Shown here: one piece after another, positions 1 through 64,000 of the stretch
Layout: each line of letters begins with the position of its first letter
Numbering within the stretch: position 1 is the stretch's first letter
Assembly: GCA_030427245.1 (NCBI GenBank)
Contig: JAUHXA010000023.1
Coordinates: 1 to 64,000, forward strand
DNA: 64,000 nt
Direction of reading: 5' to 3'
From: Bacteroidia bacterium
Lineage (GTDB): Bacteria; Bacteroidota; Bacteroidia; Chitinophagales; UBA2359
Position numbers and translations under genes: made by a program
The notes under the pieces: generated by a model
Database searches by the model: none
Told to the model about the DNA's origin: nothing
The model's input: only the letters and a program-made list of their open reading frames with translations

Positions 1-6
1 AAATTT

Positions 7-33
7 CTCGAATATTGATTCGAGTGTTTTTTT
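7..33 (+). terminator. Intrinsic terminator of an upstream gene
   Basis: A 7-bp perfect stem (CTCGAAT at 7-13 and ATTCGAG at 18-24) with a 4-base loop is followed by a run of T residues (27-33). This is the form of a Rho-independent terminator for a plus-strand gene that ends before the window. Confidence 0.55.
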
Positions 34-112
34 AATACTCAACATGGGTCGTTTAGTTTTTGTGTCAGAACTTAACTTTACGACCTTTTTTTAGACTTTC
101 CTAATCTTAGTT

Positions 113-445
113 TTGCACGGACTATTGTTAACTTTTCAATTTTCCCTACAAGAACAAAAAACGCCCCTTACTTTTGTCTTCCTCCAATATTTTCCAAGCA
201 TAGCTCTTTTTTTAGGGGGGATAGCCATCTTGTTAGCATTGACAAGCTATTCGATATTTACCAAAAGAGAGCAGTTTGGAATCATGGCTTTGTTTTTTCT
301 TGCCCCCCTCACTTGCGTATCCATAGGAGAGATGCCACTGACTTTTATTGCATGGGATTTCCAACCTGCAATTGGCTGGATGTATTGGGGAACGGGCTTG
401 CTCCTATTCGCTTTAAAATCAAATCTTTCAAATGCCTCAAAATAA
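113..445 (+). CDS. Possible small membrane protein, doubtful
   Basis: The frame encodes 110 residues with three hydrophobic stretches (about 20-50, 57-78 and 85-102), so it would be a small integral membrane protein. The only start near the 5' end is TTG at 113; an in-frame stop lies at 92-94 and no ATG comes before about 283. No ribosome binding site or promoter was seen. No family was recognised. It may be a real gene with a TTG start, the remnant of a longer gene, or chance coding in AT-rich DNA. The hydrophobic pattern and its length in the longest local frame are the only support. Confidence 0.35.
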   Translation: MHGLLLTFQFSLQEQKTPLTFVFLQYFPSIALFLGGIAILLALTSYSIFTKREQFGIMALFFLAPLTCVSIGEMPLTFIAWDFQPAIGWMYWGTGLLLFALKSNLSNASK

Positions 446-745
446 ATACAATTTGTTTGGTCTTTCATAAGAATAACCTTTGCAGCCAATTGGTTCACCA
501 ACATTATTTGTCACCTATCCATCAAGTAACAAAGATTATTACTCTATCATACAACGAACACTTTTACATTTCCTATTTTCGTAGCTGATTCTTATTGTTT
601 ACAGCTTTGAACAAGAACACATAATAAAAAAGAAGCTCAATTGGTGTAAACTAACTGTACCGTTAGTATGTGTTACGCCGTACAAGCTTCCTTTCAATTA
701 ACCTTCCTGTTCAATGCTTAATACAAAAACACAAATCCATCCATT
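446..745. other. Intergenic stretch, no gene seen
   Basis: About 300 bases between the doubtful small ORF and the large secreted protein. Only a short imperfect palindrome (CTAACTGTACCGTTAG near 649-665) was noted. It may lie in the promoter region of the 746 gene, but no TAnnTTTG element was found there. Confidence 0.4.
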
Positions 746-3700
746 ATGCAGCAAAAAACGCTACCCATCCTTTTCCTCACAACCCTAACCTTTCTTCTTG
801 CTCTATCCACCGACACCTTCCAAAAACCCTACACTTCAACAGCGTTGAACAACACGGCAACAATGCCCAAACCCACCGAAATCGTTCAAAAAGACAAAGA
901 CGACAAATCCTTCAAAAAACGAAGAAAGCAGTGGGAAGAAGACCGCAACAAAACCGCAGAAGGTGACAATTGGCGGGAAATAGATGCTCAATACCGACAG
1001 AAAAAACACGCTCGGATTGAAGCCAAACGCCAACATCTTTGGCAACAAGGCTTGCTCAAAACGAATGGCTTTGAAGACGTAGCCAATGGACATTTGACTG
1101 GCGAATGGCGAGAACGGGGCAGCAAAAACCAAGCAGGGCGTTTGCATACTTGCGACATAGATTTTGACAACAATCTCATTTATGCCGCATCCTCAGGCGG
1201 AATCCTTTGGCGGGGAAACATGGACGGCACCGATTGGACAAGCCTCAACGACTACCGTTCCTTTTACATTCATTCCGTAAGAGTCGTTTATACCGACGGC
1301 AATATGGGTTGCAGTCCAACATGGGAGCTCTATCAACTTTGCGCTGCCAATGGCGGAACCTACAATCCAGAAACCAAACAATGCGAAGGATGTGTAGCTT
1401 TTGAAACAGCAGAAGCAGCACAAGGACCTTGTGGAGAGGGCGAAGTGATGGATTGTGCGGGAAACTGCATCCCCGAAAGTCAGTTCAACGACTGGATTGG
1501 AGATGGATATTGCGACGATGGTACGTATGGGGCGGTGTTTACCTGCGACCAATTCAACAACGATGGCGAGGATTGCGGCACACCAAGTTCGGGTTGCAGC
1601 GCGGCATGGTTGAAGTACCAATTGTGTCTTGCAGCGGGAGGTGAATACAGCATTGGAGGAGGCACTTGCAGCGTTCCCATTGCAGCTTGTGGCGCATTTA
1701 CGAGTATTGCACAAGCGCAAGGGGCTTGCCCCGATGGTCAAATCATGGACTGCGATGGCAACTGTTTTGACCCCGAATTTTTTGGCGCAATTGGCAATGG
1801 CGATTGTCAAGACGGCAACGAAACGCCCAACTTCAAATGCACACAATACCAAAACGATGGTGAAGATTGCGGCACGATTAAGCGCATTATTGCAGCAGGA
1901 AATGGCGTTTTATACACCGACAATGAGGGCGCAACGTGGAACATTGCAGCAGGTTTGACGGGTACAGTCGACCGAATGGTGACAGCAAACGATGCGTATG
2001 AAACCATTTATGTCTTGACCACGAGTGGCGGATTGAAGCATTTGTACCGTTCTACCAACCAAGGTTCGAGCTTTGATTTTGTCTATACTTTTTCCACCAA
2101 CAACGGTGATATTTGGGCTTCTCGTTATGGCTCGGGTGACTTGTATGCAGTCAATGGAGAAGAAACCTATCGCTTGATAGCTGGCACGGACACACCCGTT
2201 TTAGTCGGTTCGGTCAATCCTTCGAGTACAGGCTACACGCTTTTGGTGGGTGGCGAAAGCGAAAATGGCGTTTTTCTATACAGCTACATGGACGGCAAAA
2301 TTTATGCTTCGATGGATGGAGGTTCAACATGGAGCTTCAAAAGCGACTCACCCGAAAATCCCTTTGGCAGAAACAGTTTGGGCTGCTCCACCTCCAATCC
2401 CAACCGAGTCTATATCGGTGGCGTAAACGCTTTTCGCAGCTACAATGGCGGCTCGTCTTGGACGCAGGTAAATGGCTGGGCAGAATATTATGGCGACCCA
2501 CAAAACAAATTACACGCCGATATTGACGGCATTGACACCTTCAAAGACACCGATGGCAGCGACTTTGTGATGGTGTCGACAGATGGCGGTTTGTACCGTT
2601 CGGACGATGATTTGCAGTCCGTCGACAACCGAACATTGAGTGGCATGGGCGTTGGTCAATACTACTCAGTTTACACCTGCAAGTTTGACCCAAAAGTCAT
2701 TTATATCGGCAGTCAAGACCAAGGTTTTCAGCGCACACGATTGGATGTGACGGGTGAAGGATTGGTGGATTTTGAGCAGACGATTAGTGGAGATTACGGA
2801 CACATCACCTCACTCGACGAAGGCGCAAGTTTTTGGACGGTTTACCCAGGCTTTGCGATGTACTATCCCGATGCCATCAACAGCAACGCCAATCGAACAT
2901 GGGATTTTGCGAATGATGGAAATGGATTTCAGTGGATGTCCCCTTTGATGGCTGACCCCGATGGTGCAGATAAGGTATTCATTGGAGGAAGTGGCGCAAG
3001 CAGTGGGCAGCACCTTTGGCATTTGAACACCAATGGCGGAACAAATATGATTCCTACCGAATTGCCTTTTGATTTTAGTAGCAGTGGCTCGATTACTGCC
3101 TTAGAATACGACTCCGAAACGCCCTCGATTCGCTATGTAATGACCAACGATGGCGACCTTTTCCGCACCAACAACGGCGGTGACAGTTGGACGCTTGTTT
3201 GGGAAGGACCTGATTCTATGCGTGGAAACGACATCATTCCTTCAAAGCTGAATGTCGGTACGGTATATATTGCAGGAAGCGGCTACTCCAATGCAGGCGT
3301 TTTGGTCAGCACCGATTATGGCGACACTTTCGAGCCGATGATTGAAGGTTTGCCTCCTACCAATATCAATCAATTGGCATTGACTCCCAACGAAGATTTG
3401 CTCTTTGCAGCGACCAACGTAGGGGCGTTTGTGTATGTATTTGCAGATGCGATGTGGTATGACATTGGCGGCATTAGCGCACCCGACCAAGATTACCGAA
3501 CGGTGGATTTTGTGCCAGCTACGGGAACGGTTCGTTTTGCGACCTATGGGCGTGGAGTTTGGGATTTTGCATTGGCGTGTTATGCCGCACCTACCCAATT
3601 GAGTACGCTTTCGGTCAGCACCAATTCCGCTTCTTTGCAGTGGAACAATACAACGGGCGCAAATGCCTATCAAGTGGATTACCGTCCGACTGGTGGCAAT

Positions 3701-5386
3701 GGATGGACAAGCCTTTTTACAAGTAGCAATACAATTTTTATTGAAGGTTTGGACGGTGATACAGATTACGAATTTACGGTGCGGGCGACTTGCGGCTCAA
3801 ATACGACCATGATTTCTGAAACAGGCACTTTTACAACCTATTGCACTGCAATGGCAAGCGATACGGAGTTTGGTTGGATTGAGCAAATTCGCTTGAATCA
3901 ACTCGACAACACAAGCGGCAACGATAGCGGTTATGGCGATTATTTGACTCAAAACACGACCGTTTTGGTCGGGATTCCCTACGAATTGCAACTCACACCA
4001 GCCTTCCCAACTTTTGCCGCTCCGCAACATTGGAAAGTATGGGCAGACTTGAATCGAGATGGAAGTTTTGACGAGGCAAACGAATTGTTGTTTGCGACCG
4101 AAAATGCTTTGGAGGAGGCTTTGGCGGTGGATTTGCAGCTATCGGAAATGGTCAGTGAAGGGGCTGCAATTTTGCGGATAGCCATGCAATACGACCAGCC
4201 GATTGCAGATGCTTGCAGTGCCTTTGTGTATGGCGAGGTGGAGGACTACACCATTGACATCAAAAAATACTGTACTTCAATGGGTAGCAGTGCTTATTGG
4301 GAGTGGATTGCGGGAGTGGAAGTGGGTGATTTTGTGCATGAAAGCGGTGCAAACGATGGTTTTGGCGACTTCAATGACCAAATCATCGAATTGACGGCTG
4401 GCGAAACCTATCCTGTCACTTTGACCCCTGGATTTTTGGGACAAGCGTATGATGAATATTGGAAAATTTGGATTGACTTCAATGGAAATGGCGAATTTGA
4501 GACCTCCGAATTGGCATTTGATGCGGGCAGCACAAGCACGGCTGCGGTCAATGGCGAAATCACCATACCTGAATCGGTGGCAAATACGTATGTCAAAATG
4601 CGGGTAGCTATGAAATACAGCGGTGCGTCCGATGCTTGCGAAATTTTTGGCGATGGTGAAGTCGAAGAATACACTGTACGATTGCGTGCAACGGAGGCCC
4701 GACTTCAATTGAAGGTCTTACTCGAAGGAGCTTTTGATGTCGAAACAGGCAGAATGACCACCAATTTGCTGCAAAGAAATCTCCTTCCGCTTGCCCAACC
4801 TTTCAATGGTGAACCGTGGAATTATACAGGTGCAGAGGTTTTGGGAAGCAGTGATTTGCTACCCGAAAACATGGTGGATTGGATTTTGGTCGAAATCCGA
4901 GATGCCAACGATGCTTCTATTATCCTCGAACAAAAAGCGGCGCTCCTCCTACAAGATGGCAGTATTGCAGACCCTCTCGACCCAACAGCCTCTAAAGGCT
5001 TGCGCTTTGAATCCAACTTGGAAGACATTTCGGCTGTTTTTGTTTCGGTCAAAACCCGCAATCACCTCGCTGTTCTTTCTGCTCAAACGGTTACACTGCC
5101 TACTGCTGCGCCGTTTGACTTGACGAACCCGAACAATGTGAGTGGTGGTGAATCGCAATTGACGGAATTGGATTCAGGAACAGGAGTGTTTGGTTTGTTG
5201 TCTGGTGACTTCAATAGCGACGGTATTGTGTCGGTTGAGGACTTCAATTTTTTCCACGCTCAATTGGCTTTGTTGAATTTTTATGTGGATGGGGACTGTA
5301 ATATGGACGGGATGGTGAATGTTGGGGATTATAATTTGTATCGAGGGAATTCGAGTGTGATTGGGGTTGAGGAGGTGAGGTATTAG
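746..5386 (+). CDS. Secreted multidomain protein: LNR, Asp-box propeller, Fn3, GEVED, dockerin-like
   Basis: A 1546-residue exported protein starting at ATG 746 with a signal peptide (residues 1-25, hydrophobic ILFLTTLTFLLALS). Two Cys-rich modules resembling Lin-12/Notch repeats end in NNDGEDCG (about 249-277) and QNDGEDCG (about 349-376). A long propeller region (about 380-940) carries Asp-box motifs such as DNEGATW, DGGSTW, NGGSSW and NGGDSW, as in sortilin/BNR-type proteins. A fibronectin III domain follows (about 944-1030), then two GEVED domains (about 1032-1315), each ending in GEVE(D/E)YT. The C-terminus (about 1486-1546) holds two dockerin-like calcium loops (DFNSDGIVSVEDF and DCNMDGMVNVGDY). 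The domain set suggests extracellular binding, adhesion or glycan contact; no catalytic residues are evident. The usual type IX sorting domain is missing, so the export route past the outer membrane is unclear. Confidence 0.85.
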   Translation: MQQKTLPILFLTTLTFLLALSTDTFQKPYTSTALNNTATMPKPTEIVQKDKDDKSFKKRRKQWEEDRNKTAEGDNWREIDAQYRQKKHARIEAKRQHLWQQGLLKTNGFEDVANGHLTGEWRERGSKNQAGRLHTCDIDFDNNLIYAASSGGILWRGNMDGTDWTSLNDYRSFYIHSVRVVYTDGNMGCSPTWELYQLCAANGGTYNPETKQCEGCVAFETAEAAQGPCGEGEVMDCAGNCIPESQFNDWIGDGYCDDGTYGAVFTCDQFNNDGEDCGTPSSGCSAAWLKYQLCLAAGGEYSIGGGTCSVPIAACGAFTSIAQAQGACPDGQIMDCDGNCFDPEFFGAIGNGDCQDGNETPNFKCTQYQNDGEDCGTIKRIIAAGNGVLYTDNEGATWNIAAGLTGTVDRMVTANDAYETIYVLTTSGGLKHLYRSTNQGSSFDFVYTFSTNNGDIWASRYGSGDLYAVNGEETYRLIAGTDTPVLVGSVNPSSTGYTLLVGGESENGVFLYSYMDGKIYASMDGGSTWSFKSDSPENPFGRNSLGCSTSNPNRVYIGGVNAFRSYNGGSSWTQVNGWAEYYGDPQNKLHADIDGIDTFKDTDGSDFVMVSTDGGLYRSDDDLQSVDNRTLSGMGVGQYYSVYTCKFDPKVIYIGSQDQGFQRTRLDVTGEGLVDFEQTISGDYGHITSLDEGASFWTVYPGFAMYYPDAINSNANRTWDFANDGNGFQWMSPLMADPDGADKVFIGGSGASSGQHLWHLNTNGGTNMIPTELPFDFSSSGSITALEYDSETPSIRYVMTNDGDLFRTNNGGDSWTLVWEGPDSMRGNDIIPSKLNVGTVYIAGSGYSNAGVLVSTDYGDTFEPMIEGLPPTNINQLALTPNEDLLFAATNVGAFVYVFADAMWYDIGGISAPDQDYRTVDFVPATGTVRFATYGRGVWDFALACYAAPTQLSTLSVSTNSASLQWNNTTGANAYQVDYRPTGGNGWTSLFTSSNTIFIEGLDGDTDYEFTVRATCGSNTTMISETGTFTTYCTAMASDTEFGWIEQIRLNQLDNTSGNDSGYGDYLTQNTTVLVGIPYELQLTPAFPTFAAPQHWKVWADLNRDGSFDEANELLFATENALEEALAVDLQLSEMVSEGAAILRIAMQYDQPIADACSAFVYGEVEDYTIDIKKYCTSMGSSAYWEWIAGVEVGDFVHESGANDGFGDFNDQIIELTAGETYPVTLTPGFLGQAYDEYWKIWIDFNGNGEFETSELAFDAGSTSTAAVNGEITIPESVANTYVKMRVAMKYSGASDACEIFGDGEVEEYTVRLRATEARLQLKVLLEGAFDVETGRMTTNLLQRNLLPLAQPFNGEPWNYTGAEVLGSSDLLPENMVDWILVEIRDANDASIILEQKAALLLQDGSIADPLDPTASKGLRFESNLEDISAVFVSVKTRNHLAVLSAQTVTLPTAAPFDLTNPNNVSGGESQLTELDSGTGVFGLLSGDFNSDGIVSVEDFNFFHAQLALLNFYVDGDCNMDGMVNVGDYNLYRGNSSVIGVEEVRY

Positions 5387-5395
5387 GGTTTTGTT

Positions 5396-5504
5396 TTTTT
5401 GAACAGGAACTTCTAGATGGGGAAGGAACTTGCTTGGATGGATAATGGATTTGCTGCGTACAGTGAGAAAACTTCCTGTAAATCTAGCAGTTCCTGTTCA
5501 AAAA
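5396..5504. repeat. 109-bp element with 23-bp terminal inverted repeats
   Basis: The arms at 5396-5418 and 5482-5504 match at 22 of 23 positions (TTTTTGAACAGGAACT then CTAGAT) and enclose 63 bases. There is no T-tract placed for termination on either strand, and no coding frame. It resembles a miniature inverted-repeat element or a structured RNA at the 3' end of the 746 gene. No target duplication was found. Confidence 0.55.
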
Positions 5505-5518
5505 GGTAGCGTAAACCT

Positions 5519-5605
5519 TGCCAACAGTTGAAAACTTTGGCAACGGTTGAAGCGGTCAAGCCGGGTCGTTCAACTGTTGCCATAACTTGTCCCGATTACT
5601 CGGGA
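5519..5605. repeat. Small palindromic repeats
   Basis: GCCAACAGTTGAA (about 5520-5532) and TTCAACTGTTGCC (5569-5581) form an imperfect inverted repeat, with a third related copy GGCAACGGTTGAA between them. It is followed by the palindrome TCCCGA-TTAC-TCGGGA at 5590-5605. Related sequences occur at about 43630-43680 and 53783-53798, so these look like dispersed intergenic repeats. Confidence 0.4.
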
Positions 5606-5663
5606 ATTGGAAATTGTTGGCAAAGTTTCTCTTGTTGAATAAAGAAACCAAACGACTCCCATT

Positions 5664-5695
5664 TTTGTTATTGAAAGTGTTTTGATGTATTTTTG
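5664..5695 (+). promoter_or_regulatory. Bacteroidota-type promoter of the toxin-antitoxin pair
   Basis: TTTG at 5664-5667 and TATTTTTG at 5688-5695 fit the Bacteroidota -33/-7 consensus TTTG / TAnnTTTG with a 20-base spacer. The predicted transcript start is about 5702, some 13 bases before the antitoxin ATG. Confidence 0.55.
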
Positions 5696-5714
5696 AGCCA
5701 TTAAATGATTAAAA

Positions 5715-6065
5715 ATGAGTGTATCAACATTAGAAGCTAAAACTGTTTCCATTTCCCTTCAATTAAATTATGCACAAATATTGGAATTGGCGTTGCAGTT
5801 GATGAAAGAAGACAAAGAGCAGTTGATGAAGGATTTGGGGGATTCTTTAGCAAGAGAATGTAAGGAAGAAAGTAAACCTTCAATAGAAGAACCTACTACT
5901 AACTACAATTCCACTACTGTCGAAGAAATCAAAGCGGGAAAGTCAACATATAAACCTGTAGGCAAAGGCTATCTAAAAAAGTTGCAAGAGGAAGCTCAAG
6001 AAATATGGGAAGATGAACCTTTGACTGATGCTGAAATAAATGAACAAATCAAGAAGCATTTATGA
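5715..6065 (+). CDS. Probable antitoxin of a PIN-domain TA pair
   Basis: A 116-residue protein directly upstream of a PIN-domain gene, overlapping it by four bases (ATGA at 6062-6065), the usual arrangement of type II toxin-antitoxin operons. It is charged, with a short predicted beta/helix N-terminus (VSISLQLNYAQILELALQLM) that could be a DNA-binding or dimer region, an acidic/polar middle, and a helical C-terminal tail rich in Glu/Lys that would bind the toxin. A good promoter precedes it. The sequence was not recognised as a named antitoxin family (not clearly AbrB, RHH or Phd), so the call rests on gene order and size. Confidence 0.65.
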   Translation: MSVSTLEAKTVSISLQLNYAQILELALQLMKEDKEQLMKDLGDSLARECKEESKPSIEEPTTNYNSTTVEEIKAGKSTYKPVGKGYLKKLQEEAQEIWEDEPLTDAEINEQIKKHL

Positions 6066-6517
6066 AAAACTATGTACTCGATACCAATATATTGATTCAC
6101 ATTGCCAATATTTCTAAAACATGGGAGAAAATCAATGAACAATTTGACCCTTTTGGAAACAACTCTTACTTGTCTTTCGCTACGGTTGCAGAAGCCAAGT
6201 CTTTTGCGAAAAGGTTGAGATGGGGAAAAGGAAAAATGAGCATTTTAGAAGGAGTCACCCGTTCTTTCAAATTGGTTCATTCAAGTGATGAACTGATTCC
6301 ACATTATGTTGAAATTGACGTATTTAGTCAAGGAAGCCATCCTTCTCTTAAACTTCCCAAAGGGATGTCTGCTCGGAATATGGGTAAAAACGATATTTGG
6401 ATTGCAGCTACTGCGAAATCTATTGAAGGGGCAGAACTGATTACCACGGATAGAGATTTTGAGCATTTGGATGGTGTTTTTTTCAAGGTGAATTATGTGG
6501 GAGGTGTTCAAGCATAG
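6062..6517 (+). CDS. PIN-domain toxin (VapC-like ribonuclease)
   Basis: A 151-residue PIN-domain protein. The acidic residues expected for the metal-dependent nuclease site are visible: Asp7 in YVLDTNIL, Glu44 in TVAEAKSF, Asp111 in GKNDIWIAA and Asp130 in ITTDRDF. PIN toxins cleave RNA, often tRNA or rRNA, and are held inactive by the partner antitoxin. The start codon lies inside the stop of the upstream gene, so translation is probably coupled. Length and motif spacing are normal for VapC-like toxins. The RNA target cannot be inferred. The nearby inverted-repeat elements (5396-5605) fit an accessory insertion next to the 746 gene. Confidence 0.85.
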   Translation: MKNYVLDTNILIHIANISKTWEKINEQFDPFGNNSYLSFATVAEAKSFAKRLRWGKGKMSILEGVTRSFKLVHSSDELIPHYVEIDVFSQGSHPSLKLPKGMSARNMGKNDIWIAATAKSIEGAELITTDRDFEHLDGVFFKVNYVGGVQA

Positions 6518-6607
6518 CTTGCCTAGCAAATTGGCATACTTGCAGATGAAAAAGAACTTCCAAATGCTACAAGTAATTTCATTTCAACTGTCATTAAAGT
6601 TTCTCTC

Positions 6608-7081
6608 TCACCCAGAACGCCCTCTCCAATCCCCAGGAAACAACACCAAATGCACACTCATAAACAAGAAGAGAAAATTCAGTCCTATCAAAAGCCAACC
6701 CAGAAAAGACATGCCTGTGATGATGGTGCAATCTTCGGGAGAATTGGGATTGTAATACACTTCAATCGTGCTGCCGACAGGATGCATTCTTGCGAAATCG
6801 TACAAATCACCCTTCCAACTTTGAGAAGCTTCTCCCAAATTGAAGTAACGCCCTTTTCCGTGATAGGTAGTGCCGTTAATCGTGTATTCATAATCAAACT
6901 GCAGTTGGTACAAGTTGTTCTTTTTTCCTGAATTTGGATTGACCCTACTTTTCAATACTTCCCCTTCAACTATAGACCAATCTTTGCTTGCAGAAGCATT
7001 TATATAAAATGGAACGGTCAGTTTGTAGTAAAGCAGCATGAAAATAGATAAGAAGATAAGTCCTACAAGTCTTTTACCCAT
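6608..7081 (-). CDS. DUF3592 membrane protein
   Basis: A 157-residue membrane protein with an N-terminal transmembrane segment (about 5-25), an extracytoplasmic beta-rich domain (about 35-125) and a second transmembrane segment (about 127-150). The central pattern, with W-x-x-x-x-G-x-V near the start and YYNPxxPxxC near the end, is that of DUF3592 proteins. Their function is unknown. It is transcribed alone on the minus strand, convergent with the toxin gene. Confidence 0.75.
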   Translation of the reverse strand: MGKRLVGLIFLSIFMLLYYKLTVPFYINASASKDWSIVEGEVLKSRVNPNSGKKNNLYQLQFDYEYTINGTTYHGKGRYFNLGEASQSWKGDLYDFARMHPVGSTIEVYYNPNSPEDCTIITGMSFLGWLLIGLNFLFLFMSVHLVLFPGDWRGRSG

Positions 7082-7351
7082 ATTTTTTATTTAGAAGGTT
7101 AGTTTGTTGATAACCCAAATCATTCTTTTATAGTTCCTTCAATCGAATTTCTCGTTTCGCCACAAAACCAAGTAATAATTTGGTTTCAAAACTTATATTG
7201 AAGGGTTTTGTTTTTGTTGTTATAGTGGTAGAAGGGAATTTATTCCGTTCAGAATCAGTTTTGAGTTGACCATTCAAGGATGAGTGCGTAAATTCACAAT
7301 ATTTTTTCTTTGTTCTTTATCAACACAAACACTTGAACATAACAAAAACCA

Positions 7352-8245
7352 ATGGAATCTGCAATACTTTTATTTGTCATCGTTATCTGCGTAGTCAGTT
7401 ACCAAGCCTTCAAAAACCTGCAATTCTATGAGCAGTACCTATTTGAAGTAGATGCCATATTGGGACGAAAAGAATATGTGCGTATGGTCAGTTCGGGCTT
7501 TTTGCATGTCAATATGATGCACTTGGCGTTCAATATGATTGCCCTGTATTCTTTTGGCATCTCGGTTGGTATAGCATTTGGTTTGCCTAAGTTTTTTTTC
7601 ATTTATTTTGCGAGTTTATTGGCGGGCAATGCTTTGGCACTGTATATCCATCGCAATCACGGGAGTTATCGAGCAGTAGGTGCATCGGGAGCGATTAGTG
7701 GAGTGGTGTATGCGAGTATCGCTTTGTTTCCGAGCAGCAAGATAGGCTTGATATTGATTCCGCCGATTATTCCTGCATGGTTGTTTGGGATTGTGTTTTT
7801 GTTGGTGTCTATGTATGGCATCAAATCACAGCGAGACAACATCGGACACGAAGCGCATTTAGGCGGAGCAGTGGCGGGAATGTTGTTGGCGATTGCGATG
7901 GAACCAAGTGTGTTGGTTGCCCATAGTTTCTTCATTTTCATCATGCTTGTACCGACATTGGCGTTTTTATATATGGTTGTTCGTCGTCCTGAAATGCTGC
8001 ATGTTGACAATTTCTTCAAAACCGAAATCGAACATTTTCGCAACCGAAACCGTCGTCAAAGGAGTTCAAATCGCCCTCGTTCTGATTCTCGCCCTCACTC
8101 CAGTTCAAGCTCTAAAACCTATACCGATACACAAACCGAAACGGAAGAGTTAGACGCACTTTTAGACAAGGTGAATCGAAAGGGGTTGGATAGTTTGACG
8201 GAAGTGGAGAAAATGAGATTGGAGGAATTGTCGAGGAAATTGTAG
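7352..8245 (+). CDS. Rhomboid-family intramembrane serine protease
   Basis: A 297-residue protein with six or seven membrane segments in the first 210 residues. The rhomboid dyad is present: Ser112 in GASGAISG and His169 in HEAHLGG. The upstream HVNMMHLAFNMIALY matches the conserved HxxxNM region of the family. Rhomboids cleave transmembrane helices of other proteins within the membrane. The C-terminal 80 residues are cytoplasmic and poorly structured (RNRNRRQRSS, then Ser/Thr-rich), ending in an acidic helix. No substrate is suggested by the neighbours. It is followed by the O-acetylation pair after a 71-base gap, so co-transcription is possible but not shown. Confidence 0.9.
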   Translation: MESAILLFVIVICVVSYQAFKNLQFYEQYLFEVDAILGRKEYVRMVSSGFLHVNMMHLAFNMIALYSFGISVGIAFGLPKFFFIYFASLLAGNALALYIHRNHGSYRAVGASGAISGVVYASIALFPSSKIGLILIPPIIPAWLFGIVFLLVSMYGIKSQRDNIGHEAHLGGAVAGMLLAIAMEPSVLVAHSFFIFIMLVPTLAFLYMVVRRPEMLHVDNFFKTEIEHFRNRNRRQRSSNRPRSDSRPHSSSSSKTYTDTQTETEELDALLDKVNRKGLDSLTEVEKMRLEELSRKL

Positions 8246-8316
8246 GCATCTAAATGAATATTTCCGAAAATATCATTTATTTCGCACTGCAAAAATAAAT
8301 AGCTCATACTCTCCGC

Positions 8317-9705
8317 ATGATTTTTACGAGTGTCACCTACATCGTTTTCTTAGCCATTCAGTTATTGCTGTTTGTTTTTATCAACAAACGACAGTGGCAC
8401 AATTTGGTGTTGTTGGTGTCGGGCTATGTGTTTTATGGTTGGGTGCATCCGTGGTTTTGTTTGTTGATTTTGACTTCTACGGTGGTGGACTTCTACTGTG
8501 GTATCCACATTGAGCGAAATCCACAACATAAAAAATGGTATTTGCGGCTCAGTATTTTAACCAATTTGGGGCTGTTGGGCTTCTTCAAATACTTCAATTT
8601 TTTTATTGACAATGTAAACGACCTCTTTTTGATGGCAGGTGTGGAAAATGCCTTACCTGCCTTGAATATCTTCCTTCCTGTTGGCATATCGTTTTACACT
8701 TTCCAAACTTTGAGCTATACGATAGATGTCTATAAAGGGCGGATCCCTCCCTGCAAAGACTTTATTGACTTTGCGTTGTATGTGTCCTTTTTTCCGCAAT
8801 TGGTGGCTGGCCCGATTGAACGAGCCGAGCGTTTGCTGCCACAGATTCAGCGAAAGCGAAAACTGCGCTTGAATAAACTATACAGTGGTTTTGGTTTGGT
8901 GGTTTGGGGAATGTTTAAGAAGATGGTTATTGCAGACAACGTGGCGATGTATGTCGACCAGATTTACCTCCTTCAAAACCCTTCTTTGCTACTTCTCACG
9001 ATTGGTACAATAGGTTTTGCGATACAGATTTATGCAGATTTTTCGGCTTATACCGACATCGCCCGTGGTACAGCTCGTATCTTGGGTTTTGAATTGATTG
9101 AAAACTTCAACAATCCCTATATGGCCATTTCTCCTTCCGATTTTTGGCGGCGTTGGCATATTTCCTTTTCTACTTGGATTCGGGATTACTTGTATATTCC
9201 CTTAGGCGGTTCTAGGGTTTCGACGCAGTGGCAGTTCTTTTGGGTAGTAGTAGCTACGATGGGAATCAGTGGTTTGTGGCATGGGGCAGCATGGAATTTT
9301 ATTGCTTGGGGCGTGTATCATGGGGTCATTTTGTTTGCCTATCACCAATTGGGTTTGGGTGGCAAATGGAAACCAAAGGCCGTTTGGCAGTGGGTGTTGA
9401 GTTGGTTGGTAATGATTTGCATTACCTTGTTTGGATGGGCATTGTTTCGCACTTCAAGTTTGGAGTGGTTGGTAGACAATCTAATCAATGCACCGCTTTA
9501 CCAAAACTTCAATGATTTGTTGATTTCGCTGTATATTGGTTTGTTGATGGCTTTTTATTCGCTGTTTTTTGTGGTCAAGCATTATTTGAAGCCTGTGGCA
9601 GAACGCAATTTGTATGTGGGAGCATTGTTGTTGGGTTTGTGTATTGCAGCAACGGTCATATTAGGCGTTGAAGGTGGGCAGTCATTTATTTATTTTCAGT
9701 TTTAA
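8317..9705 (+). CDS. MBOAT-family O-acyltransferase (AlgI-like)
   Basis: A 462-residue integral membrane protein of the MBOAT family, close to AlgI/DltB-like proteins that move acyl groups across the inner membrane onto extracellular polysaccharides. Conserved features include the SPSDFWRRWHISFSTW block, GLWHGAAWNF with His322 (the invariant histidine) and VYHG with His335. The N-terminal region is typical (LVLLVSGYVFYGW). The next gene encodes a membrane-anchored SGNH protein that could be the periplasmic transferase partner. No alginate or cellulose synthase gene is nearby, so the acceptor polymer is unknown. Confidence 0.92.
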   Translation: MIFTSVTYIVFLAIQLLLFVFINKRQWHNLVLLVSGYVFYGWVHPWFCLLILTSTVVDFYCGIHIERNPQHKKWYLRLSILTNLGLLGFFKYFNFFIDNVNDLFLMAGVENALPALNIFLPVGISFYTFQTLSYTIDVYKGRIPPCKDFIDFALYVSFFPQLVAGPIERAERLLPQIQRKRKLRLNKLYSGFGLVVWGMFKKMVIADNVAMYVDQIYLLQNPSLLLLTIGTIGFAIQIYADFSAYTDIARGTARILGFELIENFNNPYMAISPSDFWRRWHISFSTWIRDYLYIPLGGSRVSTQWQFFWVVVATMGISGLWHGAAWNFIAWGVYHGVILFAYHQLGLGGKWKPKAVWQWVLSWLVMICITLFGWALFRTSSLEWLVDNLINAPLYQNFNDLLISLYIGLLMAFYSLFFVVKHYLKPVAERNLYVGALLLGLCIAATVILGVEGGQSFIYFQF

Positions 9706-9706
9706 A

Positions 9707-9733
9707 TCGCTGATTTCGCTGATTTCGCTGATG
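9707..9733 (+). repeat. Three 9-base tandem repeats
   Basis: TCGCTGATT occurs three times in tandem (the last ends in G) between the MBOAT stop and the SGNH start. Such nine-base runs can change copy number by slippage and alter spacing inside the operon. Confidence 0.6.
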
Positions 9734-9752
9734 TCATAGATAATATTTATAG

Positions 9753-10784
9753 ATGAAAAAAATACCTGTTTTATTGGTTTTGGTTTTACTGCCGATTGTA
9801 TTGTTATCCATGTGGATGAACACATTGAAGGAGGAGATCATTCCATTGGAAGAAAGAGGTACTTTGTCTTTGGAGAATCCTGCTCAAATGAAGGCGGCTT
9901 ATTTAGCAGAATTGAACTCGTATCAGCCCGAAATTGTCTTGTTGGGTAATTCGATGGTGGGGCGAAACGTGAACCATATGTTGCTTCAGTCTCTACTCAA
10001 ACGAAAGGTGAGTAAGTTTGCGCTTGGGGGGAGTTCGTCTCGATGGTGGTATTTGATGACTAAGAATGTGATTGTGAAAGCTTCACCTGCACCCAAAGTA
10101 ATGGTGTTGTTTTTTAGAGACCAATTTTTGACCGACCCAAAATTTAGATTGAATTCTGCCAATCAACTGATGAATGAGTATTTTTATGAAGGGGAAGAAC
10201 TTTTGGTAGAGGAATTGAGCTACGATGCGGCTTCGACTTTGTATCGCAAGCTCCCGATTTATGACAAAAAACACTTTGTCAATGAAGAAATTACTCAAGG
10301 TTTGAAAAATACTGCCAACTATCTCACCCAAACCCAACCCAAACGATTGGCAAATGCACTTGACAAATCTTTTGACGAATCCAAAATGATTGAAGAAATC
10401 ATCACTATTCAACAAGTAGAGGCAGCGAAGGCAAGAAGCGAACAATTGTTTGATTTTGACCATCAGATCGACCGTTCTTTCTTGCCACACATCATTCAAT
10501 TGACCAAAGACCGTGGGATTCAATTGATTTTGGTTCGAATTAGAGCTCGTTGGGCGGTTTTGGGTGAACCCGAAAATCCCAAGTTGACAAAATACATGGA
10601 AGGTATGAATCTCTATTTGAAGCAGAAAGGTGTTCCTTTGATAGATTATACTTTCGATGATCGGGTGAAATTGAGTATGTACGCCGAAGGTAGTCACCTC
10701 AACGAACCGGGTATGAATGAGTTTACCAAACAGGTTTTTGCAGGAGATTTGAAGGCTTTATTGAAGGAACTGAGGTTGTGGTAA
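9753..10784 (+). CDS. SGNH-like membrane-anchored protein, MBOAT partner
   Basis: A 343-residue protein with one N-terminal membrane anchor (about 4-21) and a periplasmic SGNH/GDSL-like domain. Block I is seen as IVLLGNSMVGRN with candidate nucleophile Ser67; a Gly motif ALGGSSS follows (about 90-96); the C-terminal His315 lies in EGSHLNEPG, where the usual Asp of DxxH is replaced by Glu312. It starts 47 bases after an AlgI-like gene, matching AlgI/AlgJ-X or similar pairs in which the SGNH protein takes the acetyl group from MBOAT to a glycan. The polymer target is unknown. It converges with the next gene, with one base between stops. Confidence 0.75.
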   Translation: MKKIPVLLVLVLLPIVLLSMWMNTLKEEIIPLEERGTLSLENPAQMKAAYLAELNSYQPEIVLLGNSMVGRNVNHMLLQSLLKRKVSKFALGGSSSRWWYLMTKNVIVKASPAPKVMVLFFRDQFLTDPKFRLNSANQLMNEYFYEGEELLVEELSYDAASTLYRKLPIYDKKHFVNEEITQGLKNTANYLTQTQPKRLANALDKSFDESKMIEEIITIQQVEAAKARSEQLFDFDHQIDRSFLPHIIQLTKDRGIQLILVRIRARWAVLGEPENPKLTKYMEGMNLYLKQKGVPLIDYTFDDRVKLSMYAEGSHLNEPGMNEFTKQVFAGDLKALLKELRLW

Positions 10785-10785
10785 G

Positions 10786-11790
10786 TTATGGGTATTCTTT
10801 TCTTTTCTCCAAAATCATCTTGAAGTCCTCAGAATATGCCAACCCTCGCTCGGCATATAAACCCTTGTAGTATTCCAACCAACTATTTAAACTTTTGGCA
10901 TAAGGATAAGAAGGCTCAAAATTGGGGTCGGCTCCTCGCTCCAATAGCAGTTTACAAATTCTCCACTGTTGTTGGTCCGCTGCCATTGACAACAAGCTAC
11001 AAGTTCCATCTCCTCCATAATAGTCGAAAGGTATATTGGGATCCGCTCCGTGGTCTAAAATCAAGGTAAGTTTTTCGAGACTTCTCTCGTCCTGTTTGCG
11101 AATGAATGAAGCCGCAACAGGTATTCCGACTTTATTTCTTGCATTGGGATCTGCTTTGTATTTGAGCAGCAACTTCAATAGGCGGTTACTGACAAAATTG
11201 TTTACATACACCAATACAGGTTCTTTATCAGGATGATGAACATTAGGATCCGCGCCATTTTTCAACAGTACTTCGATTATTTGTATTAGAGCGGGATTGT
11301 CTTTTTGTATATTACCTTCCCAAATCATGTTGTATTGATTTTCGACAATTGCCATTTGGAGCAAGGTTTCGCCTGTTTTAGCAATTTGGTTAATATCGGA
11401 TTGAAGCATTGGAGTGAGTTCTTCGACTTTTTTCAAGTTTTTTCCTCTCACAAAACCTGCTAAAACTTTAAGATCTTCGGCTTCAAAATAATAGCTACCA
11501 TTTGCTTGTCGAATACTTTGTATATTCTGACTTGTTCTACTGTAAACTGAATAAAAGAAGGGAGATAAGGCAATTAGGAGAGTGAGGATTTTGGTTAAAT
11601 AAAAAGGCAGTAAGTTCAGCAACGCCAAACCAATGGTAAAGGCTATCCCAATCATCAAAAAACCTCCTGACATGCCTCTTCCCGCAGCATCCATGCCCGA
11701 ACTATGGCGAATGTGGCTTATCAGAGCGAAGATGGCAAAAAGGGTATAACAGGCGATGATTCCCCAAGTGATGTAAGAAATGGTTTTCAT
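10786..11790 (-). CDS. Membrane protein with ankyrin repeats
   Basis: About 334 residues from the preferred start at 11790 (MKTISYITW, leading directly into a membrane segment); an ATG at 11835 would add 15 polar residues. Three hydrophobic helices occupy about 5-95, followed by a cytoplasmic ankyrin domain (about 130-320) with repeats such as GETLLQMAIVEN, LLKNGADPNVHH, LLLKYKADPNARN, ILDHGADPNIP and LLLERGADPNFE. Ankyrin repeats bind protein partners; here they would be held at the inner membrane. No enzyme domain was seen. Its 3' end nearly touches the SGNH gene in convergent orientation. Confidence 0.75.
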   Translation of the reverse strand: MKTISYITWGIIACYTLFAIFALISHIRHSSGMDAAGRGMSGGFLMIGIAFTIGLALLNLLPFYLTKILTLLIALSPFFYSVYSRTSQNIQSIRQANGSYYFEAEDLKVLAGFVRGKNLKKVEELTPMLQSDINQIAKTGETLLQMAIVENQYNMIWEGNIQKDNPALIQIIEVLLKNGADPNVHHPDKEPVLVYVNNFVSNRLLKLLLKYKADPNARNKVGIPVAASFIRKQDERSLEKLTLILDHGADPNIPFDYYGGDGTCSLLSMAADQQQWRICKLLLERGADPNFEPSYPYAKSLNSWLEYYKGLYAERGLAYSEDFKMILEKRKEYP

Positions 11791-11915
11791 GATGGTTTGA
11801 TTGTTTTGATTTTTGAAAATGTTGTTCAATGACAAAGAATGTTTTCAAAGTCATTGTTGATAACTTCATTCCAATCACGATGCTAAATGTTACCTTTTCC
11901 TTCAAAAAAAACAAA

Positions 11916-11948
11916 TTTGTTTCTCCTCCACAAAATATCCTACTTTTG
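11916..11948 (+). promoter_or_regulatory. Bacteroidota-type promoter of the PhnA-like gene
   Basis: TTTG at 11916-11919 and TACTTTTG at 11941-11948, 21 bases apart, match the TTTG / TAnnTTTG consensus. The predicted start of transcription is about 40 bases before ATG 11995. Confidence 0.55.
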
Positions 11949-11994
11949 CAGTCTCATAAATATAGTCTAAAAAATACCCAATTAAAAGTATAAA

Positions 11995-12576
11995 ATGAAG
12001 ATACAAAAGGAATTACAAAAACGGAGCAACTCGACTTGCGAGCTTTGTGGTGCAACCAACGACTTAGGAGTTTATGAAGTGCCGCCTACTTCAACTGCAA
12101 GCGTAGAAAACAGTTTGTTGGCTTGTGGAACTTGTGTGGAGCAAATCGAAAATCCAGAAAAAGTAGATGTGAATCACTGGCGGTGTCTAAACGATAGTAT
12201 GTGGAGTCAAGTGCCTGCTGTTCAGGTCATGGCATGGCGAATGTTGAATCGTTTGAGGTCAGAAGGATGGACACTGGAGTTATTGGATATGTTGTACTTA
12301 GACGATGAAACCTTGGCTTGGGCAAAGGCAACAGGAGAGGGGCAAAATGAGGAGGAAAAGGTGCAACACTTGGACAGCAATGGGGCAGTTCTTCAAACGG
12401 GTGATACGGTGGTTTTGATAAAAACCCTCAATGTGAAAGGTTCCAGCCTGACTGCAAAAAGAGGTACTTCGGTTCGTAGAATCTCTTTGGTGCATGACAA
12501 TCCCGAACAAATTGAGGGTAAAGTAGATGGACAGCAAATTGTGATTTTGACCAAGTATGTGAAGAAGTCGAATTAG
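11995..12576 (+). CDS. PhnA/YjdM-family zinc-ribbon protein
   Basis: A 193-residue protein with an N-terminal zinc ribbon (Cys15, Cys18, Cys44, Cys47) and a C-terminal PhnA domain (about 120-190) with DSNGAVLQTGDTVVLIKTL and the closing VDGQQIVILTKYVKK. The middle segment (about 55-110) is helical. Despite the old name the family has no proven role in phosphonate use. The neighbours give no clue to function. It has its own promoter and ends 45 bases from a convergent gene. Confidence 0.85.
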   Translation: MKIQKELQKRSNSTCELCGATNDLGVYEVPPTSTASVENSLLACGTCVEQIENPEKVDVNHWRCLNDSMWSQVPAVQVMAWRMLNRLRSEGWTLELLDMLYLDDETLAWAKATGEGQNEEEKVQHLDSNGAVLQTGDTVVLIKTLNVKGSSLTAKRGTSVRRISLVHDNPEQIEGKVDGQQIVILTKYVKKSN

Positions 12577-12620
12577 GCCAAAGCAAAGCGTGTTTTTCAA
12601 CTTTCTTAGGTCTAAGCCAA

Positions 12621-13208
12621 TCAACGTACTCCTTTTCTACGAGATGAACGGTCGGTCGTATAATCTCCTAAAATAACTCCTTGCAGCTTTTTCCAATTCT
12701 TTTCCAGACCTTCAATAACAATATTGGTGCGCTTGACACAGTTCGGGAATTGGAATTTTTTTGTTTTGGTGTAGAGGTATTGATTGTTGGTTTCAAGGGC
12801 TTCTTCAAAATCTTTGAAACCGCTTTCCCACTGAACGAATGTTTTTTCGCCTGTGTCGGTGAAGTTGGATAAGTTGTTCAAATAAATGTAGGCTTGTTGA
12901 TTGGAGGATTGATGGTCGGCTGCCATACGTTTGGTCAAGGCAGTCAATTGTTGGTAATCCGATTGAAGGGAAAGCGCATCTCCTTTCAATTTTTCTTTGA
13001 TGACATCCAACAATTCATCGTCTCCTTCAGCGACAGCTTCTGCATAATCTTCCAAAAAAGCTTCACTATCTTTTACGATGTTTTCTATTTTGTCTTGCAA
13101 ACGTTTATAGTCATCGGCTGTTTGAGAATAAGCTGCAATAGGAGAAAGAAAGACAAAACTGATAAAAAGGATAAAAATGGCTGTTGGGATACTTTTGATG
13201 TTGTTCAT
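12621..13208 (-). CDS. Exported coiled-coil protein, unknown
   Basis: A 195-residue protein with a clear signal peptide (1-29, ending AAYSQ) and an almost wholly helical mature part rich in Glu/Asp/Lys (about 35-190). It is probably periplasmic. The last residues are strongly basic (RSSRRKG). No named family was recognised. A -7-like element in minus orientation (CAAAAATA at 13270-13277) lies about 62 bases upstream. Confidence 0.6.
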   Translation of the reverse strand: MNNIKSIPTAIFILFISFVFLSPIAAYSQTADDYKRLQDKIENIVKDSEAFLEDYAEAVAEGDDELLDVIKEKLKGDALSLQSDYQQLTALTKRMAADHQSSNQQAYIYLNNLSNFTDTGEKTFVQWESGFKDFEEALETNNQYLYTKTKKFQFPNCVKRTNIVIEGLEKNWKKLQGVILGDYTTDRSSRRKGVR

Positions 13209-13269
13209 GATGTTTGAGGTTTGTTAAATTTTGAGATTTTAAAGGATAATTGTTGTGTTTCAACAAGGG

Positions 13270-13277
13270 CAAAAATA
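13270..13277 (-). promoter_or_regulatory. Possible -7 element of the 12621-13208 gene
   Basis: The minus strand reads TATTTTTG, an exact TAnnTTTG. No well-placed -33 TTTG accompanies it (the nearest is 25 bases away), so support is partial. Confidence 0.35.
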
Positions 13278-13443
13278 AAAGATAAAGAGGTCAGAGAAGA
13301 ACCAAAATAAGCTGTTTTTTGAAGCTTAGTAATGCTCTTGAAGAGAATAGGTTGTTGATAATGAAAGGGCTTGAAGGAAAAAATATTAATTTTCAAAGCC
13401 GTTTTTAATCTTTTTTGAAGCCAACTCGTTTAATCATTTTCAC

Positions 13444-14157
13444 ATGAACAAGCATGATATGCGGCAATACTATTTCATCAGACATGGTGAACAACAACAC
13501 CAAAAAATTCACATTCTCGACATACCAACTTTCATTGAAGCAACAAGAGGCGGCTTCAATGAGCCTTTGACCGAAAAAGGGGAACAGCAAGCCAAAAAAC
13601 TGGGCGTTTTTTTAGAACAAGAACAAATAGAAGTCCTTTATTCGAGTAATCTGAAAAGAGCCAAGCAAACGGCTGACATTGCAGCCCAAAATGCAGGAGA
13701 CATTCCGATTCGCAAGCGTTTTGAAGAACTCAATGAGGTCATTATCGGCGAGTCGGTTACCCTTAATAAGGTTTGGTGGCGCAGAATTTTATCTTCTCGA
13801 ATTCCCGTTTTTATTCGCAAATCCCTCACCAACATTCTCGCTCCTTTCTTCAAACTTTGGCTGGTCAAACAATGGCTAAGCGGCAATACCATCAATGGAG
13901 ACCAACTGCCTCAAGTGGAAAAACGCCTTCAAAACGTACTATTGGAGCTGGACACGCAGCCCGAACAGCGTATTGGAATTGTGTGTCATGGCTGGATCAT
14001 CATGTTGATGGTGCGAATGTTGTTTGGTTTGTCGTGGCGAAAGGCGGCAAGTGCGATTTTTAAATTGAAGCATACTTCGGTGACTCGCATTGATACGGAC
14101 GAAAATGGAAAGCGATATCTAAGGTATTTTGCTTATGAGCATAAGGAGAAGAAATAG
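13444..14157 (+). CDS. Histidine phosphatase family protein
   Basis: A 237-residue protein of the phosphoglycerate mutase-like superfamily. The phospho-accepting motif is FIRHGEQ with His14; the conserved Glu lies in RFEELNEV; the second catalytic His is in GIVCHGWI. Compared with small members there is an insertion around residues 100-140 (RRILSSRIPVFIRKSL) that may cover the active site. It acts in the cytoplasm on a phosphoester that cannot be named from sequence. It is transcribed alone, 84 bases before the alpha/beta hydrolase gene. Confidence 0.85.
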   Translation: MNKHDMRQYYFIRHGEQQHQKIHILDIPTFIEATRGGFNEPLTEKGEQQAKKLGVFLEQEQIEVLYSSNLKRAKQTADIAAQNAGDIPIRKRFEELNEVIIGESVTLNKVWWRRILSSRIPVFIRKSLTNILAPFFKLWLVKQWLSGNTINGDQLPQVEKRLQNVLLELDTQPEQRIGIVCHGWIIMLMVRMLFGLSWRKAASAIFKLKHTSVTRIDTDENGKRYLRYFAYEHKEKK

Positions 14158-14241
14158 TCAAATAAAGGAAACCATCTGACTTCAATAGTCGTTTGAAAAA
14201 CAATTCATAAACTTTCACGAATCATCAATCACCTTCAATCC

Positions 14242-14904
14242 ATGACTACTAAAACACTAAAAATTTCCGTCTCCGAAGCCATTGGCATAGTCAGTGCGAT
14301 TTTCATCAAACCCGAAAAAGCAAAAGCCGTCTTGGTCTTAGGACATGGCGCAGGAGCAGGAATGACTCATGCCTTTATGGAACAATTGGCAGCAGATTTG
14401 GCGACCCAGGAAATTGCCACTTTGCGCTATCAGTTTCCGTATATGGAAAAAGGCAGTAGACGACCCGATTCTCCCAAAGTGGTTTATCCCACCATTTTAG
14501 CTGCAATAGCCAAAGCTCAGGAACTCGCTCCCAACTTACCTTTATACCTAGGCGGCAAATCTTTTGGAGGGCGGATGAGTTCACAGTTGGCTGCAATGGA
14601 GAATTTGGAAATGGTGAAAGGCTTGGTCTTTTTTGGTTTTCCGCTTCATGGAATCGGCAAACCGAGTATCAAACGTGCGGAACATTTGAAGGAAGTAAAA
14701 CAGCCTATGTTGTTTTTGCAGGGAACGAGAGATAAATTGGCGGAAGTGGATTTGATTGAAGAAGTCTGCAAGGATTTGGACAATGCGACCTTGCAGTTTT
14801 TTGAAGGGGCTGATCACTCCTTCAAGATGTTGAAACGTAGTGGAAAGACACAAGAGGAGGTAATCGTTGCTCTGGCGACAAGAATGAAAGAGTGGTTGGG
14901 TTAA
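14242..14904 (+). CDS. Alpha/beta hydrolase, KANL3/Tex30-type
   Basis: A 220-residue cytoplasmic alpha/beta hydrolase. The triad is visible as Ser107 in GGKSFGGRM, Asp164 in QGTRDKLAE and His192 in GADHSFK. The N-terminal GHGAGAGMTHAF is the oxyanion-hole segment typical of the KANL3/Tex30-like group, related to dienelactone hydrolases. The substrate is unknown. The gene converges with the response regulator, 12 bases between stops. Confidence 0.85.
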   Translation: MTTKTLKISVSEAIGIVSAIFIKPEKAKAVLVLGHGAGAGMTHAFMEQLAADLATQEIATLRYQFPYMEKGSRRPDSPKVVYPTILAAIAKAQELAPNLPLYLGGKSFGGRMSSQLAAMENLEMVKGLVFFGFPLHGIGKPSIKRAEHLKEVKQPMLFLQGTRDKLAEVDLIEEVCKDLDNATLQFFEGADHSFKMLKRSGKTQEEVIVALATRMKEWLG

Positions 14905-14916
14905 TTTTTTTCGACC

Positions 14917-15336
14917 CTAAGCAAAATATTTCTTTAATACGGCTGCCAAGTGATTCTTGGTCAGAGGTTTGTTCATGAATCCCTTTAGGTCTCCAAACTG
15001 TTTGGCACGAGCCAAGTCTTTTTGGTCGAGTGAGGTCGTTAGCATCACCACCACCATGTTAGCTTTTTGTTGTTCAGGCAGTTCCTCATAAGCTTCCATA
15101 AATTCAAAACCATCCATGACAGGCATATTGATGTCCAAAAAAATGATGTCGGGACGAGGATAACGAGGTGCATTGTGTGCAAATTTGCCTGTGCTGGTCA
15201 AAAACTCTAAGGCTATCTTACCATTTTTTGCTACTGCCACATTTCGGGCAATGTTTAAATCTTTAATTAAGAATTTGTTGTAGAAGTTCGTGCCTTCATC
15301 ATCATCTATCAGCAGAATAAGTCTTAACTTTTCCAT
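14917..15336 (-). CDS. Single-domain response regulator
   Basis: A 139-residue CheY-like receiver with no output domain. The acidic pocket is Asp11/Asp12, the phosphate acceptor Asp68 (IIFLDINMPVMDG), the switch Thr100/Thr101 and the invariant Lys123 (MNKPLT). It lies 94 bases downstream of a GAF histidine kinase on the same strand and is probably its target. As it lacks a DNA-binding domain it would signal by protein contact or act in a phosphorelay. Confidence 0.92.
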   Translation of the reverse strand: MEKLRLILLIDDDEGTNFYNKFLIKDLNIARNVAVAKNGKIALEFLTSTGKFAHNAPRYPRPDIIFLDINMPVMDGFEFMEAYEELPEQQKANMVVVMLTTSLDQKDLARAKQFGDLKGFMNKPLTKNHLAAVLKKYFA

Positions 15337-15430
15337 TTTACAGATTGCTATTTGATATTAAAAAAACTAATTGATTATGTAAATCTAAGGCAGTGAGTTT
15401 TCCAGTTGGAGTCTTATTGGAATTGAAATA

Positions 15431-16894
15431 TTAATGCAGGTTTTCTGGCAATGAATTGCGAAACTTTAAGCGAACTATTGTTCCCTGTCCTACAATACTT
15501 TCAACCTCAACACTTCCATTGTATTTGTTCATAATTTTTTTGACAATGTGCATCCCTACACCACTTCCTTCTACATGGTCGTGTAAACGCTTGAACATCG
15601 CAAAGAGTTTTTCTGTACCTTTCGACAAGTCCATACCAATGCCATTATCGGTGATTTCGATTACCTTATGTAAGTCGGTTTGGTAAGACTGTATATAGAT
15701 CATAGGTTTGCGATCATAAGAGCGATATTTGAGGGCATTGGAAATAAGGTTGTGTAGAATACTTTGGAGGTAAGGGCGTGAAAAATCGAGCGTTTTGCAA
15801 CGGTGAATATTAACGTGAACAGCTACATTTGCTTCCTCAATTGTATCTTTAAAGTCCTCCAATATATAGGAAAGAATCTCCTTCAATGAAATTTCTTCAT
15901 ATTGAATAGCTGTGTGTTTTATTCTCGAAACCACCAACAAATCTTCAACCGTTCTTTGCAGTTGATTCCCTGATTTTTCCAAGATTTCGAGCGCTTGACT
16001 GCCCATAGCATCCTCAATTTGGATTCTTCCTTTCAATATCTGAATCATATTAGTGACATTGATGGCAGGCAGTTTCAAGTCATGCGAAACAGTATAAACA
16101 AAGCTGTCCAACTGTTCATTGACACTGCTCAATTCCTCGTTTTGTTGAATGAGGCGTTTTTGTTGAAGATCCAATTCCATCATTTTAGCCACCCATTTTC
16201 CCATCAATTCTATATAGACTTTGTCTGATTCATTGAAGGGAATTCGGCGAGGTTGAGGACTTGTAAAATTAAGCGTTCCATATGGTTCATCTTCGACTAT
16301 TATCTGAGTACCAATGAAAGATTCCATCTGCAAATCCAAATAGCAAGGGTGAGAAGCATAAGGAGATTCGGCCGAATGGTCTATAGTCAGCACTTCTTGA
16401 TGTCGGTAAACAACTTCACAGAATGTGCGTTTGAAAGGGAATTTATGTCCTGACTCCATCATGTTATCGGGGTGATAAACCGCATAAATAGTATATTCAT
16501 CGTTTTCCTCGTCAATGCGACTCGAAATGCCAATCTCCATATTTAGGGCTTTTGCACCTAATTGCAGTACACCCCGAATACGCTTGCGAATATCGTCCCC
16601 TTGAAGGGTCATAGACTCCAATAGCAATTTGAAACGTTCCTCTTGAAGTAATCGCTTGAAAATTTCCTCTTTGAGTTGTTCATTCATCAACTCCAATTTT
16701 TGCTGAGAATGAGAAATTTTTTGAAATTTTTCGGAAATTTGATTCACCGTAGTTGCCAAACCTTCAATAATGGGATTGTCTGTATTCAGGGTTATAGTAT
16801 TGCCAAATTTTGAATCCTTTAAACTCTTTAATACATACAATATTTCAGATAGTTGTTCTTGTATATTTGTTACTTCAAGTTCTCTGCTTTGCAT
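15431..16894 (-). CDS. GAF-domain sensor histidine kinase
   Basis: A 487-residue soluble kinase without membrane segments. A coiled-coil N-terminus (1-90) precedes a GAF domain (about 100-240), a linker coiled coil, the HisKA dimerisation domain with His271 (YTVSHDLKLP) and the ATPase domain with N box LISNALKY (Asn386), G1 ITDNGIGMD and G2 GSGVGMHIVKK. It would sense a cytoplasmic small ligand or redox state through GAF and pass phosphate to the receiver encoded directly downstream. The ligand is unknown. Confidence 0.92.
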   Translation of the reverse strand: MQSRELEVTNIQEQLSEILYVLKSLKDSKFGNTITLNTDNPIIEGLATTVNQISEKFQKISHSQQKLELMNEQLKEEIFKRLLQEERFKLLLESMTLQGDDIRKRIRGVLQLGAKALNMEIGISSRIDEENDEYTIYAVYHPDNMMESGHKFPFKRTFCEVVYRHQEVLTIDHSAESPYASHPCYLDLQMESFIGTQIIVEDEPYGTLNFTSPQPRRIPFNESDKVYIELMGKWVAKMMELDLQQKRLIQQNEELSSVNEQLDSFVYTVSHDLKLPAINVTNMIQILKGRIQIEDAMGSQALEILEKSGNQLQRTVEDLLVVSRIKHTAIQYEEISLKEILSYILEDFKDTIEEANVAVHVNIHRCKTLDFSRPYLQSILHNLISNALKYRSYDRKPMIYIQSYQTDLHKVIEITDNGIGMDLSKGTEKLFAMFKRLHDHVEGSGVGMHIVKKIMNKYNGSVEVESIVGQGTIVRLKFRNSLPENLH

Positions 16895-17135
16895 AATGTT
16901 GAAAATCGTTTGAATAACGCAATGAGGATACTTGATTAGCGAGCAATTAAAATGCCAATTAAGATAATCCTATAAATTGCAGAACATTTTTGTGATTTTG
17001 TGCTTAAAAGTAGTGAAATCCAATCACAATTCTTATGAAACGTCCATGATTAAATAATTATTTAAATACAAAGGAAAATGATAGTTTAGATTCATGGTAA
17101 GTTCCATCTGACCTTTAAAAAACAAAAAGAAACAG

Positions 17136-18323
17136 ATGAAAGCAAATACTATTTTATTCAGAATAATGCTTTGGGGCATACTTTTAGTAGGTGGTTTTAT
17201 GTTAGGTTCTTCGTGGAAAAGCGAAAAAGCAACAGCCGATACGACCTTACATGAAACAACAATAGGAGAGGAGTCAGAGGAATCTGAGAATCAGACCACT
17301 ACCTTCAATGCTCAACCCAATCCGATGGCAGAGGTGTTAGAAGGGAGGAGTGATTTGAATCCCAATGAGATAGCCACAATCCAGCTCTTCGAAAATGCTG
17401 CGCCTTCGGTTGTTTATATCACCACCACCGATGTTCGACGAGATTTTTGGACGAGAAATGTAATGGAAATACCAAGCGGTACGGGTTCTGGGTTTATGTG
17501 GGATGACAAAGGGCATATCATCACCAACTATCACGTTATCCAAAAAGCACACAAAGCAACGGTTACACTCTCAGACAGAAGCACTTGGGAAGCGACATTG
17601 GTCGGGGAAGCACCTGACAAAGATTTGGCTGTACTCAAAATTGATGCGCCCAAAAAATTGCTCATACCTCTTCGCAGAGCAGATTCAGACAATTTGTTGG
17701 TTGGACAAGCAGTCTATGCAATTGGAAATCCTTTTGGTTTAGACCATACTCTGACCACAGGAGTTATCAGTGCTTTAGGACGTGAAATCACCTCTGTTTC
17801 GGGCTTGCCCATCAAAGATGCCATTCAAACGGACGCAGCTATCAATCCTGGCAATTCTGGCGGTCCACTCTTGGATTCTTCAGGGCGTTTGATTGGGGTC
17901 AATACTTCGATTTACAGCCCCTCGGGAGCCTATGCAGGTATTGGATTTTGTATTCCTTCAGATGTGGTCAATTGGGTCGTGCCAGACTTGATCGAACACG
18001 GCAAATTGATGCGTCCTGACATGGGGGTACAGTTTGCAAATGTAAGTGCAAATCAACGTTTTGGCTTCAAAGGGGCTTTGGTATTGAATGTTATAAAAGG
18101 CAGTGCGGCTGCAACGGTTGGTATTCGTCCAACGTTTAGAGATCGTTATGGCAATATTCGTTGGGGAGATATTGTGATAGAAATGGACGGCGAAAAAATC
18201 GAATCTCGCAATGATTTACTGCTGTTATTGGAGCAATATGAGGCTGGTGACAAAGTGAAATTGACCATTATTAGAGACGAACAAGAAGTGGAATTGGAGT
18301 TGGTATTGGATGAAGCGAGGTAG
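17136..18323 (+). CDS. HtrA/DegP-like periplasmic serine protease
   Basis: A 395-residue S1C protease. An N-terminal hydrophobic segment (about 6-24) acts as signal or anchor; a polar linker follows; the trypsin-like domain has His133 (TNYHVI), Asp163 (DLAVLKI) and Ser241 (NPGNSGGPL). One PDZ domain occupies about 295-392, rather than two as in DegP, so it is closer to DegS/HhoB-like or compact HtrA forms. It degrades or processes misfolded envelope proteins. It is divergent from the histidine kinase, with 241 bases between starts. The 3' end is 10 bases from a MITE-like repeat. Confidence 0.92.
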   Translation: MKANTILFRIMLWGILLVGGFMLGSSWKSEKATADTTLHETTIGEESEESENQTTTFNAQPNPMAEVLEGRSDLNPNEIATIQLFENAAPSVVYITTTDVRRDFWTRNVMEIPSGTGSGFMWDDKGHIITNYHVIQKAHKATVTLSDRSTWEATLVGEAPDKDLAVLKIDAPKKLLIPLRRADSDNLLVGQAVYAIGNPFGLDHTLTTGVISALGREITSVSGLPIKDAIQTDAAINPGNSGGPLLDSSGRLIGVNTSIYSPSGAYAGIGFCIPSDVVNWVVPDLIEHGKLMRPDMGVQFANVSANQRFGFKGALVLNVIKGSAAATVGIRPTFRDRYGNIRWGDIVIEMDGEKIESRNDLLLLLEQYEAGDKVKLTIIRDEQEVELELVLDEAR

Positions 18324-18333
18324 GGTTTATTCT

Positions 18334-18467
18334 CATACTGCTGTACCTTTTTAATTTAACCACAAAAGACACAAAGAAAACAAAGATAAAAAACTGACAT
18401 TCAGCCATTTCTTTTGTTCCCTTTTGATACTTTTGTGGTTCAAAAATCATTTTATGCAAGTATTATG
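18334..18467 (+). repeat. MITE-like repeat, copy 1
   Basis: A 134-bp palindromic element beginning CATACTGCTGTAC and ending in a diverged end TATTATG, with internal inverted segments AACCACAAAAG...CTTTTGTGGTT. Two close relatives lie at 43458-43590 (opposite orientation) and 63560-63692. Its right end covers the stop codon of the minus-strand nucleotidyltransferase. No clear flanking direct repeat remains. Confidence 0.8.
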
Positions 18468-19551
18468 ATTTTTTTAATAACAACTCCCTCCGCATCTCCA
18501 CCAAAACCTCATTCACCTTCTTCTTATCAGGCTCATCCTGCAAATCACTCTTCGCAAAAAGCACTTCAATTTGATGCGCCTTTTCTTCCGCCATTTCGAC
18601 CAACTCCTGATAGTCGAATTCACCACGCCGAATCTTCAATAAAAACTCCCGATTTGGGCGTTTCACAATGATGCGTTTTTCGGTTGCTATTTCAGCAGCC
18701 ATGTCGAGAAGGCGAAAGGTGTGCATCATGTTTTTTGCATCATAGTTTTTGCCGTGTGAGATGGTGTTTTTGTAGCGGGCATCATTGCGTTTGTCGACCC
18801 ACGACCAATAATCTCGGTAGTCTTTGCAGTATTTTTTATAACCGTCGTGATTGAAGTGAAGGTAATTCACAGGCATCATTTCTTTGGGAATACTGCTGAG
18901 AGAAATGTCGTTTGAGCTTTGTTTTTGGATGATTCCTTTGAAGCCCAAATTTTTCTTTCCCTTGCTTTCGTGTGCTTCCAAGTCGTAATAAAGTGCCATC
19001 ACGTCTTTGAAGTGTGGAATATTCACCAATCCACAATACTCCTGTTTCCAGCCTTTTTTTTGCAGCCATTTGACCACATTCATGCTGCCTTGCCCCCTAA
19101 TTATGTAGGAAAAATCGAGTGGAGTCTTCTTATCTTTCGACATGGGATTGACGATTTTTTTGTTCAATCCCCGTGCTTTGCGGATTTGGGTAAAGGCATA
19201 GCCTGCAAAGGTTTGTTGGCAGAGTTTGGACAAAAATAGTTCAGGTTTTACGAAGTCCATGACGGGATGCCGAAATCGCACACAGTCTGCCGATACGTTC
19301 AACATTTCCAAGAGGTTGGGATTGTTTTTGTAGAGCAAATCTATGAACCGCTTCAATTCATAAAATACGATGTCGTTTGTGGCATCATTGACTTGTGCGG
19401 TGTAGTCCAAACTCCATAAATGGGTTTGAGGCAGCGCAAAAACACCTTTTAAATCGATATCAGAAGTGGGCAGTGCCAAGCCATAAGCCTGACTGCCTGT
19501 GATGACTTCAAATAGTTTCAGCTTCTGATTTTGGAGGTCTTGTAAGGTCAT
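18463..19551 (-). CDS. RlaP-type nucleotidyltransferase
   Basis: A 362-residue protein of the DNA polymerase beta-like nucleotidyltransferase superfamily. The motif TGSQAYGLALPTSDIDLKGV supplies the GS signature (Gly19-Ser20) and the metal-binding Asp31 and Asp33. Length and the helical C-terminal half fit the predicted nucleotidyltransferase group called RlaP (linked by name to RNA repair), although no RNA ligase or kinase gene is adjacent here. The stop codon (18463-18465) and part of the last codon lie inside the MITE-like repeat, so the natural C-terminus may have been changed by that insertion. Confidence 0.75.
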   Translation of the reverse strand: MTLQDLQNQKLKLFEVITGSQAYGLALPTSDIDLKGVFALPQTHLWSLDYTAQVNDATNDIVFYELKRFIDLLYKNNPNLLEMLNVSADCVRFRHPVMDFVKPELFLSKLCQQTFAGYAFTQIRKARGLNKKIVNPMSKDKKTPLDFSYIIRGQGSMNVVKWLQKKGWKQEYCGLVNIPHFKDVMALYYDLEAHESKGKKNLGFKGIIQKQSSNDISLSSIPKEMMPVNYLHFNHDGYKKYCKDYRDYWSWVDKRNDARYKNTISHGKNYDAKNMMHTFRLLDMAAEIATEKRIIVKRPNREFLLKIRRGEFDYQELVEMAEEKAHQIEVLFAKSDLQDEPDKKKVNEVLVEMRRELLLKKS

Positions 19552-19567
19552 TTTTCCAATTTTGAAT

Positions 19568-19772
19568 GATTGAATTTTGAATATTTTTTAACTTTAATAT
19601 AACTACAAAGATGAAAAGGTGTAATCCTCGAAAGAATGGAGAGGGTGACATCTTTTCATCGGTTAGTCGGTCGATTTTCGGCTTCGAGATTACACCTTCT
19701 TTGCTTCGCTTTGAAGATGTCACCTCGAAACCTTGGAGATTGAATTTTGAATATTTTTTAACTTTAATATAA
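19568..19772. repeat. Structured 135-bp segment flanked by 35-bp direct repeats
   Basis: An identical 35-bp sequence (beginning GATTGAATTTTGAATATT) occurs at 19568-19602 and 19738-19772. The 135 bases between contain two perfect 11-bp inverted pairs in interleaved order: A 19616-19626 with A' 19688-19698, and B 19644-19654 with B' 19714-19724. The A-B-A'-B' order could form a pseudoknot or alternative hairpins. The second direct repeat forms the upstream region of the next gene, so the unit looks like an insertion or duplication in a divergent promoter. Confidence 0.7.
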
Positions 19773-19780
19773 TTTACAAC

Positions 19781-21133
19781 ATGAAACAAACAGAACAAAT
19801 TCAAATGCAAACTCAAAGTACAAATTCAACACTAAACACTTTCTTTCTTACATTTATTTGTCTGCTTTTCACACTTCAAAGTACTGCAATTCACGCCCAA
19901 CCAACGGTAAACGAACTGTATCAAGAGGCTACAAAAGCCTACGAAGAAAAGGACTTTAAAACGTTTTTGCAGCATTGCCAAAGCATGGACTCGATTCGGG
20001 ACAATCACCCAACAATTCTCTACAATTTAGCATGTGCCTATTCGCTTAACCAAAAAGGAAGTGAAGCCGTTCAAACATTGGAAAAATTATTACTGATTGA
20101 TGCCAAAGAGCAAATCCGAACAGAAGGGGATTTTGACCCAATTCGTGATTCAGAAGGCTTCAAAAATATTTTAGCGAAAATGGACAGCATCGCCATTCCT
20201 GTTATTCACTCAGATACGGCGATGGTTATTCCTGCCAAAAATTTGCATCCTGAATCGGTTGCTTATGACGCTAAAACAGGCGATTTTTATTTGAGTGGTT
20301 TTCACCTTCGCAAAATTGTTAAAGTGGATAAAGAGGGTAAAGTAAGCGACTTCATTGAACAAGCACAAGATGGGATTTGGGCAGTGAGTGGTATCAAAAT
20401 AGATACAATTCGCAGATGGCTTTGGGCAACAACAGTAGCCGCACCACAGATGGTTGATTTTGAAGAAAGCGAAGATGGACAGACGGGAATTTTTAAATAT
20501 GACATAGATAACGGGAAATTGTTAGCCAAGTATGTATTGAAGGAAGAAGAAGCACATTGGTTTGGAGATTTAGAAATTCACCCAAATGGAAGTATTTTTA
20601 TCACCGACAGTAAACAACCTTACATTTATTGCATAAAAAATGAATCTGATAGCTTAGAACAGTTCATTAATCACACAGATTTTGTATCTTTACAAGGTAT
20701 AACGTTTAATAATATTGCCTCCCACCTTTTTGTTGCTGACTATCGAAATGGCATTTTCAAAATTGATTTAGCAAGCCTTAAAATAGATGCATTAGATGCC
20801 CCTAAAAATGTAAGTTTGAAGGGTATTGATGGTATGTATTTTTACAATAATAGCTTGATTACTATTCAGAATGGACTTCGACCTATGCGTGTAATCCGTC
20901 ATTATTTTGAAGATGACCAACCAACTTTCAATTCCCAAGATTTTGGGATAAACTATTCGGAAATACTTGACCATCATCATCCTGCTTTTGATGAACCCAC
21001 TTTAGGAATCATTGTAGGAAGAAATTTTTTCTATATAGCTAATAGTCCATGGGCTAAATATGAAAAAGATGGCACAATGTTTACGGAAGATAAGCTGTCA
21101 GATATTGTAATCCTAAAAACAATACTGAAATAA
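19781..21133 (+). CDS. Exported TPR plus beta-propeller protein
   Basis: A 450-residue exported protein. A long signal peptide (about 1-39, ending HAQP) is followed by TPR-like helices (about 42-125, e.g. YNLACAYSLNQKG) and a propeller of SMP-30/NHL type (about 145-445) with repeats such as LHPESVAYDAKTGDFYLSG, DLEIHPNGSIFITDS and LQGITFNNIASHLFVAD. Propellers of this type include lactonases and scaffold proteins; no complete metal site could be assigned. It is transcribed away from the nucleotidyltransferase, and its promoter region is the second 35-bp repeat. Confidence 0.75.
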   Translation: MKQTEQIQMQTQSTNSTLNTFFLTFICLLFTLQSTAIHAQPTVNELYQEATKAYEEKDFKTFLQHCQSMDSIRDNHPTILYNLACAYSLNQKGSEAVQTLEKLLLIDAKEQIRTEGDFDPIRDSEGFKNILAKMDSIAIPVIHSDTAMVIPAKNLHPESVAYDAKTGDFYLSGFHLRKIVKVDKEGKVSDFIEQAQDGIWAVSGIKIDTIRRWLWATTVAAPQMVDFEESEDGQTGIFKYDIDNGKLLAKYVLKEEEAHWFGDLEIHPNGSIFITDSKQPYIYCIKNESDSLEQFINHTDFVSLQGITFNNIASHLFVADYRNGIFKIDLASLKIDALDAPKNVSLKGIDGMYFYNNSLITIQNGLRPMRVIRHYFEDDQPTFNSQDFGINYSEILDHHHPAFDEPTLGIIVGRNFFYIANSPWAKYEKDGTMFTEDKLSDIVILKTILK

Positions 21134-21267
21134 TTTTAGTAAATTATCACTTATTCGTTGTATTTTACGTACAACCAAAATGTTTACCTTTTGGACTTGT
21201 AAGTTATTAAAAGATACATTGAAGAAGTCTGCTAAGAATATTCCCGATACCTAAACGTATAAATATC

Positions 21268-24200
21268 ATGTCTATAAAGCTATTAAGGGCTACATTCGTT
21301 ATACTACCTCTGCTTATCATTTCCCATATTACTTTGCATGCAGCTACGGTTACCTGGACAGGTGCAACAGATACCGATTGGGATGTACCCACTAATTGGG
21401 ATGGAGGCGTAGAACCTACCGTGGCTGACGATGTAGTGATTCCATCTGGCTTGACCAACTATCCGGTTATTACCACTACAGGCAATACTGTTCAATCCGT
21501 CGAAATTCAAGGAGCAAATTCTACTTTAGATATTAATCCAGGGGCTGAACTCACGATTCTTGGTTCTCCTGATGTAGGATTGTATTGTGAAGGTGCAGCT
21601 ATTATTCTTGGAACTTTAAATATTACCGACTCAGCAGGCGTGGGATTGGAGAATGTAGGAGAAGTGGCTGTCCATGTAAATGGTACTTTGGAAATCACAG
21701 GTACATTGGGGTTTTATGCAATAGAAAACACCATTGATGCTACTCAATTTCTCAATATGGGAATTATCAATATTGTAGATTCGGGAGTTGAAGGACTCTT
21801 TAATGAAAGTGATTTTATGAACCTTGAGGAAATCAACATTAGTGGAACTCATACAGGAACAGCTTTGTCAAACAATGATGTATTTGACAATTTTGGGGTA
21901 ATTGATATAAATGTGACCAATTTTCCTGAAGGAGGCGCAATTATAAATAACGATACTTTTACCAACGATGAGTGTGCCAGATTAACAGTCAATCGACACA
22001 TTGATAATTCATTAGGAACTTATGACAATATAGGAATCTTGGTTCTAAATGGTGTCAATAACAATCTTGGAACTTTTGCTAATACAGGTATTATTTACAA
22101 TCCCAATTTGGCAGGACTGACTACTACAGGCTCAGGAACGATTTATACCAGTTTATCAACTTTGGTTTGGACAGGATGTTATGGCTCGACAGATTGGGAT
22201 GAAGCAGAAAACTGGAGTTTAGAGGTCGAGCCTGATAATACTTATGATGTTATCATCAGCAATGCAAGTGGTGGAATAACTACGAGTTTTGTTGATATTA
22301 CAACTACGGAAAATACGGCTAAGTCGGTGCAGATTTTGTCAACAGGAGATTTGGAAATAACAAGTGCGGGAGGTTTGACTATTAGCGATGCTGTAGGTAA
22401 CGGACTACACATACTAGGCACATTTTTCAATGCAGGAACATTGACCATTACCAATTCAGGTCAAGATGGCTTCCGAAATGAAAGCTTAAATATCACAAAT
22501 CAAGGGGAAATAAACATTTCTGGTTCGGGTGACGATGCCTTATACAACGAGTCTTCAGGTTCATTTACCAATTCTGGTACAATAAATATAGAAGGAACTC
22601 AAGACGAATCGGGGATAGATAACCGTGCATTGTTTACTAATGAAGGTACTATCAACATCACCACAGGGAACTCGCCTTCAGATGGTTCAATTTGGAACTC
22701 TGCTACGTTCAATAATGCAACTTGTGCAATAATTACTGTTAATAACGAATTAGACAATGGTGTAGCAACTGCCTTTACCAACAATGGAGTGATTACCTCT
22801 ACCTTCAATGGCAATAATGTTGGAGCTATTGACAACGATGGGGTGATTTACAATCTCAATAGTGGAACTTTTACCACCGACGTAGGTAGCAATGGATTTG
22901 AATTAACAGATACCAATACGACTGTCTGGAACAATTGTGATACGGCTAATACTAACTGGACAAACGATGGAAACTGGACAGCAGATACGCCCAATGGTTC
23001 AAAGGATGCGATTATTCCTACTGGGATAGCTCTTTACCCTACTATTTTGGGAACTGCTAACGTTAGTGAATTGACGATTGAAGATGATGCAGCAGTTGTC
23101 AATGAAGCAACCTTAAACGCAGCTATTATTGACAACAGTGGTGTTTTAGAAAACGCAGCTTGTGAAGCTGTAATGAATATTACCAACAATTTGACTAACA
23201 ATGCAACAGGTGAAATCTCCAATTTTGGACTCATCAACCTATTGGGCGATGCCGATTTTATAGACAATGGTACTTACACAGGATATGCGCCAGATGAATC
23301 CCCTCCAAGTATTCTCTATGTAGATAAAGATGCTACAATAGGAAACGACAATGGCACTTCTTGGGAAGATGCTTATTTGGATTTACAAGATGCTCTTGCT
23401 TTCGCTGAAACTTGCCCGATTGAAATATGGGTAGCAGAAGGGGGTTATTTACCCACTAGTACCGCCAACAGAAACATTTCCTTCAATCTTCCAGATGGAG
23501 TAGAACTCTATGGAGGTTTTAATGGAACAGAAACCCTTAGAAATCAGCGTGATTTTCTCTTACACCAAACCATATTGAGTGGAGACATCAGCACCTTCAA
23601 TAATGACAATGACAATACCTATCAAGTTGTAAAAATTGATGAGGGATATAGTGTGAAAATTGATGGATTCACCATTCAAGATGGCAATGCAAATGAGACG
23701 GATTCAGAAGACGTTCAAGAAGACGGTGGAGGTATTTACAATCTGGGAGAAGCGATTGTTCAAAATTGTATTTTTAAAAACAACAATGCCAATGGTAACG
23801 GAGGGGCAATGTACAATGGTGGTTTTTCAGGAAGCGATAACACCAAAATTGTCAACTGCATTTTTCAAGGCAATTTAACCAATGCTATTACGAATACTTA
23901 TGTCGATTTATCTATCATCAATACCTTGATTTCGGGGAATGATGGGGGAGGAATCAATCACTTTAGTTCTGAAGGTTCTCAAGTCTTGGATTTACACAAC
24001 TGCACCATTGTAGGCAACAAAGGATATGGAGTAGCCTTAGATGAAACGGGCTTAAATGCCGTCAATTCTATTTTTTGGGACAACGAAGTAGATGGTGTGC
24101 AAGACGAATCTACTCAAATAAACACTACTTTTTCTTCGACAGTCAGCTTCTCTTGTATTGAAGGAGGATGGTCAGGAGGTGGCTCTAACAATATCACCAC

Positions 24201-27200
24201 TGACCCTCAATTCACTACACCCATTGACCCTACAACTTCCCCTACAATAGCTGGGAATTTCACTCTTCAAACAGGTTCTCCCGCTATCAATACAGGAAAT
24301 ACAGGAAGCCTTCCAACAGATATAACCGATGTGGACGGAGATGGAAACGACACAGAGACTATTGATGTTGATTTGGCTTACAACGCTCGGGTACAAGACA
24401 CCTCTTTAGATATGGGAGCTTATGAAGGAGGAGAGGGAGTCTGTTCACCCTCCAATGTACTTTTTGTAGATATCAACGCATCAGGAAGTGACGATGGAAC
24501 TTCGTGGACAGATGCTTATACCGATTTACAATCAGCCTTGACTTATGCAATCTCCTGCAATATCATTACAGAAATATGGGTCGCCCAAGGTACTTACAAA
24601 CCTACGTACCTTACAGAACCTACTGCCGCTTTTGTACTTCAAGACAATTTGGCAATTTATGGCGGATTCAGTGGAACTGGATTTGAAACCATGTTAAGCA
24701 ACAGAAATATTGCAAGCAATGTTACCATTTTAAGTGGAGACATCAACAACAGCAATACTGCCGATACAGGAGATTCCTATCACATTCTTGAAGGAGACAA
24801 TACAGACAATACTGCTATTTTAGATGGATTTACGATTCAACACGCTTATGGTATAGCTGATGGAGCAGGGATTACAATGGAGAATGGAGATGCCATCATT
24901 CGCAATTGTATTTTTCAAGACAATTTTGCTCCCAATCGGGGTGCCGCCATCTTCTTATTTAACAGTAACCCCTTGATTTCCGATTGCCAATTCATCAACA
25001 ATGACGCAATATCTGGAGGAGCAATCCACATTGAAAATGGCGCTCCCAAAATCATCAAATGTACTTTTGAAGGAAATACAGCCAGTACAGGAGGGGCAGT
25101 CAATTCTCAAGGTGGAAATTCTATATTCACCAACTGTATTTTTGAAGGAAACAGCAGTACGGGAGGAGGCGCAGGCATGTATTTTGGTGATAGTAGTGAT
25201 GCTACTCTTACCAACTGCTTGTTTTTTGACCAAAGTGCAGACTTAGCAGGAGGCGGAATTTTTGGCATTAACAGTAACATCACTGTTGTCAATAGCACCT
25301 TTACTGAAAATTCTTCAAGAACAAATGGTTCTGCGACAAATCCGAGTACAGGAGGCGGGATTTTTGTCAATGGAGGTTCACTTACTGTCGAAAACTCCAT
25401 TTTCTGGGATAATTATACCTTCAATAATAACAATGCACAAACGACTGAAATTGATAGTGGCGCAGGAGCAGTTATTTTTGTTTCCAACAGTATATGGCAA
25501 GGCAATACAAGTGGAGGAACAATTTACAACGTCAATCCTTATTTTTCCAATTCTGCTGCGGATTATTTTACCCTTCGATTTTGTTCTCCTGCCCGTGATA
25601 TAGGCAACAATGCAGCCATTCCAATAGACCTTGCAGATGTGGACGAAGATGGAAATACAACCGAACAAATTGACATTGACCTAAGTGGCAACAATCGCAT
25701 TGAAGACACAACGGTTGATTTGGGAGCGTATGAAAATAGTGAGGAAGCCCTTCCATTTTATGTTGAGTGGGATGGTGAAGTAAGCACCGATTGGACAGAC
25801 CCTTTGAATTGGTGTCCCAATGTTGTTCCAACTTCTGCCGACTATGTAACTATTGGAAATGTGGATGCTCCAAATTATCCTGTCATTGATTCTGATGTAG
25901 GAACGATAATATCTCTCTCTATAGTAGGCGGTTCTTTGACAATCAATGAGACAGGAACCATCTCGCTTGATAATTCAACGGGTCATGGTCTAGTAATGGT
26001 GGAAGGAATACTCACCAACAATGGGAATATTTTTATCAGCAATATAGAAGAAATCGGTTTTTTCTGTTTTAGTGGGGGAGATAAAACAATCCACAACAAT
26101 GGTACAATTGAAATCAGCGGGACGGGAGATGAAGGAATTAAATTGAGTTTCAGCGTAACCTTCAATAACAACAATGGAGGAATTATTTCTATTGAAGATA
26201 CAGGTTTAGACGGACTTTTAGTGGAAGGAGGGGCTGATTTTAACAACAACGAGGGAGGAATATTAGAAATCAATGGAGCAGGCGGAAATGGACTCTCCAG
26301 ACATGGAACAAGCGACATCTTCAATGGAGGTGAGATAATTATTTCACAATTCAGCCTTGATAAAAAATTACTTACTTCCACTAGTATTTTAAATGAATCA
26401 GGAGGATTTGGCGCAATATACAACCTTCAATGTGCAAGCATTACCTTCGATGATGTATTGGAGAATAATGGAACAATTGCAACAGATGGATTCATTCACG
26501 CCAATGGAAATACATTTACCAATACAGGCACCTTCCTTCAAGGCTCAACAGGTATTATCTTCGACCCCAATGATATTTTTGATACCCCTGGAGGAAGCTT
26601 TGTCAATCAAGGCACAATCCTCAATGAATCACAAGCGAGTAGTACCACTAATATTTGGACGGGATGTGCAGACGATTTCGATTGGGACACAGCAGACAAT
26701 TGGTCTTTGGAGACAGAACCTCTAGCAACACATGATGTCATTGTTCCCAGCATGGGAGAAAGCTCTAATTATCCTATCATCAATACCGCTGGAAATGTAG
26801 CTCAATCCATACAAATACTAAGCGATGCCAGTCTAACTCTTAATTACGCCAGTAGCCTTACACTTGATGGAGGTGATAATGGAGTCACAGTGAAATCCAG
26901 TGCTTTACTTGAAATATATGGCAGTCTTATGATTGAGAACTCTACCAACAATGGAATGATCAATCAGGGAACAATCATTAATGAAGGATTTCTCAATATT
27001 CTCAACTCCACTACCACTGATATCAACAACACAGGTACATTTACTCTCACTCCTTGTTCAGAAACAAATCTGACAGGACAAATAAGTAGTACCAACGCTT
27101 TTACCAACAATGGTTTATTAACCACTTCCTTTGATGGAACAAATGTCATTTCGGGAACTTTCACCAATAACGGAGTCATCAACGACCAGTTTGATTCCTT

Positions 27201-30200
27201 CAATGGCGGAGCAGATATTACAAACAACGATATCATCATCATCCCCATTACAGGCTGTACAGGTGGCACTATCTCTGATGCGCTGATTGATGGAGGAACA
27301 AATTTGACCGTAGATACTGACTGGTTCACCTATAGTGAAGTGAGCGAAGATGGAGGAGATTACAACTCAGAAAGCAACACCTTTACTCCTGACAACGGAG
27401 TCATTGGAGAAGGCACACATACGCTCTATTTCGCCATTTCAGATGACCCAAATGAGTGCTATTTATACACCTCTATTGAGGTGACCATAGAAAGCTGTGG
27501 AGTTGATTTTGTTTGGACAGGAGGAAGCGATCCTGCCAACACAGACTGGAATGACCCTGACAACTGGAGTACAGGCATTATTCCAGATTTTGGCGATGTG
27601 GTTACTATTCCAGATATTTCTGATTTAGACAACTATCCTATCATTGACGGATTCGTAGAAATAGGAGGCTTGATTATTGAATCCAATGCAGAAGTAACAG
27701 TGGCTGATGGGGGTGAATTATTCACAGCCTTCAATGATACAGGAATTGACATTGGGATAGGTGCAAGTTTCCTCATTGAAGAAGGAGGATCAACATTCGT
27801 TTTTGAAGCAAGTACCGTTGGCGTAAATGTTGAGGGTAATTTGAATGTCAGCGGACATTTATTTATTTCTTCAATTGGAACAGGTATCAATGTTGCTTCA
27901 ACAGGTACGGTCAATGACAATGGCTTTATTCAAATCAATCAAGGATTTGGCCCTTCACCTGAAAAAACGGGTATTATCAGTGTAGTTAACTTCTTAGAAA
28001 TCCAAAATGGAGGAACATTTGAAGTAACGGATGGTGACACCCTCTTGATTGATGGTCTTGAAGAGTTGCCAGGCAAAAAATCAGGTTTGGCGGATGGCGA
28101 TATTGGTATTAAAATCTTTGATGGAGGTACATTTACTTCGGAAGGTTTAGGAGTTACACAAGTCATCAATATTACAGGTACAGGGATTGACAATGAGGGT
28201 GATGTGAACAATAGCGGTAACATGACCGTCACTGCCGAAGTAACAGGCATCACAACTTCCAATACCTTTACCAACGATGGAAATGTAGAAATTGGTAAAA
28301 CCGAATTTACTTCAGGCTTCAAAAAAGCTGGTGGTGCCACAGTAGTTAATTTCTTAGAAATCCAAAACGGAGGAACTTTTGAGGTAACGGATGATGGCGA
28401 TCTGACTATTGATGGAGAGGATATAGGCCCTTCCAAAAAATCTGGCTTGGTAAACGATGATACAGGTATTGATGTCAATGCTGGAGGTACATTTACCTCC
28501 GAAACCAATACCACCATTCAAATCCTCAACATGAGTGGGTTGAGTACAGGTATCGTAACGAATGGAACAATTGAAAATGCAGGTGACGCTGAGATTACCG
28601 TAGAAAGCACAGGCATACAGGTACAATCAGGAACGACCGAAAACAGCGGAGAAATCATCATTTCTAAAATTGATGGTTTGTCGTTTGCGGCAAAACAAAC
28701 AGGAGGCGCAAGTGTGGTCAATTTCTTAGAAATCCAAAATGGGGGTACTTTTGAACTGCTAAGTGGTGGTTCGCTTTTCATAGACGGCACAAGCACAGGA
28801 GGAGCTTTGAAAGCAGGTATCGCCAATATAGATGTTGGGATTTCGATTGATAGTGGAGGTACCTTTACAAGTGAAGACAATTCCAGCACTCAAATCCTCA
28901 ACATGACCGATAGCAGCACAGGTGTAGAAACCAATGGCTCGCTCAACAATGGAGGTGATTTTGAGATTACTTCCGATAATATTGGCATTAGTGTTCAATC
29001 AGGTACGGTCAATAATACGGGAGATATTGAAATTGGGAAGGCTACCATTGCAGTAAAGAAAAACGGCGGGGCAACAGTGGTTAATTTCTTGGAGATTCAA
29101 AATGGGGGTACTTTTGAAATGAACGATGATGGCACGCTTATTATTGATGGAGAAGATTCTGGAGGTGGATTGAAATCAGGTATCTTATCCAACGATACAG
29201 GAATAGATATTGCATCAGGTGGCACCCTTAGTACACAAGAGAACACAAATATAGAAGTGAAAAATATGCTGGTAGGCAGCAAGGGAATTGTGAATACTGG
29301 AGATATAGACAATTCAGGCGAGATAACTGTCACCACCGAAAGTATTGGACTGCAAGTGAGAGGTGGCGGAACCGTTGACAATGATGGTACAATGAATATT
29401 TCAAAGGTAGTAGGAACTTCGGGAATTGATGATGGCTCAAATGGCGGAGGTTCTGCCAACACAGACCTATCAAAAGGCATGAAAACAGGTGGCGCAAGTG
29501 TGGTCAATTTCTTGGAGATTCAAAACGGAGGTACTTTTAGTGTTTTATCTGGAGGTTCGTTGCTCATTAATGGAGAAGATAGTGGCGCACAAAAAATTAA
29601 CACCAACAAAGCACTACTCAACGATACGGGCATTGCAGTCAACAGTGGCGGAACGTTCATTAGTGAACCCAATTCTGATGTAGATGTCATCAATATGATT
29701 GGCGCAAGTATTGGCGTTAGCAACAGCGGTACGGTCAATAATGATGGAGATTTTGACATTACGACCGAAGGCAAAGGGATTGAAGTAGCAGCAGGAACTT
29801 TCACCAATGGTGGAGAATTAGACATTTCTAAGATGGAAGGCGTGACCTTTTTATCCCAAAAATCGGGCGGAGCAAGCGTAGTCAATTTCTTAGAAATCCA
29901 AAATGGCGGAACATTTACCGTTTTATCAAATGCTTCGCTAATAATTGATGGTCAGGCGACCCTCTCCAAAGCCAACAACAGTTTTTCGAATGATGTTGGG
30001 ATTGATATCAATGCAGGAGGGACTTTTGAAGCGCAGAACAACTCTACGGTCGATGTTATCAATATGATTGGTACGAGCACAGGAGTCGTCAACAGTGGTG
30101 AGCTGACCGATGCAGGAGATTTTACCATTACCACCGAAAATATTGGGATGCAAGTACAATCCGATACAGTTGAAATAAGTGGTACACTCACCATTACAAC

Positions 30201-33200
30201 AATTGAAGCTCCTTCAAAATCTATGTCTAAAAAAGGAGGCGCAAGTGTAGTTAATTTCTTGGAAATTCAGAATGGAGGTACTTTTGAGATTCTCGAAGGA
30301 GGAGAAGTAATCGTAGATGGTCTTTTGGGAGCTTCAAAGAAACTCAACAACGATACGGGGGTCACCATTGATTCAGGAGGGCAATTGATTACTGAAAGCG
30401 AAGCTGCTCTACTGATCAAAAATATTGGTGGACAAGGTACTGGAATGAAAAACAGAGGTACAGTGACCAATGATGGAACGGTGGACATCCGCAACATTGG
30501 CGGCAACGGCTTGGAAAATACCGAAGATTTCAACAACAACGATTGCTCGGTATTCAGTACAGACTGTAAGGTCGTCAATGAACAAACAGGCGAATGGTTG
30601 AATCAAGGCTTGATTTCCTCTACTTACGGCTCAAATGGCGAACAACACGAAAACGATGGCGTGTTCGTCAATGAAGGAATTATCGAAGATCCCAACAACG
30701 CTTTTGTGAACATCATTGGGAATCCAATTATTCAAACAGGTGATGGAGGTACAACCAGTTATACACTCTTCAATCCATTGTTTACCTGCTATGGCGAAGT
30801 CATCAACAATGCAACCAACAAGCCTTTGGATACTGATGGGATTTACAATGTGAATATGTGGTACACCGATATTTCCTTGACGCAGGAAGCGGGAATGTTT
30901 GAGTATTCCGAAGCATTTGGTATCAATCGTTTTACTCCCGATTATAGCTTACTTGGACCAGGGGTTCACCTCCTTTTTGTGAGTGTTGAGAGTGATAATT
31001 TTGTAGATTGTGGAGCGAGAAATGTAGTTTTAGTTCAGTTAGTGATTCATGCACTGCCCGAAATCGTTCCCATTCACCAAAGCATTTGTGTAGGAGAAAC
31101 TTTAACGGAATCCTTAGCAGTTGAAAACAAGGGCGCAACTTATACTTGGTATGATCAAGAAACAGGCGGCAATCAACTGACAACAGGCACAAGCTATCTA
31201 CCCAACCCACAACCAACAGAGAGTACTACTTATTGGGTGGAAGCCATCAATGCAAAAAACTGTGAAAGTGATGGCAGAACGGCGGTAAACTTTACCATTT
31301 ACGATTATCCTACTACTCCAAACATTACCTCAAGCATCAGTGAAGCAACCTGCAATAATACCTTCATTTTAGATGCAGGAAACTATCCTGCAAATCACAC
31401 TTACCTATGGTCAACTGATGAAACGACTCAAACCATCTCGGTAGCTGCTTTGGGAACGTATACTGTTACGGTTACCAACGAAGGCAATTGTAGCAGCACC
31501 GCAGATATTGAAATCATCGAAGATCCAAATTTTAACATCAAAATCAGTGGCAACACCGAATACTGTTTGGAAAGCAATGTCGAATTAGATGCAGGAACTT
31601 ACAGCAACAACGATTCCTATATTTGGTCAAACAATGCGACAACTCAAACGATTGCTGCAACCGCAGGCACTTATACAGTTACGGTAACGAATGATGAGGG
31701 ATGCAGTGATTCCGCCAAAGTGAAGGTCAAATCAGGCTCTATTCCCCCTCCACAATTTGCCAACAATACACTCAATAACTACTTGGACGTTTGTTCGGAA
31801 GAAACGGGAGCTATCTATCGCTTGAACGCCGCTTATACGCAGTATCAGTGGAGCATAGTAAATGGTACAGCTACCAACAACCCCACAACAGGCAATGGCG
31901 GTTTGGGAAAAAGAAGAGCATTGGTCGACTGGGGAACGGGCCCAAATATTGGTCAGGTATATGTAACAGTAACGGATGAAAATGACTGTACAGGGACTTC
32001 AAGTTGGGAGGTAAACATTGCTGCTCCTGTAGTGGCAACTGCAATAGGAACTGCAATATGCGAAGACGAAACAGCCACTGTTACGGCAACAGGTGGAGGA
32101 ACTTACTTGTGGTCTACAGGAGAGACAAGTTCAGAGATTGAAGTAATGCCTACCACTAACACTGTTTATACGGTCACCGTAACCAATTCTATAGGATGTA
32201 CAGATACAGCAGAAGCAGAAGTAACAGCTCTTATTTGTTGTATAGCAGATGCAGGTACACTTTCTTTGATTAACTCCGATGTTTGTGCAGGAGAAGACAT
32301 TCTAGCGACCACCAATAATAGCCACCAAACGGCTACTGATTATGAACTTTATTATTTGTTGGTAAATGATTTTAACCACAGGATTGAAGCCGTTAGTACA
32401 GATGGGGTATTTTCTGGTGTAGCTCCAGACGGCTATGATGTATATAGCTTTGTTCAACTCAGCACGGATCCTCCTATTCCTTCTCCTGTTGATAGCACCC
32501 ATTTATACTTGGCAGATATTGGAACAATAGACGATGGTTGTTATGACCTTTCTGATTCGCAGGGTGTAATCATGCCTTACGACCCTGAGATAGAAGTTGA
32601 GTTCTATTCAACAGAAGATGTCGCTGGGACGGTCTATATTGCTGACATCACCATTAGCGGAGGTACGATTCTCTATGATTTGGATCTCACAATTGCCAAT
32701 GGTTTCGCCTACTTAGAGGATTTTTCAGCCCATTCTTACTCGGTGTACTACGATGAAAATACCGTTTGGGATTTGAGTATTACAGATGCCAATGGATGTG
32801 GAAGTGAACTTTGGAACATCAGTTCAGCAGACAATCCCAATATCTTTGTCAATGTCACCAGTATTAAACGTGAAACGTGTATAGGAGAAGAAGACGGAGC
32901 CATTACTATTGATGTATCAGGTGGTATCGCTTGTACGCCTTCACCTTCCTATATTTATGCTTGGTCTGGCCCGAATAACTTTACATCAAGTTTGGAAGAT
33001 ATTACCAACTTAGTTATGGGCGAATATCATTTGACCGTTACAGATTGTGATGCCAACAGCTATACAGGTAGTTTTGAAGTGAAGCGAAAAAACGTCAGAA
33101 GAGGAAGACGAGGTACAATTGACTGCAATGCAGGCGGCAATAAAACAACTGTAGATTCGACAGGCGAAACTTTCCTACAGATTCGTCCGAACCCATTTAG

Positions 33201-33426
33201 CTACTACACTACGATTGAGTTTGGTATGGCAGAAACGGGTATTGCCAACCTTACCCTCTATACCTTGGACGGTCGAAAAGTAACCGAAATCTATCATACG
33301 ATTGCCGAAAACGATGCTGTTCACCGCATCAATTTTGAGGCAGAAAACATTCAACCGGGCATGTATTTGCTGCAATTGATGACTGAAAGTGGGGAAATGG
33401 TGATGGAGAAGTTGGTGGTTCGGTAA
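21268..33426 (+). CDS. Giant T9SS-exported adhesin-like repeat protein
   Basis: A single 4052-residue frame. The signal peptide (1-25) ends LHAAT. Six copies of a W-T-G...DW...NW...P...YP(I/V)I module start near residues 28, 300, 551, 1499, 1797 and 2082. Two right-handed beta-helix regions with choice-of-anchor-Q-type openings (LYVDKDATIGNDNGTSWEDA about 682-1055; LFVDINASGSDDGTSWTDA about 1063-1490) follow. Seven repeats of 119-141 residues (about 2240-3110) each begin with the core VVNFLEIQNGGTF. PKD/Ig-like domains (about 3262-3938) with YTVTVTN motifs precede a type IX sorting domain (about 3965-4052; RPNPF, LYTLDGR, PGMYLLQL). It is probably a cell-surface fibre or adhesin. No catalytic site was recognised. 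Confidence 0.9.
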   Translation: MSIKLLRATFVILPLLIISHITLHAATVTWTGATDTDWDVPTNWDGGVEPTVADDVVIPSGLTNYPVITTTGNTVQSVEIQGANSTLDINPGAELTILGSPDVGLYCEGAAIILGTLNITDSAGVGLENVGEVAVHVNGTLEITGTLGFYAIENTIDATQFLNMGIINIVDSGVEGLFNESDFMNLEEINISGTHTGTALSNNDVFDNFGVIDINVTNFPEGGAIINNDTFTNDECARLTVNRHIDNSLGTYDNIGILVLNGVNNNLGTFANTGIIYNPNLAGLTTTGSGTIYTSLSTLVWTGCYGSTDWDEAENWSLEVEPDNTYDVIISNASGGITTSFVDITTTENTAKSVQILSTGDLEITSAGGLTISDAVGNGLHILGTFFNAGTLTITNSGQDGFRNESLNITNQGEINISGSGDDALYNESSGSFTNSGTINIEGTQDESGIDNRALFTNEGTINITTGNSPSDGSIWNSATFNNATCAIITVNNELDNGVATAFTNNGVITSTFNGNNVGAIDNDGVIYNLNSGTFTTDVGSNGFELTDTNTTVWNNCDTANTNWTNDGNWTADTPNGSKDAIIPTGIALYPTILGTANVSELTIEDDAAVVNEATLNAAIIDNSGVLENAACEAVMNITNNLTNNATGEISNFGLINLLGDADFIDNGTYTGYAPDESPPSILYVDKDATIGNDNGTSWEDAYLDLQDALAFAETCPIEIWVAEGGYLPTSTANRNISFNLPDGVELYGGFNGTETLRNQRDFLLHQTILSGDISTFNNDNDNTYQVVKIDEGYSVKIDGFTIQDGNANETDSEDVQEDGGGIYNLGEAIVQNCIFKNNNANGNGGAMYNGGFSGSDNTKIVNCIFQGNLTNAITNTYVDLSIINTLISGNDGGGINHFSSEGSQVLDLHNCTIVGNKGYGVALDETGLNAVNSIFWDNEVDGVQDESTQINTTFSSTVSFSCIEGGWSGGGSNNITTDPQFTTPIDPTTSPTIAGNFTLQTGSPAINTGNTGSLPTDITDVDGDGNDTETIDVDLAYNARVQDTSLDMGAYEGGEGVCSPSNVLFVDINASGSDDGTSWTDAYTDLQSALTYAISCNIITEIWVAQGTYKPTYLTEPTAAFVLQDNLAIYGGFSGTGFETMLSNRNIASNVTILSGDINNSNTADTGDSYHILEGDNTDNTAILDGFTIQHAYGIADGAGITMENGDAIIRNCIFQDNFAPNRGAAIFLFNSNPLISDCQFINNDAISGGAIHIENGAPKIIKCTFEGNTASTGGAVNSQGGNSIFTNCIFEGNSSTGGGAGMYFGDSSDATLTNCLFFDQSADLAGGGIFGINSNITVVNSTFTENSSRTNGSATNPSTGGGIFVNGGSLTVENSIFWDNYTFNNNNAQTTEIDSGAGAVIFVSNSIWQGNTSGGTIYNVNPYFSNSAADYFTLRFCSPARDIGNNAAIPIDLADVDEDGNTTEQIDIDLSGNNRIEDTTVDLGAYENSEEALPFYVEWDGEVSTDWTDPLNWCPNVVPTSADYVTIGNVDAPNYPVIDSDVGTIISLSIVGGSLTINETGTISLDNSTGHGLVMVEGILTNNGNIFISNIEEIGFFCFSGGDKTIHNNGTIEISGTGDEGIKLSFSVTFNNNNGGIISIEDTGLDGLLVEGGADFNNNEGGILEINGAGGNGLSRHGTSDIFNGGEIIISQFSLDKKLLTSTSILNESGGFGAIYNLQCASITFDDVLENNGTIATDGFIHANGNTFTNTGTFLQGSTGIIFDPNDIFDTPGGSFVNQGTILNESQASSTTNIWTGCADDFDWDTADNWSLETEPLATHDVIVPSMGESSNYPIINTAGNVAQSIQILSDASLTLNYASSLTLDGGDNGVTVKSSALLEIYGSLMIENSTNNGMINQGTIINEGFLNILNSTTTDINNTGTFTLTPCSETNLTGQISSTNAFTNNGLLTTSFDGTNVISGTFTNNGVINDQFDSFNGGADITNNDIIIIPITGCTGGTISDALIDGGTNLTVDTDWFTYSEVSEDGGDYNSESNTFTPDNGVIGEGTHTLYFAISDDPNECYLYTSIEVTIESCGVDFVWTGGSDPANTDWNDPDNWSTGIIPDFGDVVTIPDISDLDNYPIIDGFVEIGGLIIESNAEVTVADGGELFTAFNDTGIDIGIGASFLIEEGGSTFVFEASTVGVNVEGNLNVSGHLFISSIGTGINVASTGTVNDNGFIQINQGFGPSPEKTGIISVVNFLEIQNGGTFEVTDGDTLLIDGLEELPGKKSGLADGDIGIKIFDGGTFTSEGLGVTQVINITGTGIDNEGDVNNSGNMTVTAEVTGITTSNTFTNDGNVEIGKTEFTSGFKKAGGATVVNFLEIQNGGTFEVTDDGDLTIDGEDIGPSKKSGLVNDDTGIDVNAGGTFTSETNTTIQILNMSGLSTGIVTNGTIENAGDAEITVESTGIQVQSGTTENSGEIIISKIDGLSFAAKQTGGASVVNFLEIQNGGTFELLSGGSLFIDGTSTGGALKAGIANIDVGISIDSGGTFTSEDNSSTQILNMTDSSTGVETNGSLNNGGDFEITSDNIGISVQSGTVNNTGDIEIGKATIAVKKNGGATVVNFLEIQNGGTFEMNDDGTLIIDGEDSGGGLKSGILSNDTGIDIASGGTLSTQENTNIEVKNMLVGSKGIVNTGDIDNSGEITVTTESIGLQVRGGGTVDNDGTMNISKVVGTSGIDDGSNGGGSANTDLSKGMKTGGASVVNFLEIQNGGTFSVLSGGSLLINGEDSGAQKINTNKALLNDTGIAVNSGGTFISEPNSDVDVINMIGASIGVSNSGTVNNDGDFDITTEGKGIEVAAGTFTNGGELDISKMEGVTFLSQKSGGASVVNFLEIQNGGTFTVLSNASLIIDGQATLSKANNSFSNDVGIDINAGGTFEAQNNSTVDVINMIGTSTGVVNSGELTDAGDFTITTENIGMQVQSDTVEISGTLTITTIEAPSKSMSKKGGASVVNFLEIQNGGTFEILEGGEVIVDGLLGASKKLNNDTGVTIDSGGQLITESEAALLIKNIGGQGTGMKNRGTVTNDGTVDIRNIGGNGLENTEDFNNNDCSVFSTDCKVVNEQTGEWLNQGLISSTYGSNGEQHENDGVFVNEGIIEDPNNAFVNIIGNPIIQTGDGGTTSYTLFNPLFTCYGEVINNATNKPLDTDGIYNVNMWYTDISLTQEAGMFEYSEAFGINRFTPDYSLLGPGVHLLFVSVESDNFVDCGARNVVLVQLVIHALPEIVPIHQSICVGETLTESLAVENKGATYTWYDQETGGNQLTTGTSYLPNPQPTESTTYWVEAINAKNCESDGRTAVNFTIYDYPTTPNITSSISEATCNNTFILDAGNYPANHTYLWSTDETTQTISVAALGTYTVTVTNEGNCSSTADIEIIEDPNFNIKISGNTEYCLESNVELDAGTYSNNDSYIWSNNATTQTIAATAGTYTVTVTNDEGCSDSAKVKVKSGSIPPPQFANNTLNNYLDVCSEETGAIYRLNAAYTQYQWSIVNGTATNNPTTGNGGLGKRRALVDWGTGPNIGQVYVTVTDENDCTGTSSWEVNIAAPVVATAIGTAICEDETATVTATGGGTYLWSTGETSSEIEVMPTTNTVYTVTVTNSIGCTDTAEAEVTALICCIADAGTLSLINSDVCAGEDILATTNNSHQTATDYELYYLLVNDFNHRIEAVSTDGVFSGVAPDGYDVYSFVQLSTDPPIPSPVDSTHLYLADIGTIDDGCYDLSDSQGVIMPYDPEIEVEFYSTEDVAGTVYIADITISGGTILYDLDLTIANGFAYLEDFSAHSYSVYYDENTVWDLSITDANGCGSELWNISSADNPNIFVNVTSIKRETCIGEEDGAITIDVSGGIACTPSPSYIYAWSGPNNFTSSLEDITNLVMGEYHLTVTDCDANSYTGSFEVKRKNVRRGRRGTIDCNAGGNKTTVDSTGETFLQIRPNPFSYYTTIEFGMAETGIANLTLYTLDGRKVTEIYHTIAENDAVHRINFEAENIQPGMYLLQLMTESGEMVMEKLVVR
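27984..30620 (+). repeat. Seven tandem long repeats inside the giant gene
   Basis: The codons for VVNFLEIQNGGTF start at about 27984, 28341, 28713, 29077, 29499, 29878 and 30247, giving units of 357-422 bases. The core is nearly invariant while the rest of each unit has drifted. This suggests either strong constraint on the core or repeated gene conversion. Confidence 0.85.
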
Positions 33427-33455
33427 GCACTATAAAGCACATTTTTGAGAAAATA

Positions 33456-33492
33456 GAAATCAATAAGGTGTTTTTAACACCTTATTGACTTC
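33456..33492 (+). terminator. Hairpin after the giant gene
   Basis: GAAATCAATAAGGTGTT (33456-33472) pairs with AACACCTTATTGACTTC (33476-33492) with one mismatch and a very small loop. It lies 30 bases after the stop and is followed by a T-rich stretch, so it may end or protect the 12-kb transcript. Confidence 0.6.
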
Positions 33493-33530
33493 TATTTGTT
33501 TCTTTAAATTACCTTCAAAGTATAATAAGA

Positions 33531-33579
33531 AAAGGCTCAATAACGGAGATTGAAATCCACCATTATTGAGCCTTTTTTT
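33531..33579. terminator. Bidirectional intrinsic terminator
   Basis: AAAAGGCTCAATA (33531-33543) and TATTGAGCCTTTT (33564-33576) form a stem with about 20 bases of loop and a T-tract on the plus strand, with a shorter T-rich side on the minus strand. It separates two convergent genes and can serve both. Confidence 0.7.
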
Positions 33580-33619
33580 ATGTTTATTTTATTGAAGATT
33601 ATAGCAAAATCCAATTACC

Positions 33620-34417
33620 CTACCAACGCTTACCAAACATAAACTTCACATACAAATTCACAAATAAGAACTTATTGTAGTCAATTTCTTCATCCAATGC
33701 CACCAAGATAGGCACACGAGAAAAATACGCATTTGCCATAGCACCTACTTCAATAGCTTTCACATATTCATTGTAGTTCGCCCAGTCAAAAACAAGCGCC
33801 ACTTTAGCTTTCGCACCAGGATAGATTTTCATTTCATTCAGTCCAAATGAAAAACCCGAAGCCCCATAAATGCGGTCGCTATTGAGAAAAATATTGGCAT
33901 TCCCTTCAGGCTCCAAACCTGCTTGATACTTCACATCACGGGTCGTAAAACTATTGCCACTGCTGCCATTGCCATAAATCAATTCGAGGTAGTAAGGTTT
34001 GGCAAGTCCGATAGAAAGACCACCTCCATAATACAAGCCAATGTCGACACCACTTTTACGTCCTTTATCTGCCAACATACGCATTTTGCCAAGAGTAAAA
34101 TTGAGGTTGTAAAAGTTGTTTTGCTTGCCATAAACATAGCCGCTTGCCGAATTGCGAGAAGACGAAAAAATGCTCTGATTGCGGAATTCTTTTGGATGTT
34201 TGATGTCCATTAGTTCTATCTCAAAAATGGTTTTTTTGAAGATGCTGTGGATTTTTACAAAATGGGCATTGATACCCAAACCGTTTGTATGAGCTTGAAT
34301 CCCCATGCTAAACTCACGTTTGAAAACTACATCATCATAAGTCAATGTACTAGTTTGTGCCGCCAAAAAAACAGGTGCGAACAACACTAAAATAAGAAGG
34401 GAACGCAGATAGGTCAT
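33620..34417 (-). CDS. Outer-membrane beta-barrel-like protein, unknown
   Basis: A 265-residue exported protein with a signal peptide (1-20, ending FLAAQ). The mature part alternates aromatic and polar residues in many short strands and ends in FVNLYVKFMFGKRW, a C-terminal pattern typical of outer-membrane barrels. No named family was recognised beyond similarity in style to conserved Bacteroidota barrel proteins. It is transcribed alone and faces the end of the giant secreted gene across two hairpins. Confidence 0.65.
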   Translation of the reverse strand: MTYLRSLLILVLFAPVFLAAQTSTLTYDDVVFKREFSMGIQAHTNGLGINAHFVKIHSIFKKTIFEIELMDIKHPKEFRNQSIFSSSRNSASGYVYGKQNNFYNLNFTLGKMRMLADKGRKSGVDIGLYYGGGLSIGLAKPYYLELIYGNGSSGNSFTTRDVKYQAGLEPEGNANIFLNSDRIYGASGFSFGLNEMKIYPGAKAKVALVFDWANYNEYVKAIEVGAMANAYFSRVPILVALDEEIDYNKFLFVNLYVKFMFGKRW

Positions 34418-34563
34418 AGGGGTGATTTTAAGAAATGAATAATCTTACCTCTAAATTTACAAAGAATATTACAATAATAGATTCTTTTTGTTTAAGAAAC
34501 CCCTATTTCTGTTTTTGCTTACTACAAAAATGTAACTTGAACGACTGAAATAGGGCATAAAAA

Positions 34564-34896
34564 TCAATTTGCACAGCGCACACAGGTAGCACTTTCAGGC
34601 ATATACATCAAGCGAGCTATTTGAATGGTTTGACCACATTTGACACATATACCAAACTTGGGATCGTCAATTTTTGACAAAGAAGTTTGCAACTTATTCA
34701 TCTTCAACCTTGCTCGCCGCAAGTTTTCCTCGTTCACGCTTTTATTGTTGATGGCATCCATACGAGTAATTCGCCCCAAAGCATTGTCAGGTGAAATCGG
34801 TTGTGTAAGCAACTCTAATTCAAAAATTTGGTCTTCTAAAGCTGCAATCGTTTCCTCAATTTTTTCTTTCAATTCTTCTCTTTCAAATTCATTCAT
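34564..34896 (-). CDS. DksA/TraR-family zinc-finger protein
   Basis: A 110-residue protein with a helical N-terminal half (two helices, about 3-75) and a C4 zinc finger formed by Cys84, Cys87, Cys105 and Cys108 (CVKCG...CVRC). This is the TraR/DksA arrangement, in which the protein enters the RNA polymerase secondary channel and alters initiation, often with ppGpp. The usual DxxDxA tip is not evident between the helices (DAINN occurs instead), so transcriptional activity may differ from classical DksA. It is transcribed alone. Confidence 0.8.
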   Translation of the reverse strand: MNEFEREELKEKIEETIAALEDQIFELELLTQPISPDNALGRITRMDAINNKSVNEENLRRARLKMNKLQTSLSKIDDPKFGICVKCGQTIQIARLMYMPESATCVRCAN

Positions 34897-35278
34897 AAAA
34901 CCCTAACAAATCCAAGATACAACTGTTTTGGGCCATTCCGTAGTTGTAATGTTTGATGGATAGAGAATACAGAAAACAAACAATTGGGAGCGAACTTTAG
35001 GCAAAAAAGGACAGTCTACATTCTTCAAATGGATTTGATTGTTTATTTTCATGTCATTTTTTTGTCAAAATACGTCTGAATATAAATATTACACAATAAA
35101 CCTATACCCGTCCTATTCTTTGCAGCGCAAAGTCATAAATATGGTTGTTTCCTTTTATTCCGATAAATGTCACCTTCCTCATACAATTACTTTTTTTTTG
35201 TAGCATCAAAATTGTTATATTTATGATGTTAAAAAGCTGCACTGACTACTTTCTGTACACCCCCTAATCCATCCAATT
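34897..35278. other. Divergent intergenic stretch, no gene seen
   Basis: About 380 AT-rich bases between divergent genes. A small hairpin (TACAACT...AGTTGTA near 34918-34948) and poly-T runs (around 35060 and 35191-35199) were seen. No coding frame, tRNA or strong promoter match was found. Confidence 0.4.
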
Positions 35279-36967
35279 ATGTTTCGAGCTGCCATATTAC
35301 TATTTCTAATTATAGCCTGTGTAATAGCCGCATGGCTGCCTTCTAATGTTTTTGAAGAAGATGTCATCAGCAAGTATCGTGCAAATCAAAATGCGATGAA
35401 TCAGCACTTGAATATAGAGTCTGAGCAAAACACTGCGACTGAAATTCAACAGGAGCAAACCTCTTCTCCAAAAGATTTGAAGCAAAATTCACAAGCTATA
35501 CCTACATCTAAAGTTGCTATTGGGAATCTATCTGGTGAGTCAATACCTACCGACAATACCATAGAGCAAACCAACTACAATTCTAAAACCACAGCAAAGC
35601 CTCGCATTGACAATCGTAGGCTACATCCCCTGCATGAGCTTTTTGAAAAAACAGAAATCGGCAGTCAGTTTTACGACATTGACAACCAACAAGCCAATAC
35701 GATAGTCAGTAGTGGAGGCGCACTCATCAATATACCACCCAACTGCTTTATGCAGCAAGACGGGAGTATGGTCGTTGGCAATGTTACTATAGAAATAAAG
35801 GAAATAAATACCAAGTCTGAATACTTGCTATCTAATATCACAACAAACACCTTCAACAGCTTATTATCTTCAGATGGATTGATTTATTTCAATGCTTATT
35901 TACAGGAACAAAATCTAAAAATTGCTCCACAAAAATTGTTGTATGTAGAATTACCAACTAAGATACGAGATGGTGACAAAAGAGCTTTTTTTGCAGAATT
36001 TGACAAAGCTGGTCAAAGTTGGTGGACCAAATCTATGCCCCAAGTTAATCGCATGATTTCTCTACCATTGCAGCAAATGCTTTTTGATGAAATGAACCTG
36101 AGCACAGAAATCAAAGACTATTTAAAACAACCAAAATTTGAACAAACCTTTATCGCTACAAGAGCTTTTGAAGAAAGATTAAGGGTATTACAACAATACC
36201 AAGACCTTTTTTCAATAGAAGAAGTAATCAATATATACACAAAGCATGTAGATTCAGATTTGAAAGAATTAGATAATAAAGTCGCTTACTACTTCAATCA
36301 TTTAGCAAAAGAACAAATAGAACATTCAACCATTTCCAAAAAACTGCAAAAACTCAACAATCGCTTCCAGTATTTTGCACTTGAAAGGTATACGAAGCCT
36401 CTCTACCTGAGACCTTACAATGTGGACCTCAATGAATCCAATGCTTATTATCAGTTGTTAGCGAATGGGATGAGTGCCTTTACTGCCAATATGTATATTC
36501 AAATGAACAACTGTCGCAAACATCTTGTGGCCCAAAGAAGTAAAAATCGAAAAATGGTAGCCAGCAAGAAGAGGTCTAAAAACACCTTTATGGTACATCA
36601 TATAGGCTGGTTCAGCATCAATGAATTTTTGCCCACAGCGACTCCAAAAAGAAAAATAATGGCGCAAGTCAACAGCGCAAATCATTCAAAAACCAGCCTA
36701 TATCTTGTTTTAGAGGACTTCAATACCGTTGTTGCAGCCAATAAGGACAAAGAAGGAAACTATCACTTCAACAGCCTACCTTTGGGAGCAAACGGGCGTT
36801 TGGTGGCATTGAGCTACAAACACAACCAACCTTTTATTGATATTCAAGATATTATCGTTGGTGAAAAATATCTACATTCCCTCCAAATGCGTCCAACGAC
36901 CGTCGAAATGATGCAATACGAAATCTCTCAGTTGGACTACGAAAGGCATTTGAGCGCAAGTTTATAA
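35279..36967 (+). CDS. Membrane-anchored protein, unknown
   Basis: A 562-residue protein with an N-terminal hydrophobic segment (2-20) acting as signal or anchor. A polar, Ser/Gln/Thr-rich linker (about 30-125) precedes a beta domain (about 140-240) with SSGGALINIPPNCF and GNVTIEIKEINTKSEYLLSN. This resembles the beta domain found in many Bacteroidota surface lipoproteins that reads GG.I.IP.n.F...G..V.G.V. A helical region (about 260-420) and a second beta domain with carboxypeptidase-regulatory-like spacing (about 460-540) follow. No enzyme motif was seen. Localisation is probably periplasmic or at the surface. Confidence 0.6.
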   Translation: MFRAAILLFLIIACVIAAWLPSNVFEEDVISKYRANQNAMNQHLNIESEQNTATEIQQEQTSSPKDLKQNSQAIPTSKVAIGNLSGESIPTDNTIEQTNYNSKTTAKPRIDNRRLHPLHELFEKTEIGSQFYDIDNQQANTIVSSGGALINIPPNCFMQQDGSMVVGNVTIEIKEINTKSEYLLSNITTNTFNSLLSSDGLIYFNAYLQEQNLKIAPQKLLYVELPTKIRDGDKRAFFAEFDKAGQSWWTKSMPQVNRMISLPLQQMLFDEMNLSTEIKDYLKQPKFEQTFIATRAFEERLRVLQQYQDLFSIEEVINIYTKHVDSDLKELDNKVAYYFNHLAKEQIEHSTISKKLQKLNNRFQYFALERYTKPLYLRPYNVDLNESNAYYQLLANGMSAFTANMYIQMNNCRKHLVAQRSKNRKMVASKKRSKNTFMVHHIGWFSINEFLPTATPKRKIMAQVNSANHSKTSLYLVLEDFNTVVAANKDKEGNYHFNSLPLGANGRLVALSYKHNQPFIDIQDIIVGEKYLHSLQMRPTTVEMMQYEISQLDYERHLSASL

Positions 36968-36992
36968 TTTTTGCTGAATAGTAATTTTTTGT

Positions 36993-37244
36993 TTTTGCAT
37001 TTGAATTTGTAATTTGCATTTGAAGTTTCATCGCTAAATTCTAAGTACAGGACAAAAGTATATTTATAGAGTAAATCTTATAGGTTTGATTTTTGAAAAT
37101 TCATACAAATTTTATTATTGGAGAAAAATACATAATTAAACACCTATAAGGTTTGATCTTCGAATCAATAAACCGTTTTGTCCTGTGCTGAGTGCCAACG
37201 TATAACTTTTGCATTTGAATTTGTAATTTGCGTTTGAAGTTTCA
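36993..37244. repeat. Palindromic element flanked by 38-bp direct repeats
   Basis: A 38-bp sequence (TTTTGCATTTGAATTTGT...) occurs at 36993-37030 and 37207-37244 with one mismatch. Between them lies an inverted-repeat unit at about 37041-37202, with ends AGTACAGGACAAAA (37044-37057) and TTTTGTCCTGTGCT (37186-37199) and a nested pair CTTATAGGT / ACCTATAAG. It fills the intergenic space and contains no gene. Confidence 0.65.
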
Positions 37245-37283
37245 CCAGATACCCTATTGCTACAATCTCAAAAATCAAATATC

Positions 37284-37991
37284 ATGTCAAATGCCATACA
37301 AATCAACTGTATAGAATGTAAAACGCCCATTCATGCAGACGATATCAACCTAGACCATTACATCGCCAAATGTCAAAAATGTCATACTGTTTTTGACTTC
37401 AAAAAACAACTAGACGAAGCGCCAAAAAAACGTACTGAAGTCGCTATGCCTGAAAACGTAGAAGTGCTTCAATTGCGAAATGAATTGGATATTAGTTTCA
37501 CTTGGTGGGTGCCACACAAAAAACCAGCTTTTCTTATCTTTTTTACCTTGTTTTGGAATTCCATTGTCAGCATTTTCGTCGTTGTAGCTTTGGTGACAGG
37601 CGAATGGCTTATGTTGGCCGGCATCAGTATTCACCTCACTATTGGTTTAGGTCTTGTCTATTACCTCCTTTGCAAATACTTCAACAAAACTACTTTTCGG
37701 GTCACTCGAAATTATTTAACGACCGAACACAGTCCCTTTCCTGTGCCTTTTTATGGCGCAAAAGATGTAGAAGTTTCCGAAATCGACCAACTTTATTCCA
37801 AAGAGTATGTGGCCGCTACCCAAAACAATCGCCCAATCCATGCCTACGCTGTTTACCTTATCACCAAAAGTGGCAAAGAAGTCAAAGTTCTCAAAGGTTT
37901 AGACACCCCTCAGCAGGCGTTATATATTGAACAAGAAGTAGAAAAGTTTTTGGGGTTGATTGATAGACGAGTGAAAGGAGAATTAAGCTAA
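37284..37991 (+). CDS. Zinc-ribbon membrane protein, unknown
   Basis: A 235-residue protein from ATG 37284; a TTG at 37257 would add nine residues and is less likely. The N-terminus carries a zinc ribbon (CIECKTPI...CQKCHTVF, four Cys within about 35 residues). Two membrane helices lie at about 85-107 and 108-130, and the C-terminal part (about 140-225) resembles a PH-like membrane-associated domain. Function unknown. The start lies 40 bases after the second 38-bp direct repeat, so that repeat may shape its promoter. Confidence 0.65.
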   Translation: MSNAIQINCIECKTPIHADDINLDHYIAKCQKCHTVFDFKKQLDEAPKKRTEVAMPENVEVLQLRNELDISFTWWVPHKKPAFLIFFTLFWNSIVSIFVVVALVTGEWLMLAGISIHLTIGLGLVYYLLCKYFNKTTFRVTRNYLTTEHSPFPVPFYGAKDVEVSEIDQLYSKEYVAATQNNRPIHAYAVYLITKSGKEVKVLKGLDTPQQALYIEQEVEKFLGLIDRRVKGELS

Positions 37992-38007
37992 ATTGCTAAA
38001 GGCTTGC

Positions 38008-38137
38008 AAATCAAACTTCAAAAATCTTGTAATCGTACCTCATAAATCCACTTAAAGTGAGCTGGTCGTTTCTCGCTTTATATGCTCATAACTGATGGAG
38101 ACAAGAATTATGAGAGTTGATATTTGAAGTTTGATTT
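38008..38137. repeat. 130-bp inverted-repeat element
   Basis: AAATCAAACTTCAAA (38008-38022) is perfectly inverted at 38123-38137. Inner pairs (CTCATAA/TTATGAG, AAAGTGAG/CTCGCTTT) extend the structure. It fills the gap between two plus-strand genes. No coding frame and no terminator-type T-tract were seen. Confidence 0.55.
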
Positions 38138-38163
38138 TACTTCAACACCCAAACACCTAAATA

Positions 38164-39756
38164 ATGTCCAAACAACTTCGACCTCTTTTCATTCTAATAG
38201 CTGCCATGTTGGTCATTGCAGCCGTCCTTTTTTACCTTGACAAAGAGGTGCATTGGGGAGGGTTTATCTCCATGATGGTGTTTTATGGATTCATTTTCTA
38301 TTTAGGTATTTACGCTGCAAACCTTCGAAAATCGGATAATGTCACCGAAGTTATGTTGGCAGGGCGAAGCCTTCCACTTTTTGTAGCTGTATTCACGATG
38401 AGTGCAACTTGGGTAGGCGGTGGCTATATCAATGGCACTGCCGAATTTACGGTAAGTGCGGGTTTAGCGTGGGTACAAGCACCGTGGGGATATGCATTGA
38501 GTCTGATAGTTGGCGGATTGTTTTTTGCAAGGAAAATGCGCCGCTACCAATTCAAAACCATGCTCGATCCACTCGAACAGCGATTTGGCAAACGAATGAC
38601 CGCTCTCCTCTTTCTACCTGCTCTAACGGGTGAAATCTTTTGGTCGGCTGCCATATTAACCGCTTTGGGAACAACCTTCGGAACGGTTTTAGGCTTGGAC
38701 TTCAATACTTCTATTGTGCTTTCTGCCGTGATTGCAATAGCTTACACCGCTTTAGGTGGTTTGTGGGCTGTTGCTTTGACTGACATCGTGCAGTTGATCT
38801 TGTTGTTTGTCGGCTTGATATTGGTGATTCCCTTTGCTTTACAGCATGTTGGTGGGTGGGAAAATGCTTGGCAAATGTATGTCGACAAAAAAGGAATTTT
38901 GGCCCATCCTTTTCCGCCCATTGACGGCTGGCGGCATCCCGAATGGGGAAATTATTACTGGAATTGGTTGGACTATGCGATGCTGTTGATATTTGGAGGT
39001 GTGGCGTGGCAGGTATATTTTCAACGGGTTTTGTCTGCTAAAACCGAAAACATAGCGATGTGGTTGTCCATTATTGCTGGATTTGTGTGTATGGTGGCGG
39101 CTATTCCTGCGGTGATGATTGGAGTCATAGCAGATGTGGTGGATTGGTCGAGTGTGGGTATTGCAGCTCCCGAAAATGCGTCTTTGACCTTGCCGTATGT
39201 GGCTCGCTATCTAACCAATCCGTGGGTAGCAACGGTTGCTTTGGGAGCAATTGCAGCAGCAGTGATGTCTTCGGTAGATTCTTCCATTTTGTCGGCTTCA
39301 AGTATGGCGAGTTGGAATGTCTATCGTCCTTTGGTACAGCCTGATATCAGCCCCGAAAAATTGGCAATCGTTTTGAAACGTTGTATTTGGATCATTGGGA
39401 TTGCTGCAACTTTATTGGCTTTGCAGGTGAAGAGTGTATATGCGCTTTGGTTTTTGTGCAGCGACTTCGTTTATTGTATTTTATTTCCTCAACTGGTCAT
39501 GGCATTGTTCGACAAAAAGGCTAATTACTACGGTAGTTTGGTAGGATTCATTGTATCTTTTGTGCTGCGATTTGGTGGGGGAGAAGCGACTTTGGGTATT
39601 CCACAATTGCTGCCCTATCCAATGGTTGAAAATGGCGTGGTTTTGTTTCCTTTCCGTACTTTGGCAATGTTCAGCGGTTTGATGGCTATTTTTGTGGTGT
39701 CGAGATTGACACAGAAGCAGTGTCCTGCAAAGGAGTTGGTAATAGGGGAAAGATAG
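38164..39756 (+). CDS. Sodium/solute symporter, choline-transporter-like
   Basis: A 530-residue transporter of the SSS family with about 13 membrane helices. The first core helices carry FTMSATWVGGGYINGTAEF and the later GALIAAVMSSVDS-type helix appears as GAIAAAVMSSVDSSILS, both typical of the fold. The order of motifs is closest to the high-affinity choline transporter branch (CHT/SLC5A7-like), but the substrate cannot be set from sequence alone. It would use the sodium gradient at the inner membrane. No metabolic gene is adjacent, and a palindromic element lies just upstream. Confidence 0.85.
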   Translation: MSKQLRPLFILIAAMLVIAAVLFYLDKEVHWGGFISMMVFYGFIFYLGIYAANLRKSDNVTEVMLAGRSLPLFVAVFTMSATWVGGGYINGTAEFTVSAGLAWVQAPWGYALSLIVGGLFFARKMRRYQFKTMLDPLEQRFGKRMTALLFLPALTGEIFWSAAILTALGTTFGTVLGLDFNTSIVLSAVIAIAYTALGGLWAVALTDIVQLILLFVGLILVIPFALQHVGGWENAWQMYVDKKGILAHPFPPIDGWRHPEWGNYYWNWLDYAMLLIFGGVAWQVYFQRVLSAKTENIAMWLSIIAGFVCMVAAIPAVMIGVIADVVDWSSVGIAAPENASLTLPYVARYLTNPWVATVALGAIAAAVMSSVDSSILSASSMASWNVYRPLVQPDISPEKLAIVLKRCIWIIGIAATLLALQVKSVYALWFLCSDFVYCILFPQLVMALFDKKANYYGSLVGFIVSFVLRFGGGEATLGIPQLLPYPMVENGVVLFPFRTLAMFSGLMAIFVVSRLTQKQCPAKELVIGER

Positions 39757-39891
39757 CACAATTGGATGTTTTAATTTTCATTCGCTACTTCATCATTCTA
39801 AAATGCACTGCAAAACTCTCTCGGAAGAGTCAAATTTTTGTCTCCCTCCTTAAAAATACCTAACTTAGAATTAGTTAAAAAATAGCTAAAT

Positions 39892-41130
39892 ATGTCATTG
39901 AAATCAACCTCCATCTCTCTTCAAGAAGCCCGACAACTCGCCCTTCAAAGTCAAGGCTTACTGCAATCTACTCCATTCGGCAAAGACAAAGAAGGTATTG
40001 TAAAAGCGTTGCAGCGCATGACCTACCTTCAAATTGACACAATTTCGGTGGTCGAAAGAGCACATCACCACACATTGTGGACGAGACTGCCCGATTACTC
40101 CAAAGCCAAATTGTTGGATTTGCAAGCAAAAGACCGAACCGTATTTGAATACTGGAGTCATGCTGCTGCATATTTGCCGATGGAAGATTTTCGTTTTAGT
40201 TTACCGAGAATGAACCGTTATTTGAGTGGAAAAAAACATTGGGGGAGACCAGAATCTCAAGTCAAAGACTTTGTGTACGACCGAATCAAAGCAGAAGGCG
40301 CATTGATGAGCAAAGACTTCAAAAAGCCTGATGATTTTCAGGCGGGTATGTGGAATTGGAAACCCGCCAAACGAGCTTTAGAGCAGTTGTTTATGGAGGG
40401 AAAGCTGATGATCAGCGCACGAAAAGGCTTCCAAAAAGTGTACGACCTTACCGAAAGAGTACTGCCCAATCACATCAATAGCAGCCAGCCTACGCCTTCC
40501 GAAATGGCAGATTATTTGATTTTGAGAGCGATTGAAGCGCATGGTTTGGTGACGTACGACCAAATTCCTTATTTGCGAAATCGGGAAACGAAAAATTGGG
40601 TGAAGTCACGTATTCCTCAACTTTTGGAAAACCAAACGATTGTCACTCTGCAAATTGAAGACATTCCTTCTTCTACTTACTACACGACTCCAAAGCAGTT
40701 GTCACAACTGAACAAATTTTCTGCCCTTCAAAACTCCGAGCAAGCCGTACATATTCTTTCGCCTTTTGACAATGTGGTGATTCAGCGCAAGCGATTGAAC
40801 GAACTCTTTGATTACGACTACACGATTGAGTGTTATGTGCCGGCTGCAAAGCGGGTGTATGGTTATTTTTGTTTGCCTATATTGTGGGGAACGACTTTTA
40901 TCGGGCGTTTGGATGCCAAAGCCGACCGCAAACAAAAGACTTTGTTTCTCCGCAACTTGGTTTTTGAAGCGCATTTTACTATCAAAGATTTGGAGACTGC
41001 AATTCCTGCTTTTGTGGAAAAACTTTGGGCGTTTGCTGGCTTCAATGGGTGTAAAGCTATTGTAGTGGAGAGGGTTGAGCCAATGGAGTTTAGGGAGGTG
41101 ATTGAGAGTAAAATATTGAATATTAACTAA
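39892..41130 (+). CDS. YcaQ-type crosslink-repair DNA glycosylase
   Basis: A 412-residue winged-helix protein of the AlkZ/YcaQ family (HTH_42). The catalytic QxD motif is visible as LQIDTISVVERAHHH, with Gln47 and Asp49; members with QxD behave as YcaQ/AlkX, which unhook interstrand crosslinks and remove alkylated bases. Further family landmarks are EYWSHAAAYLP, SPFDNVVIQRKR and GRLDAKADRK. It acts on DNA in the cytoplasm. A coiled-coil membrane protein begins 13 bases after the stop and is probably co-transcribed. Confidence 0.85.
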   Translation: MSLKSTSISLQEARQLALQSQGLLQSTPFGKDKEGIVKALQRMTYLQIDTISVVERAHHHTLWTRLPDYSKAKLLDLQAKDRTVFEYWSHAAAYLPMEDFRFSLPRMNRYLSGKKHWGRPESQVKDFVYDRIKAEGALMSKDFKKPDDFQAGMWNWKPAKRALEQLFMEGKLMISARKGFQKVYDLTERVLPNHINSSQPTPSEMADYLILRAIEAHGLVTYDQIPYLRNRETKNWVKSRIPQLLENQTIVTLQIEDIPSSTYYTTPKQLSQLNKFSALQNSEQAVHILSPFDNVVIQRKRLNELFDYDYTIECYVPAAKRVYGYFCLPILWGTTFIGRLDAKADRKQKTLFLRNLVFEAHFTIKDLETAIPAFVEKLWAFAGFNGCKAIVVERVEPMEFREVIESKILNIN

Positions 41131-41143
41131 AAATCAACAAATC

Positions 41144-42241
41144 ATGGCAATTCAAAAAAAATCTAAACTAATGAGACTGATGTCTCGCCACAAGAAAGTT
41201 ATTTTCATAGGTTTAGTTGCGGCTGCACTCTTCATTGGAAGTTCTTTGATTATTTATGTTAGTTGTGAATCTATAGAAGATAATACTTTTGCCAAAGTTT
41301 TTGCAGATCTTTTAATGAAGATTGGAGAATCTATCATCATAGCAGGTCTAATTGGTGGAGGAATAGGAGGCGTTTTGAATTTTATTTTTGAGGAATTCAA
41401 AGAAGAAGAAAACAATAAAAAAGAGAAATTGAAGCAGTATCAAGAAGATAGAGAAAAACGCAAGTCGTTTCGAAGAAAAATGCAAAGCAAATTACAAACT
41501 GTTCATGACAATGTTGAATTGGCAAGAGTGCTGATTAAATCGCATAAATCTGGTAGAACTTATGGAGAACAAATCAGAAGCCTTATTATGCCGAGTCTTA
41601 TATCCTTGAAGGATTTTAAAAGGAAAATAAACCAAAATGAGGACAGACAATTAGAAAGTGATTTGGATTGTTTGCAAGTAAGTTTGACTTATATGATTGC
41701 TTATCTAACTGTATTGATAGAAGAATTTGAAGCGAATTATCTTAAAATATCCAACCTTCAAAACTATCAAGATGCATTGGTGAATAGAATGAGGATGCTG
41801 TTTACGGAAGTTACAGAAGGCAAAAAAGAAGGCTTGGCTACTTTGGAGAAAAAAATAGATTTTTTGGAAAAGGCGGAGGATTTATTTGGAAATATAGAGG
41901 TGCCTTCTTCTATTGAAGCCGTATGGCAAGCAATGGAGGAGCTTGATTACTTGCGGGATTTCATTGGTGAAATAAGGGATGAAAGGGGCAATAAATCAAT
42001 GTATTACCAATATTTTTTACAACATTATTTTCATTGTAACAAAATAATAAGAACAAAAAATAGTAAAATCAATGAAAAAATAATACGTAGAAAGAATTTT
42101 GTGGCAAACAAAGATGAACTCAAACGTATTGAAGCAAAGAAAAACAGCGATCAGCCTTTAACGAATAGAGATAGCCTCACGCGAAAAATCATGGAAAACG
42201 AACTGCGTTTTGATTTTGAAACTTCAAAACTTAAAAAGTGA
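41144..42241 (+). CDS. Inner-membrane coiled-coil protein, unknown
   Basis: A 365-residue protein with two membrane helices (about 18-40 and 58-80), the second Gly-rich (IIAGLIGGGIGGVLNF), followed by a long charged helical region (about 85-360) with many Lys/Glu/Arg and Asn. The composition is more AT-rich than the neighbours. No family was recognised. The 13-base spacing after the YcaQ gene suggests co-transcription, but no functional link is known. Confidence 0.6.
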   Translation: MAIQKKSKLMRLMSRHKKVIFIGLVAAALFIGSSLIIYVSCESIEDNTFAKVFADLLMKIGESIIIAGLIGGGIGGVLNFIFEEFKEEENNKKEKLKQYQEDREKRKSFRRKMQSKLQTVHDNVELARVLIKSHKSGRTYGEQIRSLIMPSLISLKDFKRKINQNEDRQLESDLDCLQVSLTYMIAYLTVLIEEFEANYLKISNLQNYQDALVNRMRMLFTEVTEGKKEGLATLEKKIDFLEKAEDLFGNIEVPSSIEAVWQAMEELDYLRDFIGEIRDERGNKSMYYQYFLQHYFHCNKIIRTKNSKINEKIIRRKNFVANKDELKRIEAKKNSDQPLTNRDSLTRKIMENELRFDFETSKLKK

Positions 42242-42291
42242 TGGAGGAATTGAGGTTTAATTTTTTTGTATGTGTTGAAGTAGTTGGATTG

Positions 42292-43422
42292 CTAAATCTT
42301 CCTCACCAACTTCTTCACCATCACCTCTTTCCAATCATAAAACTCCCCCGAAATTATCTTCTCTCTTGCTGTATTCACCAACCACAGATAAAAACTCAAA
42401 TTGTGTAAGGTCGCAATTTGAGCCGCCAACATTTCCTTCGCTTTGAAGAGGTGTCGAAGGTAGGCCTTGCTGTGTGTACGACTCGTATAAGCAAGACTGT
42501 TTTCGTCAATTGGGCTGAAATCCGTTTCCCATTTCAAGTTTTTAATGTGAATCACTCCCTCAGCCGTAAACAACATACCATGTCGAGCATTGCGAGTAGG
42601 CATCACACAATCAAACATGTCGATTCCCAAAGCAATGGATTCCAACAAGTTTGCAGGTGTGCCCACACCCATCAAATAACGAGGTTTATCTTTCGGCAAA
42701 ATATTGCAGACCACCTCTGTCATTGCATACATATCTTCATGCGGTTCACCGACTGACAAACCGCCAATTGCATTCGCTTCTCGGTCAAAACCAGCAATTA
42801 CCTCCGCCGACTTAATCCGAAGGTCTTTATAAACACTGCCTTGCACAATCGGCATCAAGGTCTGCTCATAGCCATATAAAGGTTCGGTATTGTCGAAATG
42901 TTCGCAGCAGCGTTTGAGCCAACGATGCGTCAAATGAATAGAATTTTTAGCATATTTGTATTCACAAGGATAAGGTGTACACTCATCAAACGCCATGATG
43001 AAATCTCCTCCAATTTTTCGCTGAATATCCATCACATTTTCAGGCGTAAAAAGGTGGTAACTCCCGTCAATATGCGACTGAAAACGTACTCCTTCTTCTG
43101 TGATTTTTCGCCTTGCCGCCAAAGAATACACTTGATAACCACCACTATCCGTCAAAATCGGACGATTCCAATTCATAAACTTATGCAGTCCACCCGCTTG
43201 CTGCAATACTTCCAATTTCGGGCGCAAATACAAATGATAGGTATTGCCCAAAATTATCTGAGCGTGAATCTGCTCCTCCAATTCCTTTTGGTGAATTGTT
43301 TTGACCGTGCCAACCGTTCCCACAGGCATAAAAATCGGCGTTTCAATTTTGCCGTGGTCGGTTGTAATGATTCCTGCCCTTGCCTTGCTTTGTGGGTCGG
43401 TGGTAGTAAGCTCAAATTTCAT
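42292..43422 (-). CDS. tgt: Queuine tRNA-ribosyltransferase (Tgt)
   Basis: A 376-residue enzyme that swaps guanine 34 for preQ1 in tRNAs with GUN anticodons. The catalytic residues are Asp92 (TDSGGYQ) and Asp271 (FDCVMPTRNARHG), and the preQ1-binding GGLSVGEP is present. The zinc site is unusual: the family CxCxxC is replaced by Ser309, Ala311 and Ser314 (SLAYTS), while the fourth ligand position, His340, remains. The rest of the C-terminal fold is intact (SKAYLRHL, NLSFYLWLV). The MITE-like copy 2 starts 36 bases upstream of the start codon. Confidence 0.93.
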   Translation of the reverse strand: MKFELTTTDPQSKARAGIITTDHGKIETPIFMPVGTVGTVKTIHQKELEEQIHAQIILGNTYHLYLRPKLEVLQQAGGLHKFMNWNRPILTDSGGYQVYSLAARRKITEEGVRFQSHIDGSYHLFTPENVMDIQRKIGGDFIMAFDECTPYPCEYKYAKNSIHLTHRWLKRCCEHFDNTEPLYGYEQTLMPIVQGSVYKDLRIKSAEVIAGFDREANAIGGLSVGEPHEDMYAMTEVVCNILPKDKPRYLMGVGTPANLLESIALGIDMFDCVMPTRNARHGMLFTAEGVIHIKNLKWETDFSPIDENSLAYTSRTHSKAYLRHLFKAKEMLAAQIATLHNLSFYLWLVNTAREKIISGEFYDWKEVMVKKLVRKI

Positions 43423-43457
43423 ATTTATTCTTTGTTGTCATTCCTTAAAGTCAAAAT

Positions 43458-43590
43458 CATCCTACTGTACAAAATGATTTTTGAACCACAAAAGTATCAA
43501 AAGGGCACAAAAGAGATGGTTGAATTTCAGTTTTTTACTTTTGTTTTCTTTGTGTCTTTTGTGGTTGAATTGAAAATATGCAGTAGTATA
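43458..43590 (-). repeat. MITE-like repeat, copy 2
   Basis: A 133-bp element in opposite orientation to copies 1 and 3. The ends are CATCCTACTGTAC and GCAGTAGTATA. It is flanked by AGTCAAAAT (43449-43457) and AATCAAAAT (43591-43599), an 8/9 direct repeat that could be a target duplication. It lies in the promoter region of tgt. Confidence 0.82.
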
Positions 43591-43699
43591 AATCAAAATG
43601 CAAGGTAATAAACTTTTAGAAGTTCCGTCGGCTTCAACTGTTGGTAGAGTCTGTGACTCTTGCCAAAGTTTTGCTCTTTCAAAAAACTCAGTGCCTCCG

Positions 43700-44194
43700 T
43701 TATAGAAAGCCCCAAACATCCTCCAGTTTTTCCACATGCTGCAAATAGCGATTATTGAAGAGGGGATTTTCGGTTACTTCAATGCCCATCCATTCCAATT
43801 TCTGGAAGACCAAAGCTGCTGCAACTGATTCAAATTCAATTTCAGCAACAATCAAACCCTTCAATTTGCCCTTAAAAACATCCAACTCGATTTTCAAATA
43901 ACCATATGGAATCACATGACGGTCTTTCACAATTCGTCGCCCCTCCGTATTGGGCCACAGTACATCAAATTGGTCGGCAGAAATCGCAATTTCTCGTTCC
44001 TCTCGAACCATCGTGCCACTTGATTTGACCGTCAAAAAGAAATCCCCACCCATTCGCCGCAGCCTCACCGCATTGCCGTTTTCTTCAATCGCCAAATAAC
44101 CCTGTACGATAGGGAGAGAGGGATATTGAAGGTAATCAGGAGGAAGATTTCGTACCAAAAATCTACGTTCAATTTCTTTGGATTGTGGAGTCAT
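43700..44194 (-). CDS. CYTH-domain protein
   Basis: A 164-residue protein of the CYTH / triphosphate tunnel metalloenzyme family. The N-terminal ExExK-like signature reads EIERRF (Glu7, Glu9), and the tunnel strands carry the expected Arg/Lys/Glu (VRLRRMGGDFFLTVKS, ERE, YLKIELD, IAEIEFES). Bacterial members often hydrolyse inorganic triphosphate; adenylate cyclase activity is another option. It is preceded by a 164-base gap holding short repeats and has no obvious operon partner. Confidence 0.85.
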   Translation of the reverse strand: MTPQSKEIERRFLVRNLPPDYLQYPSLPIVQGYLAIEENGNAVRLRRMGGDFFLTVKSSGTMVREEREIAISADQFDVLWPNTEGRRIVKDRHVIPYGYLKIELDVFKGKLKGLIVAEIEFESVAAALVFQKLEWMGIEVTENPLFNNRYLQHVEKLEDVWGFL

Positions 44195-44220
44195 AAGTTG
44201 TCAAAATATTTTATACTCTC

Positions 44221-44307
44221 GCCCTTTCAGGGCTGAAATTATTATTTAATTTATCTCGTAGGGCTTCGTAAACTTTGCCCTACGCTATTGATAATGCCCT
44301 TTCAGGG
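44221..44307. repeat. Nested short palindromes
   Basis: GCCCTTTCAGGGC occurs at 44221-44233 and 44295-44307 as direct copies that are themselves palindromic. Between them CGTAGGGC (44257-44264) and GCCCTACG (44277-44284) form a stem. The arrangement looks like a dispersed intergenic repeat of the REP type. Confidence 0.5.
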
Positions 44308-44358
44308 CAGCTTGTGAAAGAGACAAATTCCGACAACCGATTTATGACACACTCAAAT

Positions 44359-47082
44359 TTATTTAGCCGTACTTAGCCCACTATTCAGCCGAATATTCTG
44401 AATGCGATAGGTCAATTTTGGTTCTGCCATTGTTTCCATCAGCTTCAAAACCTTCAATTCGTTCACCGTAGCGATTTGAGGCAAAGTAGAGAGATGATCT
44501 TCCATAGCTATTTTATAGACCGCATCCATAAACAAATCACGAGTTTTGTCAATCCATTGATTCACCGTCAAATCAATCAAAACCGTAATACCCATTTCGG
44601 AGCGAATAATATTGGAAATCGGCATACCATTGAAGTCAATCACCGATTCCCGAATTTGTCCTTTTTGTTTCAGCGAACCATACTCCCAAATTGTTTTATA
44701 ATTAGCCGCAGCAGTACCAATATACGTTTTCGTAACCGTGCGTTTGTCGCTGCTTAGTTTTTGGACAACAGGCACACGGAGATTGAGTTTGATGTTGATG
44801 GCAGGCAAAACGTATTTGTCCTTTGCCGCCCGAATCTGTGCCAACTGCACATTTTTGTCATAAGCCGCTCGAATAAAGACCCCAAACAACAACTTATTGT
44901 CTTTCAAGTATTGCTCTGCAGGAAGCCCTCGATGCAGCTTCCCCGAAAAGCGGTCAAAAATCACCAAATTGGCTTCTCTAATATCTTTGCGAACCGTATG
45001 AATACTGTATTCCACATCAATCCCGAAATCCTGAAAAGACGTTTTGAAGGTTTCGGGCTGCAAATGTTTCATCATTGCCAACATACTCACCAAACCGCCA
45101 TTGCCACCTGCAAACTGAATAAAACCCCACGAAAACAAGGCTTTATCATAGCTGTTGATGGCATCAAAATTCCCTTCATGCTGCGATACATACTGTAATG
45201 CCCTCGCCTGTGTATCGTCCAAACCCAATTGACGATATTCCCACAAAGCAATATTTTCCGCTTTGACTTTGCCAAAATAGGCGATGCCCGTCACATCTTG
45301 CGTAAAACTCGCTTTCACAAAATCATGAAATTCTGCCGATTCTCGTTTGGCAGGATTGTTTGGAAGTGGGAAGGTAATGCGGTAGTCGGTGTAGTTTTGG
45401 AGTAAATAGTGCGTCAAATCGTTGGGGGCTGCAAGACCGTATTGGTAGTTTTGGGCAGTCGAACCCAAATGATTGGTTTTTCCATGCCAATACACCACAC
45501 GGTCGGATTGAAAACGTTTGAGAGCAGTAACGGTGTGATGGATTTTTGTGGCAGGCACTTGTGCCAAACTTGGTGTTTCGCCATGCCATTGTGAGAGGTT
45601 GCCGAGTTCTACCAATCGTTTTTGAAGATTGATGACATCCTGCTTCAAATTGCCGTAATTGGTTGCTCCAACTGCTTTTTGCAAAGTTCCTAAATGTGCT
45701 TTGCCATCGGTTGCCTTGAAGTTGAACATTTCGTAAGCTGCTTGCACTTGCTGCAATTGAAGGGCAGAAATAGGCGCAACGGCTGTATTTAAAAATATTA
45801 AACTTTCGTGGTTGGGCGAGATGCATCCGTCAATTTTATCGGTTTGCATGACCTCTTTTTGGAAAGCTTTGATGGCTTCAATAGTTTCTGTCAATTGCCA
45901 TTGGCTGATGGTCAATGAACTAAAAGGAGACTGTTCGGCATCGAAAGCTGTTTGAGATAAAAAACCCAATTGAAGCAATCGTTCTTGTACTTTGCGAACA
46001 TCTGCTGCATAGTTCAGATCGCAAGCTCCAACGGTGTCTTGAAGGTTGATTTTATACTCGAAAGTAAGTCCTTTGTCCTCTTCTTCAATGATAGGTGTAG
46101 AACTGTTTTTCTTGCGAACTTTTAGCAATTGCCCAATTGTCAAGCTATTGCTATACAGTTGATTGAGTCCTTTCAAGTCCTCAACCGCAATGCTGAAAAG
46201 CTTGGAAATACTCCAAAGTGAATCTCCTGCTTTCACTGTGTAATATTCGTATTCTATCTCTGTGTCTGGAATATTGGTTTGGTTGTCTGATACATCAGTA
46301 TTGGAATTATCCGTATTGTTGTCTTGTTGGTTTTTAATGACCTTCAATTGTTGCCCGACATTCAGCGCATTGCTATTCAGGCCATTTAGTTTTTTGATGG
46401 ATTCGACTGTTGTATTATAAATCCAAGCAATTGTGTAGAGAGAATCCCCGGCCTTGACAGTGTAAATAACAATATTGTCGTTGTCAGAAGTTGAAGTATT
46501 GCCACTGCTTTGAGGAACTTTTAGCTCTTGTCCGATATACAAAGTATTGGAGGAAAGCAGATTGATTTGCTTGATTCGGTCGACAGATATTTTAAATTGA
46601 AGGGCGATTTTATAGAGTGAATCCCCTTTTTTGACGGTGTAAATTGCCCAAGAAGAACTCGTATTTCCAGCGTTTGAATCTGTATTCCCTGTATTTGTAC
46701 CAGTATTTGAGTTTGAATCTGTACCCGAATTTGAGTTTGAGTTTGAACTTGAATCAGAATTTTCTCCAGGGACTTTTAGCTGTTGCCCAATGTTCAACAA
46801 ATTACTGGTCAGCCCATTGATATTTTTGAGTTCTTCAATACCAATGTCAAAATTTCGAGCGATTTTGTAGAGAGAATCTCCTCTTTGAACCGTATAAATT
46901 TTTAGCTGAGTGGTAGTTGAATTTGAACTATCGTTGTTGGCTGCAATAGGTATGGTAAGGCGTTGCCCAATCCAAAGACCATCATATAGGAGATGGTTGG
47001 TTGTTTTGAGGCTGTCGACCGTAACGCCGTATTTTTTAGACAATTGGAAAAGCGTGTCTCCCGCTTGTACGATGTGTATCAT
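44359..47082 (-). CDS. Multi-LysM protein with muramidase-like domain
   Basis: A 907-residue protein. Five LysM domains (start of each near residues 2, 61, 147, 207 and 277) with the motif YTVKxGDSLYxIA are joined by Ser/Asn/Thr-rich linkers. Two peptidoglycan-binding-like helical domains (about 350-560) follow, each with VRKVQERLLQLGFL-type repeats. A lysozyme-like region (about 610-760) contains HEGNFDAINSYDKALFSWGFIQFAGG with a candidate catalytic Glu. A C-terminal beta region completes it. The called start gives no signal peptide; the frame stays open upstream and would read a hydrophobic stretch but has no canonical start. Export route is therefore unresolved. It probably binds and cuts peptidoglycan. 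Confidence 0.75.
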   Translation of the reverse strand: MIHIVQAGDTLFQLSKKYGVTVDSLKTTNHLLYDGLWIGQRLTIPIAANNDSSNSTTTQLKIYTVQRGDSLYKIARNFDIGIEELKNINGLTSNLLNIGQQLKVPGENSDSSSNSNSNSGTDSNSNTGTNTGNTDSNAGNTSSSWAIYTVKKGDSLYKIALQFKISVDRIKQINLLSSNTLYIGQELKVPQSSGNTSTSDNDNIVIYTVKAGDSLYTIAWIYNTTVESIKKLNGLNSNALNVGQQLKVIKNQQDNNTDNSNTDVSDNQTNIPDTEIEYEYYTVKAGDSLWSISKLFSIAVEDLKGLNQLYSNSLTIGQLLKVRKKNSSTPIIEEEDKGLTFEYKINLQDTVGACDLNYAADVRKVQERLLQLGFLSQTAFDAEQSPFSSLTISQWQLTETIEAIKAFQKEVMQTDKIDGCISPNHESLIFLNTAVAPISALQLQQVQAAYEMFNFKATDGKAHLGTLQKAVGATNYGNLKQDVINLQKRLVELGNLSQWHGETPSLAQVPATKIHHTVTALKRFQSDRVVYWHGKTNHLGSTAQNYQYGLAAPNDLTHYLLQNYTDYRITFPLPNNPAKRESAEFHDFVKASFTQDVTGIAYFGKVKAENIALWEYRQLGLDDTQARALQYVSQHEGNFDAINSYDKALFSWGFIQFAGGNGGLVSMLAMMKHLQPETFKTSFQDFGIDVEYSIHTVRKDIREANLVIFDRFSGKLHRGLPAEQYLKDNKLLFGVFIRAAYDKNVQLAQIRAAKDKYVLPAINIKLNLRVPVVQKLSSDKRTVTKTYIGTAAANYKTIWEYGSLKQKGQIRESVIDFNGMPISNIIRSEMGITVLIDLTVNQWIDKTRDLFMDAVYKIAMEDHLSTLPQIATVNELKVLKLMETMAEPKLTYRIQNIRLNSGLSTAK

Positions 47083-47283
47083 AAAGAATAAGAGAAAGTA
47101 AAAAATGAATTTGAAGCTACTATATTGAAAATTTAGTCTGCTAAAACCCGTATTTTCGGCAGCATGTATGTGAATGGGTGGCTGGATGGTGGATAGTTTT
47201 TGGTTTTATTGAAGTGGAATAAAAATCCTCTCCGAATGGGTGAATTTACTTAATTTTACAATTTATTCAAAACAGCTATTCAA

Positions 47284-47832
47284 ATGAGTTTAAATTTTTC
47301 TTTGTTTATCACCGCTTTAGACTTTGCCGCCGAAAAACACAAGCTGCAAAAACGCAAGGGCAAAGCGTCTATTCCCTACATCAATCACCCCATCAAAGTT
47401 GCAAAAATTTTGAGTGAAGTGGGTTTGGTTACGGAGGTGAATGTATTGATGGCGGCATTGCTGCACGATACGATTGAAGATACCGAAGCTACAACGGAGG
47501 AATTGGATTTTTTGTTTGGCAAAGAGGTGACAAGCATTGTATTGGAAGTGACGGACGATAAAACAATGGAATGGCAATCCCGCAAAGACTATCAAATCGT
47601 AAAAGCTCCCAACTTATCAAGAGAGGCAAAATTGGTCAAGTTGGCGGACAAAATCTGCAACATCACCGATATTGTGAACGAACCACCTGATTGGTCAGCT
47701 GAACGCAAACGAAAGTATCTCGTATGGGCGAAAAAAGTAGTGGATGCTTTGGGGGGCAATGTTAATCAACATCTGGAGGAACGCTTTGCAGAGCAGTATC
47801 AGATGGGAATAGAAGTCTTGAAAGAAGGTTAA
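47284..47832 (+). CDS. MESH1-like (p)ppGpp hydrolase
   Basis: A 182-residue HD-domain protein matching small SpoT-type alarmone hydrolases. The metal and catalytic residues appear as His35 (NHPIKVA), His61-Asp62 (LLHDTIEDT) with Glu65 and Asp66, and Asp122 (KLADKICN). It lacks synthetase, TGS and ACT domains, so it should only remove pyrophosphate from (p)ppGpp or act on related nucleotides such as NADPH. A DksA-family protein occurs about 12 kb away in the window, but there is no operon link. Confidence 0.88.
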   Translation: MSLNFSLFITALDFAAEKHKLQKRKGKASIPYINHPIKVAKILSEVGLVTEVNVLMAALLHDTIEDTEATTEELDFLFGKEVTSIVLEVTDDKTMEWQSRKDYQIVKAPNLSREAKLVKLADKICNITDIVNEPPDWSAERKRKYLVWAKKVVDALGGNVNQHLEERFAEQYQMGIEVLKEG

Positions 47833-47939
47833 AATGAGGTAATGGTAGCATTGTGAATAAAACAGGGCCAACCTTTCTATGACACATCATTTTACCATCC
47901 TGCAATCCTAATATCATACAATGCTCTCATCTTATTCCT

Positions 47940-47947
47940 TACCTTTG
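47940..47947 (+). promoter_or_regulatory. -7 element of the aminopeptidase gene
   Basis: TACCTTTG is an exact TAnnTTTG placed 45 bases before ATG 47992. No clear TTTG is present at the -33 position. Confidence 0.4.
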
Positions 47948-47991
47948 TCCAACTTTTTTCTAAAAAAATAAAAACAACAAAAATTATAAAA

Positions 47992-49458
47992 ATGCAAGAT
48001 GAAACCCAAGCGGTCATTGTGCCGATAAGCCAAGAAAATAGAGAAGCCTGTCTAACCGAAATAGCCCGAATTACCAACATTGAAGTGGAGGTACTCCAAA
48101 ACGACTTCAAGGCAAATGCCAAAGAAATATTGCCTTTGTATCTAACAGGGGAGCCGACTTTCAAACGATTGTATTTACTAGGGTTGGGAGAAAAACCAAC
48201 TTTTCCAATCATCCTAAATGCTTTTCAAAGTTTTACTCATCGTTACAAAAGCAAACTCCCGAAAAACATTGGTATCAGCTTCAAATACAACAACGAAAGC
48301 GAAGACCCTGCTATGACAATTGAAGCGGCGCTCAATGGAATCAAATTGGGAACATACAACATTGGTTTGTACCGAACCGATGAAAAAAAGGAGTGTGCGA
48401 TTACCGATGAAGACGCAAGCATTACCGTTTATAGCGACTATGAAGAAGTATCAAAAATAGGAGATAGGGTAGAGGCAATTGCTGATACACAATTGGAAAT
48501 CATGGACTTGGTAAATGGCGATTCTAATAACATCAGTGCCGAGTATTTGGCAAATTGGGCAGTAGAATCGGGGCGAAAATATGGTTTTGAAGTGACCGTA
48601 TTCGACAAAGCTCAATGTCAGACAGTAGGATTGCACGCATTGTTAGCCGTCAATCAAGGAAGTGAATTGCCGCCTCGATTCATCATCATGGAATACAAAC
48701 CAAAAGGTTTGGAAGGAGAAGGGAATTTGAAAAAAGTGGGTTTGGTTGGTAAGGGAATCACCTACGATACAGGTGGTTTGTCTATCAAAAATTCCCAATC
48801 CATGCCGTATATGAAAAGCGATATGGGCGGTGCTTCGGCAGTTTTGGGCGCAATGGAAGTAGCTGCCAAACTGCAATTGCCCATTCACCTCATCGGTATT
48901 GTGCCGAGTACCGACAACTGTGTGGATGCCAAAGCCATTAAGCCTGGTGATGTAATCAGTTCTTACAGCGGCAAAACAATTGAAGTCATGGACACCGATG
49001 CAGAAGGACGTTTGGTTTTGGCAGATGGTTTGGCGTATATGCAGGAGAATTATTCACCTGATGTGATGATTGACCTTGCAACTTTGACGGGCAGCAGTGT
49101 TCGGGCTTTGGGTTATGAAGCAGGAGCGATGTTCAGTCACAACGATGAATTGGCGAATGCCTTGACCAAAGCGGGGGAAAAAGTGGGGGAGCGTGTTTGG
49201 AGAATGCCGCTTTGGGACAGCTACAAAAAAATGCTAAAATCCGACATTGCAGACATCAAAAACTTCTCTGAAAAACCGATTGCAGGAGCGATTACTGCCG
49301 CCAAGTTTTTGGAGATTTTCACGAATGGTCATGCTGCTTGGGCGCATTTGGACATTGCAGGAGTGATCATCCAACATTCTGAGTTTTCGAGTCAACGTAG
49401 TGCTACGGCTTACGGGGTTAGGTTGTTGTTGGGGTATTTAGAAAGCGTGTGCAAATAA
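47992..49458 (+). CDS. M17 leucyl aminopeptidase
   Basis: A 488-residue cytoplasmic aminopeptidase with the M17 two-domain layout. The metal-binding C-terminal domain (about 180-485) shows GKGITYDTGGLSIK (Lys254, Asp259), the second metal block KSDMGGA and the signature DTDAEGRLVLADG (Asp334, Asp336, Glu338, Arg340). It removes N-terminal residues from peptides, usually as a hexamer. Length is normal. It ends seven bases from the convergent histidine kinase. Confidence 0.92.
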   Translation: MQDETQAVIVPISQENREACLTEIARITNIEVEVLQNDFKANAKEILPLYLTGEPTFKRLYLLGLGEKPTFPIILNAFQSFTHRYKSKLPKNIGISFKYNNESEDPAMTIEAALNGIKLGTYNIGLYRTDEKKECAITDEDASITVYSDYEEVSKIGDRVEAIADTQLEIMDLVNGDSNNISAEYLANWAVESGRKYGFEVTVFDKAQCQTVGLHALLAVNQGSELPPRFIIMEYKPKGLEGEGNLKKVGLVGKGITYDTGGLSIKNSQSMPYMKSDMGGASAVLGAMEVAAKLQLPIHLIGIVPSTDNCVDAKAIKPGDVISSYSGKTIEVMDTDAEGRLVLADGLAYMQENYSPDVMIDLATLTGSSVRALGYEAGAMFSHNDELANALTKAGEKVGERVWRMPLWDSYKKMLKSDIADIKNFSEKPIAGAITAAKFLEIFTNGHAAWAHLDIAGVIIQHSEFSSQRSATAYGVRLLLGYLESVCK

Positions 49459-49465
49459 TTTTTTT

Positions 49466-51253
49466 TTAAGTTATCGGCAAGGTGAAAAAGAAACTTGTGC
49501 CTTTTCCTACTTCCGATTCCACCCAAATCTCGCCATCGTATTGCTGCACTATTTTTTTACAGATAGCTAAGCCTATGCCCGTTCCTTGGTATTCTTGGCG
49601 AGAATGTAGGCGGGTAAAAATATCGAAAATCTTGAACTGATTTTCGGTAGATATCCCAATGCCATTGTCGTGAACAGCTATTTGCCAATCGTTTTTCAGT
49701 GCCTTTATTTCTATGCGAATATGAGGTGTTTGGCATGTGCAAAATTTGATAGCATTTGAAATCAAATTCTGAAACAATTGTATCATATCTGTCTGATAGC
49801 CTTTGATGATAGGCAATTCGGCGGCTTCGATGACTGCGTTTTTTTCTTCAATGACCAATTGGAGGTTTTGCTGAACAAATGACAATACTTCATTCAAGCA
49901 AACGGGTTGTTTGGCATGTGAATGGGTACCCGCTACCGTATAATCGAGCAAATCATTCAGTAGTTGATTCATGCGTTTGTTGGCGTTTTGGATGATATCC
50001 AAATACTCCAAGGCATTTTCATCCAACTGTTGACTGTGTCGTTTTTTGAGTAAATCACTAAAGCTTCCAATCATTCGAAGCGGCTCTTTCAAGTCGTGAG
50101 AAGCTTTGCTGGCAAAGAGTTTCAACTCTTCATTTTTGCTGTGCAGTATTTTTTGCTGATGGTGTAGCTGTTTGATTTCAAAATCTTTTTTTTCTGACTC
50201 ATACTTCAATGTAAGATCTGCTACGGTTTTTTGAGTTTTATCATTTGTGATTTGAGTTTTTACTTCAATGTGCTTTTCCATGTATTCACAGCATTTCTCA
50301 AAGTTATTCAGCAGCTTGTAAATATCTGCTAACAGACGGTAAGAACTTTCTTGTCCTTCTTTTAAGTCTGCATTTTGAGCTATTCCCAATGCTTTTGCTA
50401 CAATCTCAATACTTTGTTCGTATTTGCCTTGCTCTTTAAAGATTCGTGCTTTGGTGAGGTAAGCCCGCATCAATCCTTCAGGATGGGTCGTTTCTTCACG
50501 AAGTTGAATGGCTTCCTCCGCATATTGAAGGGCAAGTAAGTATTCTCCTTTCATGACATACACCTCTGCATAATTGGTGTAGATGACCGAAATAGTATCT
50601 TTGTTTCTGGTTTCACTGGCTATTTCGAGGGCTTTTCCCAAGTAAGTGAGCGTATCTACTGTTTGTCCTTTTTCAAAAAAACAGGCGGCAATATTGCTAT
50701 AAACAGTATCTAAATGTAAGTTTATTTTTTCTTCAAGCATTAATTCTTTTGCCTGCATGAAATAAACCAAGCCTTGGTCAGGATTGTAGTTTTTAACATG
50801 TATAGTGCCTATATTGCCTAAATAATTGGAAATTTGTTGAGGGTCTTTTATTTTTTCGGCAATTTGCAGTGCTTTGTAGTAATGTGGAAGTGCCAAAGCA
50901 AGTGAAGTCTGAAGTGCATAGGTATTGCCAATTCCTCCTTCGATTTGGAGTTCTAATTTTTGTTTTTGTAATTTTGAAATAGCAGAAGTTTTTTTGATAT
51001 CTGCAAATAAAACTTGAGCTTTTGAAAACGTAGTACGAGCTAACTTGTATTCTGCTTTTAAAGTATAGATGTAACCCAAGGCACAGTAGCATTTTATAGT
51101 AGCAAATGTATGGTTACATTCACAACTAATGTTCAATAATTTCTGAGCGACTTCTATACTCCCTTGGGCATGAATATCTATCTCTTGTATTCTTTTTATC
51201 AACTCTACTTCTGAGTAGGTATGGGTATTTGGGGCTTGTATAATAGTAGTCAA
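49466..51253 (-). CDS. TPR-containing sensor histidine kinase
   Basis: A 595-residue soluble kinase. TPR helices occupy about 15-335 (e.g. LGNIGTIHVKNYNPDQGLVYF, YTNYAEVYVMKGEYLLALQYAEEA), followed by a coiled coil (about 340-380), HisKA with His386 (ASHDLKEPLRMI) and an ATPase domain with NAIKF, HDNGIGIS and GTGIGLAICKK. No membrane segment or signal peptide was seen, so the input is likely protein contact through TPR. There is no response-regulator gene beside it; the receiver at 14917 is distant. Confidence 0.9.
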   Translation of the reverse strand: MTTIIQAPNTHTYSEVELIKRIQEIDIHAQGSIEVAQKLLNISCECNHTFATIKCYCALGYIYTLKAEYKLARTTFSKAQVLFADIKKTSAISKLQKQKLELQIEGGIGNTYALQTSLALALPHYYKALQIAEKIKDPQQISNYLGNIGTIHVKNYNPDQGLVYFMQAKELMLEEKINLHLDTVYSNIAACFFEKGQTVDTLTYLGKALEIASETRNKDTISVIYTNYAEVYVMKGEYLLALQYAEEAIQLREETTHPEGLMRAYLTKARIFKEQGKYEQSIEIVAKALGIAQNADLKEGQESSYRLLADIYKLLNNFEKCCEYMEKHIEVKTQITNDKTQKTVADLTLKYESEKKDFEIKQLHHQQKILHSKNEELKLFASKASHDLKEPLRMIGSFSDLLKKRHSQQLDENALEYLDIIQNANKRMNQLLNDLLDYTVAGTHSHAKQPVCLNEVLSFVQQNLQLVIEEKNAVIEAAELPIIKGYQTDMIQLFQNLISNAIKFCTCQTPHIRIEIKALKNDWQIAVHDNGIGISTENQFKIFDIFTRLHSRQEYQGTGIGLAICKKIVQQYDGEIWVESEVGKGTSFFFTLPIT

Positions 51254-51433
51254 GATATTGTATTTTGGGTGTCATACAAAAGTCAAAGGCAAAGTCATGT
51301 TATTGCAATTTTTATACCAAACAATTATTCACTTTTGGACGATAGTTCGCTAAATTCCAACTCAAAAAACGAATTCGGGTTTAAATCGGATACACTTGAG
51401 TCTGATTAATAAATCTTTATAAAAAATACTTCA

Positions 51434-51925
51434 ATGATTCAAAAAAAATCAATTCAAGAGTACATGGTTGGTAACATCTGTTTTGGATGTGGAAAAGATA
51501 ATCATGATGGACTTCAAATAGATAGTTATTGGCAAGAAAATGGAGAGACCATTTGTGTATGGCATTCGACACCTAAATATCAAGGTTGGAAAGGCATCTT
51601 GAATGGAGGAATTTTGGCGAGTCTGATTGATTGTCATTGTATGGGAACGGCTCTGGCGGCAAAGTATCACTCTGAAGGTCGTGAACTCGGTACAGAACCC
51701 ACCTATCACTTTGCAACAGGTACGATGAACATCAAATACTTATTGCCAACTCCAAATGACAAACCTGTCGAACTGCGTGCTAAAGCACTGGAAATAAAAG
51801 GAAAAAAAGTAGTGGTTCAGTGTGATGTATGGTCGGAAGGGCGTAAAACGGCTGAGGCAGAAGTCATTGCCATCAAGGTCTATGATAGCAGCCAAAAATC
51901 AGATACTCCTTTTGCTCGAGGGTGA
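51434..51925 (+). CDS. PaaI-family hotdog thioesterase
   Basis: A 163-residue hotdog-fold protein. The N-terminal CFGCGKDNHDGLQI and the central helix GWKGILNGGILASLIDCHCMG, with Gly-rich turn and Asp, are typical of PaaI-like acyl-CoA thioesterases. It would hydrolyse an acyl-CoA in the cytoplasm as a dimer or tetramer. The substrate is unknown. The next gene converges four bases away. Confidence 0.82.
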   Translation: MIQKKSIQEYMVGNICFGCGKDNHDGLQIDSYWQENGETICVWHSTPKYQGWKGILNGGILASLIDCHCMGTALAAKYHSEGRELGTEPTYHFATGTMNIKYLLPTPNDKPVELRAKALEIKGKKVVVQCDVWSEGRKTAEAEVIAIKVYDSSQKSDTPFARG

Positions 51926-51929
51926 TTGA

Positions 51930-52487
51930 CTATTCACTCACATAGCCTCGAATATTCCAATTGATATCCACCTGCTGACTGCTCCGAAAATTCAATGTAC
52001 GCCATTGATTATCGCCATTTGAATAAGTCCAATCACCATTCAGTTCGGCAGGTCCTGCATCACATCCCACGCTTGCGAGTAAGCTGTTATGTGTTACCTC
52101 TATGCTGATCCACAGATCTGTTTCGCTGATAGCCAGAGGGGATGAAATGGTATGCCGATTCCAGCTATTAGCATTTATCGAATTACTCATATCTGCACTG
52201 TACAGTAATGTTCCGGGTTCATTGGAATCACCTTCCCCATAAATGTGAATCACACACTTATCGGGTCGTTCTAATATAAAAAACTCTACTTCCTCTAAGT
52301 TTTTACCTTGAAATTGGGTCATTACATTTGCAGGAAATCGAGCCGCCGCTTCCCAAACCCCTGTATCCAAAAGAGGAGCAGAAACATTCTCACCATCGTA
52401 ATGCAAATCGGCGTCAATCGTATTTTCATCTTTACAGGCTGCGAAGAGGAGTAAATAAAGGCAGAAAAAGCAGGTTATTTTTTTCAT
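51930..52487 (-). CDS. Lipoprotein, unknown
   Basis: A 185-residue lipoprotein with a signal peptide and lipobox LLFAAC (Cys18). The mature part is beta-rich with a jelly-roll-like pattern (FFILERPDKCVIHIYGEGDS, ISSPLAISETDLWISIEVTH), resembling the short beta domains seen in Bacteroidota secreted proteins. No named family was fixed. It is likely anchored in the outer membrane. Confidence 0.65.
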   Translation of the reverse strand: MKKITCFFCLYLLLFAACKDENTIDADLHYDGENVSAPLLDTGVWEAAARFPANVMTQFQGKNLEEVEFFILERPDKCVIHIYGEGDSNEPGTLLYSADMSNSINANSWNRHTISSPLAISETDLWISIEVTHNSLLASVGCDAGPAELNGDWTYSNGDNQWRTLNFRSSQQVDINWNIRGYVSE

Positions 52488-52720
52488 GTTTTGATTTTTT
52501 TGAAGTTTCCAAATGCTACAATAAGAAGCAAGTTGAAAGTTTTTTAAGTATAACGAAGCCCGAAAATAAACAGTTGTGTTATTTATTGAAGTATTGAGCT
52601 TTAAAAAATTACCTTCCCTTCAATTAATTTTTTGAAAACCAATGTTATAAACTCCAATCCTTCCCTTTCTAATATTAAAAACGCTCGTTTTTTGGTTCGA
52701 TGAACAAGGTTCGCATCCTG

Positions 52721-52728
52721 TATTTTTG
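52721..52728 (+). promoter_or_regulatory. -7 element that sets the next start
   Basis: TATTTTTG is an exact TAnnTTTG. A transcript start near 52735 would lie after the ATG at 52732, so ATG 52783 is the better start of the following gene. Confidence 0.4.
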
Positions 52729-52782
52729 TAGATGCAATCTCGCTCCATTTTCATTTCCTCAAATTTTTTAAAACCTTTTATC

Positions 52783-53661
52783 ATGTTCCAAAAAAACATC
52801 TTACAGCCAACTACCACCTTATTTTTTAGCCTATTTATTTTCGTGTTCCTCACCGTTACTTGTGATGCAGAACCTCGCATTACAGATGTCAAACTTTGTA
52901 CTCAATCAATTGACAAACAGTGCCCACAAGACGAAACAACTTTTCAACCTACTGCCTCCATGTTGTACGCAGGCTGCAAAATTCACGATGCCAACCTGAG
53001 TACACAAGTACAGTTTTCTTGGTACTATGTTTCAGGAGAACGCATTTTGATAGATCAAGCTCTAATTCGCATAGGTGAAATCGGAGTCGGTGTTTTCCAC
53101 AATCTTCAGTCCCATTTATCCAAACCCGACAACGATTGGCCTATAGGTAATTACGAAGTGATTATCCAAACCAATCACAAGAACATTCCATCTGTTACCA
53201 AAAGGTTTCAAGTGTCCAAAACCACAACGGTTCGCAACACTTTGCCCAGCCGACCAAGCATCAAAACACCTCTGCCTACTCCATCCAAACCAACTGCTTA
53301 TGCAGCTGCAAAAATCAGCAATCTGAGTATGTGTGAAAACCTCAATGGGAATGGACTTTGTATTCAAGATCAAACCATTTTAGCCGCCTCTGCGCCTACC
53401 TTCAATGCAAGCTGTCAGCTACACAATGTTCCTCGGACTACACAAGTAAGTTTTTCTTGGTACGGTTTTTTTGATGGAGAACGTTATTTGATTGATGTAG
53501 CCAAGGTCAATCTTGCCAATTTAGAAAATGCAGATACTTATGACCTTCACTCCAATCTGAGTCGTTCCAATGATGCATGGCCTGCTGGACAGTATGAAGT
53601 AGTAGTAGAAGCCAATCACCCAAGCATTTCTGCAAGTAGTAAGCAATTTATTGTTCAATAA
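52783..53661 (+). CDS. Exported protein with two tandem Ig-like domains
   Basis: A 292-residue exported protein from ATG 52783; the upstream ATG at 52732 falls on the predicted promoter. A signal peptide (1-26, FFSLFIFVFLTVTC) precedes two homologous domains of about 110 residues (about 30-150 and 175-290), joined by a Pro/Ser/Thr-rich linker. Both share CxxxxNxxx-C, QVxFSWY, ER(I/Y)LID and WP(I/A)GxYEVxxxxNH. They look like an internal duplication with a probable disulphide in each. No named family was recognised. Confidence 0.7.
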   Translation: MFQKNILQPTTTLFFSLFIFVFLTVTCDAEPRITDVKLCTQSIDKQCPQDETTFQPTASMLYAGCKIHDANLSTQVQFSWYYVSGERILIDQALIRIGEIGVGVFHNLQSHLSKPDNDWPIGNYEVIIQTNHKNIPSVTKRFQVSKTTTVRNTLPSRPSIKTPLPTPSKPTAYAAAKISNLSMCENLNGNGLCIQDQTILAASAPTFNASCQLHNVPRTTQVSFSWYGFFDGERYLIDVAKVNLANLENADTYDLHSNLSRSNDAWPAGQYEVVVEANHPSISASSKQFIVQ

Positions 53662-53782
53662 AAGAATTGGAGGCATTGAAGAGAAAAAGAAATTAGGCAA
53701 ACTAAAATATTAAATTAGACATTTCTGCAATTTACTTTGCTCGCTTACAAAGTATTGTTTGAATTTGCATTTGAGTTTTTAA

Positions 53783-53798
53783 TCCCGAGGTTTCGGGA
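53783..53798. repeat. TCCCGA-N4-TCGGGA palindrome
   Basis: TCCCGA-GGTT-TCGGGA matches the palindrome at 5590-5605 apart from the loop. It lies between convergent genes and could be a REP-like unit or short hairpin. Confidence 0.4.
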
Positions 53799-53815
53799 CC
53801 GGTTTTGAATTTGCC

Positions 53816-54733
53816 TTAATTTCCTTCATTTTTTCTCTTCAATACCTCTACTCCCAAATCGGGATAATCCGTAATAATACCATCCACACCCATTTCAATC
53901 ATCCGATTCATATCCGCTGTGTCGTTCACCGTCCACGGAATCACCTTCATCTTTTGAGATTGCGCATAATCCATCAAACTATCTGTTACCAAAGGGAAGT
54001 AGCAACTGTAAATTTCGGGCATAAAACCCAATCGTTCGATATTCGCTTCATAACCATCTTCATTATACACCAACAAAGCAACGACTGCACCTTTCTCCAA
54101 CTTTTTAGTGGACTGCAAAGTACGTGGGTCAAAAGATTGGATAATGGTTCGGTCTAAAATACCTTTTTCTTTAACCACCTCCAATAACAATCGTACAAAA
54201 TCATCGGGTTTTGGGTGATAACGATCATCACCATTTGGGACGGATTTGGTTTCGATGTTGTAAGAAACAGGAGGGAGGTTCTTTGCTGCAATGTAGGCTT
54301 CTACTGTATCTATGACTGTACTCAAAAGCGGTTTGCTGACCTTCAATTTTTGCTGTTTTGGAAAACGGGCAAAAGGTTTGCTTCCACAGTCGTATTTTTG
54401 AACTTCTTCGGCGGTCATTTCATAGATATTCAAAAACTTGGCGAGGGAATCGGGAATCGCTTGACCCAAAGAATCCAAACAGATTTCGGAAGACATGAAA
54501 GCTTCGTGCGAGAGCAAAACTTTTTGGTCTTTGGTAATGACCACATCCATCTCCAAAGTATTCACACCCAGGTCCAATGCCTTGATAAAAGCAGGAATCG
54601 TATTTTCGGGCATAAGGCCTCGTGCGCCTCTATGACCTTGAAGGTCAATTTCTTTTTCTGCAGTTTTACTTGAATTACAGGCAGTAAATAAGAAGACGAA
54701 GAATAAAAAAAATAGAAAGTGAATCGTTTTCAT
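53816..54733 (-). CDS. Glycerophosphodiester phosphodiesterase, lipoprotein
   Basis: A 305-residue protein from ATG 54733, which begins a lipoprotein signal peptide (MKTIHFLFF, lipobox LFTAC, Cys19); the longer frame to 54877 would bury that signal. The GDPD domain has HRGARGLMPENTIPAF (His34, Arg35, Glu43), the metal pair Glu61/Asp63 (LEMDVV) and His76 (LLSHE). It would cleave glycerophosphodiesters to glycerol 3-phosphate at the cell envelope. The later VNDTADMNRMIEMGVDGIITDYPD is the usual C-terminal family motif. Confidence 0.9.
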   Translation of the reverse strand: MKTIHFLFFLFFVFLFTACNSSKTAEKEIDLQGHRGARGLMPENTIPAFIKALDLGVNTLEMDVVITKDQKVLLSHEAFMSSEICLDSLGQAIPDSLAKFLNIYEMTAEEVQKYDCGSKPFARFPKQQKLKVSKPLLSTVIDTVEAYIAAKNLPPVSYNIETKSVPNGDDRYHPKPDDFVRLLLEVVKEKGILDRTIIQSFDPRTLQSTKKLEKGAVVALLVYNEDGYEANIERLGFMPEIYSCYFPLVTDSLMDYAQSQKMKVIPWTVNDTADMNRMIEMGVDGIITDYPDLGVEVLKRKNEGN

Positions 54734-54929
54734 TAGAGTTTGTTTGCTCAGTGATTGGTATATAGTAGTAATTTTAGATACGAGATGGGGGAGGCGAGAT
54801 GTAATAACTTTAATGTAAGAGTTAATTAAAATCCTGCTGACTACTTCTGGCTTCTTACACCTGCTATCCAAAGTCAAAAGTAATAGGCGGTTTGTTTTTT
54901 AATTCCACTATGAAAATGCAATGCTATAA

Positions 54930-55496
54930 TCAAACATTCAAATCGTTATTTACATCTATTATTCGCTCAATTGCCTTCAAATGATGCCCTGTGTGGAAAA
55001 TGGTGAAAAACAACATTTCTCGCACCAACAATTTACCCAAAAGTGGGTGAGGCATCAAGTAACTATCCAAGTCTTTTTCTGGCCATTGCTTCTCGGTTCG
55101 CTCTATTAATTTCTCTTTTACCATCTCCCAATTTTTAAGCATTTCCTCTTTGTGAAAATCCTTTGAAGTATCAGGGAGAAATTCTCCACCTGCAACACCT
55201 CCACTAGCTAATTTCTCGGTGTATCGTTCTATTAATCCTGTATAAGTACGAGGAGGACGATTGGGTTTACCCAAAGCACGTAGCATAAATTTGGACATTT
55301 TTAGACCAGATGCTACTGGTGCACTGCCTCGAATTAAATGGTCAAAATTTTCGGCAATAGACCATTTTCCTTCAATGATATTTTTGGTAAAAATTTCATT
55401 AGGAACATTTTGGATGGTTTGTCTTACTTCGTCAAATATGACAGGAATGTTCCGCAGAATATCTGCTTTGGAGTAAAGGTTCGTATCAATTGGCAT
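54930..55496 (-). CDS. DinB-family protein
   Basis: A 188-residue four-helix protein of the DinB/YfiT-like family. Metal-binding His residues appear in ENFDHLIRG and in FHTGHHLKAIERI. The start is set at 55496 (MPIDTNLY): a minus-strand TATTTTTG at 55521-55528 overlaps the ATG at 55523, so that earlier start would precede transcription. DinB-like proteins include metal-dependent thiol transferases; the activity here is unknown. Confidence 0.78.
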   Translation of the reverse strand: MPIDTNLYSKADILRNIPVIFDEVRQTIQNVPNEIFTKNIIEGKWSIAENFDHLIRGSAPVASGLKMSKFMLRALGKPNRPPRTYTGLIERYTEKLASGGVAGGEFLPDTSKDFHKEEMLKNWEMVKEKLIERTEKQWPEKDLDSYLMPHPLLGKLLVREMLFFTIFHTGHHLKAIERIIDVNNDLNV

Positions 55497-55520
55497 AAAA
55501 GAAGTTGTTTTTTGTTTGCT

Positions 55521-55528
55521 CAAAAATA
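55521..55528 (-). promoter_or_regulatory. -7 element of the DinB gene
   Basis: The minus strand reads TATTTTTG, an exact TAnnTTTG, 25 bases before the chosen start at 55496. No well-spaced -33 TTTG was found. Confidence 0.4.
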
Positions 55529-55584
55529 ACCATTTTAACCAACAAACTGTCTGTTTACATACGCTTACTGCCCACCGATTTGCC

Positions 55585-55592
55585 TAATTTTG
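55585..55592 (+). promoter_or_regulatory. -7 element of the 55625 gene
   Basis: TAATTTTG, an exact TAnnTTTG, lies 33 bases before ATG 55625. It sits about 55 bases from the divergent DinB promoter. Confidence 0.4.
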
Positions 55593-55624
55593 AAAACTAA
55601 ATCACAACGAAATGGCAATCAAGC

Positions 55625-57784
55625 ATGAAAAAACTTTGTTTACTCTTGGTCTTTTTACTTTCTATTCCTTACTACCTGCAAGCCGCCGACTGCAATGAAG
55701 AAGAAATTCCTATTATCATTACCGTCATTACAGCTGACTTTGGAAGCGACACTTTTTGGGAACTGACCGACGACGATACAGGCGAACAGTACGGTACAAG
55801 TGGTTTCTTTTTGTCAGACAATACGACCTATATAGACACACTGTGTGTGCCGAATGGTAGTCACCTTACCTTTACTGTGACCTGTTGTGTGAACAATATG
55901 GGTTCGTACAAAGTCGAAATGTTGGGCGTGACCATTGCAGAACAGGGCAACTTCCAATTCAATAATCAAATCAGTTTTATAGCCGCTGTTTTGCCCGAAT
56001 TGGATGTGGAACTTTCATCGGTGTATTTACCCAATAATTTGCTGCGAGGACCACAAATTATTGCAGGAAAAATCACCAATCTTGGTGCGACTCCCATCGA
56101 AAGTTTGGATGTCAATTGGCGATTGGGAAGTCAGACCTTTACCCAACATCTTGAAGGGCTGCAGTTGAATGCTTTTGAAGAATATGAGTTTACTCACGAG
56201 GAAGAATGGCAAGCAACAACAGGTAGTTCCAACTTCATCGTTTTTATCAACAACATCAACGGAGGGGATGATAACAACTTGGCCAATAACAGTATGGTCA
56301 AACAAATAAACATTCACGATGCTCTTTCTGAGCGGACTGTCCTCTTCGAAAGTTTCACCAATGCTTCTTGCTCTATCTGTGCGGCGGCTGACCCCATTTT
56401 TACCAATACGGTTTTAGGAAATTCTGCCATTGCAGCGATTGCCTACCATACCAATTTTCCTGGATTTGATGTGATGTACGATGAAAACCCAACGGATGTA
56501 AATATCCGATTGGAGTACCATCAAGTTTTGGGTGTGCCCTATTCGGTCATTGAAGGAGGCTTGCTACAAGACCCGACACAGTTTATTTTATCTGCTCATG
56601 TCAATGCGTTTAGAACCACCGATGCGTTGATAAATATTGCAGTTATTGAAAGGAATATTCAGGGCATTGAAGGAGAAAGAGACAAAGTGGTTTTGGAGGT
56701 TTATTTGACTCCCACTGCAAACATTGAATCTTCCAATCTTCGACTGCAAACCACCATTGTAGAGCGAGAAGTATTGTACGAGGATTCGCCTGGCACCAAT
56801 GGCTTAACCGATTTTTATTACGTCATGCGAAAGTTGCTGCCTGATGCCAATGGAACGCCTCTTTCCAACCTTCAAGCCAATCAAACCCAACGCTTTTCGT
56901 TTGAATATGAAGTAGCCGATTACATCAAGAATCGGACAGAATTGCGAAGTGTCATTTTTGTGGAAGACAGCCAAAACAGTATGATTTTTCAAACTCTTCA
57001 ATCTTCAAGTAGGTTGGGGGAAAGCCTTCATTCCAACCTTCAAAAATGGGGTGCAAACTTCGGTTACTTAACGGCTGCTGTTCAACACAATCGTTGCGCC
57101 AATGATTTACAAGGGCAGATTGACATTGAAGTATTTGGAGAAGTCGAAAACCTGCAATTTCTTTGGTCGAATGGCGAAACGGGAACATCTATTTCCAATT
57201 TGGAGGCGGGCATTTACGGGCTGCAAATCACAGCTGAAAATGGCGCAGTAGACGAATATTCTTTTGAAGTATTCGCTCCCGAAAGTTTCAGCATTGAAGT
57301 CAGCAGCACACCCGATACAGATGCACAAAGCAATGGAAGTGCGAGTATTGAAGTTATTGGAGGCGATGCGCCTTTTTCCTTTGAGTGGAATACAGGCGAG
57401 ACGAGTTTCGCAATCGACGGCAAAGATTCAGGAATTTATCATGTGACGATTATGGATGCTTTCGGCTGCCACGAAACGGTAGAAGTCGTGATTGATGCGG
57501 TGACAGATATTGAAGGTTTTGCCAACAAGAACAATTCTTTTACCCTTTTTCCGAATCCTGCCAAAAACCAAATCTCACTTCAATGGGAAACTACTTTTTC
57601 GGAAAATGTAGAATTAGCTGTCTTCAATGTTTTGGGTGAAAAAATGCACTCTTCAATCCTCGCTTCCACTGCAATGGGAACTCAGACTATTTTGGATATC
57701 AGTGGTCTTGAAACAGGCGTTTATTTGCTGCAATGTTTAGTTGGAGAAAAGAATTTCACCAAACGATTTTATGTTTTGGAGTGA
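55625..57784 (+). CDS. T9SS-exported Omp28-like thioredoxin-fold protein
   Basis: A 719-residue exported protein with a signal peptide (1-20, ending LQAAD). A beta domain (about 25-230) precedes an Omp28-like thioredoxin-fold region (about 235-480) opening with LFESFTNASCSICAAADP, where CSIC forms a CxxC near residue 248. Two SprB-like repeats (about 485-635; LWSNGETGTSISNLEAGIYGL and FEWNTGETSFAIDGKDSGIYHV) follow, and a type IX sorting domain closes the protein (about 640-719; FPNPAKNQ, FNVLGEK, TGVYLLQC). It may bind or oxidise surface thiols, but activity is not shown. Confidence 0.85.
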   Translation: MKKLCLLLVFLLSIPYYLQAADCNEEEIPIIITVITADFGSDTFWELTDDDTGEQYGTSGFFLSDNTTYIDTLCVPNGSHLTFTVTCCVNNMGSYKVEMLGVTIAEQGNFQFNNQISFIAAVLPELDVELSSVYLPNNLLRGPQIIAGKITNLGATPIESLDVNWRLGSQTFTQHLEGLQLNAFEEYEFTHEEEWQATTGSSNFIVFINNINGGDDNNLANNSMVKQINIHDALSERTVLFESFTNASCSICAAADPIFTNTVLGNSAIAAIAYHTNFPGFDVMYDENPTDVNIRLEYHQVLGVPYSVIEGGLLQDPTQFILSAHVNAFRTTDALINIAVIERNIQGIEGERDKVVLEVYLTPTANIESSNLRLQTTIVEREVLYEDSPGTNGLTDFYYVMRKLLPDANGTPLSNLQANQTQRFSFEYEVADYIKNRTELRSVIFVEDSQNSMIFQTLQSSSRLGESLHSNLQKWGANFGYLTAAVQHNRCANDLQGQIDIEVFGEVENLQFLWSNGETGTSISNLEAGIYGLQITAENGAVDEYSFEVFAPESFSIEVSSTPDTDAQSNGSASIEVIGGDAPFSFEWNTGETSFAIDGKDSGIYHVTIMDAFGCHETVEVVIDAVTDIEGFANKNNSFTLFPNPAKNQISLQWETTFSENVELAVFNVLGEKMHSSILASTAMGTQTILDISGLETGVYLLQCLVGEKNFTKRFYVLE

Positions 57785-57865
57785 TACGTTGATTACTAAG
57801 ACAGCTTCGACAAGAATCTTCTATAAAGGGATTTCTGTACTTGAATGCAAGCAAGTTTTATCGAA

Positions 57866-58525
57866 TCACAATTTCTCTCCTTCCTCATAAATATTAAACA
57901 CCTTTTTCCCTGCCGAAACGATAGCCGTTGCCAAGATTGCTCCGAGTACCGCCAAAAAAATGTCTTTTTGGGCATCCCAAACATCGCCTTGTGTGCCGAG
58001 GTAAGAAGCTCCTTGTTCTTTGAAGAAAATATCCGCCACAGCCCATTCAACAAGTTCGTAAGCTGCCCCCATAGACAAGGCCAATTCAATCGGCAAAGCC
58101 CATGACACCCATCTTGGAAATCCGACCCACTTCAAAAATACTTCTCGAAGCGGATATGCCAACATAAAGCCAAAACAAAAATGCACAATGCGGTCGTAGT
58201 GATTGCGTTCTCCTCCTGTCACCTCTTGCAGCCAATACCCAAACGGATTTTCGGCATAAGTATACATCGCTCCATAAACATGCAAACTGAGGTAGACGAA
58301 AATGAGGGTATAACTCAAATCACTGAATTGATAGCGGCGATAAGTGAAAATCAGAACCCCCACGGCAACGAAAGTCAACACATTTTCTAAGAACCAATTT
58401 GGGTAGTCGGGTGTACCAATAAAGGTATAGATCCACAAGCCGAAAAAAAGTAAGGTATAGAGTTTCAGCCAATTGTTTTGAAGGAAAGGAGTGCGATGTT
58501 TGGAAATGGCATTGGTAAAATCCAT
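57866..58525 (-). CDS. YjdF/DUF2238-family membrane protein
   Basis: A 219-residue integral membrane protein with about six helices. The family pattern is clear: YDRIVHFCFGFMLAYPLREVFL, then ELALSMGAAYELVEWAVADIFFKEQG and GTQGDVWDAQKDIFLAVLGA. The conserved His, Glu and Asp residues near the membrane suggest metal or lipid handling, but function is unknown. It is convergent with the Omp28-like gene. Confidence 0.85.
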   Translation of the reverse strand: MDFTNAISKHRTPFLQNNWLKLYTLLFFGLWIYTFIGTPDYPNWFLENVLTFVAVGVLIFTYRRYQFSDLSYTLIFVYLSLHVYGAMYTYAENPFGYWLQEVTGGERNHYDRIVHFCFGFMLAYPLREVFLKWVGFPRWVSWALPIELALSMGAAYELVEWAVADIFFKEQGASYLGTQGDVWDAQKDIFLAVLGAILATAIVSAGKKVFNIYEEGEKL

Positions 58526-58648
58526 ATTGACAAAAGTTTTTTGAAGGTTAGGGAGTGAGTAATATTGGAGGGAGGAGGCTCAATATAAGCGAAAAATCCA
58601 TAAAACATGGATATTTATCCAATATTTAATTGAATCGGTAAAATTTAC

Positions 58649-58732
58649 TACTTTTGAAAATTCAAACTTTCTCAGGTTTTGGAGAAGAAAAGTAAGGAAA
58701 AATAGGCACGACATGTCGAAGTCTTACTTTTT
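58649..58732 (+). promoter_or_regulatory. Promoter and leader hairpin before the GNAT gene
   Basis: TACTTTTG at 58649-58656 fits the -7 consensus. The leader then holds AAAAGTAAG (58688-58696) pairing with CTTACTTTT (58723-58731) around an inner palindrome CGACATGTCG (58709-58718). The stem ends in a short T-run, so it could end transcription early. Confidence 0.4.
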
Positions 58733-58754
58733 ATCTCTCTCGTCTCTACTCCTA

Positions 58755-58772
58755 AATTTAAAGCTTTAAATT
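58755..58772. promoter_or_regulatory. Perfect 18-bp palindrome touching the start codon
   Basis: AATTTAAAGCTTTAAATT is a perfect palindrome that ends one base before ATG 58773. It could be an operator for a dimeric regulator or an mRNA hairpin covering the ribosome site. Confidence 0.5.
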
Positions 58773-59345
58773 ATGTGCGAACTCGTCTCACCTTCTCTTA
58801 AATACCGAAAAACCTACCTCAAAGCCCTTCAAGAATTTCACAAAGAAGGGCTGAATATGGAAATAGATTATCAAAGTACCTTGAAGAACTTCAATGGTTT
58901 AATAACGTATTATCAGAATTTTGCGAAAGGAATTAATCTACCTTTTGGTTTTGTGGCTACGACTCAATATTGGCTCATTGACGAGAAAAAATACATCGGT
59001 AGGATAGACATTCGCCCTCAACTCAATGTCTTTTTGGAACGAATTGGTGGTCACATCAGTTATCAAATTCGTCCTTCAAAACGAAAAATGGGCTATGGCA
59101 AAAAACAGTTGGGTTTGGCTCTTGTAAAGGCAAAGGAAATGGGCTTACAAGAACTACTCATCACCTGCAAAGCCGATAATATAGGTTCACAAAAAATCAT
59201 CACCTATTGGGAGGGAGAGTTTATAGATGCAATTGAGCGACCTGATACAGCAGTGCGGGAGTTTCGTTATCGCTTAGACATTGAAGGAGCATTAAAAAAT
59301 AAACCAAAAGTAGAATTGGGGCAAATAAAAAAAACAAAATTGTAG
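58773..59345 (+). CDS. GNAT-family N-acetyltransferase
   Basis: A 190-residue protein with a GNAT fold. The acetyl-CoA-binding motif is visible as KRKMGYGKKQLGLALVKA (about 106-123), followed by ELLITCKADNIGSQKIITYWEGEF, typical of the C-terminal half. The acceptor is unknown. The leader has a possible attenuator hairpin and an 18-bp palindrome at the start codon. It lies 91 bases upstream of der on the same strand. Confidence 0.82.
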   Translation: MCELVSPSLKYRKTYLKALQEFHKEGLNMEIDYQSTLKNFNGLITYYQNFAKGINLPFGFVATTQYWLIDEKKYIGRIDIRPQLNVFLERIGGHISYQIRPSKRKMGYGKKQLGLALVKAKEMGLQELLITCKADNIGSQKIITYWEGEFIDAIERPDTAVREFRYRLDIEGALKNKPKVELGQIKKTKL

Positions 59346-59401
59346 AAGTTCAAACCAAAATGTGCAGAATATAATATCGCTGTTCATTCCCCAATTTTCC
59401 C

Positions 59402-59409
59402 TAACTTTG
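59402..59409 (+). promoter_or_regulatory. -7 element of der
   Basis: TAACTTTG is an exact TAnnTTTG, 28 bases before ATG 59437. A matching -33 TTTG is not evident. Confidence 0.45.
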
Positions 59410-59436
59410 CCCTTTTGCATAAATTAATTGAATAGA

Positions 59437-60741
59437 ATGGGATTTACCGTAGCGATAGTAGGGAGACCCAATGTGGGCAAATCAACTTTGTTTAACCGTT
59501 TGATAGGTCAACGAGCATCTATTGTAGATGACATCAGCGGGGTCACGCGTGATAGGAAATACGGCATGAGTGTATGGAATGGCAAGACTTTCAATGTGAT
59601 AGATACAGGTGGTTTTGTGCCCAACTCCAATGACATATTTGAAAAAGCGATTCGGGAGCAAGTAGCGATTGCTATCGAAGAAGCCTCTTTGATCGTGTTT
59701 GTAGTAGATGTCCTGACAGGGATTACTGATTTGGACGACAGTATGGCCAATTTATTGCGGCGCTCCGATAAAACGGTCATTGTAGCGGTCAATAAAGTTG
59801 ACAACAATCGTCGTATTTTAGAGGCAGCCGAATTTTACAGCTTGGGTTTTGAAGAAACCTATTTTATATCTTCTATCAACGGAACAGGTTCTGGGGAGTT
59901 GTTGGATGCGGTCACTGCACACATTGCAGAAGAAGAGGAAGAGGAGGAGAGTGATCTTCCTCGTTTTGCCATTATTGGGCAGCCCAATGTCGGCAAGTCT
60001 TCCTTATTGAATGCCTTGATTGGAGAGACTCGCAATATTGTTACCAATATAGCAGGCACAACTCGGGATTCGACTCATACACACTACAACTTGTACCAAA
60101 AAGAATTTTTATTGATAGACACCGCAGGGATACGTAAAAAAGCACGAGTTCACGAAAACCTGGAATTTTATTCGGTCATGCGGGCCATCAAGGCGATGGA
60201 TGAAGCAGATGTGTGTATTTTGGTTATTGATGCTCAGATGGGCATAGAAGCCCAGGATATGAGCATTTTCCGCTTGGCAGTGAAAAAGAAAAAAGGGATT
60301 GTCATATTGATTAACAAGTGGGACTTGGTAGAGAAAGACAGCAATACCATCAATGAATATAAAAAGAATATTCTCGAAAAATTTGCACCATTCAACGACT
60401 TACCCATCCTTTTTATATCTGCACTTTACAAACAGCGTATCTTCAAAGCCATCGAAGTTGCAATAGATGTGCATGAACGTCGTACGACCAAGATTCCGAC
60501 TTCACAATTGAATGAAGTCATGCTCGAAGCCATTCAAAGACACAATCCTCCCGCTATCAAAGGGCGGTATGTAAAAATCAAATACGTTACCCAATTGCCT
60601 ACACATGCCCCTGCATTTGCGTTTTTCTGCAATTATCCTCGTTACATCAAGCAACCGTATAAAAACTATCTGGAAAATCAACTCCGCCAACACTTTAACT
60701 TAACAGGCGTTCCAATTTCGTTGTTTTTTAGAAAAAAATAA
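59437..60741 (+). CDS. der: Ribosome-assembly GTPase Der (EngA)
   Basis: A 434-residue double GTPase; ATG 59437 (MGFTVAIVGRPNVGKST) is preferred over TTG 59428. The first G domain has GRPNVGKST, DTGG and NKVD; the second has GQPNVGKSS, DTAG and NKWD; a KH-like C-terminal domain follows (about 350-434). Der is needed for assembly of the 50S subunit. Length and motif order are normal. It has a -7 element of its own and is followed by a strong hairpin. Confidence 0.96.
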   Translation: MGFTVAIVGRPNVGKSTLFNRLIGQRASIVDDISGVTRDRKYGMSVWNGKTFNVIDTGGFVPNSNDIFEKAIREQVAIAIEEASLIVFVVDVLTGITDLDDSMANLLRRSDKTVIVAVNKVDNNRRILEAAEFYSLGFEETYFISSINGTGSGELLDAVTAHIAEEEEEEESDLPRFAIIGQPNVGKSSLLNALIGETRNIVTNIAGTTRDSTHTHYNLYQKEFLLIDTAGIRKKARVHENLEFYSVMRAIKAMDEADVCILVIDAQMGIEAQDMSIFRLAVKKKKGIVILINKWDLVEKDSNTINEYKKNILEKFAPFNDLPILFISALYKQRIFKAIEVAIDVHERRTTKIPTSQLNEVMLEAIQRHNPPAIKGRYVKIKYVTQLPTHAPAFAFFCNYPRYIKQPYKNYLENQLRQHFNLTGVPISLFFRKK

Positions 60742-60750
60742 AGGGTCACA

Positions 60751-60790
60751 TAGCTATCAAAATGTAAATAAATGTTAATTTTGATAGCTA
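60751..60790. terminator. 12-bp perfect hairpin after der
   Basis: TAGCTATCAAAA (60751-60762) and TTTTGATAGCTA (60779-60790) pair perfectly around a 16-base loop, nine bases after the der stop. There is no T-tract after it, so it could be a processing or stabilising hairpin or an operator for the next gene rather than a simple terminator. Confidence 0.55.
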
Positions 60791-60823
60791 ATCCAATTTA
60801 TTTCTTATTCTAAATTATTTTTT

Positions 60824-61180
60824 ATGAGACATTTAATTCTTTTACTTTGTGTAAGTATGTTATCATTCATGGTTGCATGTGGCGGCGGTGAGAGCAGTGA
60901 GAAATCTGCTACTGAAAAAATGCAGGAAGCAGCTCAAGAAGCGGCAGATGAGGCAGCAAAAGCCGCTGAAGCCGCAAAAGAAGCCGCTGGCGATGCTATG
61001 GACGCAGCTGAAGATGCTACCGAAGCCGCTGGTGAAGCTATAGAAAGTGGTGCTGAATCTGTTAAAGAAGCAGGCAAAGATGCTATGGAAGCTGTAGAAG
61101 GTGCTGCTAAAGATGCTAAAGAAGGTGTTAAGAAAGCGGCTAAAGATGCCAAAGAAGCTGTAACAGGTGATGATCACTAA
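60824..61180 (+). CDS. Small Ala/Glu/Lys-rich helical lipoprotein
   Basis: A 118-residue lipoprotein with signal peptide and lipobox FMVAC (Cys19). The mature part after a short Gly/Ser linker is a near-continuous amphipathic helix built of repeats such as AAKAAEAAKEAAGDAMDAA and KDAKEGVKKAAKDAKEAV, with an 11-residue-like period as in LEA-type proteins. It probably coats or spans the periplasmic space. No enzyme function is expected. It ends in an intrinsic terminator. Confidence 0.75.
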   Translation: MRHLILLLCVSMLSFMVACGGGESSEKSATEKMQEAAQEAADEAAKAAEAAKEAAGDAMDAAEDATEAAGEAIESGAESVKEAGKDAMEAVEGAAKDAKEGVKKAAKDAKEAVTGDDH

Positions 61181-61194
61181 GATGACCTACTCAA

Positions 61195-61253
61195 TACTAA
61201 CTAATAAAGAGCTGAAACTGAACAATCAAAACTGTTATTAGTAGTATTTTTTT
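61195..61253 (+). terminator. Intrinsic terminator of the lipoprotein gene
   Basis: TACTAACTAATAA (61195-61207) pairs with TTATTAGTAGTA (61235-61246) with one bulge, and a run of seven T follows (61247-61253). Confidence 0.7.
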
Positions 61254-61261
61254 AAGAACTG

Positions 61262-61300
61262 AATGGCTTTGTATTTTACAATAAATGCAAAGCCATTTTT
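61262..61300 (+). terminator. Second hairpin just before aroK
   Basis: AATGGCTTTG (61262-61271) and CAAAGCCATT (61288-61297) pair perfectly and are followed by T residues. The structure ends only 18 bases before ATG 61318, so it may be a second terminator of the upstream gene or a leader hairpin of aroK. Confidence 0.6.
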
Positions 61301-61317
61301 ATTTGATGTAAAGTGAG

Positions 61318-61851
61318 ATGAAGAACACACGTATTTTCTTGATAGGATTCATGGCAAGCGGCAAATCCCGCATTGGCAAAATATTGGCGAACAAACTGCA
61401 ATATACCTTTGTTGATGCAGACGACTATATTGAAGGAAAAGCTCAACTGACCATTCCACAAATTTTTGAGTCTAAAGGAGAATCTTACTTTAGAGAATTG
61501 GAAAAGGAATGTTTAGAGGAATTACTGACAGCAGAAAAAACGGTGGTCGCTACTGGCGGAGGCATGGCTTGTCACTTCAACAATATAGAACAAATGAACG
61601 AAAACGCTTGTACCGTTTTCTTAGAAATTCCTTCCCCTATTATCGTCAGTCGCTTATTGCAGTCTAAAAATACTCGCCCCTTAGTCGCTCAATTTGAAGA
61701 AGATAAAGAAGCATTACTTCAATTTGTCGAAACCAAACTTGAAGAACGACTTCCCTTTTACCAACAAGCCCACCTTACTATTTCTTGTAAGACCCTGACA
61801 CCGACTAAGATTGTAGCACAATTAATGAAGGAATTGATAGTTGATGATTGA
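61318..61851 (+). CDS. aroK: Shikimate kinase
   Basis: A 177-residue kinase of the shikimate pathway, converting shikimate to shikimate 3-phosphate with ATP. The P-loop is GFMASGKSRIGK, the substrate-binding Asp/Arg set is DADDYIE and ESYFRELE, the Gly-rich motif is ATGGGMAC, and the lid Arg lies in NTRPLV. Size is normal. It stands alone in this window; the hairpin just upstream could affect its expression. Confidence 0.93.
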   Translation: MKNTRIFLIGFMASGKSRIGKILANKLQYTFVDADDYIEGKAQLTIPQIFESKGESYFRELEKECLEELLTAEKTVVATGGGMACHFNNIEQMNENACTVFLEIPSPIIVSRLLQSKNTRPLVAQFEEDKEALLQFVETKLEERLPFYQQAHLTISCKTLTPTKIVAQLMKELIVDD

Positions 61852-61895
61852 TAACTGCCTATCAACTGCAATTCTCCATTTTTAATTTTCAATGA

Positions 61896-62579
61896 TTACT
61901 CCGCTCGATACGGCATATCTTTCGCCAATTGCCGATTGAGTCTGTCAATAACCTCAAAACTTGGGCGCTGCCAATCCGTAGAAGAAGTCGCTTTCATAGA
62001 CCACAAAATGCTACCATCTTTGCCGTTCACAATGCTGCAATTGGAGTTGATATCACTCGTTTTGCTGAGTTCATTCCCCACAACGACCGACCGATAACGA
62101 GTCAGAATGTCAATAATTCGTTTGCCAATACTGATGCCCATAGAAGCAATATCGGACATATAGCGCTGTTTTTCGACCTGAACTTTCACCACTGCATCTA
62201 CTTCCAGAAGTTCGGCCAATTCCTCAGCGGTCATTTTCCAAGACCTTCGAATCGAAATTTCGTGTTCATCTAAAATTTCATTGGTTTTCTCAACACTCTG
62301 AAAATCAACTTTCAGATGCTTAGATTTGGAAGGACTCCAATGAATTTGATTATACAGCGATTTTTGAAACGCCTTGCTTTCGGCTTCCTCCAATGCTTCA
62401 ATATCTGAGTCGTCCATATCTTCGGGCATTTGACCCGTTAAGACCATTTCAACAGGCACAATAGCCAGAATTTGGTGGTTGGCACTGATTTTTTTGAAGT
62501 CAGAATTAAGGTAATAATCTTTTGAGCAACCCGTAAAAACGAAAGCAAATACAACAATACTAAACAATAATCTATTCAT
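61896..62579 (-). CDS. Lipoprotein, unknown
   Basis: A 227-residue lipoprotein (lipobox FVFTGC, Cys18). The mature domain alternates strands and helices: ILAIVPVEMVL, a helix of ESKAFQKSLYNQIHW, AEELAELLEVDAVVKVQVEK and ILWSMKATSS. The layout resembles the CsgG/TolB-N-like periplasmic domains of lipoproteins that assemble envelope machines, but no family was fixed. It is convergent with aroK. Confidence 0.6.
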   Translation of the reverse strand: MNRLLFSIVVFAFVFTGCSKDYYLNSDFKKISANHQILAIVPVEMVLTGQMPEDMDDSDIEALEEAESKAFQKSLYNQIHWSPSKSKHLKVDFQSVEKTNEILDEHEISIRRSWKMTAEELAELLEVDAVVKVQVEKQRYMSDIASMGISIGKRIIDILTRYRSVVVGNELSKTSDINSNCSIVNGKDGSILWSMKATSSTDWQRPSFEVIDRLNRQLAKDMPYRAE

Positions 62580-62823
62580 AAATAAATTGGAAGGTTAATG
62601 ATTTCAAAGTATATTGTTAAGACTCCAAACTCTTCAAAAGTTTACTATAGCGACAAAGCTTTGGCAAATTTGGGCGTCAATTCTAACAATAAATTTGTTA
62701 TTTTGTGACGCAAACCTTTTCGACTTGTCACTTTTGATGTTATATTCGAAAAAAGGAAAACAAAGCACTCAAAACAATTATTTGAATCCTTCATCCGATG
62801 AATAGATAATTCAACTCAAACCT

Positions 62824-63432
62824 ATGAAAAACTTCTTCAAAAAACTATTTGGACCCAGCAAACGAGATGTATGGCAACAAGTTTCCAAAGCCGTCAATGC
62901 CCAATACATTGACGAGGGGTTTTTCAGCGTACCAAAGGTAGTTGCCAAACACGAAGATTGGGAAATTACCTTAGACACCTACACCGTTTCGACAGGCAAA
63001 AGCAGCACGACCTACACCAGAATACGTGCGCCATATGTAAGCAAAAATGGCTTTGAATTTCGGATATATCGAGAAGGGTTTTTTAGCAATATCGGCAAAT
63101 TTTTTGGGATGCAAGACATTGAAGTAGGTTACGAGGAGTTTGACCGTGATTTCATTATTCAAGGAAACGACCCTTATAAGGTGGAGTTGCTTTTTGAGAA
63201 TCCCGAAATCAGAGAATTACTACGCTCTATCCAAAGAATTGATTTGCGAGTGAAAGATGGATCGGGATGGCTCGAAAGCCGAAAAACCATCAAACCTGTT
63301 GACAGCCTTCACTTTCAAGTAATAGGCATCATAAAGGATGCCGAACAGCTCGAACTGCTTTTCAACCTATTTGCAGAGACCTTGGATCAACTTTGTAAGA
63401 TTGGAGCAGCGTATAATGAAGAGCCTGAGTAA
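62824..63432 (+). CDS. Cytoplasmic protein, unknown
   Basis: A 202-residue soluble protein without signal peptide. It begins with a basic helix (MKNFFKKLFGPSKRD) and continues as an alpha/beta domain (about 25-190) with TYTRIRAPYVSKNGFEFRIY and HFQVIGIIKDAEQLELLFNLF. The pattern is of a conserved hypothetical; no catalytic motif was seen. The MITE-like copy 3 follows after 127 bases. Confidence 0.6.
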   Translation: MKNFFKKLFGPSKRDVWQQVSKAVNAQYIDEGFFSVPKVVAKHEDWEITLDTYTVSTGKSSTTYTRIRAPYVSKNGFEFRIYREGFFSNIGKFFGMQDIEVGYEEFDRDFIIQGNDPYKVELLFENPEIRELLRSIQRIDLRVKDGSGWLESRKTIKPVDSLHFQVIGIIKDAEQLELLFNLFAETLDQLCKIGAAYNEEPE

Positions 63433-63559
63433 GGCATTAGATTTTGGATGAGGAAGGAAGGATGCGAGAAACGAGATGTTAATCAATTGGGGGCTAATGA
63501 TTTTAGGTTAAAAAAATGAAATTCATAAATAATTAATTTCAGATTTTTATATTTTGTTT

Positions 63560-63692
63560 CATACTACTGTACATTTTTAATTCAACCACAAAAGGCACAA
63601 AGAAAACAAAAGTAAAGGACTGAAATTCAACCCTCTCTTTTGTGCCCTTTTGAGACTTTTGTGGTTCAAAAATCATTTTGTACAGCAGTATG
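63560..63692 (+). repeat. MITE-like repeat, copy 3
   Basis: A 133-bp element with ends CATACTACTGTAC and GTACAGCAGTATG (12/13 inverted match). It is flanked by a perfect 9-bp direct repeat, ATTTTGTTT at 63551-63559 and 63693-63701, consistent with a target duplication. It is about 85% alike to copy 1 by eye. Confidence 0.85.
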
Positions 63693-63721
63693 ATTTTGTT
63701 TCTCACTTCTCACTTCCAAAC

Positions 63722-64000
63722 CTAACAGCATCCTCCAACATTCTTTTTCTTCAATGTTCCGCCTCCACAACACGCATTGGTCAATACCTTCAACTTTGAA
63801 ATCGGTTCAGGAGCTCCACAAACGCCTGTTTCAGGTAAAACCAAATTCACCTTTTTTGCAGCCTTCCAATCGCCTGACAAAGCCGCTACTACGGAGCGAA
63901 CTTGTTCATAACCCGTAGCCATCAAAAAAGTCGGCGCACGTCCATAACTTTTCATCCCAACGACATAAAAATCCTTTTCGGGTTGTTGCAATTCTACCGC
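63722..64000 (-). CDS. C-terminus of a flavoprotein oxidoreductase (partial)
   Basis: Only the last 93 or so residues are in the window; the frame is open to base 64000 and the 5' end lies outside. The segment DFYVVGMKSYGRAPTFLMATGYEQVRSV matches the C-terminal part of FAD/NAD(P)-binding oxidoreductases of the thioredoxin-reductase/flavin-monooxygenase-like group, where ATGYEQV completes the FAD site. The tail is Cys-rich (ACCGGG and GGCC at the very end), which may bind a metal or metalloid. Substrate unknown. Confidence 0.7.
   Translation of the reverse strand, partial: AVELQQPEKDFYVVGMKSYGRAPTFLMATGYEQVRSVVAALSGDWKAAKKVNLVLPETGVCGAPEPISKLKVLTNACCGGGTLKKKNVGGCC

Follow-up and report, generated by a model that had tools for sequence, protein, structure and literature searches.

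An X-module-dockerin-like C-terminal module on secreted proteins of a Bacteroidia bacterium, a candidate address tag in T9SS-bearing genomes

The locus and its modular protein

The window (the whole stretch of 64,000 nucleotides analysed here) carries a gene for a secreted protein of 1546 aa, the parts of which are listed in Table 1. A hydrophobic stretch at about residues 7–20 resembles, by eye, a Sec signal peptide. Pfam searches with this protein yielded GEVED (two stretches, 118.9 bits), Sortilin-Vps10 (38.7 bits) and fn3 (31.1 bits), all above their cut-offs, and a loose Asp-box pattern matched seven times, at residues 391, 436, 522, 565, 689, 808 and 855 (spanning 391–862); the Asp-box propeller and the two GEVED domains recognised from the sequence alone were thus borne out. 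By eye, the start of the propeller is split by a Cys-rich cassette, inserted between 'SVRVVYTDGN' and 'TIKRIIAAGN'. The G+C content is 0.48 for the gene, 0.51 for the cassette and 0.40 for the whole window. Promoter and terminator scans gave no signal beyond that of shuffled sequences. Just downstream, at 5715–6517 on the forward strand, two small overlapping ORFs of 116 and 151 aa have, by eye, the look of an antitoxin and a PIN-type toxin.

Table 1. Parts of the modular protein and their positions in the window
Feature	Residues	Position	Strand	Basis
ORF, secreted modular protein, 1546 aa		746–5386	+	ORF call
Start of propeller	~117–187	1094–1306	+	sequence, boundary by eye
Cys-rich cassette, two units of ~95 aa with 10 Cys each	188–282, 283–376	1307–1873	+	
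LNR-like half of unit 1, six Cys, GDGxCD...C...F..DGEDC		1430–1579	+	no match to PF00066
LNR-like half of unit 2		1727–1873	+	
Asp-box / Sortilin-Vps10-type beta-propeller, seven Asp-box-like motifs	~377–945	1874–3580	+	
Fibronectin type III domain	948–1025	3587–3820	+	Pfam
GEVED 1	~1095–1170	4028–4255	+	bounds by analogy with GEVED 2
GEVED 2	1238–1311	4457–4678	+	Pfam
X-module-dockerin-like C-terminal module	1319–1546	4700–5383	+	profile, predicted fold
X-module-like beta-sandwich part of the module		4700–5203	+	predicted fold, boundary by eye
Putative dockerin-type calcium loop 1, DFNSDGIVSVED	1488–1499	5207–5242	+	
Putative dockerin-type calcium loop 2, DCNMDGMVNVGD	1517–1528	5294–5329	+	
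Terminal tail, VIGVEEVRY		5357–5383	+	

A rare Cys-rich cassette with LNR-like halves

The cassette holds 20 of the 30 Cys residues of the protein, and its two units are identical at 45 of 93 aligned positions. Each consists of a first half with four Cys residues and a second half that follows the pattern CPxGxxxDCxGNC...IGDGxCDDG...FxC..F..DGGDC, in which six Cys residues and an acidic DGEDC or DGGDC end recall the LNR. The sequence-only reading had taken these repeats for Notch-type LNR modules, and had named a failed profile search as the result that would speak against this assignment. The Pfam LNR family (PF00066) matched neither the 1546-aa protein nor the isolated repeats. A search of the whole genome with PF00066 (E≤0.001) was also negative, but this is weak evidence because the control genomes likewise gave no match. 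The repeat from the window and a profile of five repeats retrieved nothing from the PDB sequences at E≤10, and the matches of a seven-repeat profile had E-values of 0.27 (an LDL-receptor repeat) and 1.1 (7dxi). A shorter repeat from a relative (L136) drew 13 PDB chains at E≤10, none of them significant; 11 of these chains, representing few distinct proteins, were 7dxi (E 0.04), pappalysins (0.2–0.61) and NOTCH1 (0.84–2.3), all of which we take to be LNR-carrying proteins, and the remaining two were hydrophobins. Single-sequence structure prediction of residues 188–378 gave a pLDDT of 38.8.

We consider it possible, but rather doubtful, that the cassette is a genuine pair of Notch-type LNRs. 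The six-Cys halves closing in F-x-x-DGEDC or a similar sequence, with the calcium-type acidic end that PF00066 domains also have, and the range of chains drawn by the L136 repeat agree with this reading. However, besides the profile and PDB results for the repeats of the window, the first half of each unit differs from an LNR, and the Cys spacing is longer and variable. It therefore seems fair to say that each unit has an LNR-like half, a label that the sequence motif justifies, whereas the designation LNR is unproven.

As to the suggestion that such repeats are uncommon in bacteria, the cassette repeat was detected in five of 395 genomes of the class, the source genome among them (E≤1e-4), and the cassette is single-copy in this genome (E≤1). 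In one relative (L111), repeats of the cassette type lie inside an 806-codon frame with, by eye, beta-propeller-like repeats. In L140 and L137, repeats of the type CxDxxACNYDxxATxDDGSC, many of them in L140, adjoin LNR-like stretches. The cassette would be a separate, rare insertion in the propeller and would probably form a binding loop stabilised by disulfides and metal.

A C-terminal module shared by unrelated proteins of the genome

The C-terminal feature is wider than the dockerin-like end first delimited (residues 1480–1546): it is a module of about 228 aa that starts at about residue 1319 and contains two canonical 12-residue D-x-N-x-D-G loops. With residues 1315–1546 as the query, nine further full-length copies (39–52% identity) and two fragments were found in the source genome. 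All nine form the extreme C-terminus of proteins that are otherwise unrelated, including a GH9 protein, an M14 carboxypeptidase, an esterase-type hydrolase, LVIVD and DUF4832/DUF4874 proteins, a Vps10-type propeller protein with a laminin G domain, and others. The ten modules of the genome end in RY (eight), RYE (one) or KE (one), and no match to the Pfam secretion tails was obtained for the nine further module proteins (E≤0.001). Signs of duplication were seen at two places: a truncated copy with an in-frame stop (L011, G000:C31:104552-104806) lies about 6 kb from an intact copy, and a 25-residue duplicate of the tail (L012, G000:C12:175740-175814) lies just behind another module gene.

Predicted fold and relationship to dockerins

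An AlphaFold2 model of the module, built from an alignment of 77 sequences, had a pLDDT of 96.3 and a pTM of 0.92. In a Foldseek search of the PDB, the top eight matches were chains with a type II X-module-dockerin (XDoc), with E-values of 7.5e-5 to 2.2e-3. VIA-align placed the XDoc chains at Z 9.3–10.1, with 142–149 of 228 residues aligned and an rmsd of 3.8–4.2, an isolated dockerin at Z 5.1 and the rest of the structures shown at 4.2 at most. In searches of the PDB sequences with the family profile, the best dockerin match was 2y3n_B (E 4.5e-5), and 27 of the 45 matches at E≤1 carried cellulosomal or dockerin names, most of the others being EF-hand proteins.

Pfam Dockerin_1 gave 13.1–14.9 bits on the module of the window against a cut-off of 22.9, with a weak trace at residues 1516–1531 (13.1 bits), and one paralogue (L022) exceeded this cut-off with 25.0 bits. 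At E≤0.01, Dockerin_1 matched 16 of 77 modules, dockerin_GC 11 and EF-hand_1 six. The Asp residues at the loop ends are almost invariant (76 of 77 modules at the first position of loop 1, and all 77 at the other three positions), and both loops are canonical, by our own rule, in 62 of 77. The loops alone cannot single out dockerins, because EF-hand proteins match the profile and six modules match EF-hand_1. Nevertheless, the XDoc-like fold match, the dockerin profile matches and the Asp-flanked loops taken together lead us to conclude that residues ~1319–1546 are, on the predicted fold, an X-module-dockerin-like module. The proposal of a dockerin-like C-terminal end thus gains support from both the profile match and the predicted XDoc fold. 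Judging from its loops, the two-loop dockerin would be calcium-loaded.

In the clostridial cellulosome, the dockerin of an XDoc dyad is stabilised by the X-module, according to the accessible text of PMC5590126. The module described here shares with the clostridial type II dyad (PDB 2b59, 5g5d, 4u3s and 5m0y) a predicted beta-sandwich followed by a C-terminal two-loop dockerin, and the dockerin part is related in sequence. However, its X part is larger than the cellulosomal X-module (TM on the query of 0.39–0.47 for the top eight Foldseek matches) and drew no match by sequence, all profile matches beginning at position 128 or later; the module occurs on enzymes and propellers of various kinds in genomes with a T9SS, and its partner is putative.

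Distribution and position in relatives

In a sample of the phylum, taken to be Bacteroidota, 42 of 296 genomes and 37 of 140 genera have the module (E≤1e-6). Neither Pfam nor NCBIfam, in the copies searched, includes a family for it, and no relative was detected in the plasmid and phage collections at E≤1e-5. A scan of named genomes confirmed at least 210 relatives; the best 80 of 210 were retained, with a bias to full-length modules, and these came, judged by title, from Bacteroidota, Ignavibacteria and Chlorobiota assemblies, several per assembly. Alignment A2 took 76 of these 80 (L032, L084, L096 and L100 were dropped). The tail of the module recurs: RY closes 33 of the 76 modules, and several members from Bacteroidales close in QVPx or QIPx.

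The ORF ends within 30 aa of the module in 135 of 141 module ORFs, truncated ones included, and 126 of the 141 have, by a crude test, a hydrophobic stretch near the N-terminus. The module is internal in L096 and N-terminal in L032 (302–2134), where it directly follows the signal peptide and precedes DCxGxC repeats and a YHYH-containing region. Six small proteins of 264–317 aa (L043, L081, L075, L087, L095 and L101) contain hardly anything beyond a hydrophobic N-terminus and the module; such proteins are not easily explained by a docking or a sorting role.

Cohesin-like candidate partners

No protein of the source genome matched the Pfam cohesin family (PF00963) above its cut-off of 24.1 bits, but four cohesin-like domains scored 16.6–22.6 bits. 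A joint profile of the four matched seven PDB sequences, all of them identifiable as cohesins from name or entry and the best at E 0.012, and each of the four directly precedes a type A sorting domain (TIGR04183, 37.1–45.9 bits, above cut-off). Since they carry this T9SS domain, the putative partners would be displayed on the surface.

Fusions of cohesin and module were found in other genomes. At locus L113, a single ORF encodes a 787-aa protein in which two cohesins (84.3 bits) are joined to an XDoc at the C-terminus; the next gene has a type A sorting domain, and 0.5 kb further on, two genes downstream of the cohesin-XDoc ORF, lies a gene with a cohesin (30.2 bits) and a type A domain. At L114, two XDoc genes, one of which also encodes a cohesin (26.0 bits), adjoin a gene in which both the cohesin match (21.9 bits) and the type A match (19.4 bits) stay below threshold, and the locus also has two genes whose type A domain exceeds the cut-off. 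In the same genome (L115), an XDoc gene lies about 6 kb from two genes with cohesin and type A domains. A profile of the L113–L115 cohesins, with E-values calculated for 1288 ORFs, detected three further ORFs with a cohesin-like domain and the module (L082, L084 and L094); only these three are independent, because the profile was built from the L113–L115 sequences. The L084 ORF (832–3966) comprises four weakly cohesin-like stretches, the module and another domain, and its C-terminal tail is, by eye, type A-like. The layout of the L113–L115 genes resembles that of adaptor and anchoring scaffoldins.

Among the matches listed, cohesin and XDoc genes were mostly unlinked, and the rare fused or adjacent cases should therefore be read as architecture and not as statistics. 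At E≤1e-5, a cohesin was present in 17 of 42 genomes with the module versus 55 of 254 others, and absent from 25 of the 42; this co-occurrence (odds ratio 2.5, p 0.012, uncorrected for phylogeny) is weak evidence. The fusions in other genomes suggest docking by the module, and the earlier idea that the C-terminal end docks to a cohesin-bearing surface protein appears plausible from these sequence features.

Sorting domains and export

The T9SS sorting families did not match the protein of the window (E≤1) or its C-terminus (E≤10), nor any of the 77 modules at E≤0.01 in the NCBIfam searches, with a library in which types A and C were present and type B is assumed to be included. The view that the protein ends without a T9SS sorting domain was thus upheld for the known types, among which a cryptic sorting domain, the finding that was to count against it, did not appear. 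The source genome encodes SprA; of its 446 type A candidates, 150 were scored and all of these exceeded the cut-off, so that it has no fewer than 150 type A domains. One type A domain, at G000:C78:25674-25898 on the reverse strand, belongs to a 14,254-codon open frame, a candidate giant surface protein. SprA was found in all 42 genomes with the module, but also in 227 of the 296 genomes and in 135 of the 140 genera. Its association with the module (Fisher p 6.9e-6 by genome) is not significant by genus (p 0.21), and we therefore rejected the T9SS association as strong evidence.

Of the four propeller paralogues (E≤1e-5), L143 and L146 have a type A domain and, by eye, L144 and L145 have none; a type A domain and an XDoc may therefore be alternatives. 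The module could act as a sorting or address domain in its own right. Its position at the extreme C-terminus in most proteins, its recurring conserved last residues (IGVxxIRY, QVPx), the failure of all 77 modules to match a known sorting family, the constant presence of SprA, the type A domain in the same place of two paralogues and the many module genomes without a detected cohesin are what would be expected if it were an unrecognised T9SS sorting domain, with the outer-membrane translocon, or a PorV/PorP-type shuttle, reading the XDoc fold and the last residues and then exporting and anchoring the cargo directly, without a cohesin. We consider this unlikely, since the SprA association is lost at the genus level, L084 combines the module with a tail that is type A-like by eye, L096 and L032 bear the module away from the C-terminus, and the cohesin fusions suggest docking. 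Furthermore, the predicted fold is like XDoc and unlike the T9SS CTD (Z 3.8 for the mirolase CTD in VIA-align). The accessible text of PMC10202324 enumerates T9SS sorting-domain types A, B and C. These domains share with the module a C-terminal position, varied secreted cargo and T9SS genomes; they differ from it in that the module, of about 225 aa, is XDoc-like and none of its members matches them.

A possible address tag

A tail shared by unrelated secreted proteins suggests a previously unrecognised way of surface attachment. We put at about even the chance that the XDoc tail is a general C-terminal address tag of dockerin type, directed at surface proteins with cohesin-like domains. XDoc-bearing proteins would be exported by Sec, and the X-like beta-sandwich of the predicted fold would hold a calcium-loaded two-loop dockerin. 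This plug would bind the cohesin-like domains of other secreted proteins with a T9SS type A domain. The tail would thus stand in for a sorting domain on some ten proteins of diverse kinds in this bacterium. The outer membrane might be crossed by co-export with the cohesin partner or through direct recognition by the T9SS. Far less probable is that the module needs no partner and serves in stabilisation or ligand binding, with the dockerin packed on its own X part purely for structure and the proteins periplasmic or exported in vesicles: the dockerin part is predicted to be rigidly packed (pTM 0.92) and small proteins of a hydrophobic N-terminus and module exist, but the fixed position on unrelated cargo and the conserved loop residues favour a shared partner.

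More broadly, a dockerin-type address tag could belong to a cellulosome-like plug-and-socket arrangement for secreted proteins at large in T9SS Bacteroidota, in which the unannotated X-dockerin tail is a fourth T9SS address, read directly, or crosses the outer membrane piggy-back on cohesin-like type A partners; we propose this tentatively, with less confidence than the tag itself.

Prior work and significance

The closest published idea that we found is the scaffoldin of Ca. Stygibacter (Cloacimonadota). In the accessible part of PMC8542988, secreted enzymes are inferred to end in dockerins, and a scaffoldin to carry cohesins and a CTD for surface attachment, as in the arrangement considered here. 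However, that organism belongs to another phylum, its dockerins came from a standard domain search, and that part of the paper describes neither an X-module-like unit nor this module family. As far as their accessible text goes, PMC5831590 found neither cohesins nor dockerins in the Bacteroidetes genome it studied and regards this as in line with other genomes of Bacteroidetes, PMC6247017 describes cellulolytic machineries without dockerin or scaffoldin in two soil Bacteroidetes, and PMC10266427 records matches to Pfam dockerins for a few single-cell genomes of Bacteroidota. No description of the X-dockerin-like module family was found in searches of an open-access library, although part of it may be in print.

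The module forms a coherent X-dockerin-like family in the sampled genomes of the phylum, and in the source genome it occupies the place expected of a T9SS sorting domain on enzymes and propeller proteins. If the module docks, it would explain how secreted proteins with no known sorting domain could be placed on the surface; if it sorts directly, it would be a new kind of T9SS signal.
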